Below, one piece after another: positions 1 through 48,237 of a DNA stretch of 48,237 nt. The notes beneath the pieces were generated by a model. It was not told the DNA's origin and searched no databases. It was given only the letters and a program-made list of their open reading frames with translations. The translations under genes were made by a program, and so were the position numbers. The number at the start of each line of letters is the position of its first letter. Within the stretch, counting starts at the first letter, position 1. Origin of the DNA: Acidimicrobiales bacterium (GTDB lineage Bacteria > Actinomycetota > Acidimicrobiia > Acidimicrobiales > MedAcidi-G1); the NCBI GenBank assembly GCA_016845305.1, contig JAERSW010000075.1:1-48237 (forward strand), given 5' to 3'.

Positions 1-78
1 CCGGGCCGCTACATCCTCTACTGCGACATCCCCGGCCACCGCGAGGGCGGCATGGAGGCCCGGCTGCTCGTCGAGTAG
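1..78 (+). CDS. C-terminal fragment of a cupredoxin-like (type 1 copper) protein
   Basis: Only the last 25 codons are inside the window; the start lies upstream. The visible tail reads ILYCDIPGHREGGMEARLLV, which carries the Cys-x4-His-x4-Met spacing of the type 1 copper loop in plastocyanin and azurin-like domains, followed by the last beta strand. This supports an exported electron-transfer or nitrite-reductase-like cupredoxin domain. What precedes the domain cannot be seen, so it could be a stand-alone plastocyanin or the end of a larger copper oxidase. It converges on the membrane-protein gene at 208-948, with a strong hairpin between them. Confidence 0.7.
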   Translation, partial: PGRYILYCDIPGHREGGMEARLLVE

Positions 79-150
79 TGGGCACCTCCCGGGGTCCGGT
101 CCACCGGGCCGGTGCCCGGGGCCCAGGGGTGACCCGGCGAAAACGCGGAA

Positions 151-174
151 CGGCCCGCCCCGAGGGGCGGGCCG
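151..174. terminator. GC-rich hairpin between convergent genes
   Basis: A perfect 11-bp inverted repeat (CGGCCCGCCCC and its complement) is separated by only two bases. It lies between the ends of the cupredoxin gene and the PuuD-like gene, which converge here. No T tract follows on either strand. The position suits a bidirectional terminator of the type seen in high-GC actinobacteria. Confidence 0.6.
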
Positions 175-207
175 CAGCGCGTTCTGGGACGCCTGATGGG
201 AGTGGTG

Positions 208-948
208 TCAGGCGACGATCTCGAACAGCATGTGGAGCACCACGGTGATGCCGAGGCCGTACACGATGGTGTTCTGGTGCTTGTCCAGCACCGCCTTGTT
301 CACGGCGCTGTCGTAGCCGCCGAGCTTGCCGAGCGCCGAGACTTCCATGACCAGCCAGATGGCCAGGAAGACGATCCAGATGGTCACGCGGGCGCCCGAG
401 TCGGGGTTGCCGAAGTTCGCACCGAAGTGGCTCGGCCACATCATGAAGAAGATCAGCGGGATCGAGAACAGGGTGTTGACCCGGCTGGCCCGGGCCGCAC
501 GCTTGGCGGCCGCCGGCGCTGCCGGGTCGGCCTCGCCGCCCTCCGAGACCGCCACCGAGGAGCCGATGGCGATCTGCTGTGCCGGCCAGATGACCATCCA
601 CACGTTGGCCGCCATGGTCGTGCCGAGGACGAATCCGAAGGCGATGCCCATGCCGGACGCCGACTTCCAGTAGTCGCCGCTGTCCAGGACCTCCTGGTGG
701 AACAGGATCCAGATGCCCGACACCCAGGTCAGCATCGCCGCCCAGCGGAACCACCACAGGGTGCGCCAGGTGATCTTGCGGAGTGCCTCGCCGCGGGCAC
801 CGTCGCTCATCTCGCCGAAGGCCGACCCCTGGATGAAGTTGAAGAAGTAGAGGAGGCCGATCCAGGTGATGCCACCCAGGTAGTGGGCGTAGCGGCCGAT
901 GGCCTGGCCACCTCCACTGCCACCCATCCAGTCACTGAACAGTTCCAC
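208..948 (-). CDS. PuuD-like (urate oxidase N-terminal domain) membrane protein
   Basis: A 246-residue polytopic membrane protein starting at GTG 948, with an AGGGAGA ribosome site seven bases upstream. I see six hydrophobic segments, near residues 21-40, 64-83, 98-121, 159-177, 187-206 and 227-245. Histidines at or near membrane edges (22, 84, 174, 224, 239) could bind haem or another cofactor. The HYLGGITWIGLLYFFNF region resembles the membrane domain of PuuD-type urate hydroxylases (Urate_ox_N family). Unlike classical PuuD it has no C-terminal cytochrome c domain with CxxCH. No other purine-catabolism gene is nearby, so urate as substrate is not established. It is the last gene of a minus-strand run. 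Confidence 0.7.
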   Translation of the reverse strand: MELFSDWMGGSGGGQAIGRYAHYLGGITWIGLLYFFNFIQGSAFGEMSDGARGEALRKITWRTLWWFRWAAMLTWVSGIWILFHQEVLDSGDYWKSASGMGIAFGFVLGTTMAANVWMVIWPAQQIAIGSSVAVSEGGEADPAAPAAAKRAARASRVNTLFSIPLIFFMMWPSHFGANFGNPDSGARVTIWIVFLAIWLVMEVSALGKLGGYDSAVNKAVLDKHQNTIVYGLGITVVLHMLFEIVA

Positions 949-1075
949 GCGGATCTCCCTCGGTCAGGCGCCCGGCGGGGCGCTGTGGATGCCGACGATC
1001 ATGGCACGCACCACGCGCGGCGACAACGACCGAAGGGGCGAAAGGGGACCGGAACCTGTCCTTCGGGGAGCCGGG

Positions 1076-2698
1076 CTAGTCCACGAGCACGTCGGCGAAG
1101 CGGTCCCGCAGGGTCTTCTTGGAGAACTTGCCCACCGACGTCTTCGGTACCTCGTCGATGAACTCGACCCGGTCGGGCAGCCACCACTTCACGACACGGC
1201 CGTCCAGCCACGCCAGCACGTCGTCGGCGGTCAGCGCGGCCCCCTCGGCGGCCACCACGCAGGCCATGGCCCGCTCGCCCCACTTGGTCGACGCCACGCC
1301 GATCACGGCCGCCTCGACCACGTCGGGGTGCGCCATGATCTCGTTCTCCAGCTCCACCGAGCTGATCCACTCGCCGCCCGACTTGATGAGGTCCTTGGTG
1401 CGGTCCACGAGACGGATGTAGCCCTCGGCATCCGCTGTGGCGACGTCGCCGGTCTTCAGCCAGCCGTCGTCGGTGAACGACTCGGCGGCCCGCTCGTCGT
1501 CGTAGTAGGTGCTCGCCACCCAAGGGCCGCGGACCTGCAGCTCGCCGCTGGTCGAGCCGTCCCACGGCAGCTCCTCGCCGGTCTCCGGCTCGGCGATCCG
1601 GAACTCCACGCCGGGGGCGATCAGGCCCACCGCGGTGCGCAGGTCGGCCTTGGCGTCGTCGTCGAGGTCGTCGAGGGTCGACTTGAGGCCACAGGTGGCG
1701 GCCAACGGGCTGGTCTCGGTCATGCCCCACGCCTGGAGGATGGGCAGGCCGGTGGCCTCCCGGTAGCCCTCCGACAGCGAGCGCGACACGGCCGATCCGC
1801 CGCAGACGATGGACCGCAGCGCCGAGGTGTCACGGTCGGCCAGTTCGGGGAGCACGCCCATCCAGATGGTCGGCACGCCGGCGGCCAGCGTCACGCCCTC
1901 GTCCTCCATGAGGGTGGCCAGCGCTCCCGGCGACAGGTCGGGGCCGGGCATGACGAGGGTGGCGCCGGTGGCCACGCCGGCGTGGGCCAGGCCCCAGGCG
2001 TTGGCGTGGAACATGGGCACCACCGGCAGGATGACGTCGCGCTCGCGCACGCCGAGGGTGTCGGCCATCATCGCCCCGAAGGTGTGCAGGACCATCGACC
2101 GGTGCGAGTAGACGACGCCCTTCGGGTTCCCGGTGGTGCCCGACGTGTACATCATCGACCCGGCACGGCCCTCGGGGACCGGCGTCCAGTCGACCGGCGA
2201 CGCCGCGGCCAGCAGGTCCTCGTAGTCGTGGACCTCCGGGGCGATGGCGTCCGGATCGGGGGCCGGAGCGCCGTCGTCCATGAGGACCACGTGGCGGACC
2301 GTCTCGAAGGTCTCCATGAGCGGCCAGATCAGGCCGGCCACCGAGTGGTCGAGGAAGATGACCTCGTCCTCGGCGTGGTTCACGATGTAGGTGAGCTGCT
2401 CGGGGAACAGCCGCAGGTTCAGGGTGTGCGACACCCGGCCGGTGCACGGCGGGGCGAAGTACAGCTCGAGGTGGCGGGCGGTGTTCCAGGCGAAGGTGGC
2501 CACCCGACCGTCGTCGCTGATGCCGAGGTGGTCCAGCACGCCGCCGAGCCGGCGGGTGCGCTCACCCCACTCGCCGTAGCTGGTGCGTTCGAGGCCGGCC
2601 GGGGTGGCGGTGACCACCTCCTTGTCGGGGAAAAGGCGCGTGGCCCGGTCGAACAGGTGGATCAGGGACAGCGGCGTGTCCATCATCAGGCCGTCCAT
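1076..2698 (-). CDS. Acyl-CoA synthetase (AMP-forming fatty acid--CoA ligase)
   Basis: A 540-residue adenylate-forming enzyme that activates a carboxylic acid with ATP and CoA. The P-loop-like motif YTSGTTGNPKGV is near residues 184-195. The region GGEWISSVELEN marks the C-terminal subdomain, and the adenylation lysine is in SVGKFSKK near residue 524. The length is normal for medium/long-chain acyl-CoA ligases. The frame is open further upstream, but that stretch is low-complexity and belongs to the next gene read in another frame. ATG 2698, preceded by GGGAG, is the sensible start. It follows the three SCO6745-like genes by 61 bases on the same strand and may be co-transcribed with them. Chain-length specificity cannot be read from the sequence. 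Confidence 0.9.
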   Translation of the reverse strand: MDGLMMDTPLSLIHLFDRATRLFPDKEVVTATPAGLERTSYGEWGERTRRLGGVLDHLGISDDGRVATFAWNTARHLELYFAPPCTGRVSHTLNLRLFPEQLTYIVNHAEDEVIFLDHSVAGLIWPLMETFETVRHVVLMDDGAPAPDPDAIAPEVHDYEDLLAAASPVDWTPVPEGRAGSMMYTSGTTGNPKGVVYSHRSMVLHTFGAMMADTLGVRERDVILPVVPMFHANAWGLAHAGVATGATLVMPGPDLSPGALATLMEDEGVTLAAGVPTIWMGVLPELADRDTSALRSIVCGGSAVSRSLSEGYREATGLPILQAWGMTETSPLAATCGLKSTLDDLDDDAKADLRTAVGLIAPGVEFRIAEPETGEELPWDGSTSGELQVRGPWVASTYYDDERAAESFTDDGWLKTGDVATADAEGYIRLVDRTKDLIKSGGEWISSVELENEIMAHPDVVEAAVIGVASTKWGERAMACVVAAEGAALTADDVLAWLDGRVVKWWLPDRVEFIDEVPKTSVGKFSKKTLRDRFADVLVD

Positions 2699-2759
2699 GT
2701 GACTGGCTCCCGTCTCGCGTGGTTCGGTGGTCGGGTGGTGCCCGGTGGCAGGACCGGGT

Positions 2760-3494
2760 CTACCGCTCGGCGGCGTGGGCCACGGCGGCGTCGACGAGGT
2801 CGGCCAACTCGGCCCGCTCGTCGTCGGTGAGGCACTCGTAGTTCCGGGCATCGAGGTCGTCGGTGGCATCCTCGGCGGCGGCGAGCATCTCTGCCGAGGC
2901 CCGCTCGTGGTCGAGGTCGGTGTAGCCGTGAGTCCGGGCCGTGCCCTCGCCACTTCCGCCCAGCACCATGGCCAGCGGGTCGGCGCCGAGGTTTCGGCAG
3001 GCCGCCATGTGGAGGTCGCCTCGTAACTCCCGGGCCACGATCACCATCTGGTAGGCACGGCCTGCGGGGTCGACGGGGCGGGGGGCGTCGCGCCAGCCGG
3101 TGAAGAGGGGAGCGTCGGTGTCATCGGCCGAGTCGGCGACGCGCTCCAGGAGTGCCGACAGGCGGGCTGCGCCGTCGAATCCCTCGAGGTAGTGGGATCC
3201 CCGCTCGGCGGAGATCGCCGCGTACGCCGTGCCGGACTCGGACTTCGAGAGAGCGTTCTCCTCGGTCCACAGGCCCACGGCGTAGTCCCGGTCGAAGAAG
3301 AGCAGGCTGTTGACCGCGGCATCAACGTCGATGTCTCCCATGACGCCCAGCCGTCCCTGGACGTAGGAGGCCAATGGGTTGCCGGGCATGCCCTCTTCGG
3401 CGCATCGCTCGGCGGTCACCGGGTCGAGCATGGCTCGGCTGCCGAGGCTGCCCATCGGCCTGGCGAGCCGCTGGGCGGTGGTGCGTGCATCCAT
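2760..3494 (-). CDS. SCO6745-like family protein, paralog 3
   Basis: A 244-residue protein, third in transcription order of a tandem family. It begins MDARTTAQ like its two upstream neighbours and keeps the same landmarks: a YVQGR(L/M)GV segment near residue 40, a LSKSE block, FDGAARL near the middle, a GWRD motif, and VARELRGDLHMAACRNLGA about two thirds along. The ELRGDxHxAA element resembles the SCO6745 (SalK-like) family of actinobacterial proteins of unclear function, whose members carry a helical N-terminus. The start ATG 3494 is chosen by alignment with the paralogs; upstream in-frame sequence belongs to paralog 2. No enzymatic motif is certain. Confidence 0.7.
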   Translation of the reverse strand: MDARTTAQRLARPMGSLGSRAMLDPVTAERCAEEGMPGNPLASYVQGRLGVMGDIDVDAAVNSLLFFDRDYAVGLWTEENALSKSESGTAYAAISAERGSHYLEGFDGAARLSALLERVADSADDTDAPLFTGWRDAPRPVDPAGRAYQMVIVARELRGDLHMAACRNLGADPLAMVLGGSGEGTARTHGYTDLDHERASAEMLAAAEDATDDLDARNYECLTDDERAELADLVDAAVAHAAER

Positions 3495-3538
3495 GGGAGG
3501 AGGCTCCCTGCTTCCTGGTTCGACTTCCTGGGTGATCC

Positions 3539-4285
3539 CTAGAACGGGTTGAGTCCGGCGGCCTCGGCGTGGGCGACGGCGGCGTCGACGAGGCCGACCA
3601 GCTCGGCTCGCTCGTGGTCGGCGAGTACGGCGAAGTCGGCCTCGTTGGTCTCGTCGGTCATCGCCTCGATGGCTTCGACCTGCTCGGCGGGTGCCGGTCC
3701 GCACGACAGGTCGGTGAAGCCGTGGAGGGTGGCCATGAACTCGCTCGTGTTGGCCAGCACCATCGGAAGCGGCTCCGCTCCCACGGCCCGGCAGGCGGCC
3801 AGGTGCCGGTCGCCGCGCAGCTCCCGGACCACCACCAGGGCCAGCATGGCGCGGCCCGGGCCGTCGTCGGGTCGGTCGACGTCCCGCCAGCCCGCGTACA
3901 GCGGGCTCAGCGGTTCGGCGGCCCCGTCGGCAACCGCCTCCAGCAGTTCGGCGAGTCGCCCAGCGCCGTCGAAGTCGGCGAGGTGGTCCCGTCCCCACTG
4001 GGCGCACACGTCGGCGTAGGCGGCGGCGGCCTCGGTCCGGGAAAGGCCACAGGGCTCGTCCCACGCGGTGGCGACCACGGCGTCTGCGAAGAAGTACATG
4101 GCATCGGCCACGACGCCACCGTCGACATCGCCGAGGACGCCCATGCGGCCCTGGACGTAGGAGGCGACGCCGTTGGGAAGCCCGGCCTCGGCCGAGCGGC
4201 CGAAGGTCACCGGATCCAGCATGAACTTCTCGCCGAGGTCTCCGATCGGCCCGGCGACCCGCTGTGCGGTGGTGCGTGCGTCCAT
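3539..4285 (-). CDS. SCO6745-like family protein, paralog 2
   Basis: 248 residues, the middle member of three tandem homologs. It shares the MDARTTAQ start, a YVQGRMGVLGD segment, FDGAGRLAELLE, YAGWRD and VRELRGDRHLAACRAVGAE, and ends in GLNPF. Only 16 bases separate it from paralog 1 upstream and 44 from paralog 3 downstream, so the three are almost certainly one operon. An AGGAA-type ribosome site precedes the ATG. The family assignment rests on the RELRGDxHxAA block; the biochemical role is unknown. No signal peptide or membrane segment is visible, so the product should be cytosolic. Confidence 0.7.
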   Translation of the reverse strand: MDARTTAQRVAGPIGDLGEKFMLDPVTFGRSAEAGLPNGVASYVQGRMGVLGDVDGGVVADAMYFFADAVVATAWDEPCGLSRTEAAAAYADVCAQWGRDHLADFDGAGRLAELLEAVADGAAEPLSPLYAGWRDVDRPDDGPGRAMLALVVVRELRGDRHLAACRAVGAEPLPMVLANTSEFMATLHGFTDLSCGPAPAEQVEAIEAMTDETNEADFAVLADHERAELVGLVDAAVAHAEAAGLNPF

Positions 4286-4301
4286 CGGCGGTTGTTCCTT
4301 C

Positions 4302-5048
4302 CTAGAACGGACTGAGGCCGGTGGCTTCGGCGTGGGCCACCGCAGCCTCGACGAGGTCGACCAGTTCGGCCCGCTCGGCGTCGGTCAGGCACTCGTAGTT
4401 CGGGGCGTCGAGGTCGTCGGTGGCCGCTTCGATCGCCTCGGCCAGCGCGGCGGGCGCCGGGTCGGCGTGCAGGTTGCGGAAGCCGTGGATGCCGGCCCAG
4501 GCCAGTCCGGAGCGGCCCAGCGTCATGGCCTCCGGGTCGCCCTCCGCGGTCCGGGCGGCCTCCATGTGTCGGCAGCCCCGGAGTTCGCGTGTCGTGGCCA
4601 CCAGGAGGTAGGCACGGCCCTCGGCGTCGTCCGGGCGGGCGGCGTCGCGCCAGCCGGCGAACAGGGCGGCGTCGGTGTCGTCCGCGTCGTCGACGACCCG
4701 ACCCAGGAGTTCAGCCAGGCGTGTCGCTCCGTCGAAGCCCGCCAGGTAGCGCCGGCCCTGGTCCACGCAGATCGCCGCATAGGCAGCACCGGCCTCGGCC
4801 TTGGAGATGGACATCGGCCGGTTCCAGTTGTCCCGGATGTAGTCGGGGTCGAAGAACATCATGTTCGCGACGGCCACCTCCACGTCCACGTCACCCATGA
4901 CGCCGATCCGACCCTGGGTGTGGGAGGCCCATCCGGTGGACATTCCGGCCTCCACCGATCGGGCGAACGTCGTCGGGTCGAGCATGAACCAGGCGCCGAA
5001 TCCGTTGATCGGCTCGGCGACCTCTTGGGCGGTGGTGCGTGCGTCCAT
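4302..5048 (-). CDS. SCO6745-like family protein, paralog 1
   Basis: 248 residues, first of the tandem set in transcription order. Landmarks match paralogs 2 and 3: MDARTTAQ start, HTQGRIGVMGD, SKAEAGAAYAA, FDGATRLAELLGRV, AGWRDAARP, TRELRGCRHMEAA, and the C-terminal end VAHAEATGLSPF. In this copy the RELRGD motif has Cys in place of Asp (RELRGC), the most visible difference from the other two. It lies 66 bases downstream of the MauE-like gene at 5115-5498. It is soluble and of unknown function. Divergence between the copies suggests distinct ligands rather than a recent duplication. Confidence 0.7.
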   Translation of the reverse strand: MDARTTAQEVAEPINGFGAWFMLDPTTFARSVEAGMSTGWASHTQGRIGVMGDVDVEVAVANMMFFDPDYIRDNWNRPMSISKAEAGAAYAAICVDQGRRYLAGFDGATRLAELLGRVVDDADDTDAALFAGWRDAARPDDAEGRAYLLVATTRELRGCRHMEAARTAEGDPEAMTLGRSGLAWAGIHGFRNLHADPAPAALAEAIEAATDDLDAPNYECLTDAERAELVDLVEAAVAHAEATGLSPF

Positions 5049-5114
5049 GCCGCGAAGTATGACCCAGACGGTCGCGACCGCTGGAATCAGCCGGTGTCGG
5101 GGGCGTCTCGGCGC

Positions 5115-5498
5115 TCAGCCCAGAGCAGCGACCACGCCGAGGGCGACCAGCAACACGTTGCGGGCCAGGTCGCGCCACGACAGGGGCCGCTTGGACCAGG
5201 TGCCGAAGCAGCCGCAGGCATCGTGGTGACCAGCGAGGAGGCGGCCGGCGATCAGCGTGGTGAAGGCCACCAGCAGGGCCACCGCACACTGGCCGCCCAC
5301 CCGGGGGTCCACCACCAGCAGGAGGGCCGTCGCCGCCTCGGTTCCCGGAAGCACCCGGGCCAGCAGTCGTGGCTTGGGGAGCCCGAAGTCGTCGAGGGTC
5401 CGGCGGGTGCCCAGCGGATCGCGCGTCTTGGCGATGCCGGCGACGGCGAAGACCGCGGCCAGGATCCAGGCCGAAGCGGTCACGAGGAAATCGGGCAC
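5115..5498 (-). CDS. MauE/DoxX-like redox-associated membrane protein
   Basis: 127 residues, starting at GTG 5498. About four transmembrane helices are visible, near residues 5-22, 48-64, 68-88 and 108-126. A CGCFG motif near residue 95 is typical of the MauE/DoxX-like group, which is thought to support disulfide exchange or maturation of periplasmic redox proteins. The family usually partners with thioredoxin-fold proteins, and a thioredoxin-fold gene lies a few genes upstream at 7462-7953. The substrate is unknown. The next gene downstream (4302-5048) is on the same strand. Confidence 0.75.
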   Translation of the reverse strand: MPDFLVTASAWILAAVFAVAGIAKTRDPLGTRRTLDDFGLPKPRLLARVLPGTEAATALLLVVDPRVGGQCAVALLVAFTTLIAGRLLAGHHDACGCFGTWSKRPLSWRDLARNVLLVALGVVAALG

Positions 5499-5534
5499 GG
5501 CTGGGCCTCGTCCCTGATTCCGGGCGGCCGGGCC

Positions 5535-6458
5535 TCAGTAGCCCAGGTCCACGTCGACGGTGGCCAGGAGCTCCTCGCCGGCGCAGAACCGCCGCACGTT
5601 CTCGGCCACGAACGGCTCCAGCAGGGCGAGGCCCATCTCCGGCGTGTTGGCGACGTGCGGGGTGATGAGGCAGTTCGGCTCGGCCCACAGCGGATGGCCG
5701 TCGGGGAGTGGCTCGGGGTCGGTCACGTCCAGTGCCGCGCCACCCAGCCGTCCCGCAGCCAGGGCGTCGACCAGGTCGTCGGTGACCACGTGCCCACCGC
5801 GGGCCACGTTGACCAGCAGGGCGTGGTCGGGCAGCGCGGCGAGTTCCGGAGCGCCGATGATCCCGACCGTCTCGTCGGTGAGGGCCAGGGCCAGCACCAG
5901 CACGTCGGTGCGGGGCAGGACCTCGTGGAGGCGGGCCGTGGTGATGGTCCGGTCGGCGCCGGCGACCGGCTCGTCCGAACGGCGCACCACGGTCACGTCG
6001 CAGCCGAACGGAGCCAGCAACGGCAGCAGGCAAGCGGTGATGCCGCCGCCGCCCAGGATCGTCACCCGGCTCCCGGCCAGGATCCGCCCGACCGGGCCCT
6101 CCCAGGTGGTGGCCCGGGCGTACCCGTGCAGGTTCTTGCCGAGGGCCAGCAGGTGGCCGAGCACCATCTCCGCTACCGCCGGTGCGTACACGCCCTTGCC
6201 GCACGTCCAGGTCCACCGGGGGTCCAGGTGGTGGGCGAAGGGTTCGATGCCGGCGTAGGGGAGTTGGATCCAGATCAGTCGGTCGGCCCCGGCCACGAGC
6301 TCCGGGAACTGGTCGGGTCGGGCCGGGTCGGCCCACACGAGGCCCTCGGCGTCTCCCACGTCGGACACGGTCCCGCCGCCGGCGGTGACGGCGCGGCACA
6401 TGGCCTCGTACATGGCGGGCCGTGAGGCGGGGGCGACGGCGATGTTCTTGGAGGTCAT
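5535..6458 (-). CDS. D-isomer-specific 2-hydroxyacid dehydrogenase, NAD(P)-binding
   Basis: 307 residues from ATG 6458, which has AGGAG eight to twelve bases upstream. The C-terminal NAD-binding half is clear: a glycine-rich VTILGGGGIT loop near the middle, the substrate-binding arginine in NVARGGHV, the glutamate in DVTDPEPLPDGHPLW, and the catalytic histidine in ITPHVANTPE. These are the three catalytic residues of the D-2-hydroxyacid dehydrogenase family. The glycine loop is GGGGIT rather than the usual GxGxxG, a mild oddity. It lies eight bases after the LLM oxidoreductase gene on the same strand, which suggests one transcript. The substrate (glyoxylate, hydroxypyruvate or a branched 2-keto acid) cannot be fixed. 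Confidence 0.88.
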   Translation of the reverse strand: MTSKNIAVAPASRPAMYEAMCRAVTAGGGTVSDVGDAEGLVWADPARPDQFPELVAGADRLIWIQLPYAGIEPFAHHLDPRWTWTCGKGVYAPAVAEMVLGHLLALGKNLHGYARATTWEGPVGRILAGSRVTILGGGGITACLLPLLAPFGCDVTVVRRSDEPVAGADRTITTARLHEVLPRTDVLVLALALTDETVGIIGAPELAALPDHALLVNVARGGHVVTDDLVDALAAGRLGGAALDVTDPEPLPDGHPLWAEPNCLITPHVANTPEMGLALLEPFVAENVRRFCAGEELLATVDVDLGY

Positions 6459-6465
6459 GGGGTGG

Positions 6466-7398
6466 TCACTCCTGGAGGGGCAGGCATTCGGCGGCGACGT
6501 CCTCGATGGTGGCACGCCATGCATCGGTCTCGGACGGCCCGACGGGGGTCGGTTCGTCCAGTGGGAACACCACGAACTTCGACGCACCCGCGTCGACGAA
6601 CTCCGCCAGACGGGCGGCCAGGCCACGGACGCCCTGGGCCACGACGTCGCCGGGATCGACGTCGGGCTGCTGGGTCCGGAGCCTCTCGGCGAAGCGTTCG
6701 GGCAGGGCGCCGTGCACGAACGGGACCAGCGCCCCGAAGTGCTCGCGGTCGATGGCCCGACCCGCGTCGGCCGCCGCCTCGTCGACGATGCGGATGCCGT
6801 CGGCCACGGTGGCCGGGGTGGCGAAGCTGGGCAGCCAGCCGTCGCCGAGCCGTCCGCACCGCCGGAGCTCCGACGGGGCGCGTCCGCCCAGCCACACCTC
6901 GAACGGGTCCTGGACCGGCTTGGGTAGCACCCGCACGCCGTCGAGGTGGAACCGTTCACCGCGGTGGTCGACGCGGTCCTCGGTCCACAGGCGGCGCACC
7001 AGCGGCAGCGCCTCGTCGAACCAGGCGGCCCGTTCCCGACGGTCGACGCCGAAGGCCTGGTGTTCGGCCGCATCCGCGATGCCGAGACCGAAGGCGGGCA
7101 GGCACCGTCCGTTCGAGATCCGGTCCAGGCTGGCCAGGGCCTTGGCGCACAGCACCGGATTGCGACCCGGCAGCACCATGACCGCCGGTCCGAACTTGAG
7201 CTTCTCGGTCCGGCCGGCGGCGAACGCCATGGCCACCATCGGGTCCAGCGTCGTGCCGGTGGCCCGCTCGCTCACCCACAGCGAGTCGAAGCCGAGCCGC
7301 TCCAGGTCGTCGACGATGCGGCCGAAGGCCTGCTGGTCACCCGCCGGGTCCGACGCCCGTGCGGCGCCGCCGAAGCCGAATCCGACGCGGACGCGCAT
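6466..7398 (-). CDS. LLM-class F420-dependent oxidoreductase
   Basis: 310 residues with the TIM-barrel signature of bacterial luciferase-like enzymes: a GFDSLWVSE segment after the first helix, a PAVMVLPGRNPVLCAKALASLD block that fits the cofactor-binding loop, GRCLPAFGLGI, and PKPVQDPFEVWLGG. Actinobacterial members with this pattern usually use cofactor F420 rather than FMN. The length is normal. It appears co-transcribed with the downstream 2-hydroxyacid dehydrogenase (gap 7 bases). The substrate is unknown. A second, distinct LLM enzyme lies at 30555-31481. Confidence 0.88.
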   Translation of the reverse strand: MRVRVGFGFGGAARASDPAGDQQAFGRIVDDLERLGFDSLWVSERATGTTLDPMVAMAFAAGRTEKLKFGPAVMVLPGRNPVLCAKALASLDRISNGRCLPAFGLGIADAAEHQAFGVDRRERAAWFDEALPLVRRLWTEDRVDHRGERFHLDGVRVLPKPVQDPFEVWLGGRAPSELRRCGRLGDGWLPSFATPATVADGIRIVDEAAADAGRAIDREHFGALVPFVHGALPERFAERLRTQQPDVDPGDVVAQGVRGLAARLAEFVDAGASKFVVFPLDEPTPVGPSETDAWRATIEDVAAECLPLQE

Positions 7399-7461
7399 CT
7401 CCGGTGGCCGGTTCGTCCTGTGAATCGTCGGCTGGGGAGGGAACCCGGGACGCGGGTCCGG

Positions 7462-7953
7462 TCAGCCGAGGGCGGCGGTGCCGGCGTAGGGGGCCGGATC
7501 GCCGGCGGCGGGGATCTCCGGCCGCGACCAGCTGGTCATGTCGGCCAGGGCGGCGGCGGCGTCACGCCAGGCGGCGGGGTCCCAGCCCTCGGCGGTGCCG
7601 AGCACCGAGCCGTCCTGGCGGATGGCGATGAACGCGGGCAGCGAGTCGAGGCCCATGGAGCGGGCGACGGAGCGGTCCGGGTCGGCGAGGGTGAGCGTCT
7701 CGTCGGCCAGAGGACCCATGAAGGACGCGGCGCCCTCGGCGTCGGTGCCGGCCACCAGGAAGGCGACGCGCACGTCAGCACCCCGGAACACGCCGAGGAT
7801 CCGTCGGGCGGTGTCGAGCAGCCACGAGCTCTCGTGGGTGTACGGGTCGACCACCACCGCGGCCAGCGGGAACGTGGTCAGCAGTTCTTCCAGCGGACGG
7901 GGGTCGCCGCCCACCGGCTGCAGTTCGGTCGTGAGGTCGGGTGCGTTCGCCAC
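7462..7953 (-). CDS. Thioredoxin-fold protein without a CxxC active site
   Basis: 163 residues from GTG 7953, supported by a TAGCGT hexamer eight bases upstream of the start. The predicted pattern is beta-alpha-beta: AAVVVDPYTHESSWLLDTARRI occupies the position of the thioredoxin active-site strand and helix, followed by VRVAFLVAGT, a DPDRSVARSMGLDSLPAF stretch with the cis-proline, and IRQDGSVLGTAEGW. The usual CxxC is replaced by THES, so it is unlikely to be a disulfide reductase and more likely a binding or scaffold version. It runs divergently from mutY, with both starts within 76 bases. Family name uncertain. Confidence 0.65.
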   Translation of the reverse strand: MANAPDLTTELQPVGGDPRPLEELLTTFPLAAVVVDPYTHESSWLLDTARRILGVFRGADVRVAFLVAGTDAEGAASFMGPLADETLTLADPDRSVARSMGLDSLPAFIAIRQDGSVLGTAEGWDPAAWRDAAAALADMTSWSRPEIPAAGDPAPYAGTAALG

Positions 7954-7961
7954 GGGCGGTG

Positions 7962-7967
7962 ACGCTA
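7962..7967 (-). promoter_or_regulatory. Leaderless-type -10 element (TAGCGT)
   Basis: On the minus strand TAGCGT ends eight bases before GTG 7953. This is the same hexamer-to-start geometry seen at many other genes in the window. Confidence 0.5.
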
Positions 7968-8015
7968 GCGCGCACGACCCGGCGTGGGGCCTCCCGCCGG
8001 GCCGACCGGCGGCAC

Positions 8016-8021
8016 TACCGT
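8016..8021 (+). promoter_or_regulatory. Leaderless-type -10 element of mutY (TACCGT)
   Basis: TACCGT ends seven bases before ATG 8029. This places the expected transcription start at or next to the A of the start codon, and no Shine-Dalgarno sequence is present. Confidence 0.55.
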
Positions 8022-8028
8022 CCGGCCG

Positions 8029-8892
8029 ATGCTGCCGGCCGAACCGCTGGATCCGGGGCTCCTGGCGTGGGGCCGTCCGCGGCTGCGGGACCTGCCGTGG
8101 CGACGGGTACGCGACCCGTGGCCGATCCTCGTGTCGGAGGTGATGCTGCAGCAGACGCGGGTCGAGCGGGTCGTGGAGCGCTGGCCCCGGTTCCTGGCGC
8201 GGTTCCCCACGCCGGCTGCCTGTGCCGGCGCCGCCCCCGGGGAGGTGATCGCCGAGTGGTCGGGACTGGGCTACAACCGGCGGGCCGTGAACCTGCACCG
8301 GGCGGCCACGGTCGTGGTGGAGCGCCACGGGGGCGTCCTGCCGGCCGACCTCGACGGACTGCTGGCCCTTCCGGGAGTGGGTCCGTACACGGCACGGGCG
8401 GTGCTGGCCTTCGCCCACGAGGACGACGTGGCCGTGGTCGACACCAACGTGGCCCGGGTGCTGGCCCGCTGGACCGGTCGGCGCCTGACGGCCCGCGTAG
8501 CCCAGGGGTTGGCCGACGCCTCGGTCCCCGCCGGGGACGGGTGGGCCTGGAACCAGGTGGTCCTCGACCTCGGAGCCACCACCTGCCGGGCTCGCGGCCC
8601 CCGGTGTGGGAACTGTCCTCTCGCGTCGGGCTGTGCGTGGCGTGGGGTGGGTCCCGACCCCGCCGTCGGTTCGGCCGGCGTCGCCGGACGGCAGTCGGCC
8701 TTCGAGGGCTCCGACCGTCAGGGCCGCGGCCGCCTCGTGGCGGCGCTGGCCGACGGGCCGGTGGCCGACGCCGACCTGGCCACCGTGATGGGTTGGCCGG
8801 ACGACCCGGGCCGGGCCGCACGGGTCGCGGCGACCGTCGTCGCCGACGGCCTCGCCGTCACCGTGCCCGGCGGCTGGTCGCTACCCGAGTGA
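8029..8892 (+). CDS. mutY: A/G-specific adenine glycosylase MutY
   Basis: 287 residues. Removes adenine mispaired with 8-oxoguanine or guanine. Visible are the catalytic glutamate region VSEVMLQQTRVE, the helix-hairpin-helix LPGVGPYTARAV, the catalytic aspartate in VVDTNVARVL, and a four-cysteine iron-sulfur loop with C-x6-C-x2-C-x5-C spacing (RCGNCPLASGC). The C-terminus is short and shows no clear NUDIX-like 8-oxoG recognition domain, as in other compact actinobacterial MutY proteins. ATG 8029 was chosen over upstream in-frame starts because a TACCGT element lies just before it. It converges with the selenoprotein gene at 8951-9472. Confidence 0.92.
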   Translation: MLPAEPLDPGLLAWGRPRLRDLPWRRVRDPWPILVSEVMLQQTRVERVVERWPRFLARFPTPAACAGAAPGEVIAEWSGLGYNRRAVNLHRAATVVVERHGGVLPADLDGLLALPGVGPYTARAVLAFAHEDDVAVVDTNVARVLARWTGRRLTARVAQGLADASVPAGDGWAWNQVVLDLGATTCRARGPRCGNCPLASGCAWRGVGPDPAVGSAGVAGRQSAFEGSDRQGRGRLVAALADGPVADADLATVMGWPDDPGRAARVAATVVADGLAVTVPGGWSLPE

Positions 8893-8950
8893 GCCGACGA
8901 CTCTCCTGACCGGGGAACCGGTGGCCGCCCGGTGGGTCGGGAACCGGACC

Positions 8951-9472
8951 TCAGGAACCGATGAGGGCGGCGACGATGGCGTCGACCGTGGCGTCGGCCA
9001 TGGCGTGCATCTCGTCGTCGGTGCGGTCCTGGACCGGATGCGGCGTGAACACGCGGGCCACGTCGAGGCCGAGCGCCCGGGCTTGCGTCTCGGCGGCGTC
9101 GGCGAACGGTTCGGAGGCGACCACCACCCCCGGCAGGCCCCGCCGCTCCAGATCGTCGATGTCGTGCACACTGCACGTCGTACACGATCCTCAATCGGCG
9201 AGGGCCTCGATCACGGCGTCGCAGGTGGTGGCGATCTCGTGGCGCAGGTCGGCCGGGGCCGGCTTGGTGAACGTCGGCTTGGCGAACCGCAGCACCGACG
9301 CCCCCCGGCGGCCCAGGTTCTCCTCGAGCCGGTCGAGGAAGACGTCGCCCCGCGGCTTGCTGATGTCGAGCAGCCCGACGGTCAGGCCATCGAGCGAGGC
9401 CTTGCGTGGCGTCAGTTCCCGGTCGGCCGGCGCCGTCTCGGCGGTCGGGTCCAGCAGCGTGGTTCCGTTCAT
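8951..9472 (-). CDS. UGSC-family selenoprotein with in-frame UGA (Sec 94)
   Basis: Read through TGA at 9191-9193, one continuous 173-residue frame runs from ATG 9472 to the stop at 8951. The UGA falls at codon 94 and is followed by Gly-Ser-Cys, giving the U-G-S-C motif that names this family, then TTCSVHDIDDLE. The N-terminal half (LTVGLLDISKPRGDVFLDRLEE, then CDAVIEALAD just before Sec) and the C-terminal half (GLPGVVVASEPFADAA) make one alpha/beta domain. Neither half has an independent start signal. The ATG overlaps the upstream stop as ATGA. Family members are predicted thiol/selenol redox proteins of unknown reaction. Standard gene callers would split it in two. Confidence 0.88.
9151..9189 (-). 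promoter_or_regulatory. Bacterial SECIS-like hairpin after the UGSC UGA
   Basis: On the coding (minus) strand the sequence starting two bases after UGA folds as an outer 6-bp stem (GATCGT with ACGATC), a 6x6 internal loop, and an inner 6-bp stem (CGTGCA with TGCACG) closed by GTG. The apical loop sits about 20-22 bases after UGA and contains G and U, in the range expected for a SelB-binding element. It lies within coding sequence, as bacterial SECIS elements do. Confidence 0.7.
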
Positions 9473-10482
9473 GGCGTGATCTCCCTGCTCGTCGGTTCGC
9501 TGCCCATCGGTCCGTTCAACCAGCCTCCCACGACCGATGAGAACAGGCCGGCCGGGCCGCCGGCGTGGACGACCAGCAGGCCACCGGGCCGGAACTTCGG
9601 CAGGGTGGTGCCGGCGAAGCCCTCGGGGACGCCCTCCTCGATGCCGCCCGCTCCGGCCAGGATCGTGTCGGCCTCGACCATCAGGTGGCCGCCGAGTTCC
9701 TCCATGAAGCGGGCCCGGTCCCAGCCGGCGTCGCGGAACCGGGCCACGTGCTCGGGCGACACCACCAGCATGGCGTCCATGCCCATCACGGTCCGCGGTG
9801 ACACGGCGGACCGCAGCCCCTCGGCGAGGGCGCGGACCAGCGAGTCGGCCGAGCGGCTCTTCTGGTCGACGACGATCCGGGGTGCCTCGCCACAGAACGC
9901 GGTGACCACGTCGGCATCGCGGGCGAAGCCACGGTCCTCGGCCAGCGTGGTCCACGGCGACCCTGTCTCGTCCTCGGCGAAGCAGAACGACAGCTTGGCC
10001 GGGCTGCCGTGGGTGGCCCGATCCACCTCGCCGGGTCGACCGCCGCCCACGTTGCGCACAACCAGCTGGAGGGCCCGACCGATGGTCAGGTTGGCCCGGT
10101 TGCCGTGGCCGAGGGCGTTGATCCCCGAGTTCATGCCGATGCGGTCCGCGATGGGGCCGTTCACGACCAGCACCGGCCCGACGCCCATGGTGGTGGCGAG
10201 GATCCCGTGCATGTTGAACTCGTCGGTGCAGACGGCCTCGACGGCGGCCAGCACCACCGGCAGGTACTCGGGTCGGCAGCCGGCCAGCACGGCGTTGACG
10301 GCCACCTTCTCGACGGTGCACTCGGCCAGGTTCGGGGGCAGCAGCGCGACGACCTCGTCGGGTCGACGTGTGGTGCCCTCGAGCATGGCCAGCACCCGGG
10401 CCTCGGTCGGCGGGACGACGGGCAGGCCGTCGGTCCAGCCCCGCTCGTACATGGCCTCGGCCTCGTCCTCCATGGCGGCCAC
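9469..10482 (-). CDS. UGSC-operon partner protein (large domain), possibly C-terminal part of a selenoprotein fusion
   Basis: As an ordinary gene this would begin at GTG 10482 or ATG 10473 and encode about 334-337 residues. It has no recognised catalytic motif; notable blocks are YERGWTDGLPVVPPTEARV at the start, NMHGILATTMGVGPVLVVNG, GMNSGINALGHGNRANLTIG, and a hydrophobic GGLLVVHAGGPAGLFSSVVGG near the end. Neither start has a Shine-Dalgarno site or the leaderless hexamer. The frame stays open for 29 more codons upstream, with coding-like sequence, to the UGA that ends the thioredoxin-like frame. The true N-terminus may therefore be at 10920 through a selenocysteine. It overlaps the UGSC gene by four bases (ATGA). 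Confidence 0.75.
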   Translation of the reverse strand: MAAMEDEAEAMYERGWTDGLPVVPPTEARVLAMLEGTTRRPDEVVALLPPNLAECTVEKVAVNAVLAGCRPEYLPVVLAAVEAVCTDEFNMHGILATTMGVGPVLVVNGPIADRIGMNSGINALGHGNRANLTIGRALQLVVRNVGGGRPGEVDRATHGSPAKLSFCFAEDETGSPWTTLAEDRGFARDADVVTAFCGEAPRIVVDQKSRSADSLVRALAEGLRSAVSPRTVMGMDAMLVVSPEHVARFRDAGWDRARFMEELGGHLMVEADTILAGAGGIEEGVPEGFAGTTLPKFRPGGLLVVHAGGPAGLFSSVVGGWLNGPMGSEPTSREITP

Positions 10483-10533
10483 GTCGACCCGTCGAGACGA
10501 CAGCGTCGAACCGCCGAAGCGGGCCCGCAGTTC

Positions 10534-10569
10534 GTCGACCCGCCCGGGGTCGACCGTCAGCGACCCTCA
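10534..10569 (-). other. Candidate selenocysteine UGA (10567-10569) with SECIS-like hairpin (10534-10554)
   Basis: On the minus strand the TGA is followed by GGG TCG (Gly-Ser). Twelve bases on, a perfect 8-bp stem begins (GTCGACCC with GGGTCGAC) with a five-base loop CGGGC. The loop is 21-25 bases after UGA, the same distance as in the UGSC gene next door. If read as Sec, the frames 10567-10920 and 9469-10482 become one 483-residue protein. GTCGAC is a common palindrome in this genome, so the hairpin alone is weak evidence; the continuous frame and the missing start signal downstream are the stronger points. Confidence 0.5.
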
Positions 10570-10920
10570 GCCGGGCTTGAAGGGAGGCAGGTCCGGGCCC
10601 AGGTCCTCCACGCCGGTGAACGCCTCCCACCGGTCGCGGTCCCAGCCCTCCAGCCGACCCGCCTCGGAGCCGTCGGCGATCCGCAGCAGGGTGGGCACGG
10701 CCTCCAGGTCGAGGTGCCAGCTGACGGCGAGGTCGGTGTCGTCGACCACCCAGTCGGCGACGGCCGGGAACGCCGGATCGTCCTGCGTGTAGACGACCAG
10801 CCCGGCCCTGCTGGCCAGGTCGGCCAGCACCGGTCGGACCAGGTCGCAGGCCGGGCACTCGGCCTTGACGACGGCGACGAGCCCGTCGCCGATGCCTGCG
10901 GAGCCGATGTCGGCGACCAT
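10567..10920 (-). CDS. Thioredoxin-like CxxC protein, probably read through UGA into the partner domain
   Basis: 117 codons before a TGA. The fold is thioredoxin-like: VAVVKAECPACDLVRP gives a CPAC active site at residues 22-25, and the cis-proline strand is EAVPTLLRIADGS. It is expected to reduce or shuttle electrons to a partner. A hexamer GAGACT ends six bases before ATG 10920, making this the operon promoter. The terminating TGA is in frame with the downstream open frame, followed by Gly-Ser and an 8-bp hairpin, so the TGA may encode Sec 118 of a 483-residue protein ending at 9469. As a stand-alone gene it would end abruptly after PPFKPG. Confidence 0.8.
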   Translation of the reverse strand: MVADIGSAGIGDGLVAVVKAECPACDLVRPVLADLASRAGLVVYTQDDPAFPAVADWVVDDTDLAVSWHLDLEAVPTLLRIADGSEAGRLEGWDRDRWEAFTGVEDLGPDLPPFKPG

Positions 10921-10926
10921 GGCGGC

Positions 10927-10932
10927 AGTCTC
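10927..10932 (-). promoter_or_regulatory. Leaderless-type -10 element of the selenoprotein operon (GAGACT)
   Basis: GAGACT on the minus strand ends six bases before ATG 10920. It matches the spacing of the recurring start element, although the first base departs from T or C. Confidence 0.4.
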
Positions 10933-11006
10933 GCGCCGTCCCCGATGTCACACCGCACCCGCTGAGAGATGCGTCACATCCTCCCCACCGGCCCGGAGGC
11001 CATCCG

Positions 11007-11012
11007 TACCCT
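11007..11012 (+). promoter_or_regulatory. Leaderless-type -10 element (TACCCT)
   Basis: TACCCT ends eight bases before ATG 11021 of the metallo-beta-lactamase gene. This supports that start over the longer upstream frame, which overlaps the divergent thioredoxin-like gene. Confidence 0.5.
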
Positions 11013-11020
11013 TGCCGTCG

Positions 11021-11959
11021 ATGGGGGAGTCGCTCGAGGTCTCGTTCTACGGCGTCCGGGGTTCCACCCCGTGCCCGTGCGACGACAACCGCCGGTACGG
11101 GGGCAACACCTCGTGCGTGGTCCTCGATGTGCCGGGCGGGGATCCGATCCTGTTCGACCTGGGGACCGGGCTGCGCTTCTACGGGCTCGACGCCGAGGGG
11201 CGGGCCGGCGACTGCCCGGGCACCGCCGACGGTCGACCCTTCCGGGGCACCGCGCTGGTCACCCACCTCCACTGGGACCACGTGCAGGGGCTGCCGTTCT
11301 TCGGCCCGCTGCACTGCGACGGCGCCCACCTCGACGTGTACGGGCCGGCCGACGCCGGGGCGACCCTCGTGGAGTCGTTCGACGCCTTCATGAACCCGCC
11401 GTTCTTCCCCATCTGCTTCCGGGACCTGCCGGGCACCATCGCCTTCCACGACGTGGCCGAGACGTCCTGGATGGTCGGCCCGGCCCGGGTGACCGCCCGG
11501 TCGGTGCCCCACGTGGGCCGTACCTACGGCTACCGGGTCGACTGGGGCGGCCGGTCGGTGGCCTACGTCAGCGACCACCAGCAACCCGCCGACGATCCCC
11601 ATCGGATCGCCGACCCGGTGCTGGAGCTGGCCGACGGCGTGGACCTGCTGATCCACGACGCCCAGTTCACCCCCGAGGAGTTCGCCGAGCGGCCCCACTG
11701 GGGTCACTGCACCGTGGACTACGCCCTCGAGGTCGCCCACCGGGCCGGCGTCGACGAGCTGGTCCTGTTCCACCACGATCCCGCCCACGACGACGACCAG
11801 GTCGACGAGCTGCTGGCCTCGGCGTCCCGGCGGGCCGTCGGCCTCGACGTGGGTCGGGTGACGGCCGCCGCCGAGGGCGACTCGCGGCTCCTGCCGGCCC
11901 TCCCGGTCCACCCGGAACTGCCGTCGACCGGTCCGGTCCCGGCCGGGGCGTCCCGCTAG
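11021..11959 (+). CDS. MBL-fold metallohydrolase (RNase Z/phosphodiesterase-like)
   Basis: 312 residues. The metal-binding signature THLHWDH is at residues 81-87, and further ligands appear as VPHVGRTYGY and the SDH strand (AYVSDHQ). The N-terminal pattern FYGVRGSTPCP...RRYGGNTSC is typical of the MBL subgroup that includes PhnP-like and cyclic-nucleotide phosphodiesterase-like enzymes. A late HCTVDYALEVAHRAGVDELVLFHHDP block supplies the final histidines. The substrate is not determined. It runs divergently from the selenoprotein operon, with the two starts about 100 bases apart. The next gene, a flavin reductase, starts 50 bases downstream. Confidence 0.88.
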   Translation: MGESLEVSFYGVRGSTPCPCDDNRRYGGNTSCVVLDVPGGDPILFDLGTGLRFYGLDAEGRAGDCPGTADGRPFRGTALVTHLHWDHVQGLPFFGPLHCDGAHLDVYGPADAGATLVESFDAFMNPPFFPICFRDLPGTIAFHDVAETSWMVGPARVTARSVPHVGRTYGYRVDWGGRSVAYVSDHQQPADDPHRIADPVLELADGVDLLIHDAQFTPEEFAERPHWGHCTVDYALEVAHRAGVDELVLFHHDPAHDDDQVDELLASASRRAVGLDVGRVTAAAEGDSRLLPALPVHPELPSTGPVPAGASR

Positions 11960-12009
11960 CGTCCCGTTCCGTCGGGCCGACCAGCGGCCCGCCGAGTCCG
12001 AGGGGACCC

Positions 12010-12522
12010 ATGACCGAGGAGCAGCCCGGTGACGGGAGCGAGATCGACGGCGACCTGTACCGCAAGGTGCTGGGCCGCTACCCGACCGGGGTGACCCTGG
12101 TGACGGCCATGGACGGCGACGAGCCCCTGGCCATGGTCATCGGCTCGTTCGTGTCGGTGTCCATGGACCCGCCGCTGGTCGGCTTCCTGCCCGGCAAGGG
12201 CTCCTACACGTGGGGTCGCATGGAGGGGGCGGGCGCCTTCTGCGTGAACGTGCTGGCCGACGACCAGGCGGAGCTGTCCAACGCCTTCTTCCGCAAGGAC
12301 GGCGACCCGTGGGAGGGCACCGGCTGGCAGCCCGCCGAGGGCACCGGCTCGCCGGCCATCCCGTCCTGTCTGGCGTCGATCGACTGCACCGTCCACGAGG
12401 TGGTCGACGCCGGCGACCACTGGTTCGTGATGGGTCGGGTCGTGGGCGTGTCCCACGTCGACGAGGGGTCACCGCTGGTTTTCCTGGGCGGTCGCTACGG
12501 CGCCTACGTCGAGCACGGCTGA
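12010..12522 (+). CDS. Flavin reductase family protein (FMN-binding split barrel)
   Basis: 170 residues. The opening YRKVLGRYPTGVTLVTAMDG is the classic start of the DIM6/NTAB flavin reductase domain, followed by GSFVSVSMDPPLVGFLPGKGSYTW, which forms the flavin site, and ending with VVGVSHVDEGSPLVFLGGRYG. Such enzymes reduce FMN with NAD(P)H, often to feed a flavin monooxygenase, or use tightly bound FMN/F420. No monooxygenase is adjacent. Start ATG 12010 follows AGGGGAC. Its TGA shares a base with the ATG of the next gene (TGATG), so the two are translationally coupled. Confidence 0.88.
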   Translation: MTEEQPGDGSEIDGDLYRKVLGRYPTGVTLVTAMDGDEPLAMVIGSFVSVSMDPPLVGFLPGKGSYTWGRMEGAGAFCVNVLADDQAELSNAFFRKDGDPWEGTGWQPAEGTGSPAIPSCLASIDCTVHEVVDAGDHWFVMGRVVGVSHVDEGSPLVFLGGRYGAYVEHG

Positions 12523-13040
12523 TGGCGATCTACGCCCTCGGCGAACGCCAGCCGGTCATCGACCCGACCGCCTACGTGCACCCGCTGGCCGTGGTCATCG
12601 GCAGCGTCGTGCTCGGACCCGAGGCCAGCGTGTGGCCCGGGGCCGTCCTGCGGGCCGACGACAACGAGATCCGCATCGGTGCCCGGACGTCGGTCCAGGA
12701 CAACGCCGTGCTCCACTGCACCAGCCACCTGGCAACCGTCGTCGGCGAGGACGTCACCCTCGGGCACCTGTGCCACCTCGAGGGCTGCACCATCGAGGAC
12801 CGGGCGCTGGTCGGCGTGGGCGCGGTGGTGCTCCACGAGGCGGTGATCGGTCGGGGTTCGATCGTCGGTGCCAACGCCATGGTCCGCAACGGCCAGGTCG
12901 TGCCGCCGCTGTCGTTGGCCCTCGGCGTGCCGGCCACCGTCCGCGAGGGCGTGGTGCCCGAGGACGTCAACATGGTCAACGCCGAGGTCTACGTGCAGCG
13001 GGGGAGGGAGTTCCGCGACACCCTCCGCCGCCTGGACTGA
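12522..13040 (+). CDS. Gamma carbonic anhydrase-family protein (left-handed beta helix)
   Basis: 172 residues of hexapeptide repeats forming a left-handed beta helix, seen as repeated I/V-G-x4 turns (VVIGSVVLGPEASVWPGAVL, TSVQDNAVLHC, TVVGEDVTLGHLCHLEGCTI). Three histidines, in LHCTSH and GHLCHLEG, correspond to the metal ligands of gamma-class enzymes (Cam/YrdA/PaaY group). Most such small members in aerobic bacteria have weak or uncertain hydratase activity. It overlaps the flavin reductase stop by one base. Confidence 0.88.
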   Translation: MAIYALGERQPVIDPTAYVHPLAVVIGSVVLGPEASVWPGAVLRADDNEIRIGARTSVQDNAVLHCTSHLATVVGEDVTLGHLCHLEGCTIEDRALVGVGAVVLHEAVIGRGSIVGANAMVRNGQVVPPLSLALGVPATVREGVVPEDVNMVNAEVYVQRGREFRDTLRRLD

Positions 13041-13070
13041 CCCGTCCCGGGGATCGACCCCGTCCGCCCG

Positions 13071-13874
13071 ATGGTCACCGCATCGCCGAGTCGGCCCGTC
13101 ACCGGCGGGTTCGAGAACCACCGCTTCCGGTCCGACGGGCTGTCCCTGGCCGCCCACCTGGCGCGGCCGCCTTCGCCGGAACCGGGTCGGGACGTGCCCG
13201 GGGTGGTCATCGTGCACGGCTTCCCCAGCGGGCCCGACGGCGGCGCCAACTCGGTGGCCACCTTCCCCGAGCTGGCCTTCCGGATCGCGACGGAGATGGG
13301 CTGGGTGGCGATGGTCCCGTACCTGCGGGGCATGCCCGGTTCCGAGGGGTACTTCAGCCTCGACGGCTGGCGGGACGACGTGGCCGCCGCTGCGGCCGAC
13401 CTGGGGAGCCAGGCGGGCGTGAGCCGGGTGTGGGCGGTGGGGTTCGGCAGCGGCGGGGCCCTGTCGATCTGCGCCGCGGCGGCCGCCGACGGGATCAGCG
13501 GTGTGGGTGCCCTGGCCACGCCGACCGACTGGGCGGACTGGGCGGCCAACCCGCGGCGCCTGCTGCTGCACGCCCGCGACGCCGGCCTGGTGTCCGACGA
13601 TGAGGGTCCGGACGACTTCAACCGGTGGGCGGCGCCGCTGCGCGACCTGTCCGCGGAGCGCTCCGTCGCCGACCTGGCGCCCCGCGACCTGCTGGTGGTG
13701 CACGGGAACGACGACGAGATCGTCCCCTCGCTGGACGCCCGGGTGGTGGCCGCAGCCCACGGAGGGGCCGACCTGAGGATCATCTCGGGGGCCGGGCACC
13801 ACCTGCGCCACGACCCACGGGCCATCGCCCTGCTGCTGGGCTGGCTGGACGGCCAGCGCCGCCAGCACGCCTGA
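13071..13874 (+). CDS. Alpha/beta hydrolase (serine hydrolase)
   Basis: 267 residues. [13 protein letters not shown] supplies the oxyanion-hole strand, [10 protein letters not shown] the nucleophile elbow (Ser in G-x-G-S-G-G), HGNDDEIVP the acid, and [10 protein letters not shown] the histidine. All three catalytic residues are therefore present. The pattern resembles serine aminopeptidase S33 / peptidase-like esterases. No signal peptide is seen. It follows the carbonic anhydrase-like gene by 30 bases. Substrate unknown. Confidence 0.85.
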
Positions 13875-13905
13875 CGCCCGCACGCCTGACGCCAGTACGT
13901 CTGAC
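13866..13905 (+). repeat. 15-bp tandem repeat across the hydrolase stop codon
   Basis: Two copies of CACGCCTGACGCC(C/A)G are followed by a third, diverged partial copy TACGTCTGAC. The first copy contains the TGA stop of the hydrolase, so the repeat duplicates the end of the gene. Confidence 0.7.
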
Positions 13906-13930
13906 AGGGAGACCCTCCGGAACCGGGGCC

Positions 13931-13980
13931 GGGATTGTTACTATCCCCATAGGAGAAATCCCGCCACCGCCCACAGGAGA
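13931..13980 (+). promoter_or_regulatory. sufB promoter region with inverted repeat and SD
   Basis: An unusually AT-rich patch contains TACTAT (13939-13944), a good -10. It is flanked by the inverted repeat GGGATT / AATCCC (13931-13936 and 13957-13962), which could be an operator. AGGAGA at 13975-13980 is a clear ribosome site seven bases before ATG 13988. Unlike most genes here, this one has a leader. A Rrf2-type (IscR/SufR) repressor is a reasonable guess for the repeat. Confidence 0.5.
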
Positions 13981-13987
13981 TCCGCCG

Positions 13988-15391
13988 ATGTCCGCCACCG
14001 ACCTGGGCCTCGACCTCAGCCGCTACAAGCTCGGCTGGAGCGACGAGGAGGACTACGTCTACAAGCCCACCAAGGGCCTGGACGCCGACGTCATCCGCGA
14101 GATGTCGTGGATGAAGGGCGAGCCCGACTGGATGCGGGACTTCCGGCTCAAGTCCTACGACCGGTTCGGCCGGCGGCCCATGCCGTGGTGGGGCGGCGAC
14201 ATGTCGGGCATCGACTTCGACGACATCTTCTACTACATCAAGCCCACCGAGTCGCTCAGCGACGACTGGGACGAGGTCCCGGAGTCGATCAAGAACACCT
14301 ACGAGAAGCTGGGCATCCCCGAGGCCGAGCGGAAGTACCTGGCCGGGGTGACCGCCCAGTACGAGTCCGAGGTCGTCTACCACCGCAACCGCGAGGACCT
14401 CGAGGAACAGGGCGTCATCTTCTGCGACATGGACACCGCCCTTCGGGAGCACCCGGAGATCGTGCGGGCCTACTTCGGTCGGATCATCCCGCCGAACGAC
14501 AACAAGTTCTCGGCGCTGAACTCGGCGGTGTGGAGCGGTGGCTCGTTCATCTACGTGCCGCCCGGCGTCAAGGTCGACATGCCGTTGCAGGCCTACTTCC
14601 GGATCAACGCCGAGAACATGGGCCAGTTCGAACGCACCCTGATCATCGCCGACGAGGGCTCCGAGGTGCACTACATCGAGGGCTGTTCGGCCCCGGTGTA
14701 CACGACCGACTCGCTGCACTCGGCCGTGGTCGAGATCGTCGTCAAGCAGGCCGCCCGGGTCACCTACACGACCATCCAGAACTGGTCCAGCAACGTCTAC
14801 AACCTGGTCACCAAGCGGGCCCGGGTGGAGGCCGAGGGCCACATGGAGTGGATCGACGGCAACATCGGGTCGCGCCTCACCATGAAGTACCCGGCCGTGG
14901 TCCTGGCCGGTCCGAAGGCCTCCGGCGAGGTCCTTTCGGTGGCCTACGCCGGTCCCGGCCAGCACCAGGACGCGGGCGCAAAGATGACCCACGCCGCGCC
15001 CGAGACCACGTCCAAGATCGTGTCCAAGTCGATCTCCAAGGACGGTGGCCGGACCAGCTACCGGGGCCTGGTGCGGGTCGAGGACGACGCCTACGGCTGC
15101 AAGAGCCACGTGCAGTGCGACGCCCTGATCCTCGACGACGACAGCATCTCCGACACCTACCCCTACATGGAGGTCGGCTCGGCCGACGCGGTGATCGGCC
15201 ACGAGGCCACGGTGTCCAAGGTGGCCGACGACCAGCTCTTCTACCTGATGAGCCGGGGCCTCACCGAGGAGCAGGCCATGTCGATGGTGGTCAACGGCTT
15301 CATCGAGCCGGTCACCCGGACGCTGCCCATGGAGTACGCGGTGGAGTGGAGCCGCCTGATCGAGCTGCAGATGGAGGGCTCGGTCGGCTGA
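13988..15391 (+). CDS. sufB: Fe-S cluster assembly scaffold SufB
   Basis: 467 residues, full length for SufB. Part of the SufBCD complex that builds iron-sulfur clusters on a scaffold. Strong family blocks: [26 protein letters not shown], a long beta-helix core including [20 protein letters not shown] with the conserved cluster-related cysteine, and the C-terminal [20 protein letters not shown] with [17 protein letters not shown]. Normally sufB sits with sufC, sufD and sufS; here none follows, and the next gene is a small basic protein. The remaining suf genes are presumably elsewhere. A strong ribosome site and its own promoter region precede it. Confidence 0.95.
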
Positions 15392-15450
15392 CCCGGGCCC
15401 GTCGCCCGCCTGATCCACGAGCCTGTCGCCGCCGAGGCGCGCCGACGCGA

Positions 15451-15456
15451 CACACT
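15451..15456 (+). promoter_or_regulatory. Leaderless-type -10 element (CACACT)
   Basis: CACACT ends six bases before ATG 15463. The identical hexamer and spacing occur before GTG 47299. Confidence 0.5.
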
Positions 15457-15462
15457 GGCGCC

Positions 15463-15867
15463 ATGCCGATGCGCCAGGACTGCAAGCACTTCGAGAGCCG
15501 CAGCTACCCCAACGGGGACACGGTCCGCAAGTGCGACCTGGACCTCGCCCCCGAGGCGCCCTGGCGTTGCCCCGACGACTGCCCGTCGTTCACCAAGCGC
15601 CGGGTCGACGTGAACTGGAGCCACGGCACCCTCGTCACCCCGGAGACGCCCGACGAGCCGGAAGGCCTTGGCACCGACGACAGCATCGCCGCGCTGCTGG
15701 ATGCCGCCGAGGACATCGTCAACGAGGCCGGGGCCCGGGTGATGGCCGACCTGGACGCCGAGCAGGCCGGGAAGGGCCGCTTCCGCCGCCGGGGCGGGAA
15801 GGCATCCGGATCTGGCGGGAGTTCCGGAAAGAAGCCCGGAAAAAAGAAGAAGCGGCGCCGGCGCTAG
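15463..15867 (+). CDS. Small Cys-containing protein with basic tail, hypothetical
   Basis: 134 residues. The N-terminal 45 residues hold cysteines in CKHFESRSY, KCDLDL and WRCPDDCPSF, spaced so that they might bind zinc or a cluster. The middle is acidic (LLDAAEDIVNEAGARVMADLDA). The last 30 residues are nearly all Gly, Ser, Lys and Arg, ending in KKKKRRRR. That architecture suggests a nucleic-acid-associated protein, but no family is recognised with certainty. The stop overlaps that of the minus-strand gene 15864-16487 by four bases, tail to tail. Confidence 0.65.
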   Translation: MPMRQDCKHFESRSYPNGDTVRKCDLDLAPEAPWRCPDDCPSFTKRRVDVNWSHGTLVTPETPDEPEGLGTDDSIAALLDAAEDIVNEAGARVMADLDAEQAGKGRFRRRGGKASGSGGSSGKKPGKKKKRRRR

Positions 15868-16487
15868 GTCCGGGCCAGGCGGGCCTCGACCACGGCCTCC
15901 AGGGGGACGTGGACGACCGAGCCGGACTCCTCGGCGACCACCAGGGTGTCCATCCCGATCCGTTCCAGCACGCCCTCGATGGCGTCCCCGCCGCTCCGGG
16001 TCCAGATCCGGACGCTCGGGCGGTCCACCAGCAGTCGCCCCAACGCCGAGCGGAGGTCCAGCCGCTCGGCGGAGTCGTCGGCGGGCCGGTCGCCGACCAG
16101 ATCGGGGGCGTCGGCGGGAAGCCGGATGGCCTCGATGGCCGACCGCCTGACCAGCGACAGGTCGCCGTCGTCGAGGCGGACCGCGACGAGGTCACTGCCG
16201 AGGGCCTCGAGACGCCCCACGGGCCGGGACCCGTTGGCCAGTGACAGCTCCACCGGTTCCGACCGCTCCACCAGGTCCAGCAGCAGGCCCGCCAGGTGGG
16301 CCGACTCCTCGCTCTGGAGGCGGAGCCACGATTCCTCGCCGAGGCGACGGATGGCGTCGGCCACGTCGGCCTCGGCGGCGAACCGCCGGAGGGCCTGGTC
16401 GGGGTCCTCGTCGAACGCGCCGTCCGGGATCGGGCCGCCGGACGGGGGTTCCTCCGGACGGGGCTCGTCGGGGACGGGTGCGCCCAT
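15864..16487 (-). CDS. Conserved hypothetical protein with Sm-like beta segments
   Basis: 207 residues. The first 30 are rich in Pro, Glu and Asp and probably disordered. The core has two short beta-rich units, VELSLANGSRPVGRLEALGSDLVAVRL and VRIWTRSGGDAIEGVLERIGMDTLVVAE, each ending in a VPLEAVVEA/RSAIEAIR-type segment. The pattern recalls small Sm-like barrels (a strand-turn-strand about a functional surface). No catalytic residues are apparent. It runs divergently from phoH, with 44 bases between the starts. The function is unknown. Confidence 0.65.
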   Translation of the reverse strand: MGAPVPDEPRPEEPPSGGPIPDGAFDEDPDQALRRFAAEADVADAIRRLGEESWLRLQSEESAHLAGLLLDLVERSEPVELSLANGSRPVGRLEALGSDLVAVRLDDGDLSLVRRSAIEAIRLPADAPDLVGDRPADDSAERLDLRSALGRLLVDRPSVRIWTRSGGDAIEGVLERIGMDTLVVAEESGSVVHVPLEAVVEARLART

Positions 16488-16513
16488 CGGGCGAGGGTAG
16501 CCCCGGCCGCTTG

Positions 16514-16519
16514 TAGCCT
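16514..16519 (+). promoter_or_regulatory. Putative -10 element of the phoH operon (TAGCCT)
   Basis: TAGCCT ends 12 bases before ATG 16532, so the expected leader is only a few bases. It lies between the divergent starts of phoH and the hypothetical gene. Confidence 0.4.
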
Positions 16520-16531
16520 GTCCGCCTGCCC

Positions 16532-17530
16532 ATGGAGTCGACCAGCGTCACCCTCACCGTGCCCGGCAACGACCTGATGTCGGAGTTGGTGGGCGAGCAG
16601 GACGCCCTGCTCCGGCGCGTCGAGGGGGCGTTCCCCGGGTCGGCCATCCACGTGCGGGGCAACGCCATCACCATCGACGGCGAGCACGCGCCGACCGTCC
16701 AGCTGGTCTTCGCCGAGGTGGTGGCCCTGCTCCAGAAGGGCCTGGCCGTCGACGAGCGCACCCTGGACCGGGCCATCGACATGATCCGGGCCGACGAGAG
16801 GCCCTCCGAGGTGCTGACCACCGAGATCCTCCGGACGTCGAGGGGCAAGCCGGTGCGGGCCCGCTCGGCCGGCCAGAAGCGGTACGTGGAGGCGGTGACC
16901 GGCGGGATCATCACCTTCGCCGTGGGGCCGGCGGGCACCGGCAAGAGCTGGCTGGCCGTGGCCATGGCCGTCCGGGCCCTGCAGGCCGGCCAGGTGGACC
17001 GCATCGTCCTGACCCGTCCGCTGGTCGAGGCGGGGGAGCGGGTCGGGTTCCTGCCCGGCGACCTGATGGCCAAGGTGGACCCGTACCTGCGGCCCCTTTA
17101 CGACGCCCTGTTCGACATGGTCGATGCCGAGACCGCCCAGCGACTCCTCGACCGGGGCCAGGTGGAGGTGGCGCCGCTGGCCTTCATGCGGGGCCGGACG
17201 CTCAACAACAGCTTCGTGATCCTCGACGAGGCACAGAACACGACCCCCGAGCAGATGAAGATGTTCCTGACCCGGGTCGGGTTCGGGTCGAGGGTGGTGG
17301 TGACCGGCGACGTCAGCCAGGTCGACGTGCCCGGGGGGCGCAGCGGCCTCGATGGCCTGGAACGCACCCTGGCCGGCATCGACGGCCTCTCGTTCGTGCG
17401 GCTCGGCGCCCGGGACGTGGTCCGCCACCGGATCGTCCAGGACATCGTCGAGGCCTATGACCGGGAGGCCCGCCCTCGAGAAGCCGGTTCTCAGGAGGCT
17501 GGCGCCCGGGAGACGGGCGACCGTCCGTGA
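16532..17530 (+). CDS. phoH: PhoH-like ATPase
   Basis: 332 residues. The Walker A motif is GPAGTGKSW and Walker B is VILDEAQNTTPEQMK, followed by TGDVSQVDVPGGRSGLDGLE, all standard for the PhoH/YbeZ family of putative RNA-linked ATPases. An N-terminal segment (AIHVRGNAITIDGE) precedes the ATPase core. It overlaps ybeY by four bases, and in many bacteria the pair acts together in 16S rRNA maturation and RNA quality control. First gene of the phoH-ybeY-corC-era run. Confidence 0.93.
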   Translation: MESTSVTLTVPGNDLMSELVGEQDALLRRVEGAFPGSAIHVRGNAITIDGEHAPTVQLVFAEVVALLQKGLAVDERTLDRAIDMIRADERPSEVLTTEILRTSRGKPVRARSAGQKRYVEAVTGGIITFAVGPAGTGKSWLAVAMAVRALQAGQVDRIVLTRPLVEAGERVGFLPGDLMAKVDPYLRPLYDALFDMVDAETAQRLLDRGQVEVAPLAFMRGRTLNNSFVILDEAQNTTPEQMKMFLTRVGFGSRVVVTGDVSQVDVPGGRSGLDGLERTLAGIDGLSFVRLGARDVVRHRIVQDIVEAYDREARPREAGSQEAGARETGDRP

Positions 17531-18003
17531 GCGGGTCGCTCCGGGTGCTCGTCGACGACGAACGGGACGACCCCGATCCGGCGCACGCCGTCGACGTCGA
17601 CCGGTGGGGCTCGGTGGTGCGCGACGTCCTGACCGCCGAGGGCCTCGACGGGCGCGACCTGGAGGTCCACCTGCACTTCGTCGACGAGGGGCCGATGGCC
17701 GAACTCAACGTCGAGCACATGGGCGGCGACGGACCGACCGACGTGTTGTCGTTCCCGGTCGACGATCCGGCCGAGGTGTCCGACGCCGTTCCGGTGCTGC
17801 TCGGCGACGTCGTGGTCTGCCCGTCGGTGGCCGCCCGACAGGCGCCCGGCCATGCCGGCGACTACCCGTCGGAGCTGGCCCTGCTGGTGGTGCACGGCGT
17901 CCTCCACCTGCTCGGCCACGACCACGCCGAGCCCGCCGAGGAGGCGGCCATGCGGGAGCGGGAACGGGAGCACCTGGGCCGCCACGGGGTGGTCCGACCG
18001 TGA
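17527..18003 (+). CDS. ybeY: Endoribonuclease YbeY (16S rRNA maturation)
   Basis: 158 residues, normal for YbeY. The zinc site HGVLHLLGHDH (H-x3-H-x5-H overlap) is intact near residue 120, and FVDEGPMAELNVEHMGGDGPTDVLSFP is the family's other hallmark. GTG 17527 overlaps the phoH stop by four bases, and its own stop overlaps the next start as GTGA. Required for 3' processing of 16S rRNA and ribosome quality control. Confidence 0.95.
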   Translation: MSGSLRVLVDDERDDPDPAHAVDVDRWGSVVRDVLTAEGLDGRDLEVHLHFVDEGPMAELNVEHMGGDGPTDVLSFPVDDPAEVSDAVPVLLGDVVVCPSVAARQAPGHAGDYPSELALLVVHGVLHLLGHDHAEPAEEAAMREREREHLGRHGVVRP

Positions 18004-19316
18004 GCCTCGGCCTGGCCATCGCCCTGTCGGGCGTCCTGATGGCGGCCTCCGGCGTCCTGGTGGCCGTGGGCACCGCGCTGCTCCACGTCCGTCGGGCCCG
18101 GGCCAGCGTCCTCCTGGAGGAGGAGCAGGCCGTCGACGCACGGGCCGTCGACGCACGGGCCACCGACGCACGGGCCACCGACGCACGGGCGCCCGACGGG
18201 ATGCTGGCCCTGCTGGACGACCGCGTGCGGTCGCTGGCCGTCGTCCACCTGCTGGTCCTCGGGTGCCGCCTGTCGTCCGCCGGCGTCCTCGCCGTCGTGG
18301 TGGCCGACCGGTCTGGTGCGCGCTGGTCGGCGTCGGCCGTCGCCCTCCTGGCGCTGGCCGGCTACGTGCTGGCCGACGTGGTGCCCCGCGCCGTCGCCCT
18401 CCGGGCGGTCGACGAGGTGGTCCTCCGGGCCTCGTCGGTGGTGGGGGCCCTCGACCGTGTCGCCCCGCTGCGGTGGTTGGCGGTTCCGCTGGTCTCGCTG
18501 GCCGAACGGCTCCTCCCGCAGTCGCTCCGGTCCGGTGCTCCGACGGTCTCCGAGGAGGAGCTGTTGGCCGTGGCCGACCGGGCGCTCGAGTCGGCGGCCA
18601 TCGACGCCAGGGAGCACGAGCTGATCGGGTCGTTGATCGCCTTCGACGACACGCTGGTCCGCGAGGTCATGGTGCCCCGGCCCGACATGGGGTGCGTGGC
18701 CTCCGGGTCGACGGTGGCCGAGGCCATGGCCGAGGCGGCCCGGAGCGGGTTCAGCCGGCTCCCGGTGACCGGGACGGGCCTCGACGAGATCGTGGGCGTG
18801 GTCCTGGCCAAGCAGCTGCTCCAGAAGCACCTGGAGGGGAGGGACGACGAGCTGGTCGAGCACATCGCTCGCCCGCCGGAGTTCGTCCCCGAGACCATGA
18901 AGGCCGACGACCTCCTCCGGGCCATGCAACGCGGCCGGTTCCACCTGGCCGTGGTGGTGGACGAGTACGGCGGGACGGCCGGCCTGGTCACCATGGAGGA
19001 CCTCCTCGAGGAGGTGGTCGGCGAGATCGTCGACGAGTTCGACACCGAGGAGCCGCTGGCCGAGGAGATCGCCGGGGGCGGGGTCCGGGTGCACGGTCGC
19101 ATGCCCATCGACGAGCTGGACGACCTGCTCGGCGTGGACCTCCCGGACGGCGACTGGGACACCGTGGGCGGCATGATCTTCGACGCCCTGGGGCACGTGC
19201 CCGAACGGGGCGAGGTGGTGGTGCGCGGTGGACGGTCGTTCACCGTGGAGCAGGTGGAGGGGCGCCGCATCACCCGGGTCCGCATCAGCGGTCCGGTGGC
19301 GGGCGGCGCGGGATGA
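18000..19316 (+). CDS. CNNM/HlyC-CorC family transporter-associated membrane protein
   Basis: 438 residues from GTG 18000. N-terminal DUF21-type membrane domain with hydrophobic segments near residues 5-25, 75-100, 105-130 and 145-165. Two CBS repeats follow (FDDTLVREVMVPRPDMGCV, then FVPETMKADDLLRAMQ ... VDEYGGTAGLVTMEDLLEE), and then a CorC/HlyC C-terminal domain (GGVRVHGRMPIDELDDLLG). Family members are linked to magnesium efflux. Residues about 44-62 are a run of five-residue DARA(V/T) repeats just after the first membrane segment, encoded by a 15-bp minisatellite, not a normal family feature. Confidence 0.9.
   Translation: MSLGLAIALSGVLMAASGVLVAVGTALLHVRRARASVLLEEEQAVDARAVDARATDARATDARAPDGMLALLDDRVRSLAVVHLLVLGCRLSSAGVLAVVVADRSGARWSASAVALLALAGYVLADVVPRAVALRAVDEVVLRASSVVGALDRVAPLRWLAVPLVSLAERLLPQSLRSGAPTVSEEELLAVADRALESAAIDAREHELIGSLIAFDDTLVREVMVPRPDMGCVASGSTVAEAMAEAARSGFSRLPVTGTGLDEIVGVVLAKQLLQKHLEGRDDELVEHIARPPEFVPETMKADDLLRAMQRGRFHLAVVVDEYGGTAGLVTMEDLLEEVVGEIVDEFDTEEPLAEEIAGGGVRVHGRMPIDELDDLLGVDLPDGDWDTVGGMIFDALGHVPERGEVVVRGGRSFTVEQVEGRRITRVRISGPVAGGAG
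18129..18188 (+). repeat. Coding 15-bp minisatellite (four copies) in the CorC-like gene
   Basis: Four tandem copies of GCC(G/A)(T/C)CGACGCACGG encode AVDAR, AVDAR, ATDAR, ATDAR, followed by a partial APDG copy. Because the unit is 15 bp, copy-number change keeps the frame. Confidence 0.85.
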
Positions 19317-19332
19317 CAGGGGAGTCGGGACG

Positions 19333-20190
19333 GTGACCACGGCCTCCGACCACCGGTCGGGCTTCGTGACGCTGGTCGGCCGCCCCAACGTCGGCAAGTC
19401 CACGCTGGTCAACCAGTTGCTGGGCCAGAAGGTCACCATCGTGTCGGACAAGCCGCAGACCACGCGGACCGAGGTGCGCGGGGTGCTGACCCGGCCCGGG
19501 GTGCAGGCCGTGTTCTGCGACACGCCGGGCATCCACAAGCCGCGGACCCTCCTCGGCGAACGCCTGAACGACACCGCCCGGGCCGCCCTGGCCGACATGG
19601 ACGTGGTGCTGTTCCTCGTGGAGGCCGACGGGCCGATCGGCCGGGGCGACGCCTTCATCGCCGAGGGCCTCCCGAAGGACCGCACGGTGCTGGTCGTCAA
19701 CAAGGTCGACCGGGTGGGGCGTGACCGGGTGGCCGAGCAACTGGTCGCCGCCTCGGGCTTCGAATGCGACGAGTACTTCCCGATCTCGGCGCGGACCGGC
19801 GACGGCGTCGACGCCCTGCGGGAGCACGTGCTGGCCCGCCTTCCCGAGGGGCCGCAGTACTACCCCGACGACATGGTCACCGACGTGCCCGAGGCGTTCT
19901 GGGTGGCAGAGCTGGTCCGGGAGCAGCTGCTGGCCGTGGTCCAGGAGGAGTTGCCGCACTCCATCGCCACCCGGGTGACCGAGTGGGAGTGGCCGCGGAT
20001 CCGCTGCGAGATCCTCGTGGAACGCGACTCCCAGAAGGGGATCGTGATCGGCCGCAAGGGGTCCGTCCTCAAGCAGGTCGGCACGGCGGCCCGGGCCCAG
20101 TTGCCCGAGGGTGCGTTCCTGGAGTTGGTCGTCCGCGTCGACAAGGGCTGGCAGCGGCAGCCCCGGGCCCTGGACCGATTGGGCTACTGA
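19333..20190 (+). CDS. era: GTPase Era
   Basis: 285 residues from GTG 19333, with AGGGGAG nine bases before it. G1 GRPNVGKST, G2 region TTRTEVRGV, G3 DTPGIHKP and G4 NKVD are in order, followed by the C-terminal KH domain (KGIVIGRKGSVLKQVG) that binds the 3' end of 16S rRNA. Essential ribosome-assembly GTPase. It closes the phoH-ybeY-corC-era cluster, and genes uppS and recO that often follow it are here separated from it by a minus-strand helicase gene. Confidence 0.95.
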   Translation: MTTASDHRSGFVTLVGRPNVGKSTLVNQLLGQKVTIVSDKPQTTRTEVRGVLTRPGVQAVFCDTPGIHKPRTLLGERLNDTARAALADMDVVLFLVEADGPIGRGDAFIAEGLPKDRTVLVVNKVDRVGRDRVAEQLVAASGFECDEYFPISARTGDGVDALREHVLARLPEGPQYYPDDMVTDVPEAFWVAELVREQLLAVVQEELPHSIATRVTEWEWPRIRCEILVERDSQKGIVIGRKGSVLKQVGTAARAQLPEGAFLELVVRVDKGWQRQPRALDRLGY

Positions 20191-20206
20191 GCGCTTCCGC
20201 CGGCCG

Positions 20207-22129
20207 TCAGTCGACGAGGCGGGCCAGGAAGTCCAGTGCCTCGTCGCGGTCCCCCGTGCGTGGCATGTCCGGCAGCGCCGCCAGAAGGTCCCAGCGGTAG
20301 GCCCTGCTGGTGGCCAGCCGACGGTCCAGGACGGCGACCATGCCCCGGTCGGTGGTGCTCCGGACCAGGCGCCCGGCCCCCTGGGCCAGCTCGGTGGCGG
20401 CCAGCGGCAGGTCGATCTCCCGGAACGAGCGCTCCCGACCCACCAGGTCCCGACGGGCCGACAGCAGCGGATCGTCGGGCCGGGGGAAGGGGATCCGGTC
20501 GATGACGACCAGCGACAGGCTCGGCCCGGGGACGTCGATGCCGTGCCACAGGCCCCGGGTCCCGAACAGGCAGGACGTCTCGTCATCGGCGAACTCGGCG
20601 ACGAGACGGGGCTTGGGAAGGTCGTCCTGGTGGAGGACCCGCCACGGAAGCCGGTCCCGGAGTGCGTCGACGGCCGCGTCGAGGGCCCGCCGGCTGGTGA
20701 ACAGGGCCAGCATCCGGCCGCCCGACGCCTCGGCCAGGCGCTCGATCTCGTCGTGGCAGGCCGCCAGGAACCCCTCGTCGCGGGGGTCGGGCATCGCCGT
20801 GGCGCAGTAGAGGAGGGACTGGTTCTCGAAGTCGAATGGACTGCCCACGTCCTCGAACCGGTGGTCGTGGTCGGCCAGGCCGAGGCGGTCGGGGAGGTTG
20901 GCCGGCACGGTGGCGCTGGTCAGCACCACGGTCCGGGTGGGCCAGAGCCGCTGGTCGAGGACGCTCGCCACGTCGATGGGCGCCACCTGGAGGCTGGGGC
21001 GGTGGGTCGAGCCCTCGGTCCACGCCACCTTCCGGCCGGGGACCGGGCCGCCGTCGAGGTCCAGGGCGGCCGACACGTCGTCGGCCAGCACCTCGCAGGT
21101 CCGCAGGGCGCGTGCCCGACGGGCCGCGACGTCTCCCGGCCCGTCCTGGGGGACGCCCAGCAGTTCGGCACGCAGAGCGGCGAGGCGGGTGGCGGCCAGT
21201 TCGAGTGCGGAACGGAGGTCGCCGAGGTCGGCCGGGACGACCCGGTCGCCGACGTGGGGCACGAGCGCGTCGTCGACGCGCCCGGCCACCTCGGCCAAGT
21301 CGTCCACCGCCGTCGATGCCGACAGGATGGCCCGGGCCCGGTGGACGAGGGCCTGGAACCGTCCGGACCGCACCTCGCAGCCCACGGCCCGGGCCACCAC
21401 GTCCTCCGTCTGGTGGGCCTCGTCGAGGATGGCCAGGTCGTGCTCGGGGAGGATCGCCCCCTCGGCGGCCAGGTCGATGCCGTACAGGTGGAGGTTGGTG
21501 ACGACCACGTCGGACGCCTCGGCCTCGGCCCGGGCGCGCTCGGCGAAGCACTCGTCGCCCTTCGGGCACCGGTTGGCGCCCGGGCACTCCTGCGACGAGA
21601 CGCTGACCGCCGCCCACGTGGCGGCCGACGGCTCCAACGGCAGGTCGGACCGGTCGCCGGTCTCCGTCTCGCCCGCCCACTCGGCGATGGTCGCCAGCTG
21701 TCCGGCGTCGGCCGATTCGGCCAGGCCGTCCAGCTGCTGCTGGCCGGACCCGGTGGACGCCACCTCGACGAGGCGCTGGACGCACACGTAGTTGGACCGC
21801 CCCTTCAGGGTCGAGAAGGTGAACGACCGCCCCAGGTGGGGGGCGAGGTGCTCCCGGAGGAAGGGCAGGTCCTTGGTGGCCAACTGGTCCTGGAGGGCCT
21901 TGGTGGCGGTGGCCACGATGGTGGTCCGTCCGGAGACGATGGCCGGGACCAGGTACGCCATCGACTTGCCGGTCCCGGTGCCGGCCCGGACCACCAGGTG
22001 GCTGCCGCCGTCGATCGCCTCGGCCACCCGGCGGGCCATGGCCTCCTGGCCGGGTCGTCGCTCGCCTCCGCCGGGGAGCGCCCCGCAGGCCTCCTCGAGG
22101 GCGATCACCGCCGCCTCGGCCGCGTCCAT
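20207..22129 (-). CDS. DinG/XPD-type ATP-dependent DNA helicase
   Basis: 640 residues, ATG 22129. Walker A in RAGTGTGKSMAYLVPA, DEAH box in AILDEAHQTED, and the arginine-finger motif VI QGAGRLVRSTTDRG mark a superfamily 2 helicase of the DinG/YoaA kind. Between motifs Ia and II four cysteines (YVCVQ, ECPGANRC, DECF) form the iron-sulfur cluster domain seen in XPD and DinG. Role: unwinding of damaged or R-loop-containing DNA, 5' to 3'. It is inserted on the minus strand between era and uppS and divergent from uppS with starts 50 bases apart. Confidence 0.92.
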   Translation of the reverse strand: MDAAEAAVIALEEACGALPGGGERRPGQEAMARRVAEAIDGGSHLVVRAGTGTGKSMAYLVPAIVSGRTTIVATATKALQDQLATKDLPFLREHLAPHLGRSFTFSTLKGRSNYVCVQRLVEVASTGSGQQQLDGLAESADAGQLATIAEWAGETETGDRSDLPLEPSAATWAAVSVSSQECPGANRCPKGDECFAERARAEAEASDVVVTNLHLYGIDLAAEGAILPEHDLAILDEAHQTEDVVARAVGCEVRSGRFQALVHRARAILSASTAVDDLAEVAGRVDDALVPHVGDRVVPADLGDLRSALELAATRLAALRAELLGVPQDGPGDVAARRARALRTCEVLADDVSAALDLDGGPVPGRKVAWTEGSTHRPSLQVAPIDVASVLDQRLWPTRTVVLTSATVPANLPDRLGLADHDHRFEDVGSPFDFENQSLLYCATAMPDPRDEGFLAACHDEIERLAEASGGRMLALFTSRRALDAAVDALRDRLPWRVLHQDDLPKPRLVAEFADDETSCLFGTRGLWHGIDVPGPSLSLVVIDRIPFPRPDDPLLSARRDLVGRERSFREIDLPLAATELAQGAGRLVRSTTDRGMVAVLDRRLATSRAYRWDLLAALPDMPRTGDRDEALDFLARLVD

Positions 22130-22166
22130 CCGGCGGAGGCTACGGCCGGGCCCCGGCCCCGGCGGG

Positions 22167-22172
22167 TACCGT
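22167..22172 (+). promoter_or_regulatory. Leaderless-type -10 element of uppS (TACCGT)
   Basis: TACCGT ends six bases before GTG 22179, the same hexamer as at mutY. It fixes GTG as the start, since no ATG lies in the right place. Confidence 0.55.
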
Positions 22173-22178
22173 CTCGGG

Positions 22179-22940
22179 GTGCTTCCCAGCGACCTGGATC
22201 CCGGTCGGATCCCCGACCACATCGCCTGCGTCATGGACGGCAACGGGCGATGGGCCGAGCAGCGCAACCTGCCCCGGACCGAGGGCCACACGGCCGGCGA
22301 GCAGTCGCTGTTCGAGGTCCTTGACGCGGCGGATCGACTCGGCGTCGGCTGGTTCACCGTGTACGCCTTCTCCACCGAGAACTGGCGCCGCCCGGTCGAC
22401 GAGGTCCAGTTCCTCCTGCGGTTCAACGAGGAGATCCTCCTGGGCCGCCAGCAGGAACTCCACGAGCGCGACATCCGCATCCGCTTCATCGGCCGCCGTG
22501 ACCGCCGGGTGCCCCGTCGCCTGGTCCGGCGGATGGACGAGGCGGCCGCCCTCACCCGCGACAACACCGGGCTGACCTTCACCATCGCCTTCAACTACGG
22601 CGGCCGGGCCGAGCTGGTCGACGCCGTCCAGCGCATCGTCGACGGCGGGGTGAAGCGGGTCACCGAGAAGACGATCGCCCGCCACCTCTACGACCCCGAG
22701 ATGCCCGACCCGGACCTGGTCATCCGGACGTCCGGCGAGTACCGCATCTCCAACTTCCTGCTCTGGGAGCTGGCCTACAGCGAGCTGGTGTTCAGCGACG
22801 TGCTCTGGCCCGACTTCGGCCGGGAGAACCTCTACGAGGCGATCAAGGAGTACCAGGACCGGGACCGCCGCTACGGCGGGGTGGGAGGGCCCGCCGGCGC
22901 CTCGGATGCCTCCGGATCGGACCCGGCCGACACCGCGTGA
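22179..22940 (+). CDS. uppS: Isoprenyl transferase (undecaprenyl diphosphate synthase)
   Basis: 253 residues. Starts LPSDLDPGRIPDHIACVMDGNGRWAEQ, containing the catalytic aspartate in MDGNGRW. Further blocks are TVYAFSTENWRRP, FNYGGRAEL and the C-terminal PDLVIRTSGEYRISNFLLWE with YSELVF. These are the conserved regions of cis-prenyltransferases, which make the lipid carrier for peptidoglycan and other glycans. GTG start with a TACCGT element. The last 20 residues are Ala/Gly/Ser-rich and outside the enzyme core. recO begins 20 bases after its stop. Confidence 0.94.
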   Translation: MLPSDLDPGRIPDHIACVMDGNGRWAEQRNLPRTEGHTAGEQSLFEVLDAADRLGVGWFTVYAFSTENWRRPVDEVQFLLRFNEEILLGRQQELHERDIRIRFIGRRDRRVPRRLVRRMDEAAALTRDNTGLTFTIAFNYGGRAELVDAVQRIVDGGVKRVTEKTIARHLYDPEMPDPDLVIRTSGEYRISNFLLWELAYSELVFSDVLWPDFGRENLYEAIKEYQDRDRRYGGVGGPAGASDASGSDPADTA

Positions 22941-22959
22941 TCCCCTCTCGGGACGACGG

Positions 22960-23673
22960 GTGAGCCTCTACCGGGACGACGGGATCGTCCTGCGCACCTG
23001 GCGCCTCGGCGAGGCCGACCGCATCGTGGTGCTGCTGACCGCCGAGCACGGCAAGGTCCGGGGGGTGGCCAAGGGGGTCCGCAAGACCCGCTCGAAGTTC
23101 GGCGGCCGCCTGGAACCGACCAGCCACGTCGCCGTCCAGCTGCACCGGGGCCGCGGCGACCTGGACGTCGTCACCCAGGCCGAGACGCTGGACCGGTTCG
23201 AGAGCCTCCGCCTCGACGCCGAGCGCTTCGCCGAGGCCTCGGCGCTGCTCGAGGCGATCGACGTGGTGGCCCCGGACCGTGAACCCGACGAGCGTCGGTA
23301 CCGGATGCTGCTCGGGGCGCTGCGCACCCTCGACGAGCGGCCGGCGGCCCTGGTGGTGCCGGCCTTCCTGCTGAAGCTGCTGGCCCACGAGGGACTGGCG
23401 CCCCAGCTCGACGCCTGCGTGCGGTGCGGGACCGACGGTCCGCTGGTGGCCGTCGACCCCGGCGAGGGCGGGGTGCTCTGCGAGGCGTGCCGGCGGGGAC
23501 GGGCCGTGTCGTCGTCGGCCATCGCCGTGATGCGGGCCGTGCTCGGAGGTGGCCTGTCCGACGCCCTGGCCGTCACCGACGAGGGGGTGTGCGCCGAGGT
23601 CGACGCGGTGGCCAACGCGGCCGTCGAGTACCACCTGGAGCGGCGCCTCCGGTCGAGGCGCGTCCTGGGTTAG
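22960..23673 (+). CDS. recO: DNA repair protein RecO
   Basis: 237 residues from GTG 22960. N-terminal OB fold (LYRDDGIVLRTWRLGEADRIV...EHGKVRGVAKGVRKTRSKFGG), a helical middle, and a four-cysteine zinc site (CVRCG ... LCEAC) near residue 155-180. Loads RecA on SSB-coated DNA with RecR. The adjacency with uppS is a common actinobacterial arrangement. It converges with the RDD gene, with only 24 bases between the stops. Confidence 0.93.
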   Translation: MSLYRDDGIVLRTWRLGEADRIVVLLTAEHGKVRGVAKGVRKTRSKFGGRLEPTSHVAVQLHRGRGDLDVVTQAETLDRFESLRLDAERFAEASALLEAIDVVAPDREPDERRYRMLLGALRTLDERPAALVVPAFLLKLLAHEGLAPQLDACVRCGTDGPLVAVDPGEGGVLCEACRRGRAVSSSAIAVMRAVLGGGLSDALAVTDEGVCAEVDAVANAAVEYHLERRLRSRRVLG

Positions 23674-23697
23674 GCGGGCGTCGGGATCGGTTCCAGG

Positions 23698-24255
23698 TCA
23701 GGCGTCGACGATCGGGCCGGGCGGCAGGTCGTCCGGTCGGTCGTCGGGGGTGTCGCCCGGTCCGGGATCCAGGCCGGGCACGTGGACCGGCTCGCCGATC
23801 CAGCCGCGGTCCACGACCAGCGTCCCCCCGATGCGGTCGCCGATGCGCCGGTGGCCCTTGCTGGCCACCATCAGGCCCGTCTCCACGATGGGGATGAACG
23901 GGATGGGCACCACCCACGGCAGGGTCCGCCCCGCCGCGCCCCGGAAGCCGGGCAGGCCGCCGTCGGTTCGGCGGACGACCCGCAGGCCGGTGACCGCCTT
24001 GCCGAGGCTGAAGCCGGTGGTCATCGTCAGCGCCACCTGGTTCAGCACCATGAGGATGGTGACCGTCCAGATGACGTCCGGGTTGATGGCCAGGCCGCCG
24101 TCGTCGGCGGTGTAGGCCGCGTCGCCCCGGTGGATCAGCAGCACGAGGATGGCCGTGAACAGGTTGTCCAGCAGCCAGGCGATCATCCGTCGGCCCACCA
24201 CGGCGGTGGGGTCCCGGCTGTCGCGGGTGCCGCGGAGGCGGTCGGCGAGTCCCAT
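23698..24255 (-). CDS. RDD family membrane protein
   Basis: 185 residues from ATG 24255, supported by a CAGACT hexamer six bases upstream. The RDD pattern is visible: [15 protein letters not shown] at the start of the first membrane helix (R and D residues), then a helix near [18 protein letters not shown], the signature [13 protein letters not shown], and a third near [16 protein letters not shown]. About three helices. The C-terminal 30 residues are Pro/Asp-rich. RDD proteins are of unclear role, some being cation antiporters. Divergent from glyS. Confidence 0.85.
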
Positions 24256-24261
24256 CGGGCC

Positions 24262-24267
24262 AGTCTG
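24262..24267 (-). promoter_or_regulatory. Leaderless-type -10 element of the RDD gene (CAGACT)
   Basis: On the minus strand CAGACT ends six bases before ATG 24255. Confidence 0.5.
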
Positions 24268-24293
24268 GCGCCTCCGACGCGCGACCACATCGG

Positions 24294-24299
24294 TACCCT
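24294..24299 (+). promoter_or_regulatory. Leaderless-type -10 element of glyS (TACCCT)
   Basis: TACCCT ends six bases before ATG 24306. With the CAGACT element on the other strand it makes a compact divergent promoter of about 50 bases. Confidence 0.55.
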
Positions 24300-24305
24300 G
24301 CCCGG

Positions 24306-25652
<1,347 letters not shown>

Positions 25653-25668
25653 CCGGCTCCCGTCGTCC

Positions 25669-27237
25669 ATGAGGCCCGACGACCTCCGGGCCCTCGTCGC
25701 CGAGGCGACGGAGGCCGGCACCGCCGAGGCCCGCTGGCAGGCAGTGGCCGCCGTGCCGCCCGAGCTCGTCGAGGAGGTGCTCCACGGTTCGGCCGACGCG
25801 TCGGCCAGCGGTGCGGTGGCCGTGGCCACGGGGGTGGCCGCCAGTCCGGGGGTCGGGTCCGGGATGCTCTGCCTGTCGGTGGACGACGTGCTGGACGCGG
25901 CCGACGCCGGGCGCGATGCGGTGCTGGTGTGCGTGGAGACCACGCCGGCCGACGAGGTCGGGATGCGCCTGGCGGTCGGCATCGTCACCGCCCGGGGCGG
26001 GACGGCCAGCCACGCGGCGGTCGTGGCCCGCGGGTGGGGGATCCCGGCGGTCGTCGGGGTCGACGGCCTCGAGGTGGCCGACGACCACGTGGTGGTCGGT
26101 GACCACCGGCTCGACCGGGGCGACGAGGTCGGCCTGGACGGGGGTACCGGCGAGGTGTTCGCCGGGTCGCTGGCCGGGGGTTCGTCCGAGGTCGGGGCCG
26201 ACGTGCGGGCCGACCTCGAGGTGGTCCTCGGGTGGGCCGACGAGGTCCGGGGCGAACGGGTCGGGGTGTGGGCCAACGCCGACCGGGTCGACGACGCTGC
26301 GCTGGCCCGGAGCCTCGGCGCCGAAGGCGTGGGCCTGTGCCGCACCGAGCACCTCTTCCTGGGCGAGCGCCTGCCGTTGGTCCGGCGCTTCCTACTGGCG
26401 GACGGCCCCGACGAGGAGTCGGCGACGCTGGCCGCGCTGGCCGAGGCACACCGGGAGGACCTGACCGGGGTGCTGGCCGCCATGGCACCGCTGCCGGTCA
26501 CCGTGCGCCTCCTGGACGCTCCGCTCCACGAGTTCCTCGGCGACGACGCACCCGAGGCGTGGCGGGAGCACAACCCGATGCTGGGCACCCGCGGGGTCCG
26601 CCTGGCGGTGCTGCGCGAGGGCCTGTACCGGATGCAGGTGCGTGCCGTGCTGGCCGCCGTGGCCGACGTCGAGGCCATGGGTGGACACCCACACGCCCGG
26701 GTCATGGTGCCGCTGGTGGCCACCTCCGAGGAGATGGCCCTCGTCGGCGGCTGGATCCGCGACGAGATCGCCGCGGCCGCCCCCGGCGAGGCACTTCCCG
26801 CGGGGATGCCAGTGGGGATGCCAGTGGGGATGATGATCGAGACGCCCCGGGCCGCGCTGCTGGCCGGCGACATGGCCCGCCACGCCGACTTCTTCTCCTT
26901 CGGGACCAACGACCTCACCCAGATGGTCTTCGGGCTGAGCCGCGACGACGCCGGCCAGCGCCTCATGGGGGAGTACCTGGACAGAAGTCTCCTGGTCGCC
27001 GATCCGTTCGCCCGCCTCGACGAGGGCGTGGTCGGCCCGATGGTCGCCGCGGCCACCCGGGCCGGCCGCATGGCCCGACCGGACCTGCCGGTGTCGGTGT
27101 GCGGAGAGCACGGCGGTGATCCGGCGTCGATCGGCCTGCTGGTCGAGGCCGGGGTCGACCACGTGTCGTGCTCGCCCTACCGGGTGCCGGTGGCCCGCCT
27201 CGCCGTCGCCCAGGCGCTCATCGAACGGGATCGCTGA
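25669..27237 (+). CDS. PEP-utilising enzyme (PPDK-like, lacking the ATP-grasp domain)
   Basis: 522 residues. It matches the middle and end of pyruvate phosphate dikinase: the phosphohistidine domain TARGGTASHAAVVARGWG near residue 103-120, then the PEP/pyruvate barrel with EGVGLCRTEHLFLG, NPMLGTRGVRL, GMMIETPRA, FFSFGTNDLTQMVFGLSRDD and CGEHGGDPASI. The roughly 350-residue N-terminal nucleotide-binding domain of full PPDK (about 880 residues) is absent, and the gene begins with an unrelated short helix-rich segment. It therefore may be a phosphotransfer protein or a regulatory PEP-binding protein rather than a dikinase. The histidine in TSHAA is intact. It sits tightly between glyS and dnaG. 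Confidence 0.85.
   Translation: MRPDDLRALVAEATEAGTAEARWQAVAAVPPELVEEVLHGSADASASGAVAVATGVAASPGVGSGMLCLSVDDVLDAADAGRDAVLVCVETTPADEVGMRLAVGIVTARGGTASHAAVVARGWGIPAVVGVDGLEVADDHVVVGDHRLDRGDEVGLDGGTGEVFAGSLAGGSSEVGADVRADLEVVLGWADEVRGERVGVWANADRVDDAALARSLGAEGVGLCRTEHLFLGERLPLVRRFLLADGPDEESATLAALAEAHREDLTGVLAAMAPLPVTVRLLDAPLHEFLGDDAPEAWREHNPMLGTRGVRLAVLREGLYRMQVRAVLAAVADVEAMGGHPHARVMVPLVATSEEMALVGGWIRDEIAAAAPGEALPAGMPVGMPVGMMIETPRAALLAGDMARHADFFSFGTNDLTQMVFGLSRDDAGQRLMGEYLDRSLLVADPFARLDEGVVGPMVAAATRAGRMARPDLPVSVCGEHGGDPASIGLLVEAGVDHVSCSPYRVPVARLAVAQALIERDR
26811..26834 (+). repeat. Two-copy 12-bp in-frame repeat in the PEP enzyme gene
   Basis: ATGCCAGTGGGG occurs twice in tandem, giving GMPVGMPVGMMIE. 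The repeat lies immediately before the conserved GMMIETPRA catalytic strand. Confidence 0.8.
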
Positions 27238-27301
27238 CCGGCGTCCGGGGCGTCGCTCCGGGTCACGCCGCCTCCGGCTGAACCGCGTCACCGCCCGGCG
27301 G

Positions 27302-27307
27302 TACGTT
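27302..27307 (+). promoter_or_regulatory. Leaderless-type -10 element of dnaG (TACGTT)
   Basis: TACGTT ends six bases before ATG 27314. It supports an independent start of transcription for dnaG-sigA within the glyS run. Confidence 0.55.
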
Positions 27308-27313
27308 GCCCCC

Positions 27314-29101
27314 ATGGGCATCGTCGACGAGGACGTCAAGCGGGTCCGCGACGAAGCCGACATCATCCGCATCATCACCGAGCACACCCAGCTCAAGAAG
27401 ACGGGCGCCCAGTGGATGGGCCTCTGCCCGTTCCACGGCGAGAAGTCGCCGTCGTTCTCCGTCAACGCCGAGAAGGGCGTCTACTACTGCTTCGGATGCC
27501 AGGTCTCCGGCGACGTCATCGACTTCGTGCGCGAGGTGGAGGGCCTCGACTTCGCCGGCTCGGTGGAGTTCCTGGCCGCCAAGGCCGGGATCCAGTTGCG
27601 CTACACCGATCACAACGAGGGCCGTCGCCGCAACCGGCGCAAGGAGCACGCCGAGCTCGTCCAGCAGGCCGTCGACTTCTACCACGACCGGCTCCTGACC
27701 GACCCCGACGCCCGGCCGGCACGCGACTACCTGCGGTCCCGCGGCTACGACGGCGACGTGGCCCGGCGTTTCTCCATCGGGTGGGCGCCCGACGACTGGT
27801 CGCACCTGTCCCGCCACCTGAAGCTGTCCGACGCCGACCTCCAGGCCACCGGCCTGGGCGGGATCAACCGGCGGGGCGGCCAGTACGACTTCTTCCGGGC
27901 CCGCATCGTGTTCCCCATCTTCGACGCCCAGGGCAACCCGGTCGGCTTCGGTGGCCGCAAGCTGCCCGACGGCGAGGGCCCCAAGTACAAGAACACCTCC
28001 GACGCCGCCGAGTACTACTCGAAGTCCGACGTCCTCTACGGCCTGCACTGGGCCAAGGCCGAGGCCGGCCGGGTCGACGAGCTGGTGGTGTGCGAGGGCT
28101 ACACCGACGTGATCGGCTGTCACCTGGCCGGGATCGAACGGGCGGTGGCCACCTGCGGGACCGCCCTGACCCCCAGCCACGCCCGGCTCATGGGCCGGTT
28201 CGCCAAGCGGGTGGTGCTGGCCTTCGACGCCGACGGTGCCGGCCAGGCGGCCGCCGAGCGGGTGTACGCGTGGGAGGAGGAGTTCGGCCTCCGGTTCGCC
28301 GTGGCCGCGCTGCCGCCCGGTTCCGACCCGGGCGACCTGGCCGGGTCCGATCCCGACGGGTTGCGGGCGGCCATCGAGGGGGCCCGGCCGTTCCTCGAGT
28401 TCCGGGTGGACCGGGTGCTCGACCGCGGTGACCTGGACTCGGCCGAGGGGCGGGCCGCGGCGGCCACCGAGGCCATGGGCCTGGTGGCCGAGCATCCCGA
28501 CGCCATGGTGCGCGACCAGTACGCCATGCGGATCGCCGACCGGTGCCTGGTCGGCGTCGACGAGGTCCGACGGCGGGGATTGGCCGCTGCCTCGGGTGGG
28601 GTCCGTGGCGTGGCGGTGCCCCCCGGTTCCTCTGGTGGTCCAGAGGCGGGAGCGGGTCGGCCCACGTCGGAGGTCCAGGCCCTGCGACTCATGGTCCATC
28701 GGCCCGACGAGGTCCGGCACCTCCTCGTCCCGCTGCTGTTCGACGATCCGGTCCACCGGGCGACGTTCTCGGTGCTGGCCGAGGTGGACGACCTGCACGC
28801 GGCCCGTGATGCCGCCGACGGGGCCGTCGCCGATCTGCTGGGCCGCCTCGCCGTCGCCGATGCCACGGACGACGATCCGCTCGGCGTCCTGACCCGGCTG
28901 TGCCATCAGGCGGCCGAGCGCACGGTCGTCGCGTTGGAGGCCGAGGCTCGCCAGACCGGCGACCTGGCCGCCTACCAACCATCCATCTCCTACCTGCGGA
29001 CCGAGGTCATCCGGCTGCGTGAGGTGGTCGACGACGGCGCATCCCTCGAACCGTTGCTACGGTGGCTGCTCGACTACTCGGGGGGGAGGGTCGATGCCTG
29101 A
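27314..29101 (+). CDS. dnaG: DNA primase DnaG
   Basis: 595 residues. Zinc-binding domain with [11 protein letters not shown] and [11 protein letters not shown] (C-x2-H...C-x2-C) near residues 39-66. The catalytic core includes [22 protein letters not shown], and the TOPRIM domain shows [15 protein letters not shown] and [16 protein letters not shown]. The C-terminal 200 residues are a helical DnaB-interaction region. Makes RNA primers at the replication fork. Its stop overlaps the sigma factor start by eight bases, the classical macromolecular-synthesis operon order dnaG-rpoD. Confidence 0.96.
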
Positions 29102-30335
29102 AGCCGCTCCCGGGCCGATCGCCTGGCCCGGGGTCTCGGAGCACGAGATGGCCCGCCTGCTCCGACGCGGGCGCGACCGCGGAAGCCTCTCCCTCGACGA
29201 GGTGATCGACGTCATCCAGGACGCCGAGATCACCGCCGACCTGATCGATGGGGTGCGCAGGCGACTGTCCGACGAGGGCATCGAGTTCGACGAGACGGTG
29301 GCCGTGGAGGCCGACCCGTCCGAGGTGCTGAAGCTCGTGCGGACCAGCCGGGTGGAGTTCCGGGTCCGTCCCGAATCAGGGAGCGACCCGGGCGGCGTCA
29401 ACGACTCGACCCGCCTGTACCTCCGGGAGATCGGCCAGGTGGCCCTGCTGACCGCCCGCGAGGAGGTCGAGCTGGCCGAGGCGCTGGCCGCGGGGATCGA
29501 GGCCGAGGGCCGGCTGGCCGACCTGGCGGCGGCCGGCGAGCTGGGCCGGACCGATCGGACCGCGGTGGCCAGCCTGCGCCGGATCCAACGTCGGGGCGAA
29601 CGGGCCCGCGACCGGCTGACCCGGGCCAACCTGCGGCTGGTGGTGTCGGTGGCCAAGAAGTACGGGGGGCGCGGCCTGCCGTTGCTCGACCTGTTCCAGG
29701 AGGGAAACCTCGGCCTGATGCGGGCCGTCGAGAAGTTCGACGCATCCAAGGGGTTCAAGTTCTCGACCTACGCCACGTGGTGGATCCGCCAGGCCATCAC
29801 CCGGGCCATCGCGGACCAGTCCCGCACCATCAGGATCCCCGTCCACAAGGTCGATGCCATGAACCGGGTCCTTCGGGTGCAGCGCGACCTCGCCCAGGAA
29901 CTGGAGCGCGAACCGTCCAAGGCGGAGATGGCGGAGCGGGCCGTGGTGACCGTCGACGAGGTCGAGTCGCTGCTGCGCCTCGCCAACGAGCAGGACAGCC
30001 CGCTGTCGTTGGACTCCCCGATGGGCGAGGAGCAGGACGCCAGCCTCGCCGACCTGGTGGCCGACCCGACGGCCGTCGCCCCGGCGGATGCGGCGGCCCG
30101 TCGCCTCCTCGGCGAGGCGGTGCTGGCCGCCCTCGACGAGCTGGACGTCCGCGAGAAGGACGTGGTCCGGATGCGGTTCGGACTCGACGGGACCGAGCCG
30201 CTGACCCTCGAGCAGGTCGGCGCCCACTTCGGGGTGACGCGGGAGCGGGTCCGCCAGATCGAGGCCCGGACGATGTCCAAGCTCAAGCACCCGAACCGGT
30301 CCCAGAAGCTGCGCGACTACCTCGACGAGGGCTGA
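29094..30335 (+). CDS. sigA: Principal RNA polymerase sigma factor (RpoD/SigA type)
   Basis: 413 residues. Region 1.1-like acidic N-terminus ([20 protein letters not shown]), region 1.2 ([18 protein letters not shown]), regions 2.1-2.4 ([45 protein letters not shown]), region 3, and region 4.2 helix-turn-helix ([20 protein letters not shown]). Region 2.4 with [10 protein letters not shown] is what reads the -10 hexamer, relevant to the TAnnnT elements throughout this window. It starts at ATG 29094, preceded by GGGGAGGG, inside the end of dnaG. tRNA-Asn follows with its own promoter-like hexamer. Confidence 0.95.
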
Positions 30336-30356
30336 TCGGGCGCAGGGCACCGCTGG

Positions 30357-30362
30357 TATCCT
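30357..30362 (+). promoter_or_regulatory. -10 element of tRNA-Asn (TATCCT)
   Basis: TATCCT lies 11 bases before the first base of the tRNA, so transcription should start a few bases upstream of the mature 5' end. Confidence 0.5.
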
Positions 30363-30373
30363 GCGCACGCCTT

Positions 30374-30446
30374 TCCGGGGTAGCTCAGCTGGCAGAGCGT
30401 CGGACTGTTAATCCGCAGGTCGTGGGTTCGAGCCCCACCCCCGGAG
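30374..30446 (+). tRNA. tRNA-Asn (anticodon GTT)
   Basis: 73 bases, no encoded CCA. The acceptor TCCGGGG pairs with CCCCGGA, the anticodon loop CTGTTAA has GTT at 30407-30409, and the T arm is GTGGG-TTCGAGC-CCCAC. All four stems close. Confidence 0.95.
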
Positions 30447-30475
30447 CGAGAAGCCTCCCGAATCGGAGCGCAACC

Positions 30476-30500
30476 GGGCCGGTCCCCCGTGGGCCGGCCC
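30476..30500 (+). terminator. Strong hairpin after tRNA-Asn
   Basis: GGGCCGG pairs with CCGGCCC (7 bp), then after a one-base bulge CCC pairs with GGG around a CCGT loop. It lies 30 bases past the tRNA and is likely its terminator; no clear T tract follows. Confidence 0.55.
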
Positions 30501-30541
30501 GTGGCCGTTCCGGGACGCATCCACGGGTCGGCCGTGACCGC

Positions 30542-30547
30542 TACGTT
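30542..30547 (+). promoter_or_regulatory. Leaderless-type -10 element (TACGTT)
   Basis: TACGTT ends seven bases before ATG 30555. Same hexamer as at dnaG. Confidence 0.5.
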
Positions 30548-30554
30548 CGGCGTC

Positions 30555-31481
30555 ATGCGATTCTCCTACTGGGCCAACGGTGGACAGTCGTGGGCTGACC
30601 TGCTCGAGGGCTGTCGACACGCTGAGGCCACCGGGTGGGATGGCATCTGGGTGCCCGACCACTTCATGCCGCCGCCAGAGGGCTACGGCCCCGAGGATGG
30701 GGTGGACGGTTCGGCCGAGATGGGTCCCATCCTCGAAGCCTGGACCATGCTCGCTGCCCTCGCGGTGGCCGTGCCCCGGGTTCGGCTCGGGGCGATGGTG
30801 ACCGGCAACACGTACCGGCACCCGGCGGTGCTGGCCAACATGGCCGCCACGGTCGACCACGTCTCGGGCGGGCGCCTGGTGGTCGGCGTCGGCGCCGGCT
30901 GGCAGGAGAACGAACACCGTCGGTACGGCTTGGAACTGGGCTCGGTCGCTGACCGCTCGGACCGGTTCGAGGAAGCCTGCGAGGTGCTCACCCTGCTGTT
31001 CTCCCGTGAGCGAACCACCTTCCACGGTCGCTACTACGAGCTGGACGAGGCGCCCATGGAGCCCAAGCCCCTCCAGGATCCGATGCCACTCATGGTTGGG
31101 GGCGGGGGTGAGAAGCGCACGCTGCGGACGGTGGCCCGTTTCGCCACCGAATGGAACGTCTGGGGTCGGCCCGAGGACGTCGCCCAGAAGATCGGCGTCC
31201 TCGAGCAGCACTGCGAGGACGTGGGACGGGACCCGACGGAGATCCAGAAGTCGGCGGTGGGTCTGCTCCGGTTCGTCGAGACCGAGGAGGATGCCGCGGC
31301 GGTCCGCGAACACCTGGGCCTCCGGTCCGGCCTGGTGGGCACGCCGGATCAGCTGAGACGACGGGTGGACGAGTACGCGGCCGTCGGCGTTGACGAGCTG
31401 CTGGTGCCGGACTTCGCGTTTCCGGTCGAGGAACGGAACGCCAACCTCGATCGCTTCCGCGCCGAGGTGGTCGACCGCTAG
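30555..31481 (+). CDS. LLM-class F420-dependent oxidoreductase
   Basis: 308 residues. TIM-barrel luciferase-like family: WDGIWVPDHF after the first strand, VRLGAMVTGNTYRHPAVLANMAATVDH (cofactor loop with the cis-peptide), GRLVVGVGAGWQENEH, PKPLQDPMPLMVGGGGEKRTL and WNVWGRPEDVAQK. These blocks are typical of actinobacterial F420-linked enzymes. The length is normal. It is monocistronic, with its own leaderless-type hexamer. Convergent with the GtrB-GtrA gene (28 bases apart). Distinct in sequence from the LLM enzyme at 6466-7398. Substrate unknown. Confidence 0.9.
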   Translation: MRFSYWANGGQSWADLLEGCRHAEATGWDGIWVPDHFMPPPEGYGPEDGVDGSAEMGPILEAWTMLAALAVAVPRVRLGAMVTGNTYRHPAVLANMAATVDHVSGGRLVVGVGAGWQENEHRRYGLELGSVADRSDRFEEACEVLTLLFSRERTTFHGRYYELDEAPMEPKPLQDPMPLMVGGGGEKRTLRTVARFATEWNVWGRPEDVAQKIGVLEQHCEDVGRDPTEIQKSAVGLLRFVETEEDAAAVREHLGLRSGLVGTPDQLRRRVDEYAAVGVDELLVPDFAFPVEERNANLDRFRAEVVDR

Positions 31482-31509
31482 GACGGCTCCATCGAGTCGG
31501 CGCTCGTGG

Positions 31510-32676
31510 TCACGACGTGGCGGACCGCCAGGTGAGACGTGACCCGAGGAGGTGGCCGGCCGGGGTGAGGGCGGCCATGGCCACGAGGAAGGCGGCCAGG
31601 GGTCCCAGGTCGAACCAGTTGACCAGGGCGTTGAGGACGGCGAGGCGGACGCCCAGCAGGAGGCCGAGCGCGACCTGCGCGCCGAGGAGTCGGCGGATCC
31701 GGTCGACGGCGCCCCTCGTGGCCCGTCCGGCGAACGTCCACAGGTCGTGGAGGGCCACGGTGAGCAGGATCCCGACCTCGCCGGCGATGGCCGCCGACCG
31801 TGTCAGGTTCCAGCCGTGCCGGTCGAAGATCCAGAGGAAGGCCACCGCGTCGGCGACGACCGCCAGGCCGGTGACCAGGAGATAGCGGACGAGTGCCCGG
31901 CTCCGCAGCGGGTGGAGCCTGAGGCGCATCAGGTGGCGCAGGTAGCCGACATAGTGGCGGGCCGACACCTTGGACTCGCCCTCGGATCTCTCCAGGAAGA
32001 CGTAGGGCCGCTCGGTGACCCGGCGGACCTCGCCACGGGCCAGCACCTCGAGGAGGATCTTGTAGCCCACCGGGTCCAGGTCGACGCCGGCCACCACGTC
32101 TCGCCGGACCAGGAAGTAGCCGCTCATGGGGTCGGTGACCCGTCCGACGGTGCCGGGGAGGAGCAGGAGGCCGAGGGCCTGGGCGCCTCGTGAGAGCAGG
32201 CGGCGGATCGCCGACCAGTCGGAGACGCCGCCACCGTCCACGTGGCGGCTGGCCACCGCCACCTCCGTCCGGGCGTCCATGGCCTCCAGCAGGTCGGCGA
32301 CCACCTCGGGAGGGTGCTGGCCGTCGCCGTCGATGACGCCGAGGACCTCGCCACGGGCGTGGGACCAGCCGCAGATGACCGCGGTGGCCAGGCCCGAGGC
32401 CCCGGTCCGCCGGATGATCCGGAGGTTCGGGAGGTCCCGGGCGAGGCCGGCGGCCACCTCCCAGGTGCGGTCGGGACTGTCGTCGTCGACGACGATCAGC
32501 TCGAAGCCGACTCCCGAGGCCGTGAGGACCTCGTGGAGGCGCCGGACCAAGGCGGCGACGTTGGCCGCCTCGTCGTAGGTGGGGATGACGAGGCTGAGCC
32601 GGACCGCCGGATCGGCGGTGGGGCCGATGGGGGCCGGCTGGTCGCCGGCCAACTCCAGGAGGGGAACGTCGCTCAC
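31510..32676 (-). CDS. GtrB-type glycosyltransferase fused to GtrA-like flippase domain
   Basis: 388 residues. Residues about 27-250 are a family 2 glycosyltransferase of the dolichol/undecaprenyl-phosphate type: LSLVIPTYDEAANV, LIVVDDDSPDRTW, and the DGDGQHPPE metal site. The C-terminal 130 residues hold about four membrane helices with VRYLLVTGLAVVADAVAFLWIF and a HDLWTFAG motif of GtrA. Such fusions make and flip lipid-linked sugars used to decorate surface polymers. Its start overlaps the stop of the upstream Gtr-like gene by four bases, so both are in one operon. Confidence 0.9.
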   Translation of the reverse strand: MSDVPLLELAGDQPAPIGPTADPAVRLSLVIPTYDEAANVAALVRRLHEVLTASGVGFELIVVDDDSPDRTWEVAAGLARDLPNLRIIRRTGASGLATAVICGWSHARGEVLGVIDGDGQHPPEVVADLLEAMDARTEVAVASRHVDGGGVSDWSAIRRLLSRGAQALGLLLLPGTVGRVTDPMSGYFLVRRDVVAGVDLDPVGYKILLEVLARGEVRRVTERPYVFLERSEGESKVSARHYVGYLRHLMRLRLHPLRSRALVRYLLVTGLAVVADAVAFLWIFDRHGWNLTRSAAIAGEVGILLTVALHDLWTFAGRATRGAVDRIRRLLGAQVALGLLLGVRLAVLNALVNWFDLGPLAAFLVAMAALTPAGHLLGSRLTWRSATS

Positions 32677-34133
32677 GGTCGCTCCGCTGTGGCGCCACTG
32701 AGGGCCTCGGCGAACGGGCGAAGATCCACGACGAGGATGGAGGGTTGCGGAGTGCTCCTCTCGGTGGTCCGAACGGGAAGAGAGGAGACGTCATGCCCAT
32801 TCTCGGCGAGGAGCAGGCGCACGTTCGGTTCGGCGACCCACGGGTGGGAGAGGTCGGTGACGGTGGAGAAGACACCGAGTCGCCGGGTGGACGGCCAGGA
32901 TTCCGGTAGGACGATCGCGACCTCGCGGTGGGCTGTTGGATCGAAGGTGGAGACCGCTGACCTGAGATAGGCCTCCTTGTCTCTGGAAGGGGAGACCATC
33001 AACCTGTCGACGGACGCGCGGGCCTCACTCCCGGCGAGGACGACCACGAGGACCATCGCTGTTCCTCCAGCCAGCCGGCGGGTGGCCCAACCGGGCGACC
33101 TCGGCCGGGAGCCGAGGGGCGTCCGCTCGGCCATCTCGCGGACGGCGATGACGAACAGCGCCCAGACCGCGAGCGTGATGCCGGTCATGAACCGGTACTC
33201 GACCTGGTTGTCCGGAGCCACCAGGTGGCTGGACATGGTGAGTGCCGTGCAGATGCCGATGACCGCTGTCGAGAGCGTCCTCCTGCCGACCGATCCGGTC
33301 GCTCGAGCCCAGAGAGCGAGGACGACAATGCCGATGACCGGTAACGCAGTGAGGGCGGCTTCTATGGGGGACGGGCTCCAGGTGTTGAACGGTCGTGCTG
33401 CGATCAGGACCGGCCTGGTCACGAACCACACGGCCTTGTCGGCCAGAGCGTCGAGGCTCGACACCACTCGAAGGTGGTCGGTTCGCTGCAGGTCGAACAA
33501 CCGTCCGGCGATTCCGAGAAGTGAGGCCCCAGCGACGGTGGACGCCGCCACGGTCGCCGCGAGGCCGAGGGTTCGGAGCGCCGCCTCTCGAGGCGGTGGG
33601 CGTTCGATCGAGAAGCGAACCACCGGGACGATCCAGCAGAACATCGCCGCTGGCGGGTAGGAGAGCATGGTGACGGTCAGCGAGACGACGGCGATGACGA
33701 GGTCTCGTCGGCGTCTGTCATCGGCCCAGCGGAGATAGCGGGCTCCACCGATGCCGCCGAGGAGATGGAGCCAGGAGGACGTGAAGATCGTTGCCCAGGT
33801 CGGCATCTGGTGGAACGAGGGGAGGAGCCCACCCGTGACGGCGATGAACAGTGCAGTTCCGGCCGGGAGGCCCGAGCGGACGAGGAGTCGGCGAAACCAG
33901 TCCACAAGGAGGAGGAGGCCACATAGTCCGAGGACTCGGAGAGTCGGAAGGCCGCCGATTCCATCGACGCTCCCGAAGCCGACGGCCTGGATGAGGCCTG
34001 AGATGGGACGCCCCCGGGCGAGTGTCTGGTCGAGGAGATCAGTGGTCGTCGAGGTGAGGAAGGGCAGGTCATCACTCCACGCATGTCGTGAGAGCGCGGC
34101 TGGCAGGTACACGACGAGGAGAACCGACGACAC
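32673..34133 (-). CDS. Polytopic membrane protein, putative GtrII-like glucosyltransferase
   Basis: 486 residues with about nine to ten hydrophobic segments up to residue 365, then a soluble extracytoplasmic C-terminus. The start is GTG 34133. An early SRHAWSDDLPFL segment (acidic pair after the first helix) resembles the loop in GtrII/GT-C type integral membrane glycosyltransferases. The tight link to the GtrB-GtrA fusion downstream fits the three-part Gtr pathway, in which this protein would transfer the sugar from the lipid carrier to the acceptor. Sequence similarity is too weak to call by eye with certainty, and a polymerase-like role is possible. Confidence 0.65.
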   Translation of the reverse strand: MSSVLLVVYLPAALSRHAWSDDLPFLTSTTTDLLDQTLARGRPISGLIQAVGFGSVDGIGGLPTLRVLGLCGLLLLVDWFRRLLVRSGLPAGTALFIAVTGGLLPSFHQMPTWATIFTSSWLHLLGGIGGARYLRWADDRRRRDLVIAVVSLTVTMLSYPPAAMFCWIVPVVRFSIERPPPREAALRTLGLAATVAASTVAGASLLGIAGRLFDLQRTDHLRVVSSLDALADKAVWFVTRPVLIAARPFNTWSPSPIEAALTALPVIGIVVLALWARATGSVGRRTLSTAVIGICTALTMSSHLVAPDNQVEYRFMTGITLAVWALFVIAVREMAERTPLGSRPRSPGWATRRLAGGTAMVLVVVLAGSEARASVDRLMVSPSRDKEAYLRSAVSTFDPTAHREVAIVLPESWPSTRRLGVFSTVTDLSHPWVAEPNVRLLLAENGHDVSSLPVRTTERSTPQPSILVVDLRPFAEALSGATAERP

Positions 34134-34197
34134 GAAGATCGGGTCGAGCCAGTGGCGTGGGCCTGCATGCGGGAATCGGGCGATTCGGTCACGATAG

Positions 34198-35205
34198 GTG
34201 GAGCGCCGCGGATGCAGTTCCCTGCGCGACGATTGGGACGTGGACGCTGGCAGTTCCGTGAGCCGTCTCTTGACAGGTTGGTCCGGATGTCGGCCCCTGG
34301 TCGTCGACGATGGGCGATCTGTGTCGATGCCGATGGGCCTCGGCCCCGCCTTTCCGATTCGCCTACGAGGAGAGATGATCGAAATGCTGCTCGTCGGTCG
34401 GGATCAACGTGGGGAGCAGTTGATCGTGCGGGCCGATGTCCACCTGGACGGTCATGGGTCGATCGACGATGCCTGGCCGCTTCTCCTGAAGTCGGATCGG
34501 CGCAGCGGCCCCGGCCGCCATGGCATCGGCTATCCGTGCTTGTGGACCGCTGGTGAACGGACCCGGCTCTATTGCGTCGGCTGGCAACGTCTCGATGGCG
34601 AGATTCCGTTTCGCAATGACCTCCTCGTCGTGGACCAAGACACCTCGCTGGATGGTGCGGCGGGTAGGCCCCGGATGGCGTTCGAGCACGAGGCCGCGCC
34701 CCTCGGCACCGGTTCCTGCGAGGTGGTGGCGACCGCAGATGGGTGGGAGCTTCTCTACACCCGGTTTCTCGCCTGGGACGAGGTCGACGGATCGTTCCAG
34801 CATCGTTACGAGGTGCATCGGGCGCTCCTCGATGCGGACGGCAGGGTCGCCGTCCTCCGTGGTGTGGCAATCGGTCTGGAGGCCGGGGAGCACTCGCTGT
34901 GTCACCCCACCGTCCTCGACCTGGGAGGGGTCTTCCTCGGCGCCTTCTGCGTGCGAGGCGATCGATATCGGATCCATCTGGCGGTTGCTGGGCCGGACCT
35001 GCGGTTCCAACGCATCGGGGAGGTCGGGGGTCTGTCCCACGTTCCGGGTGCTGCCGAAGAGCAGTGCTATCCGCGTCTGATTCGAGACGGCAGGAGGATC
35101 GTGCTCGTCTACTCGGGGGATCGATATGGACGCGATGCCCTGATGGCGGCGGTTTGGAGCGGCGGTTCGATCGAGGACCTGGTGGTCTCGTCGCTCTCGT
35201 GGTGA
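34198..35205 (+). CDS. Beta-propeller protein (GH43/GH32-like), hypothetical
   Basis: 335 residues if GTG 34198 is the start, but the first 45 residues look poor (SLRDDWDVDAGSSVSRLLTG) and a later ATG near 34327 is possible. The core shows repeated short blade-like blocks: LLVGRDQRGEQLIVRADVHL, GIGYPCLWTAGERTRLYCVG, IPFRNDLLVV, GWELLYTRFL, HPTVLDLGGVFLGAFCVRGD and RRIVLVYSGDRYGRDALMAA. They recall five-bladed propellers of the glycoside hydrolase 43/32 clan. No confident catalytic triad can be read. The neighbourhood of glycosyltransferases suggests a carbohydrate ligand. Confidence 0.6.
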   Translation: MERRGCSSLRDDWDVDAGSSVSRLLTGWSGCRPLVVDDGRSVSMPMGLGPAFPIRLRGEMIEMLLVGRDQRGEQLIVRADVHLDGHGSIDDAWPLLLKSDRRSGPGRHGIGYPCLWTAGERTRLYCVGWQRLDGEIPFRNDLLVVDQDTSLDGAAGRPRMAFEHEAAPLGTGSCEVVATADGWELLYTRFLAWDEVDGSFQHRYEVHRALLDADGRVAVLRGVAIGLEAGEHSLCHPTVLDLGGVFLGAFCVRGDRYRIHLAVAGPDLRFQRIGEVGGLSHVPGAAEEQCYPRLIRDGRRIVLVYSGDRYGRDALMAAVWSGGSIEDLVVSSLSW

Positions 35206-35224
35206 GGGGTCGCCGACTTGGAGA

Positions 35225-36040
35225 TCACCGCTCGAGGTAGCCCTCGATGTTGGAGCGGAGAATGCGCTGGCAGCGCTCGTCATCCAGGTCGGCGAGGAAG
35301 AGGTCCGCAGCGTCGGCCACGTCATCGGGCGTATACCACGGGTGATCGGACCCGATGCAGATCCTCCGATCGAACTGGGCGAATGCGAACCGAAGGTCGG
35401 CATCGACACTGCTGCCCCTGTACTTCATCAGGGTCAGGGAGACATCGAGGAGGAGGTGTGGGTTGGCTCGACAGAACTCCACGTATCGGAGAAGGTCGAT
35501 GGCTCCACCGTGGAGGAGGACCATTCGGGTGTCTGGGGCGAGATCGACGGCACGTTCGAGGTCGTCGAGAAGTCGATCGCCGAGGCGCTCGCCGGGTCCA
35601 CCGAACGGGTAGGTGCAAACGAACAGGACGATCCCCAGGCTGCCAGCGGCTGCGGCGGCCTCGCGGAACTCAGCGGAGCCCACCAACGGACCACCGAGAC
35701 GCGGATGGATCTTGACCGCCCGATAGCCGATTCGGTGGAGTTCGGACATGTTCTGCCCGACAGAGCCGTCCTGAGAAGCGTTCCAGGGTGAAACGGGATG
35801 GAGGAAGCCATCCTCACCGCAGCGCTCGAAATGGAGTCTGGGATCGGTGCCGGGCAGCCCCACTGCACAGGCACCGACGAATCCGGCGGCGAGTGCTGCT
35901 GACGTGTAGTGCGAATAGTCCGTGTTGTCGTGTGTGGACCGGCGGCCGTCCGTCAAGGTGACATCCGGGTGGGCGTTGGCGTCAAAGAGCCCGAACCTCC
36001 CGACCGGCCCCATCTCGGCTCGTGGGCCGCTCACCGGCAT
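35225..36040 (-). CDS. Amidohydrolase-family protein (amidohydro_2-like)
   Basis: 271 residues of TIM-barrel metal hydrolase type. The N-terminal metal motif appears as FDANAHPD, an N-x-H in place of the family's H-x-H. Later ligands look intact: AVKIHPRLGG (third histidine), MVLLHGGAID (fourth) and IGSDHPWY (catalytic aspartate). The loss of the first histidine may reduce metal binding to a single ion or abolish activity. The alternative starts at 36013 or nearby cannot be excluded. It is transcribed away from the PhyH gene, and stands alone on the minus strand. Confidence 0.75.
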   Translation of the reverse strand: MPVSGPRAEMGPVGRFGLFDANAHPDVTLTDGRRSTHDNTDYSHYTSAALAAGFVGACAVGLPGTDPRLHFERCGEDGFLHPVSPWNASQDGSVGQNMSELHRIGYRAVKIHPRLGGPLVGSAEFREAAAAAGSLGIVLFVCTYPFGGPGERLGDRLLDDLERAVDLAPDTRMVLLHGGAIDLLRYVEFCRANPHLLLDVSLTLMKYRGSSVDADLRFAFAQFDRRICIGSDHPWYTPDDVADAADLFLADLDDERCQRILRSNIEGYLER

Positions 36041-36133
36041 TCCCCGACATCCAGACTCGGATCTCGCTCCTTCGGCCTCCTAGGGTTCATCAGCACTTGA
36101 ATGTAGGTCCTCCGGGGCTGTTGCTCGTGGGTC

Positions 36134-36139
36134 AGGAGG
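36134..36139 (+). promoter_or_regulatory. Shine-Dalgarno AGGAGG that decides the PhyH start
   Basis: AGGAGG lies one base before ATG 36141 but ten bases before ATG 36150. Only the second spacing is workable, so 36150 is the likely start. Confidence 0.6.
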
Positions 36140-36149
36140 AATGCGACCG

Positions 36150-36983
36150 ATGGTTCTGACGATCGGAGTCGGGGAGAGCCACTGGCTGGAGGGGGTCGTG
36201 GGGGCGGTCAGCGCCGCTGGACCGGGATTCGCCGTCGTCGAAGGAGTTCTCGGGGACGCTGAGGTCCGACAGGGGGTCGATGAACTCGAGTCCGCCTACC
36301 GGGAGCACCGACGATCGGTGGGAGACGAGCGGCTCCGTGCCGCAGGTGAACGAGGAGTTGTCCGGGTTCCCATGGTCTATCGGCCATGGTTCTTCAGCTT
36401 CTTTGAGATCCCCGCCGTCCTCTCGGTGGTCGACCGAACCGTAGGGTCCACGGCGATCTGCCACCTCCAGAACGGCTTCGTGAACCGGCCGGACGAGGTC
36501 GTGGCGGTGCCGTCGGAAAGCTTCCAGTCGACGCCTCATCGGGACTTCCCGCGGCACATGAACGGCTACCTGGCCTCTGTCAACACGTTCTTCGCCCTCT
36601 CGGACTTCACGGAACGGAATGGTGCGACCAGGGTCCTCGCCGGGAGCCATCAGAAGGAGAGCGGGCCGTCGCGGCACGAGTTCGAGACCTCCTCGGTGCC
36701 GATCTGTTGCCCAGCTGGCTCGATGATCGTCTTCGACTCGACCATCTGGCACGCTGCCGGCCAGAACCTGTCCACCGGAACCCGATATGGGGTGAACCAC
36801 CAGTGGACGAAGGCGTTCTTGAAGCAGCAGGTCGATTACGTCCGGGCGATCGGTGGCGGCAGGCTGGAGGACCTGCCGGAACGAACGCGCCAGCTGCTCG
36901 GCTGGTACACGCGCGTGGTGACCTCGATGGACGAGTTCTACCGAACTGGTGATCAACGGCTCTACCGGGCCGGACAGGGCTGA
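36150..36983 (+). CDS. Phytanoyl-CoA dioxygenase (PhyH) family protein
   Basis: 277 residues. The Fe(II)-binding H-x-D is HRD at residues 130-132 (in TPHRDFPRH), the distal histidine is in STIWHAAGQNLS near 201, and the 2-oxoglutarate-binding arginine follows in GTRYGVNHQW near 212. Conserved VNTFFALSDFTERNGATRVLAGSH gives the jelly-roll core. A complete active site implies an oxidative modification such as hydroxylation. First gene of a three-gene plus-strand operon with an ATP-grasp ligase (18 bases on) and a second 2OG-type oxygenase. Confidence 0.88.
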   Translation: MVLTIGVGESHWLEGVVGAVSAAGPGFAVVEGVLGDAEVRQGVDELESAYREHRRSVGDERLRAAGERGVVRVPMVYRPWFFSFFEIPAVLSVVDRTVGSTAICHLQNGFVNRPDEVVAVPSESFQSTPHRDFPRHMNGYLASVNTFFALSDFTERNGATRVLAGSHQKESGPSRHEFETSSVPICCPAGSMIVFDSTIWHAAGQNLSTGTRYGVNHQWTKAFLKQQVDYVRAIGGGRLEDLPERTRQLLGWYTRVVTSMDEFYRTGDQRLYRAGQG

Positions 36984-37001
36984 GTAGGAAGGCCGACGCG
37001 C

Positions 37002-38243
37002 GTGCGACTCCTCATCCTGGGGGCCAATCGGTCCCATGTGCCCAGCATCCGACGGTTACGTGCCGCCGGCTTCGAGGTGACTGCGGTGGACGACAAACCG
37101 GTGGCCCATGGCGTCCGGGCCGCAGACGTCGGCGTCGCACTTCCCTCCACGGATGTCGGTGGAGTTATCGCGTACGTCGCCGAGCGCGGACCGTTCGACG
37201 GAGTCCTGTTCACCGATGAGGCATCGATGTGGACCGCAGTCGAACTGGTGGATCGGTTCGGCCTGTCTGGAGCGGGTCGAACCGTCGGCGCTGCGGTGGG
37301 GTCGAAGCTACTCCAGCGGCGTCGGTGGGAGGACGATCCGCAGCTCTCCGTCCGGTTCACGTCCGTCGAATCGGTGGAAGATCTCCGAGAGGCGGTCTCA
37401 CGCGAGGCCTCTGGCCAGGTCGTGGTGAAGCCAGCGCGGTCTCGTGGTGGCTCCCGGGGGGTGGTCATCCATCGGGCTGGTGACGACGCAGAGGCATCCC
37501 TTCAGACTGCGGAGACGAGTTCCCTCGATGGCTCGGTGATCGCCGAGGAGGTCCTCGTCGGCGAACAACTAACCTGCGATGCACTTCTCGTTGATGGCGA
37601 GGCGACGGTGTATGGCGTGGGACGGAACGTGAAGCAGCCGCCTCCCTACCGGGTGAACCTCGCCATCGAATATCAGGCGGTATCCATCGCCGGCTGGGAG
37701 ACGAAGCCGGGAGGACCAGGGGGCCGAGGTCCGGTGGAGGCGTTCGTGGAACGGTGCGCAGATCGGCTCGGGTACACGGATGGACCCGTGCATCTCGAGA
37801 TGGTGGCGACACCAGTCGGACTCCGTCCGATCGAGCTGGCGGCGCGTTGTGGCGGTGGTGTCATCCCGGACCTCCTCGCCGCCATGACCGGTCGACACCC
37901 CATGGTCGACGCGGCTCTCGTGGCCTGTGGGAGCCGTCCGCCGGCCAGATCGCCGAAACCACATGGGGCTGCGGTCATCAGGTACCTGACCCCACCGCCA
38001 GGCTGGCATCCGGAGGGCGGATGGGTCCATGGAGACCTTCGTGCCGATCGCGGCGAGGAAGATCGGCTGGTGGACGCGTACGTGTTTCCTGTCGACGACG
38101 GCTCGCCGGGCGAGTTGCGGACCACTTCGGACCGGTGGGGTCAGATCGCAGTGGTCGGGAGCGATGTCGATGACTGTTGGAATCGCGTGGCGAGGATCGG
38201 GGCGACGGTGTCGGCGGCGTGTGTCCGGCCTGAAGGTGGCTGA
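37002..38243 (+). CDS. ATP-grasp domain carboxylate-amine ligase-like protein
   Basis: 413 residues from GTG 37002. The N-terminal pre-ATP-grasp fold (LLILGANRSHVPSIRRLRAAG ... VTAVDD) is followed by the nucleotide-binding lysine in QVVVKPARSRGGSRGV near residue 143, the EE pair in IAEEVLVGEQLTCD, and the metal ligands in PVHLEMVATPVGLRPIELAARCGGG. A C-terminal domain of about 110 residues (IRYLTPPPGWHPEGGW) resembles the extra domain of PurK-like ligases. It should form an acyl-phosphate and join an amine or carboxylate. The substrates are unknown. It lies between two Fe/2OG oxygenases. Confidence 0.88.
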   Translation: MRLLILGANRSHVPSIRRLRAAGFEVTAVDDKPVAHGVRAADVGVALPSTDVGGVIAYVAERGPFDGVLFTDEASMWTAVELVDRFGLSGAGRTVGAAVGSKLLQRRRWEDDPQLSVRFTSVESVEDLREAVSREASGQVVVKPARSRGGSRGVVIHRAGDDAEASLQTAETSSLDGSVIAEEVLVGEQLTCDALLVDGEATVYGVGRNVKQPPPYRVNLAIEYQAVSIAGWETKPGGPGGRGPVEAFVERCADRLGYTDGPVHLEMVATPVGLRPIELAARCGGGVIPDLLAAMTGRHPMVDAALVACGSRPPARSPKPHGAAVIRYLTPPPGWHPEGGWVHGDLRADRGEEDRLVDAYVFPVDDGSPGELRTTSDRWGQIAVVGSDVDDCWNRVARIGATVSAACVRPEGG

Positions 38244-39006
38244 CGACGTGCTCTGGGAGTCACCCTCATTGGATCGGCTCTCGCAGAGTGCCTCGGCCTG
38301 CTCAGCGCTCCTCTCCGAGATTCAGAGAGCGTCGGTTGCAGTGACCAGAGGGGCCCTCTCCGCTGGTGAAGCAGCGGAGCTCGTCGCCGATCTCTGCGCG
38401 ATGCGCGATCGAACCCAGGCCGCATGGCGTCCGATCGAGATCGGGGCTCCGGACTTCCATCGTCGCAACGAGGCCGATCCTCGTTCGTACGTGAGCGGGG
38501 TCTTCCATCAGTTCAACTTCTTCCCGTGGAACGACGATCCGTTCCGGCTCTTCAGTCGTCTCGAGCCGGTGTTCGAGATTCGGAACCGCTTGGCCGGTCT
38601 GCCGGTGGGTGCGCACATGGAGCCGGGCATGGGGGACGACGCCAGCATCAGGATCGCGGTCCAGCACTACCCGGTCGGTGGCGGGCGGATGAACCTCCAC
38701 CGGGACCCGGTGGGAGCCCATCAGGCAGCGGTCTGCCTCCTCGTCCTGAGCGAGTGGGGTGTCGACTACCTCGAGGGGGGTCTCGTCGTCGGTTCCGAAG
38801 GCGGTTTCCGGCCGGAGCGTGTCTGCGCCAGGGGCGACCTCCTCTGGCTCGATCCAAATGCGGTCCACGGCATCGAGTCGGTGGATCCGCATGCGCCCCT
38901 CGACTGGTTCGGCGCCAACGGACGCTGGTCGGCCCTTCTCGCGACGAACCGCTTGTCGGGTGCGTCGTCGGGAATCGGCGACTCGGTGGATCTGGGGCCC
39001 GGGTGA
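38236..39006 (+). CDS. 2OG-Fe(II) oxygenase family protein
   Basis: 256 residues from GTG 38236, overlapping the ATP-grasp stop by eight bases; GTG 38221 is an alternative. The facial triad is visible as MNLHRDPVG (H-x-D at residues 155-157) and NAVHGIES (histidine 211), with the arginine in GANGRWSALL near 230 as the 2OG anchor. The N-terminal 65 residues are helical and acidic. It is not closely similar to the PhyH protein two genes upstream, so the two oxygenases presumably act on different positions or steps. It ends 22 bases before the convergent GT2 gene. Confidence 0.82.
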   Translation: MADDVLWESPSLDRLSQSASACSALLSEIQRASVAVTRGALSAGEAAELVADLCAMRDRTQAAWRPIEIGAPDFHRRNEADPRSYVSGVFHQFNFFPWNDDPFRLFSRLEPVFEIRNRLAGLPVGAHMEPGMGDDASIRIAVQHYPVGGGRMNLHRDPVGAHQAAVCLLVLSEWGVDYLEGGLVVGSEGGFRPERVCARGDLLWLDPNAVHGIESVDPHAPLDWFGANGRWSALLATNRLSGASSGIGDSVDLGPG

Positions 39007-39028
39007 CCCTCAGGTCTGCGGGTGACAT

Positions 39029-39970
39029 TCAGGTGCGGAGATCGGTGGTGGTCTCGTCTACCACGTAGATCGGTCGACCCTTCGATTCCTCGAAGACCCG
39101 GCCGACATAGAGGCCGACGACTCCCTGGATCGCGACCAGGATGCCGAAGGTGACGAGGACGAGGGCGACGAGGCTCGTCCATCCAGCCTGGGAACCGGCA
39201 GTGAGTCGCTGGACGATGGCCCAGATGCCAAGACAGCCGCCGAGGGCTGACGCGGTGAAGCCCAGAACGACGATCGCCCCTAGGAAGCGAGTGTCCTGGA
39301 AGAGGATTCCCCTGAAGGCGTGGTGGATGCGACGTCGGAGATCGTAGGAACTCCGGCCGCTCGGGCGTGATGGCCTCCTGTACTCGATGGTGGTTTGGTC
39401 GAACCCCAGCCAGCGGAGGATGAAGAGGAGATGCCGGTCCTTTTCGCTGAATCGGAGGAAGGCGTCCACCACCGCCCGGTCCATCAGGACGAACCCCCCG
39501 ATGGAGGGGTCGATTCGCCCGCCGCCCATGACGGAGAGGACTGCGAAATACCACCGTCCGAGCAGACGGCGGACAGGACCCTGATGGGGCCCCAGACGCC
39601 GAGCGAAGACCACGTCGTGACCAGCAGCCGCATCGAGCAGATCCGAAATGGACTCAGGCGGGTCCTGGAGGTCGCCGTCCATGACTATGGCCTTGCCCCC
39701 CGAGCAGGACGCGAGCCCCGCTGAGATGGCTGCGTGCTGGCCGAAATTCCGTGAGAGCCGGATGCCGATGATCCGGGAGTCGGCGTCGGCGAGTGTCCTG
39801 ATCAGACCCCAGGCGCCGTCAGGTGACCGGTCGTCGACGAGTACGACCTCGGCCCGATCTCCTCGCGACTCGATCGTCTCGATGCAACGGTGCGCGAGTT
39901 CGATCAGGAACTCTGCACAGCTGTAGACGGGGACGACGACGCTGATGACCCTTTGGTCTACGTGCTCCAT
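39029..39970 (-). CDS. Family 2 glycosyltransferase, GtrB/undecaprenyl-phosphate type
   Basis: 313 residues from ATG 39970. A start at the TTG 40015 would overlap the wecE-type stop as TTGA and add 15 residues; 39970 gives the usual short N-terminus. Catalytic blocks: ISVVVPVYSC, VVLVDDRSPDGAW, NFGQHAAISAGL and IVMDGDLQDPPE (metal site). Two C-terminal membrane helices follow (near residues 232-260 and 262-300), then a cytosolic tail. The GtrB/PglX-like architecture predicts transfer of a sugar to a polyprenyl phosphate. In an operon with the upstream aminotransferase gene. Confidence 0.9.
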   Translation of the reverse strand: MEHVDQRVISVVVPVYSCAEFLIELAHRCIETIESRGDRAEVVLVDDRSPDGAWGLIRTLADADSRIIGIRLSRNFGQHAAISAGLASCSGGKAIVMDGDLQDPPESISDLLDAAAGHDVVFARRLGPHQGPVRRLLGRWYFAVLSVMGGGRIDPSIGGFVLMDRAVVDAFLRFSEKDRHLLFILRWLGFDQTTIEYRRPSRPSGRSSYDLRRRIHHAFRGILFQDTRFLGAIVVLGFTASALGGCLGIWAIVQRLTAGSQAGWTSLVALVLVTFGILVAIQGVVGLYVGRVFEESKGRPIYVVDETTTDLRT

Positions 39971-40011
39971 CGGAAGAGAGCGTGCCACGGATACAGGGTC
40001 CTCGGCCGGAC

Positions 40012-41154
40012 TCAAGAGCGAGCGATGGAGGCGAGGAGCGCATCGCAGACCCGATCGACCTGCGCCGGGGTGATCGCCGTGAAGAACGGGAGCCGGAGAA
40101 GTCGCCCCGCGACGTCATCGGTGACGGGGCAGGGCAGAGGCGCGTCGGTGGCGGCGCGCCCCGCCGGTGAGGAGTGGAGGGGGATGTAGTGGAAGGTCGC
40201 CTCGATGCCCTGGTCCGCGAGGTCCCGGATGACCTGAGTTCGGGTCTCTCCCGAGTCGAGGATGACCGAGTAGAGGTGCCAGGAAGGTCGCCGATCGTCG
40301 GGCACGATCGGACATTGGAATCCGAGTCGGTTGGCTGCCGGGGCGAGGTGATCGTGATAGCGACGCCAGGCTGTACGGCGGAGCTCGAGGATCTGCGATT
40401 GGCATTCCAGTTGTCCGACGAGGAAGGCCGCGAGTAGGTCGGAGAGCCGGAACGACGACCCGGTGTCGACCCATGAGTAACGGTCGACACGTCCATGTTG
40501 AAAGTCCCGGCGGTTCGTGCCCTTGTCGCTGAGGACGGCAGCACGTTCGACATCCGCGGGGTCGTTGAGGATCAGCGCTCCGCCCTCTCCGCAGGAGAAG
40601 TTCTTCGTCTCGTGGAAGCTGAGCGTCGCGAACCGGCCGAACGAGCCGAGCGGCTGGCCACGGTACTTTCCGAAGAGCCCATGGGCGTTGTCCTCGATGA
40701 GTGGAACGCTCCACCGGTCGGCCAGTTCCTGAAGCGAGTCGAGGTCGACGGCGATACCGGCGTAGTGAACGGCCACGATCGCCCGCACCCGCTCATCCAT
40801 GAGCGGTTCGACGGTCGCGGCGCTGATGCCCAGGGTTTCGGAGTCGATGTCGGCGAAGCGAATCGTCGCCCCGGTCCTTCGGAAGGCCAGAGCGGTGGTG
40901 ACGAACGTGAATGAGGGGACGATGACCACATCGCCGTCCCCGAGCCCGAGGAGGAGGGCCGAGAGTTCGAGCGCGTCGGTGCACGAGGTGGTCAGGATCA
41001 CCTCGTGGGCCCCGGTGGCTTCTCGGAGCATCGCTGCAGCGCGGTCGGAGTAGGGGCCGTCCGCGGACGTTCTGCCCGAGCGGAGGGATTCAGATACGTG
41101 GTCCAGTTCCAGACCGTGTGCCGTGGGGATGTTGAACGGGATCCGGTCCACCAT
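40012..41154 (-). CDS. DegT/DnrJ/EryC1/StrS aminotransferase, WecE-type (dTDP-4-amino-sugar)
   Basis: 380 residues from ATG 41154; GTG 41166 would add four residues. The PLP lysine is K184 in SFHETKNFSCGEGGA, with the aspartate in LIEDNAHGLFG. The N-terminus MVDRIPFNIPTAHGLELDHV matches the beginning of dTDP-4-dehydro-6-deoxyglucose transaminases (WecE/RffA, FdtB). It would make a 4-amino-4,6-dideoxyhexose for a surface glycan. Partner RmlA/RmlB genes are not in the window. A TAGTGT hexamer lies eight bases before ATG 41154. It overlaps or abuts the next GT2 gene, and divergently faces tRNA-Met. Confidence 0.9.
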   Translation of the reverse strand: MVDRIPFNIPTAHGLELDHVSESLRSGRTSADGPYSDRAAAMLREATGAHEVILTTSCTDALELSALLLGLGDGDVVIVPSFTFVTTALAFRRTGATIRFADIDSETLGISAATVEPLMDERVRAIVAVHYAGIAVDLDSLQELADRWSVPLIEDNAHGLFGKYRGQPLGSFGRFATLSFHETKNFSCGEGGALILNDPADVERAAVLSDKGTNRRDFQHGRVDRYSWVDTGSSFRLSDLLAAFLVGQLECQSQILELRRTAWRRYHDHLAPAANRLGFQCPIVPDDRRPSWHLYSVILDSGETRTQVIRDLADQGIEATFHYIPLHSSPAGRAATDAPLPCPVTDDVAGRLLRLPFFTAITPAQVDRVCDALLASIARS

Positions 41155-41162
41155 TGCGCCCG

Positions 41163-41168
41163 ACACTA
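41163..41168 (-). promoter_or_regulatory. Leaderless-type -10 element of the aminotransferase gene (TAGTGT)
   Basis: On the minus strand TAGTGT ends eight bases before ATG 41154. Its last bases overlap the alternative GTG start, arguing for the ATG. Confidence 0.45.
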
Positions 41169-41209
41169 GCGATGCGCCTGCATGGGGGTGCTGCTGCGAG
41201 ACTGGCCGT

Positions 41210-41282
41210 GGGCCGGTAGCTCAGTGGTCAGAGCAGGCGACTCATAATCGCTCGGTCGTGAGTTCGATTCTCACCCGGCCCA
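41210..41282 (+). tRNA. tRNA-Met (anticodon CAT), elongator type likely
   Basis: 73 bases without encoded CCA. Acceptor GGGCCGG pairs with CCGGCCC, the anticodon loop is CTCATAA with CAT, and the T arm is GTGAG-TTCGATT-CTCAC. The lack of an initiator-type GGG/CCC anticodon stem argues against initiator tRNA. A tRNA-Ile2 with modified CAT cannot be ruled out from sequence alone. Confidence 0.9.
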
Positions 41283-41354
41283 CGGACGGTCACCGGTGAC
41301 CCTCCCTGGTCCGGGCGCCGTGGGAGGCTGGAGGGAGCGACCCCGGGAGGTCCT

Positions 41355-43070
41355 GTGAGCCTGATCCTGCTGGTGGCCCTGGTGGTGGTCATCGTGCTGT
41401 ACCGCCGGCGGGACACGGGACGGGTGGACGTCGGGGCCATGGTGCGCCGGCTCCTCGAGTACGGGTTCCTCGCCGGCCTGGTGCTGGCCACGTCGCTGGG
41501 TGGCACGGGCCTCCTGGCCCGACTCTTCGACCGGATGGGTGGACGGAGTTCGGGCGACCCGGAGGAGCTCGCCCTGTGGCTGAGCCTCGTCGTGGTGGCC
41601 GGTGGTGCCCTGGCGGGCCTCGCTGCATGGTTGCGGCGGCGCTTCCGCACCTCACCGACGGAGTCCGACGCCGCGGGGTGGGCCCTCTACCTCGGCGTGG
41701 TGGACCTGGCCGCCGCCGGCTTCGTGGTGGCCGGCGTGGTCCAGGCCGTCGGTTGGGCGGTCGATGGCTGGCGGCTCGACGCGTGGATGGTCGCCGGGGC
41801 GATCGTCTGGACGGTGGTGGCCGTGGTCCACCACCGGCTCCCGGGCCGTCGGCCGGGGATCTTCGACCTGGTCGGCTCGGCTGCGGCCCTGGTGGGCGTG
41901 GCCGTCAGCCTGGCCGTGGTCCTGGAGCACCTCCTCGACTGGGCCTACGACGGAACCACGCCGGAGCCGTTCCCGGGGCTCGGCGGTCATGGCGCCGACG
42001 ACTGGTCGGACACGGCGGACGACGTCACCGGAGCGCTGGCCCCCCTGGTCGGCTTCGCCGGTGCGTGGCTCCGCTACTGGTGGTGGAGCGCCCGGCGGGC
42101 CCCCCGGAGTCCGGAACGCGACGGGTACGTGCTGGTGGTCGGGGTCCTCGGTGGCCTGGCGGCGACCGTGGTGGCGGCCAGCGGCCTATTCCACACGGCG
42201 TTGTCCTGGGTCCTCGTCGACTCGGCCCGCGACGGCGGAGCGGTGGCCCACTTCGACGTGGCCACGGTGTTCGGCGCCCTTCTCCTGGTGGGCCTGGCCG
42301 CGTGGGCCTACCACCGCAGCGAGGTGCCGCACGCCGTCGACCGCCAGGCCGGCGGTCGCGACGAGGTGTCCCGCCTCTACGACCACCTGGAGGCCGGCGT
42401 GGGGCTCGCCGCGGCGACCCTCGGCGTCGGGCTGCTCCTCGGAACGCTGCTGCACCTCGTCCTCCCGGCGCCCGACGACTGGGACGGGGGCGTCGCCGAG
42501 GTGCTGGCCGTGGCCCTGACCGTGCTGCTGGCCGGTGGACCCGTGTGGGCTCGGGCATGGCGTCGCATCCAAGCCCATGCGGGGACGGTGGCCGAGGAGT
42601 CGTCGGCCGTCCGGCGCATCCACCTGTTCACGGTCTTCGGCGCCACGGCGCTGTGCGTGCTGGTCAGCCTCGGAACCATGGTCTACCTGGTCCTGTTCGG
42701 GCTGCTGGACGGCAACCTGGACGTGGAGAAGGTGGCCGTCTTCCGATTCCCGCTGGCCACCATCGGGGCCACGGCCGGCGTGGCCGCCTACCACGGTCGG
42801 GTCCTGCGGGCCGGCCTGCGGGCCGTGCCGCCGTCGGTGCGCCCGACGTTGCGGACCGTCACCGTGGTCGGCGCCGACCTGTCGGACCTGGTCGAGCGGC
42901 TCAACGGTCTCGCCGGGGTCCGCGTGGTGCGCAGGCTCCGGCTCGGCACCCCGGGGGCGGTACCCGCTGACCCCGACGCGGTGGTGGCCGCCGTGGAGGC
43001 GACCGCCGACGACCTGCTGGTCGTGGTGGCCGAGGACGGCTCCGTGGACGTCGTTCCGGTGGCGCCCTGA
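41355..43070 (+). CDS. DUF5671-type polytopic membrane protein
   Basis: 571 residues from GTG 41355, with GGGAGG eight bases before. About twelve or more hydrophobic segments are spread over residues 1-500, in groups such as LILLVALVVVIVLY, GFLAGLVLATSL, LWLSLVVVAGGALAGLAAWL and VLAVALTVLLAGG. Repeated WLRRR/AWRR patterns after helices suggest tandem copies of one membrane module. This layout corresponds to DUF5671-containing actinobacterial proteins, function unknown. The C-terminal 100 residues are soluble (VTVVGADLSDLVERLNGLAG). It is a single gene downstream of tRNA-Met. Confidence 0.75.
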   Translation: MSLILLVALVVVIVLYRRRDTGRVDVGAMVRRLLEYGFLAGLVLATSLGGTGLLARLFDRMGGRSSGDPEELALWLSLVVVAGGALAGLAAWLRRRFRTSPTESDAAGWALYLGVVDLAAAGFVVAGVVQAVGWAVDGWRLDAWMVAGAIVWTVVAVVHHRLPGRRPGIFDLVGSAAALVGVAVSLAVVLEHLLDWAYDGTTPEPFPGLGGHGADDWSDTADDVTGALAPLVGFAGAWLRYWWWSARRAPRSPERDGYVLVVGVLGGLAATVVAASGLFHTALSWVLVDSARDGGAVAHFDVATVFGALLLVGLAAWAYHRSEVPHAVDRQAGGRDEVSRLYDHLEAGVGLAAATLGVGLLLGTLLHLVLPAPDDWDGGVAEVLAVALTVLLAGGPVWARAWRRIQAHAGTVAEESSAVRRIHLFTVFGATALCVLVSLGTMVYLVLFGLLDGNLDVEKVAVFRFPLATIGATAGVAAYHGRVLRAGLRAVPPSVRPTLRTVTVVGADLSDLVERLNGLAGVRVVRRLRLGTPGAVPADPDAVVAAVEATADDLLVVVAEDGSVDVVPVAP

Positions 43071-43084
43071 CCGGACCGGGCTGG

Positions 43085-43090
43085 CAGGCT
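43085..43090 (+). promoter_or_regulatory. Leaderless-type -10 element (CAGGCT)
   Basis: CAGGCT ends six bases before ATG 43097. Confidence 0.45.
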
Positions 43091-43096
43091 GGCGGG

Positions 43097-43573
43097 ATGG
43101 GAGCAGCAGGAGAGACCGTGAGCGTGAGCCGGGAGGTCGCCGCACCGGCGGACCGTGTGTGGGCGATGGTCAGCGACCTGTCCCGGATGGGGGACTGGTC
43201 CCCGGAGAACGACGGCGGTCGCTGGACCGGCAGCGGACCGGGCGACGGACCGGCCGTCGGCGACGTGTTCCGGGGGAGCAACCACCGGGGTCGGCGGGCC
43301 TGGAAGACGAACGTCACGGTGGTCGACGCCGATCCACCGAACCGGTTCGCCTTCCGACTCCAGATCGGCCGCTTGGGAGGCTGTGACTGGATCTACGACA
43401 TCGAGCCGACCGACGCCGGTTGTCGGGTGACCGAGACGTGGGTCGACGAGCGCACCCCGGCACTGAAGGTCGTGGGTTGGCTGTTCACCGGCGTGTCGGA
43501 CCGGGCCAGCCACAACCGGGCCACCATGGAGCAGACCCTGGAGCGCCTGGCCTCGGCCGCTGAGGCGGCCTGA
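43097..43573 (+). CDS. SRPBCC (polyketide cyclase/START-like) family protein
   Basis: 158 residues. The opening VSREVAAPADRVWAMVSDLSRMGDWSPEN is the typical first strand and helices of an SRPBCC ligand-binding domain, and the middle KTNVTVVDADPPNRFAFRLQIG and CRVTETWVDE are its antiparallel strands. The long final helix includes VSDRASHNRATMEQTLERL. A hydrophobic-ligand-binding or cyclase role is usual, but the ligand is unknown. A related SRPBCC domain is fused to the nitroreductase at 44242-45411. It converges with the nitroreductase gene, 12 bases apart. Confidence 0.88.
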   Translation: MGAAGETVSVSREVAAPADRVWAMVSDLSRMGDWSPENDGGRWTGSGPGDGPAVGDVFRGSNHRGRRAWKTNVTVVDADPPNRFAFRLQIGRLGGCDWIYDIEPTDAGCRVTETWVDERTPALKVVGWLFTGVSDRASHNRATMEQTLERLASAAEAA

Positions 43574-43585
43574 CGGGAGGCCGGC

Positions 43586-44245
43586 TCAGTCCCAGCCGTT
43601 CCAGGAGGTGACGGCCGCCGCCCCGCCCTCGCGGACGGCCGGCCGGAAGTCGGTGCCCAGCGTGTGGCCGATGGTGATGAGCGCCACCTGGCTCCAGTCC
43701 CCGTACGGGATGCCCAGGATCTCGGCGGCCTCCTCCTCGAACATGAGGTGGATGGTCGTCCAGCACGTGCCCAGGCCCCGGTCGCGTGCGCCCAGCATGA
43801 AACTCCAGGTGCTGGGGACGATCGACGCCATCATCGACGCGGCGCCCATCGACGCCCGGTCCACCCGGCCCCGGATGCACGGGATCAGCATGGCCGGGAC
43901 CCGGTGCATGTTCTCGGCCAGGTACGCCGCCGACTCCATGACCCGCATCTGCTGGGCGGCCCGTTCCGGCGCCTGGCCGTCGGCCAGGGCGCTGGCGCTG
44001 ACGCCGAGCGTCGTGTAGCGCTCCCAACCCTTCCGGTACAGGTCGCCGAGGGCGGCCCGCTTGTCGTCGTCGGTGACGACCACGAACCGCCAGCCCTGGC
44101 GGTTGGAGCCGGTCGGCGCCTGGACGGCGTACTCGAGGCACTCCTCGATGAGTGCCTGGTCGACGGGTCGGTCGAGGTCGAGGCGTTTGCGGACCGACCG
44201 GGTGGTGGTCAGGACGTCGTGGACGGACAGCCCGAGGCTGGTCAT
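43586..44245 (-). CDS. Nitroreductase family protein (FMN-dependent)
   Basis: 219 residues. TTRSVRKRLDLDRPVDQALIEE is the family's N-terminal FMN-phosphate site, PTGSNRQGWRFVVVTDDDKR follows, and the C-terminal GLGTCWTTIHLMFEEEAAEILGIP with QVALITIGHTLG completes the flavin pocket. Reduces nitro or quinone-like groups using NAD(P)H. Its ATG overlaps the upstream stop as ATGA, so it is co-translated with the nitroreductase-SRPBCC fusion. The two are clearly paralogs sharing the same motifs. Confidence 0.9.
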   Translation of the reverse strand: MTSLGLSVHDVLTTTRSVRKRLDLDRPVDQALIEECLEYAVQAPTGSNRQGWRFVVVTDDDKRAALGDLYRKGWERYTTLGVSASALADGQAPERAAQQMRVMESAAYLAENMHRVPAMLIPCIRGRVDRASMGAASMMASIVPSTWSFMLGARDRGLGTCWTTIHLMFEEEAAEILGIPYGDWSQVALITIGHTLGTDFRPAVREGGAAAVTSWNGWD

Positions 44246-45411
44246 GCGGGATCTCCCTGCTGGTCGTGGTCGGCCCCTTCGACGAGGGCCTTGATGCCCT
44301 CCACGCAGCGGCGCATGTTGGCCGCCTGGCCCTTCTGGCGGTTGGCGACGATCTTCGACTCCTTGTCGGGCATGGCGGCGATCGCCGCGGTCAGGCCCGA
44401 CGGTCCGGGCCCGAGCACCATCGAGAACCGCAGCCGGGTGGCGCCGGCCAGCGGGATGAGCTCGAGGCGCCACTGGGCGGCGGGCATCTCTGGGTCGGCC
44501 GAGTTCCAGGCGAACACCCGGTCCACCTCGTGGTCGACGACGTGGCAGGTCACCTCCCAGTCGCCCATGCGTTCGTTCCGGTTGCGACCCAGGAACGTCG
44601 CGCCCACCCCGCGCTCGTCGGACGTCCACTCGGCGCCCCGGAACTCGTCGCTGAACCGGGCCGGCAACTCGATGTCGGCGACGTACGGCCAGATGTCGGC
44701 CGCCGGGGCGTCCACGTCGACCTCCACGGTCACCCCGGCGCCGTCGGCGTGGACGGGTGCTCCATCGCCGGGCCGCTCGAGGGTGCGCCCCCAGTGGTCG
44801 AACCAGGTGATGTCGCGGGCCGGCCGCCGGGGGGCGGGGGAGAAGTCGTCGCCCACGGTCCACGCCACGGGCAGCAGCACGATCTGCGTGACGCCATCCG
44901 GGATGCCCAGCAGCTCGGCCACCCGGTCGGCCTCGTTCATGTGGAGGGTCGTCCAGGCGCTGCCGAGGCCCCGGGACCGCAGCGCCAGGCAGAAGCTCCA
45001 CGCCGCCTGGATCACGGAGTCGAACAGCCCGGGACGGCCGCTGCCGTCGTGCTCGCCGTAGATGGTGGCCAGCACGATGGCCGGGACGTCCTGGAGGTGG
45101 CGGGCGAGGTGGTCGGCCGACCGCAGGGCGCCCTCGTTGTGGTGCCCGGTGCCGGCCACCCCGGCGTAGGCCTCGCTGATCCAGTTCCCACCCGCCGACC
45201 GGTACAGCTCGGCGAGTGCCGCCTTCGTCTCGGGGTCCCGGACGACCAGCCACCGGCGGCTGGACTGGTTGCCGCCGGTGGGGGCCTGCTCGGCCACGTC
45301 GATGCAGTCCAGGATCACGCCAGCGGGGACGGGTCGCTCCAGGTCGAGGCGTCGACGCACGGCCCGGGTGGTGGACAGCAGGCGGTCGGTCTCGGTGACG
45401 TCGAAGGGCAT
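44242..45411 (-). CDS. Nitroreductase fused to an SRPBCC domain
   Basis: 389 residues from ATG 45411. Residues about 1-205 are a nitroreductase like the downstream gene (TTRAVRRRLDLERPVPAGVILD, PTGGNQSSRRWLVVRD, GLGSAWTTLHMNEADRVAELLGIP). Residues about 235-375 form an SRPBCC-like domain (VTVEVDVDAPAADIWPYVADIELPARFS, WEVTCHVVDHEVDRVFAWNS, WRLELIPLAGATRLRFSMVLG). The first residues MPFDVTETDRL are a normal nitroreductase start, so the fusion looks genuine rather than a lost stop codon. A separate SRPBCC gene lies on the other side. Substrate unknown. Confidence 0.88.
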   Translation of the reverse strand: MPFDVTETDRLLSTTRAVRRRLDLERPVPAGVILDCIDVAEQAPTGGNQSSRRWLVVRDPETKAALAELYRSAGGNWISEAYAGVAGTGHHNEGALRSADHLARHLQDVPAIVLATIYGEHDGSGRPGLFDSVIQAAWSFCLALRSRGLGSAWTTLHMNEADRVAELLGIPDGVTQIVLLPVAWTVGDDFSPAPRRPARDITWFDHWGRTLERPGDGAPVHADGAGVTVEVDVDAPAADIWPYVADIELPARFSDEFRGAEWTSDERGVGATFLGRNRNERMGDWEVTCHVVDHEVDRVFAWNSADPEMPAAQWRLELIPLAGATRLRFSMVLGPGPSGLTAAIAAMPDKESKIVANRQKGQAANMRRCVEGIKALVEGADHDQQGDPA

Positions 45412-45517
45412 GGAGGCCTCGGAATGGTCGATGGCGGGGCGGATTGCCGGGTCGGGTCGAGTCCACCATCGCCCCCTCGACTGGTCGTCATCGGGCACCA
45501 CCGGCGAACCTGTCGGC

Positions 45518-46615
45518 ATGGACGCCACCGAGCCGGATCCGTCGGTGGAACGGGTCGTGTCGGGGCGGGCGTGGGACGAGTTCTGCGACACGCTGAAGGC
45601 CTCGGGCCGCCTCGTGCAGGACATGACCGACGAGGCCGACGTCCTCGACCGGGTGGAGGGCTACCGGCACCTGGCCCGGCTGGTCCGCGGCGGGCTCGAG
45701 AGCTTCCTCGAGGTCGGCGACCCGCGCTTTCCCATCGTCTCGGGCCTGCCGAACCAGGTGAAGATCGGCAGCGACAACCCGGATTCGACCTACCAGTCGG
45801 TGAACATCGACGGTCGCCACGACTACCGGCTCTGGGGGACCCGGGGCACCGTCCACTACCTCGGCTTCGGGGCGTACACGGGCAACTACGGCGGTGGTGC
45901 CGCCCGCCTCGGCCACATGGGGTCGTTGGACGGCTCGGACCTCGAGGTGGCCGACGACGGCACGTTCGAGGTGGTCCTCAGTCAGCGGGAGCACCCCGGC
46001 AACTGGATCCCGCTGCTGCCCGAGCGGGGCACGCTGGTCATCCGCCAGTTCCACCTCGACAGCGACGCCGAGGAGGTGGCCCGGATCCGCATCGAGCGGA
46101 TCGGCGCCGACGACCGGCCCGAGCCGATGACCGCCGCCTCGCTGGCCAACGGGCTGGCCGGCACGAACCTGTTCGTCGACGGGGTGGTGCGCCGCTTCAC
46201 CGGCAAGGTCGACGAGTGGCGGGAGCGGCCCAACACCCTCGAGCTGGACGGCGCCATGGGCACCAACGCGTGGGGCGACCCGAACCAGCTCTTCCGACAC
46301 GGCTACTGGACGCTGGAGCCCGGCGAGATGCTGGTCGTGTCGTTCGTGCCGCCGCCGTGCTTCTACTGGAACTTCCAGCTCGACAACCGCTGGATGGAGT
46401 CGCTCGACTACCGGTTCCACCCGGTCACGGTGAACGCGGCGTCGGCGGTGGCCGAGCCGGATGGGACGGTCCGCATCGTGGTGGCCGACGAGGACCCGGG
46501 CTTCGGGAACTGGATGTCGACGTGCGGCCACCGGCACGGGGCCATGGGCCTGCGGTGGAACCAGGCCGAGTACGACGTGCAACCGACCTGCGAGGTGCTG
46601 CCCGCTTCCGGCTGA
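45518..46615 (+). CDS. DUF1214-type protein
   Basis: 365 residues. A helical N-terminus (VERVVSGRAWDEFCDTL ... HLARLVRGGLESFL) leads into a beta-rich domain with NPDSTYQSVNIDGRHDYRLWG, GWDPNQL-like GDPNQLFRHGYW, and a C-terminal MLVVSFVPPPCFYWNFQLDNRWMESLDY block that is characteristic of DUF1214 domains. The final YWNFQL...STCGH segment resembles the conserved end of that family. Function unknown; other members are small enzymes or secreted proteins. No signal peptide. The start is 106 bases from the divergent nitroreductase fusion start, so the intergenic region may hold both promoters. Confidence 0.78.
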   Translation: MDATEPDPSVERVVSGRAWDEFCDTLKASGRLVQDMTDEADVLDRVEGYRHLARLVRGGLESFLEVGDPRFPIVSGLPNQVKIGSDNPDSTYQSVNIDGRHDYRLWGTRGTVHYLGFGAYTGNYGGGAARLGHMGSLDGSDLEVADDGTFEVVLSQREHPGNWIPLLPERGTLVIRQFHLDSDAEEVARIRIERIGADDRPEPMTAASLANGLAGTNLFVDGVVRRFTGKVDEWRERPNTLELDGAMGTNAWGDPNQLFRHGYWTLEPGEMLVVSFVPPPCFYWNFQLDNRWMESLDYRFHPVTVNAASAVAEPDGTVRIVVADEDPGFGNWMSTCGHRHGAMGLRWNQAEYDVQPTCEVLPASG

Positions 46616-46651
46616 GTGGGCGGGCTGAGTGGGCCGGCTGAGTGGGCTGGC
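46608..46651 (+). repeat. Three-copy short tandem repeat downstream of the DUF1214 gene
   Basis: GGCTGAGTGGGC is repeated three times with one to two intervening bases, starting at the stop codon region of the DUF1214-type gene. It lies between convergent genes. Confidence 0.7.
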
Positions 46652-46667
46652 CGGGCGCGGGTTCCGG

Positions 46668-47240
46668 CTACAGGTCCTCGCCGAGCCAGACCGGGGCCCG
46701 GTCGACCAGGTACTCGCTGATGCTCCGGGCCCGCTCGAGGGCATCGCACAACCAGTCGGCCTCGCCGCCGCGTAGCAGGGCGGCCAGCGGCGTCTCGAGG
46801 CGGGCCGTCACGCCGAGCGAGCGCTGCGGGGCGTCGGTGACCGCCTCGAAGGAGTCCACGGCCGACACCTGGGTGGGGAGGTCGGGGCCGCCGAGGCCGG
46901 CCAGCTCGGTGGCCAGCACCAGCAGGTCGGGGCCGGCCTCCAGCGGCGGGAGTGCCCAGCTGAAGACCAGCTCGATGGTGAGGTCGTCGCTGGGGTCGAC
47001 GTCCTCGGGAATGGACATGACCTCGTCCTCGAAGGCCAGCAGGGTGCGGACCTCGATGTCGAGCGACAGGCGCAGGTCGAGCGGCCCACCGCAGTGGGCC
47101 TCCGGGTGGAGGTCGACCTCGAAGGCCTGGTGCATCGAGTAGGTCTCGACGAAGTGGCGTTCGTCGTGGACGTGGAAGCCGTGGTCGGCGGCGTGGTCCT
47201 TGAGGTCCGCGACGAATCCCGCGATGTCGACGACGGCCAT
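46668..47240 (-). CDS. Hypothetical protein
   Basis: 190 residues from ATG 47240, with TACGCT six bases upstream. Alternating hydrophobic and acidic strands (HQAFEVDLHPEAHCGGPLDLRLSLDIEVRTLL, DLTIELVFSWALPP, VTARLETPLAALLRG) suggest an all-beta or alpha/beta small domain. No known motif is recognised. It is acidic, lacks membrane segments and a signal peptide, and is therefore cytosolic. It is divergent from the IMPase gene, with starts 58 bases apart. Confidence 0.65.
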   Translation of the reverse strand: MAVVDIAGFVADLKDHAADHGFHVHDERHFVETYSMHQAFEVDLHPEAHCGGPLDLRLSLDIEVRTLLAFEDEVMSIPEDVDPSDDLTIELVFSWALPPLEAGPDLLVLATELAGLGGPDLPTQVSAVDSFEAVTDAPQRSLGVTARLETPLAALLRGGEADWLCDALERARSISEYLVDRAPVWLGEDL

Positions 47241-47246
47241 CGGGAC

Positions 47247-47252
47247 AGCGTA
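47247..47252 (-). promoter_or_regulatory. Leaderless-type -10 element (TACGCT)
   Basis: On the minus strand TACGCT ends six bases before ATG 47240, and it decides the start over an in-frame codon further upstream. Confidence 0.5.
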
Positions 47253-47286
47253 GGACCGGCCGTCACGACGGGCCACGCCGGTTTGG

Positions 47287-47292
47287 CACACT
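47287..47292 (+). promoter_or_regulatory. Leaderless-type -10 element (CACACT)
   Basis: CACACT ends six bases before GTG 47299. Confidence 0.5.
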
Positions 47293-47298
47293 GGCACC

Positions 47299-48105
47299 GT
47301 GAGCGACGTCCCGACCGACGAGGCCCCGTCCCCGGACTCCCCGTCGGAGGAGGAGTTCCCGCCCGCCCGGGTCCTGAGCGACCTCCACCACGCCGTCGAC
47401 GCCGTGGTCGCCGCGCTGGCCGACCAGGACGACTGGGGCCCGTCGGGCGCACGGGACGACCAGTACGCCAGCGACGTCGTCGCCGACGAGGCCCTGCGCT
47501 CGGTGCTGGACCCGGTCGGCTACGGAATCCTCAGCGAGGAGTCGGGGTTGCACCCGCCATCGGTCGACGGGGCTCCGACGATCGTGCTGGATCCGCTGGA
47601 CGGTTCGACCAACGCCTCGCGTGGCGTGCCGTGGTTCGCGTCGAGCCTGTGCGCCGTGGACGACGACGGACCGTTCGTGGCCGTCGTCGTGGACCTCGTG
47701 TCGGGCAGTCGACACGACGCCGTGCGCGGTTGGGGGGCCCGCCGCGACGGCGAGCCGCTCCGTCGCGACGATGCGCCTGCGCTCGACGAGGCGCTGGTCG
47801 GCCTGTCGGGCCTGCCGCCCCGCCACCTCGGGTGGGGCCAGTACCGGGCGTTGGGTGCCGCCGCCCTGGACCTCTGCTCGGTGGCCGACGGTCGCCTCGA
47901 CGGGTACCTGGACTGCTCCGAGGACGCCCACGGTGTGTGGGACTACCTGGGGGCGCTGCTGGTGTGCGCTGAGGCCGGCGTCGAGGTGGTCGACGCCCGG
48001 GGTCGGGACCTGTGCGTGCTCGACCCGGACGCCCGCCGCACGCCCGTCGCCGGTGCCGGCCCGGCCCTGTCCGCGGCGCTGTCGGAGGCCCGACGGGGCT
48101 TCTGA
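47299..48105 (+). CDS. Inositol monophosphatase family protein
   Basis: 268 residues from GTG 47299. Metal-binding motifs are in order: SEES at residues 79-82, LDPLDGSTN at 97-105 (the FIG/IMPase signature DPxDGSTN), and the late ALDLCSVADGRLDGYLD with WDYLGALLVCAEAGV. It belongs to the family of IMPase, FBPase and CysQ-like phosphatases, dephosphorylating an inositol or sugar phosphate. The first 20 residues are acidic and disordered. A promoter-like CACACT precedes it. It is followed by tRNA-Val. Confidence 0.88.
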   Translation: MSDVPTDEAPSPDSPSEEEFPPARVLSDLHHAVDAVVAALADQDDWGPSGARDDQYASDVVADEALRSVLDPVGYGILSEESGLHPPSVDGAPTIVLDPLDGSTNASRGVPWFASSLCAVDDDGPFVAVVVDLVSGSRHDAVRGWGARRDGEPLRRDDAPALDEALVGLSGLPPRHLGWGQYRALGAAALDLCSVADGRLDGYLDCSEDAHGVWDYLGALLVCAEAGVEVVDARGRDLCVLDPDARRTPVAGAGPALSAALSEARRGF

Positions 48106-48160
48106 CCCGCGTGACCCACACTGACCGGGTGGCGCGGCCGTCGGTAGGGTCGCCGGTCCC

Positions 48161-48237
48161 GGGCGCGTAGCTCAGCTGGCGAGAGCACCTCCCTTACAAG
48201 GAGGGGGTCGGGGGTTCAAGTCCCTCCGCGCCCACCA
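48161..48237 (+). tRNA. tRNA-Val (anticodon TAC)
   Basis: 77 bases, complete and with encoded CCA at the window edge. Acceptor GGGCGCG pairs with CGCGCCC, anticodon loop CTTACAA has TAC at 48195-48197, and the T loop is TTCAAGT. A TAGGGT hexamer at 48145-48150 precedes it by ten bases. Confidence 0.95.

Follow-up and report, generated by a model that had tools for sequence, protein, structure and literature searches.

A predicted selenoprotein with a fused thioredoxin-fold domain, encoded beside a UGSC family selenoprotein gene in the Acidimicrobiales

Does the UGA at 10567-10569 end a small thioredoxin-like gene, or is it read as selenocysteine so that the gene continues into its neighbor? 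The question arises in a 48,237-nucleotide stretch of an Acidimicrobiales contig, which we call the window. On the minus strand a 117-codon ORF runs from ATG 10920 to this TGA, and codons for Gly-Ser follow directly. A sequence-only reading of the window had placed the downstream ORF in the same phase as the thioredoxin-like ORF, and the frame is indeed open from the UGA to the stop TGA at 9469-9471. With TGA translated as U, this frame encodes 483 residues with U at position 118. We put the probability at about 95% that the two ORFs are one gene, in which the UGA would be read as selenocysteine to give a fused 483-residue selenoprotein. The features of the locus are given below.

9469 to 10920, minus strand: predicted fused selenoprotein gene, composed of a thioredoxin-fold domain, a PGUGS junction and a C-terminal domain (translation with TGA as U; Cys homologs are fused)
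10606 to 10920, minus strand: thioredoxin-fold domain, residues ~1-105, with CPAC at 22-25 (AlphaFold model and fold search)
10567 to 10569, minus strand: in-frame UGA, predicted Sec118 (of 44 loci, 33 carry TGA and 11 a Cys codon; TGA in 41 of 45 family matches that cover the site)
10540 to 10548, minus strand: codons 125-127 (CCC GGG CGG) with near-frozen third positions (least third-position change among 127 conserved columns in 33 TGA loci)
10534 to 10554, minus strand: SECIS-like hairpin, 8-bp stem, loop CGGGC (pairing in 96.7% of 240 cells; a single compensated pair)
9472 to 10473, minus strand: C-terminal domain, residues ~150-483 (~335 residues), with no Pfam or NCBIfam family
8951 to 9472, minus strand: UGSC family selenoprotein gene, joined to the fused gene by an ATGA overlap at 9469-9472 (PF24696, NF041046)
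9191 to 9193, minus strand: in-frame UGA of the UGSC gene, predicted Sec94, in a UxxCxxC motif (translation with TGA as U)

Downstream of the UGA, start codons occur at codons +29 (GTG 10482), +32 and +39; the open stretch before the first of them measures 28 codons rather than the 29 claimed in the sequence-only reading. That reading had also pointed out that no ribosome site precedes GTG 10482 or ATG 10473. This is true of the few Shine-Dalgarno-like words that were sought within 20 bases upstream, and it is undiagnostic: because ATG 10920 is also without such a site, its lack before the internal starts decides nothing.

Sec and Cys at the junction of homologous proteins

We searched for the downstream protein in the genome of the window and in 60 relatives (61 genomes in total) and obtained matches in 47. 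Altogether 45 loci were read, 30 from this search, including the window's own, and 15 from a second round, and one of them, L043, was excluded as it ends at a contig edge. In all 44 remaining loci the thioredoxin-like and downstream parts share one frame. At the junction, 33 loci carry TGA and 11 encode Cys (TGC in nine, TGT in two), and no other codon occurs. Since the site holds TGA in 33 of the 44 loci, TAA or TAG in none and a Cys codon in the other 11, the TGA is beyond what chance would leave there. An example of the TGA form is FKPGUGSLTVDPGR, and examples of the Cys form are HKPGCGSLSVSPDR and RPGCGSLSVDP. Among 30 aligned rows, P116, G117, Sec/Cys118 and G119 are unchanged throughout. 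A conserved Cys or Sec at codon 118 of a fused protein had been named as the deciding test for this locus, and the PG-C/U-G pattern is what the homologs hold, with U in 33 and C in 11; the claim that the thioredoxin-like ORF and its neighbor form one selenoprotein frame is borne out by homologs that are fused across the junction.

The TGA form was then delimited by wider samples. The window's family gave matches in 46 of its 48 genomes. Forty-five matches span the site, 41 with one TGA and four open, and the four open ones (L028, L029, L139 and L140) all have Cys. A sample of 395 genomes from the class yielded 105 with a match at 1e-100, and the nine with a TGA all belong to the window's family; the other 96 matches have no stop, although six of these do not span the site and few were read. 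A sample of the phylum gave matches in 16 of 396 genomes, with a TGA only in the window's own. Named genomes hold at least 585 relatives, of which the best 80 were kept: 75 of these have Cys, four have U and one (L078) is unread. Five of the 80 were not parsed automatically, namely L078 and four that were read as Cys by other means (L102, L114, L126 and L103); L112 was parsed wrongly and carries Cys in its sequence. At least three of the four U loci are probably duplicates of loci in G006, G013 and G035, and hence not new. Thus no TGA form was seen outside the window's family in the class and phylum samples or among the best 80 of the at least 585 named-genome relatives. The word around the Cys in these 80 is mostly PGCGS, with PGCGA, PGCGG, PGCAS, AGCAS and FGCGS as variants. 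Judged by sequence, the fused protein is a broad Cys family.

A tree of 123 C-terminal domains, built by a quick method, places all 30 TGA rows and four Cys rows in one clade (SH-aLRT 95) amid Cys rows. Its rows include Actinomycetota, Pseudomonadota, Myxococcota, Chloroflexota, Acidobacteriota and Gemmatimonadota, as assigned from record titles or NCBI ranks. Near-copies, partial loci and unparsed loci were excluded from the tree and from analyses A1 and A2, and two loci that contain N (L005 and L015) were excluded from analysis A3. The TGA label needs two changes on this tree, either a gain and a loss (a reversal) or two gains, and the tree fits both. Exchange of Cys for Sec is known in bacteria (PMC1794560). 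One Cys form, L079, comes from a record titled Bifidobacterium breve and groups with rows from metagenome-assembled genomes titled Acidimicrobiaceae or Actinomycetota; its title may be wrong.

Hairpin, selenocysteine machinery and other readings of the UGA

From the letters of the window alone, a hairpin of 8 bp had been described whose 5-base loop lies 21-25 bases past the UGA, and it is present as described. Counting the T of TGA as column 1, columns 16-23 pair with 29-36 around loop columns 24-28. Across the stem, 96.7% of 240 cells are paired, compared to 17-49% for slid versions. At one stem pair C-G is exchanged for U-A in 12 of 30 distinct rows, which makes it the only pair compensated on both sides; at least as many compensated pairs arise in 442 of 500 shuffles, and counts of this kind are inflated by related rows. 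The compensated pair is broken in four of the 30 distinct rows, and another pair is also broken in four.

A second sign of constraint comes from codons 125-127, which cover the hairpin loop and the top of the stem. In the 33 TGA loci their third positions change at 0, 0.03 and 0, respectively, against a median of 0.45 for 127 columns of conserved Pro, Gly, Ala, Val, Thr, Leu, Arg or Ser; this ranking counts genomes and not independent events. In the 11 Cys loci, the third position of Pro125 changes at 0.64; residues 126 and 127 are unconserved there, and hence not comparable. The UGSC gene shows a similar freeze, with the same codons 7-9 past its own UGA in every one of 43 loci. The predicted SECIS-like hairpin of the fused gene stands just past the UGA, where one is expected for a bacterial UGA-encoded selenoprotein.

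The window's genome has the means to decode such a codon. It contains a tRNA-Sec (67.5 bits) with anticodon TCA (UCA), SelB (269 bits), SelA (379 bits) and a selD gene that itself carries one in-frame TGA, and thus the complete set of SelA, SelB, SelD and tRNA-Sec. In TGA-form genomes (22 of 39 tested), tRNA-Sec reached at least 63 bits in 22 of 22 (cut-off 47) and SelB was above its cut-off in 21 of 22. The exception, G036, has SelB only as fragments under the cut-off. In 14 control genomes the cut-offs were passed by tRNA-Sec in five, SelB in two, SelD in two and SelA in one, and the models also match genes unrelated to Sec. A genome with the Cys form, G026 (85% complete), has neither SelB nor tRNA-Sec over the cut-off. 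We did not count this as a loss, because its UGSC gene keeps the UGA.

One alternative is that the UGA is a true stop and that a separate downstream protein starts at GTG 10482 or ATG 10473. At least one start codon does follow the UGA in 25 of the 33 TGA loci, and the C-terminal domain also occurs without an in-frame thioredoxin, in four genomes of one genus and in paralogs, so it can work alone. On the other hand, the remaining eight TGA loci lack any ATG, GTG or TTG on the way from the UGA to the conserved domain, the residues right after the UGA are conserved, the Cys relatives are fused, and the stop at this site is only ever TGA, with no TAA or TAG in 44 loci. Homologs consistently split into two genes had been named as what would refute the fusion; a separate C-terminal domain was seen in the four genomes of that one genus and in the paralogs, and it is not the rule. 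We therefore reject the split on the strength of the startless loci and the fused homologs, and consider it very improbable. Equally improbable is readthrough by a near-cognate tRNA, or some other reassignment, that inserts a residue other than selenocysteine. Nothing speaks for it beyond the open frame itself. Against it, Cys is the replacing residue in every relative that was read, the TGA set has frozen loop codons, whereas Pro125, the sole comparable one, is free in the Cys set, and the Sec machinery is present with a known Sec gene lying next in line.

A third possibility refines the fused-selenoprotein explanation instead of competing with it, and both can hold. Sec insertion competes with termination. 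It could be speculated that, when selenium is scarce, the UGA terminates translation and leaves the thioredoxin alone, with some C-terminal domain possibly made from internal starts, so that the gene doubles as a switch. Stand-alone C-terminal domains and the internal starts of the 25 TGA loci are in favor of this idea; these starts are unconserved, however, and are missing from the other eight, and we think such a switch unlikely. The fused selenoprotein is therefore the explanation that we prefer, and from the gene and its homologs we infer that the protein contains selenium.

The fused protein and its UGSC partner

The N-terminal part is a thioredoxin fold by its predicted structure. A fold search with the AlphaFold model of the full protein returned 50 top rows with Z scores of 9.2 to 8.4 over 79-105 residues, nearly all of them thioredoxins or thioredoxin-like proteins; the best match has Z 9.2 over 104 residues at an rmsd of 3.2. 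C22 and C25 are invariant in 30 of 30 rows. The thioredoxin model TIGR01068 gives the N-terminal domain 13.7 bits against a cut-off of 96.8, which leaves it outside that family.

The C-terminal domain is not so readily placed. Scanning 100 members against Pfam gave scattered weak matches only, 30 members of the fused protein matched none but thioredoxin-like models in NCBIfam, and a single match was found among PDB sequences (E 0.86). The model of residues 119-483, made with 100 rows, has a mean pLDDT of 92.6. Fold searches with the C-terminal domain gave weak rows led by class I fumarate hydratases (E at best 1.8e-3, Z of 4.0 or less); the rows of the above search with the full model were filled by the thioredoxin part. 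The domain also occurs elsewhere. The window's genome has two paralogs (G000:C18:32244-33764 and G000:C134:12159-13684), each adjoining a UGSC gene with an in-frame TGA, and G048, a relative at the level of the order, has nine matches at 34-43% identity.

In the full model (30 rows), residues 111-120 have a mean pLDDT of 87 and the values for 121-170 are low (69 to 34), which would place Sec118 where the confidently modeled thioredoxin part ends. The 121-170 stretch came out much better in the 119-483 model with 100 rows. A mobile arm carrying the Sec was not borne out, as the stretch after it is low in one model and better in the other.

The gene that overlaps the fused gene is a member of the UGSC family: its product scores 155.7 bits with PF24696 (cut-off 25) and 158.6 bits with NF041046 (cut-off 125) and has the motif UGSCTTC. 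The sequence-only reading had proposed two selenoproteins in this operon, and the next gene does have its own UGA (9191-9193) before Gly-Ser-Cys; the two are different proteins, and the fused protein itself has no match to the UGSC family (PF24696, NF041046). A UGSC gene with a TGA lies downstream of the fused gene in 43 of the 44 loci. For the 75 loci that were parsed among the best 80 of the at least 585 from named genomes, the downstream UGSC Sec codon is TGA in 63 and TAG in two, and no UGSC gene was found within 2.5 kb in ten. The sequence available for these ten is shorter than 2.2 kb in five and about 4 kb long in four. The latter four (L072, L095, L113 and L124) are Cys forms in which the UGSC motif is absent from the 2.5 kb scanned, and the partner may have been lost or its motif changed.

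Some loci depart from the usual arrangement. In L080 and L117, from Blastococcus and Geodermatophilus records, the UGSC Sec codon is TAG and the fused protein has Cys; Sec coded by UAG in UGSC proteins of the Geodermatophilaceae has been reported already (PMC5330540). L031 is a Cys form with a TAG stop, and the UGSC motif is absent from the stretch that was fetched. A UGSC relative at L135:1768-2298 has UGSCSAR, in which UxxCxxC is without its last Cys.

What might the UGSC protein do? Nothing below E 0.58 was found for it among PDB sequences. When UGSC proteins were compared to TIGR01917, the model of glycine reductase selenoprotein B (GrdB), 39 of 42 matched at E of 0.1 or less (best 1.8e-6). 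The match of the window's own UGSC protein spans residues 80-120, around its Sec, and amounts to 17.4 bits against a cut-off of 602.2, which puts it outside GrdB. These sequence matches indicate a distant relation only. UxxCxxC is named as a GrdB motif in PMC13188914.

A possible two-selenium reductase and its relation to known systems

The computation supports the fusion, the exchange of Sec and Cys, the RNA constraint, the presence of the Sec machinery and the pairing with UGSC. A mechanism can be proposed on this basis. SelB and tRNA-Sec would decode UGA 10567-10569, aided by the downstream hairpin, and the resulting 483-residue protein would be made together with the product of the overlapping UGSC gene. 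The dithiol of the fused thioredoxin may regenerate Sec118 (Cys in most relatives read), and the reduced Sec118 may in turn reduce the selenium center (UxxCxxC) of the UGSC subunit, with the C-terminal domain binding the substrate. The pair most likely acts as a small reductase. An electron path from the thioredoxin dithiol through Sec118 to the UGSC selenium center is conceivable, at something short of even odds; it stays a proposal because the relation to GrdB is far below the cut-off and the C-terminal fold is unrecognized. Taken as a whole, the fuller picture is doubtful: a glycine-reductase-like enzyme with two selenium centers, in which a thioredoxin fused to its client would pass electrons to a Sec at the hinge and on to a GrdB-like UGSC subunit, the C-terminal domain would bind the substrate, and the hinge residue would be ancestrally Cys and would have been exchanged for Sec in one actinobacterial family. 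We rated this reading lower since the mobile Sec arm was not borne out.

The fused protein is likely an additional selenoprotein family. We did not find it in NCBIfam or in the available portion of a 2026 compilation of 119 selenoprotein families and subfamilies (PMC13188914), which lists UGSC alone, and our literature search found no title on this fusion. UGSC was described in the GOS survey (PMC2398784), which also mentions a fusion of UGSC with a domain called Unknown_1; Unknown_1 might be the C-terminal domain of the fused protein. For 41 of the 45 family genomes with a covering match, software that ends every frame at UGA would report a thioredoxin-like ORF followed by one of unknown function, which suggests a systematic annotation error. 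The locus also ties UGSC, which is abundant and functionally uncharacterized, to a partner that often accompanies it and carries its own thioredoxin, and so makes the UGSC reaction testable, and close Cys and Sec forms are available within one family.

Compared to known systems, the predicted protein shares the N-terminal thioredoxin fold with CxxC of the thioredoxins and thioredoxin-like selenoproteins, but in contrast to the latter its Sec sits 93 residues past the CxxC and outside it. Unlike UGSC family proteins, one of which is encoded by the downstream gene, it has its Sec in PGUGS and without UxxC. No GrdB match was found in the 30 members of the fused protein that were scanned; the likeness to GrdB lies in the UGSC members, which match the GrdB Sec region. 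The difference is that UGSC is here a separate short subunit, placed beside a protein with a fused thioredoxin.
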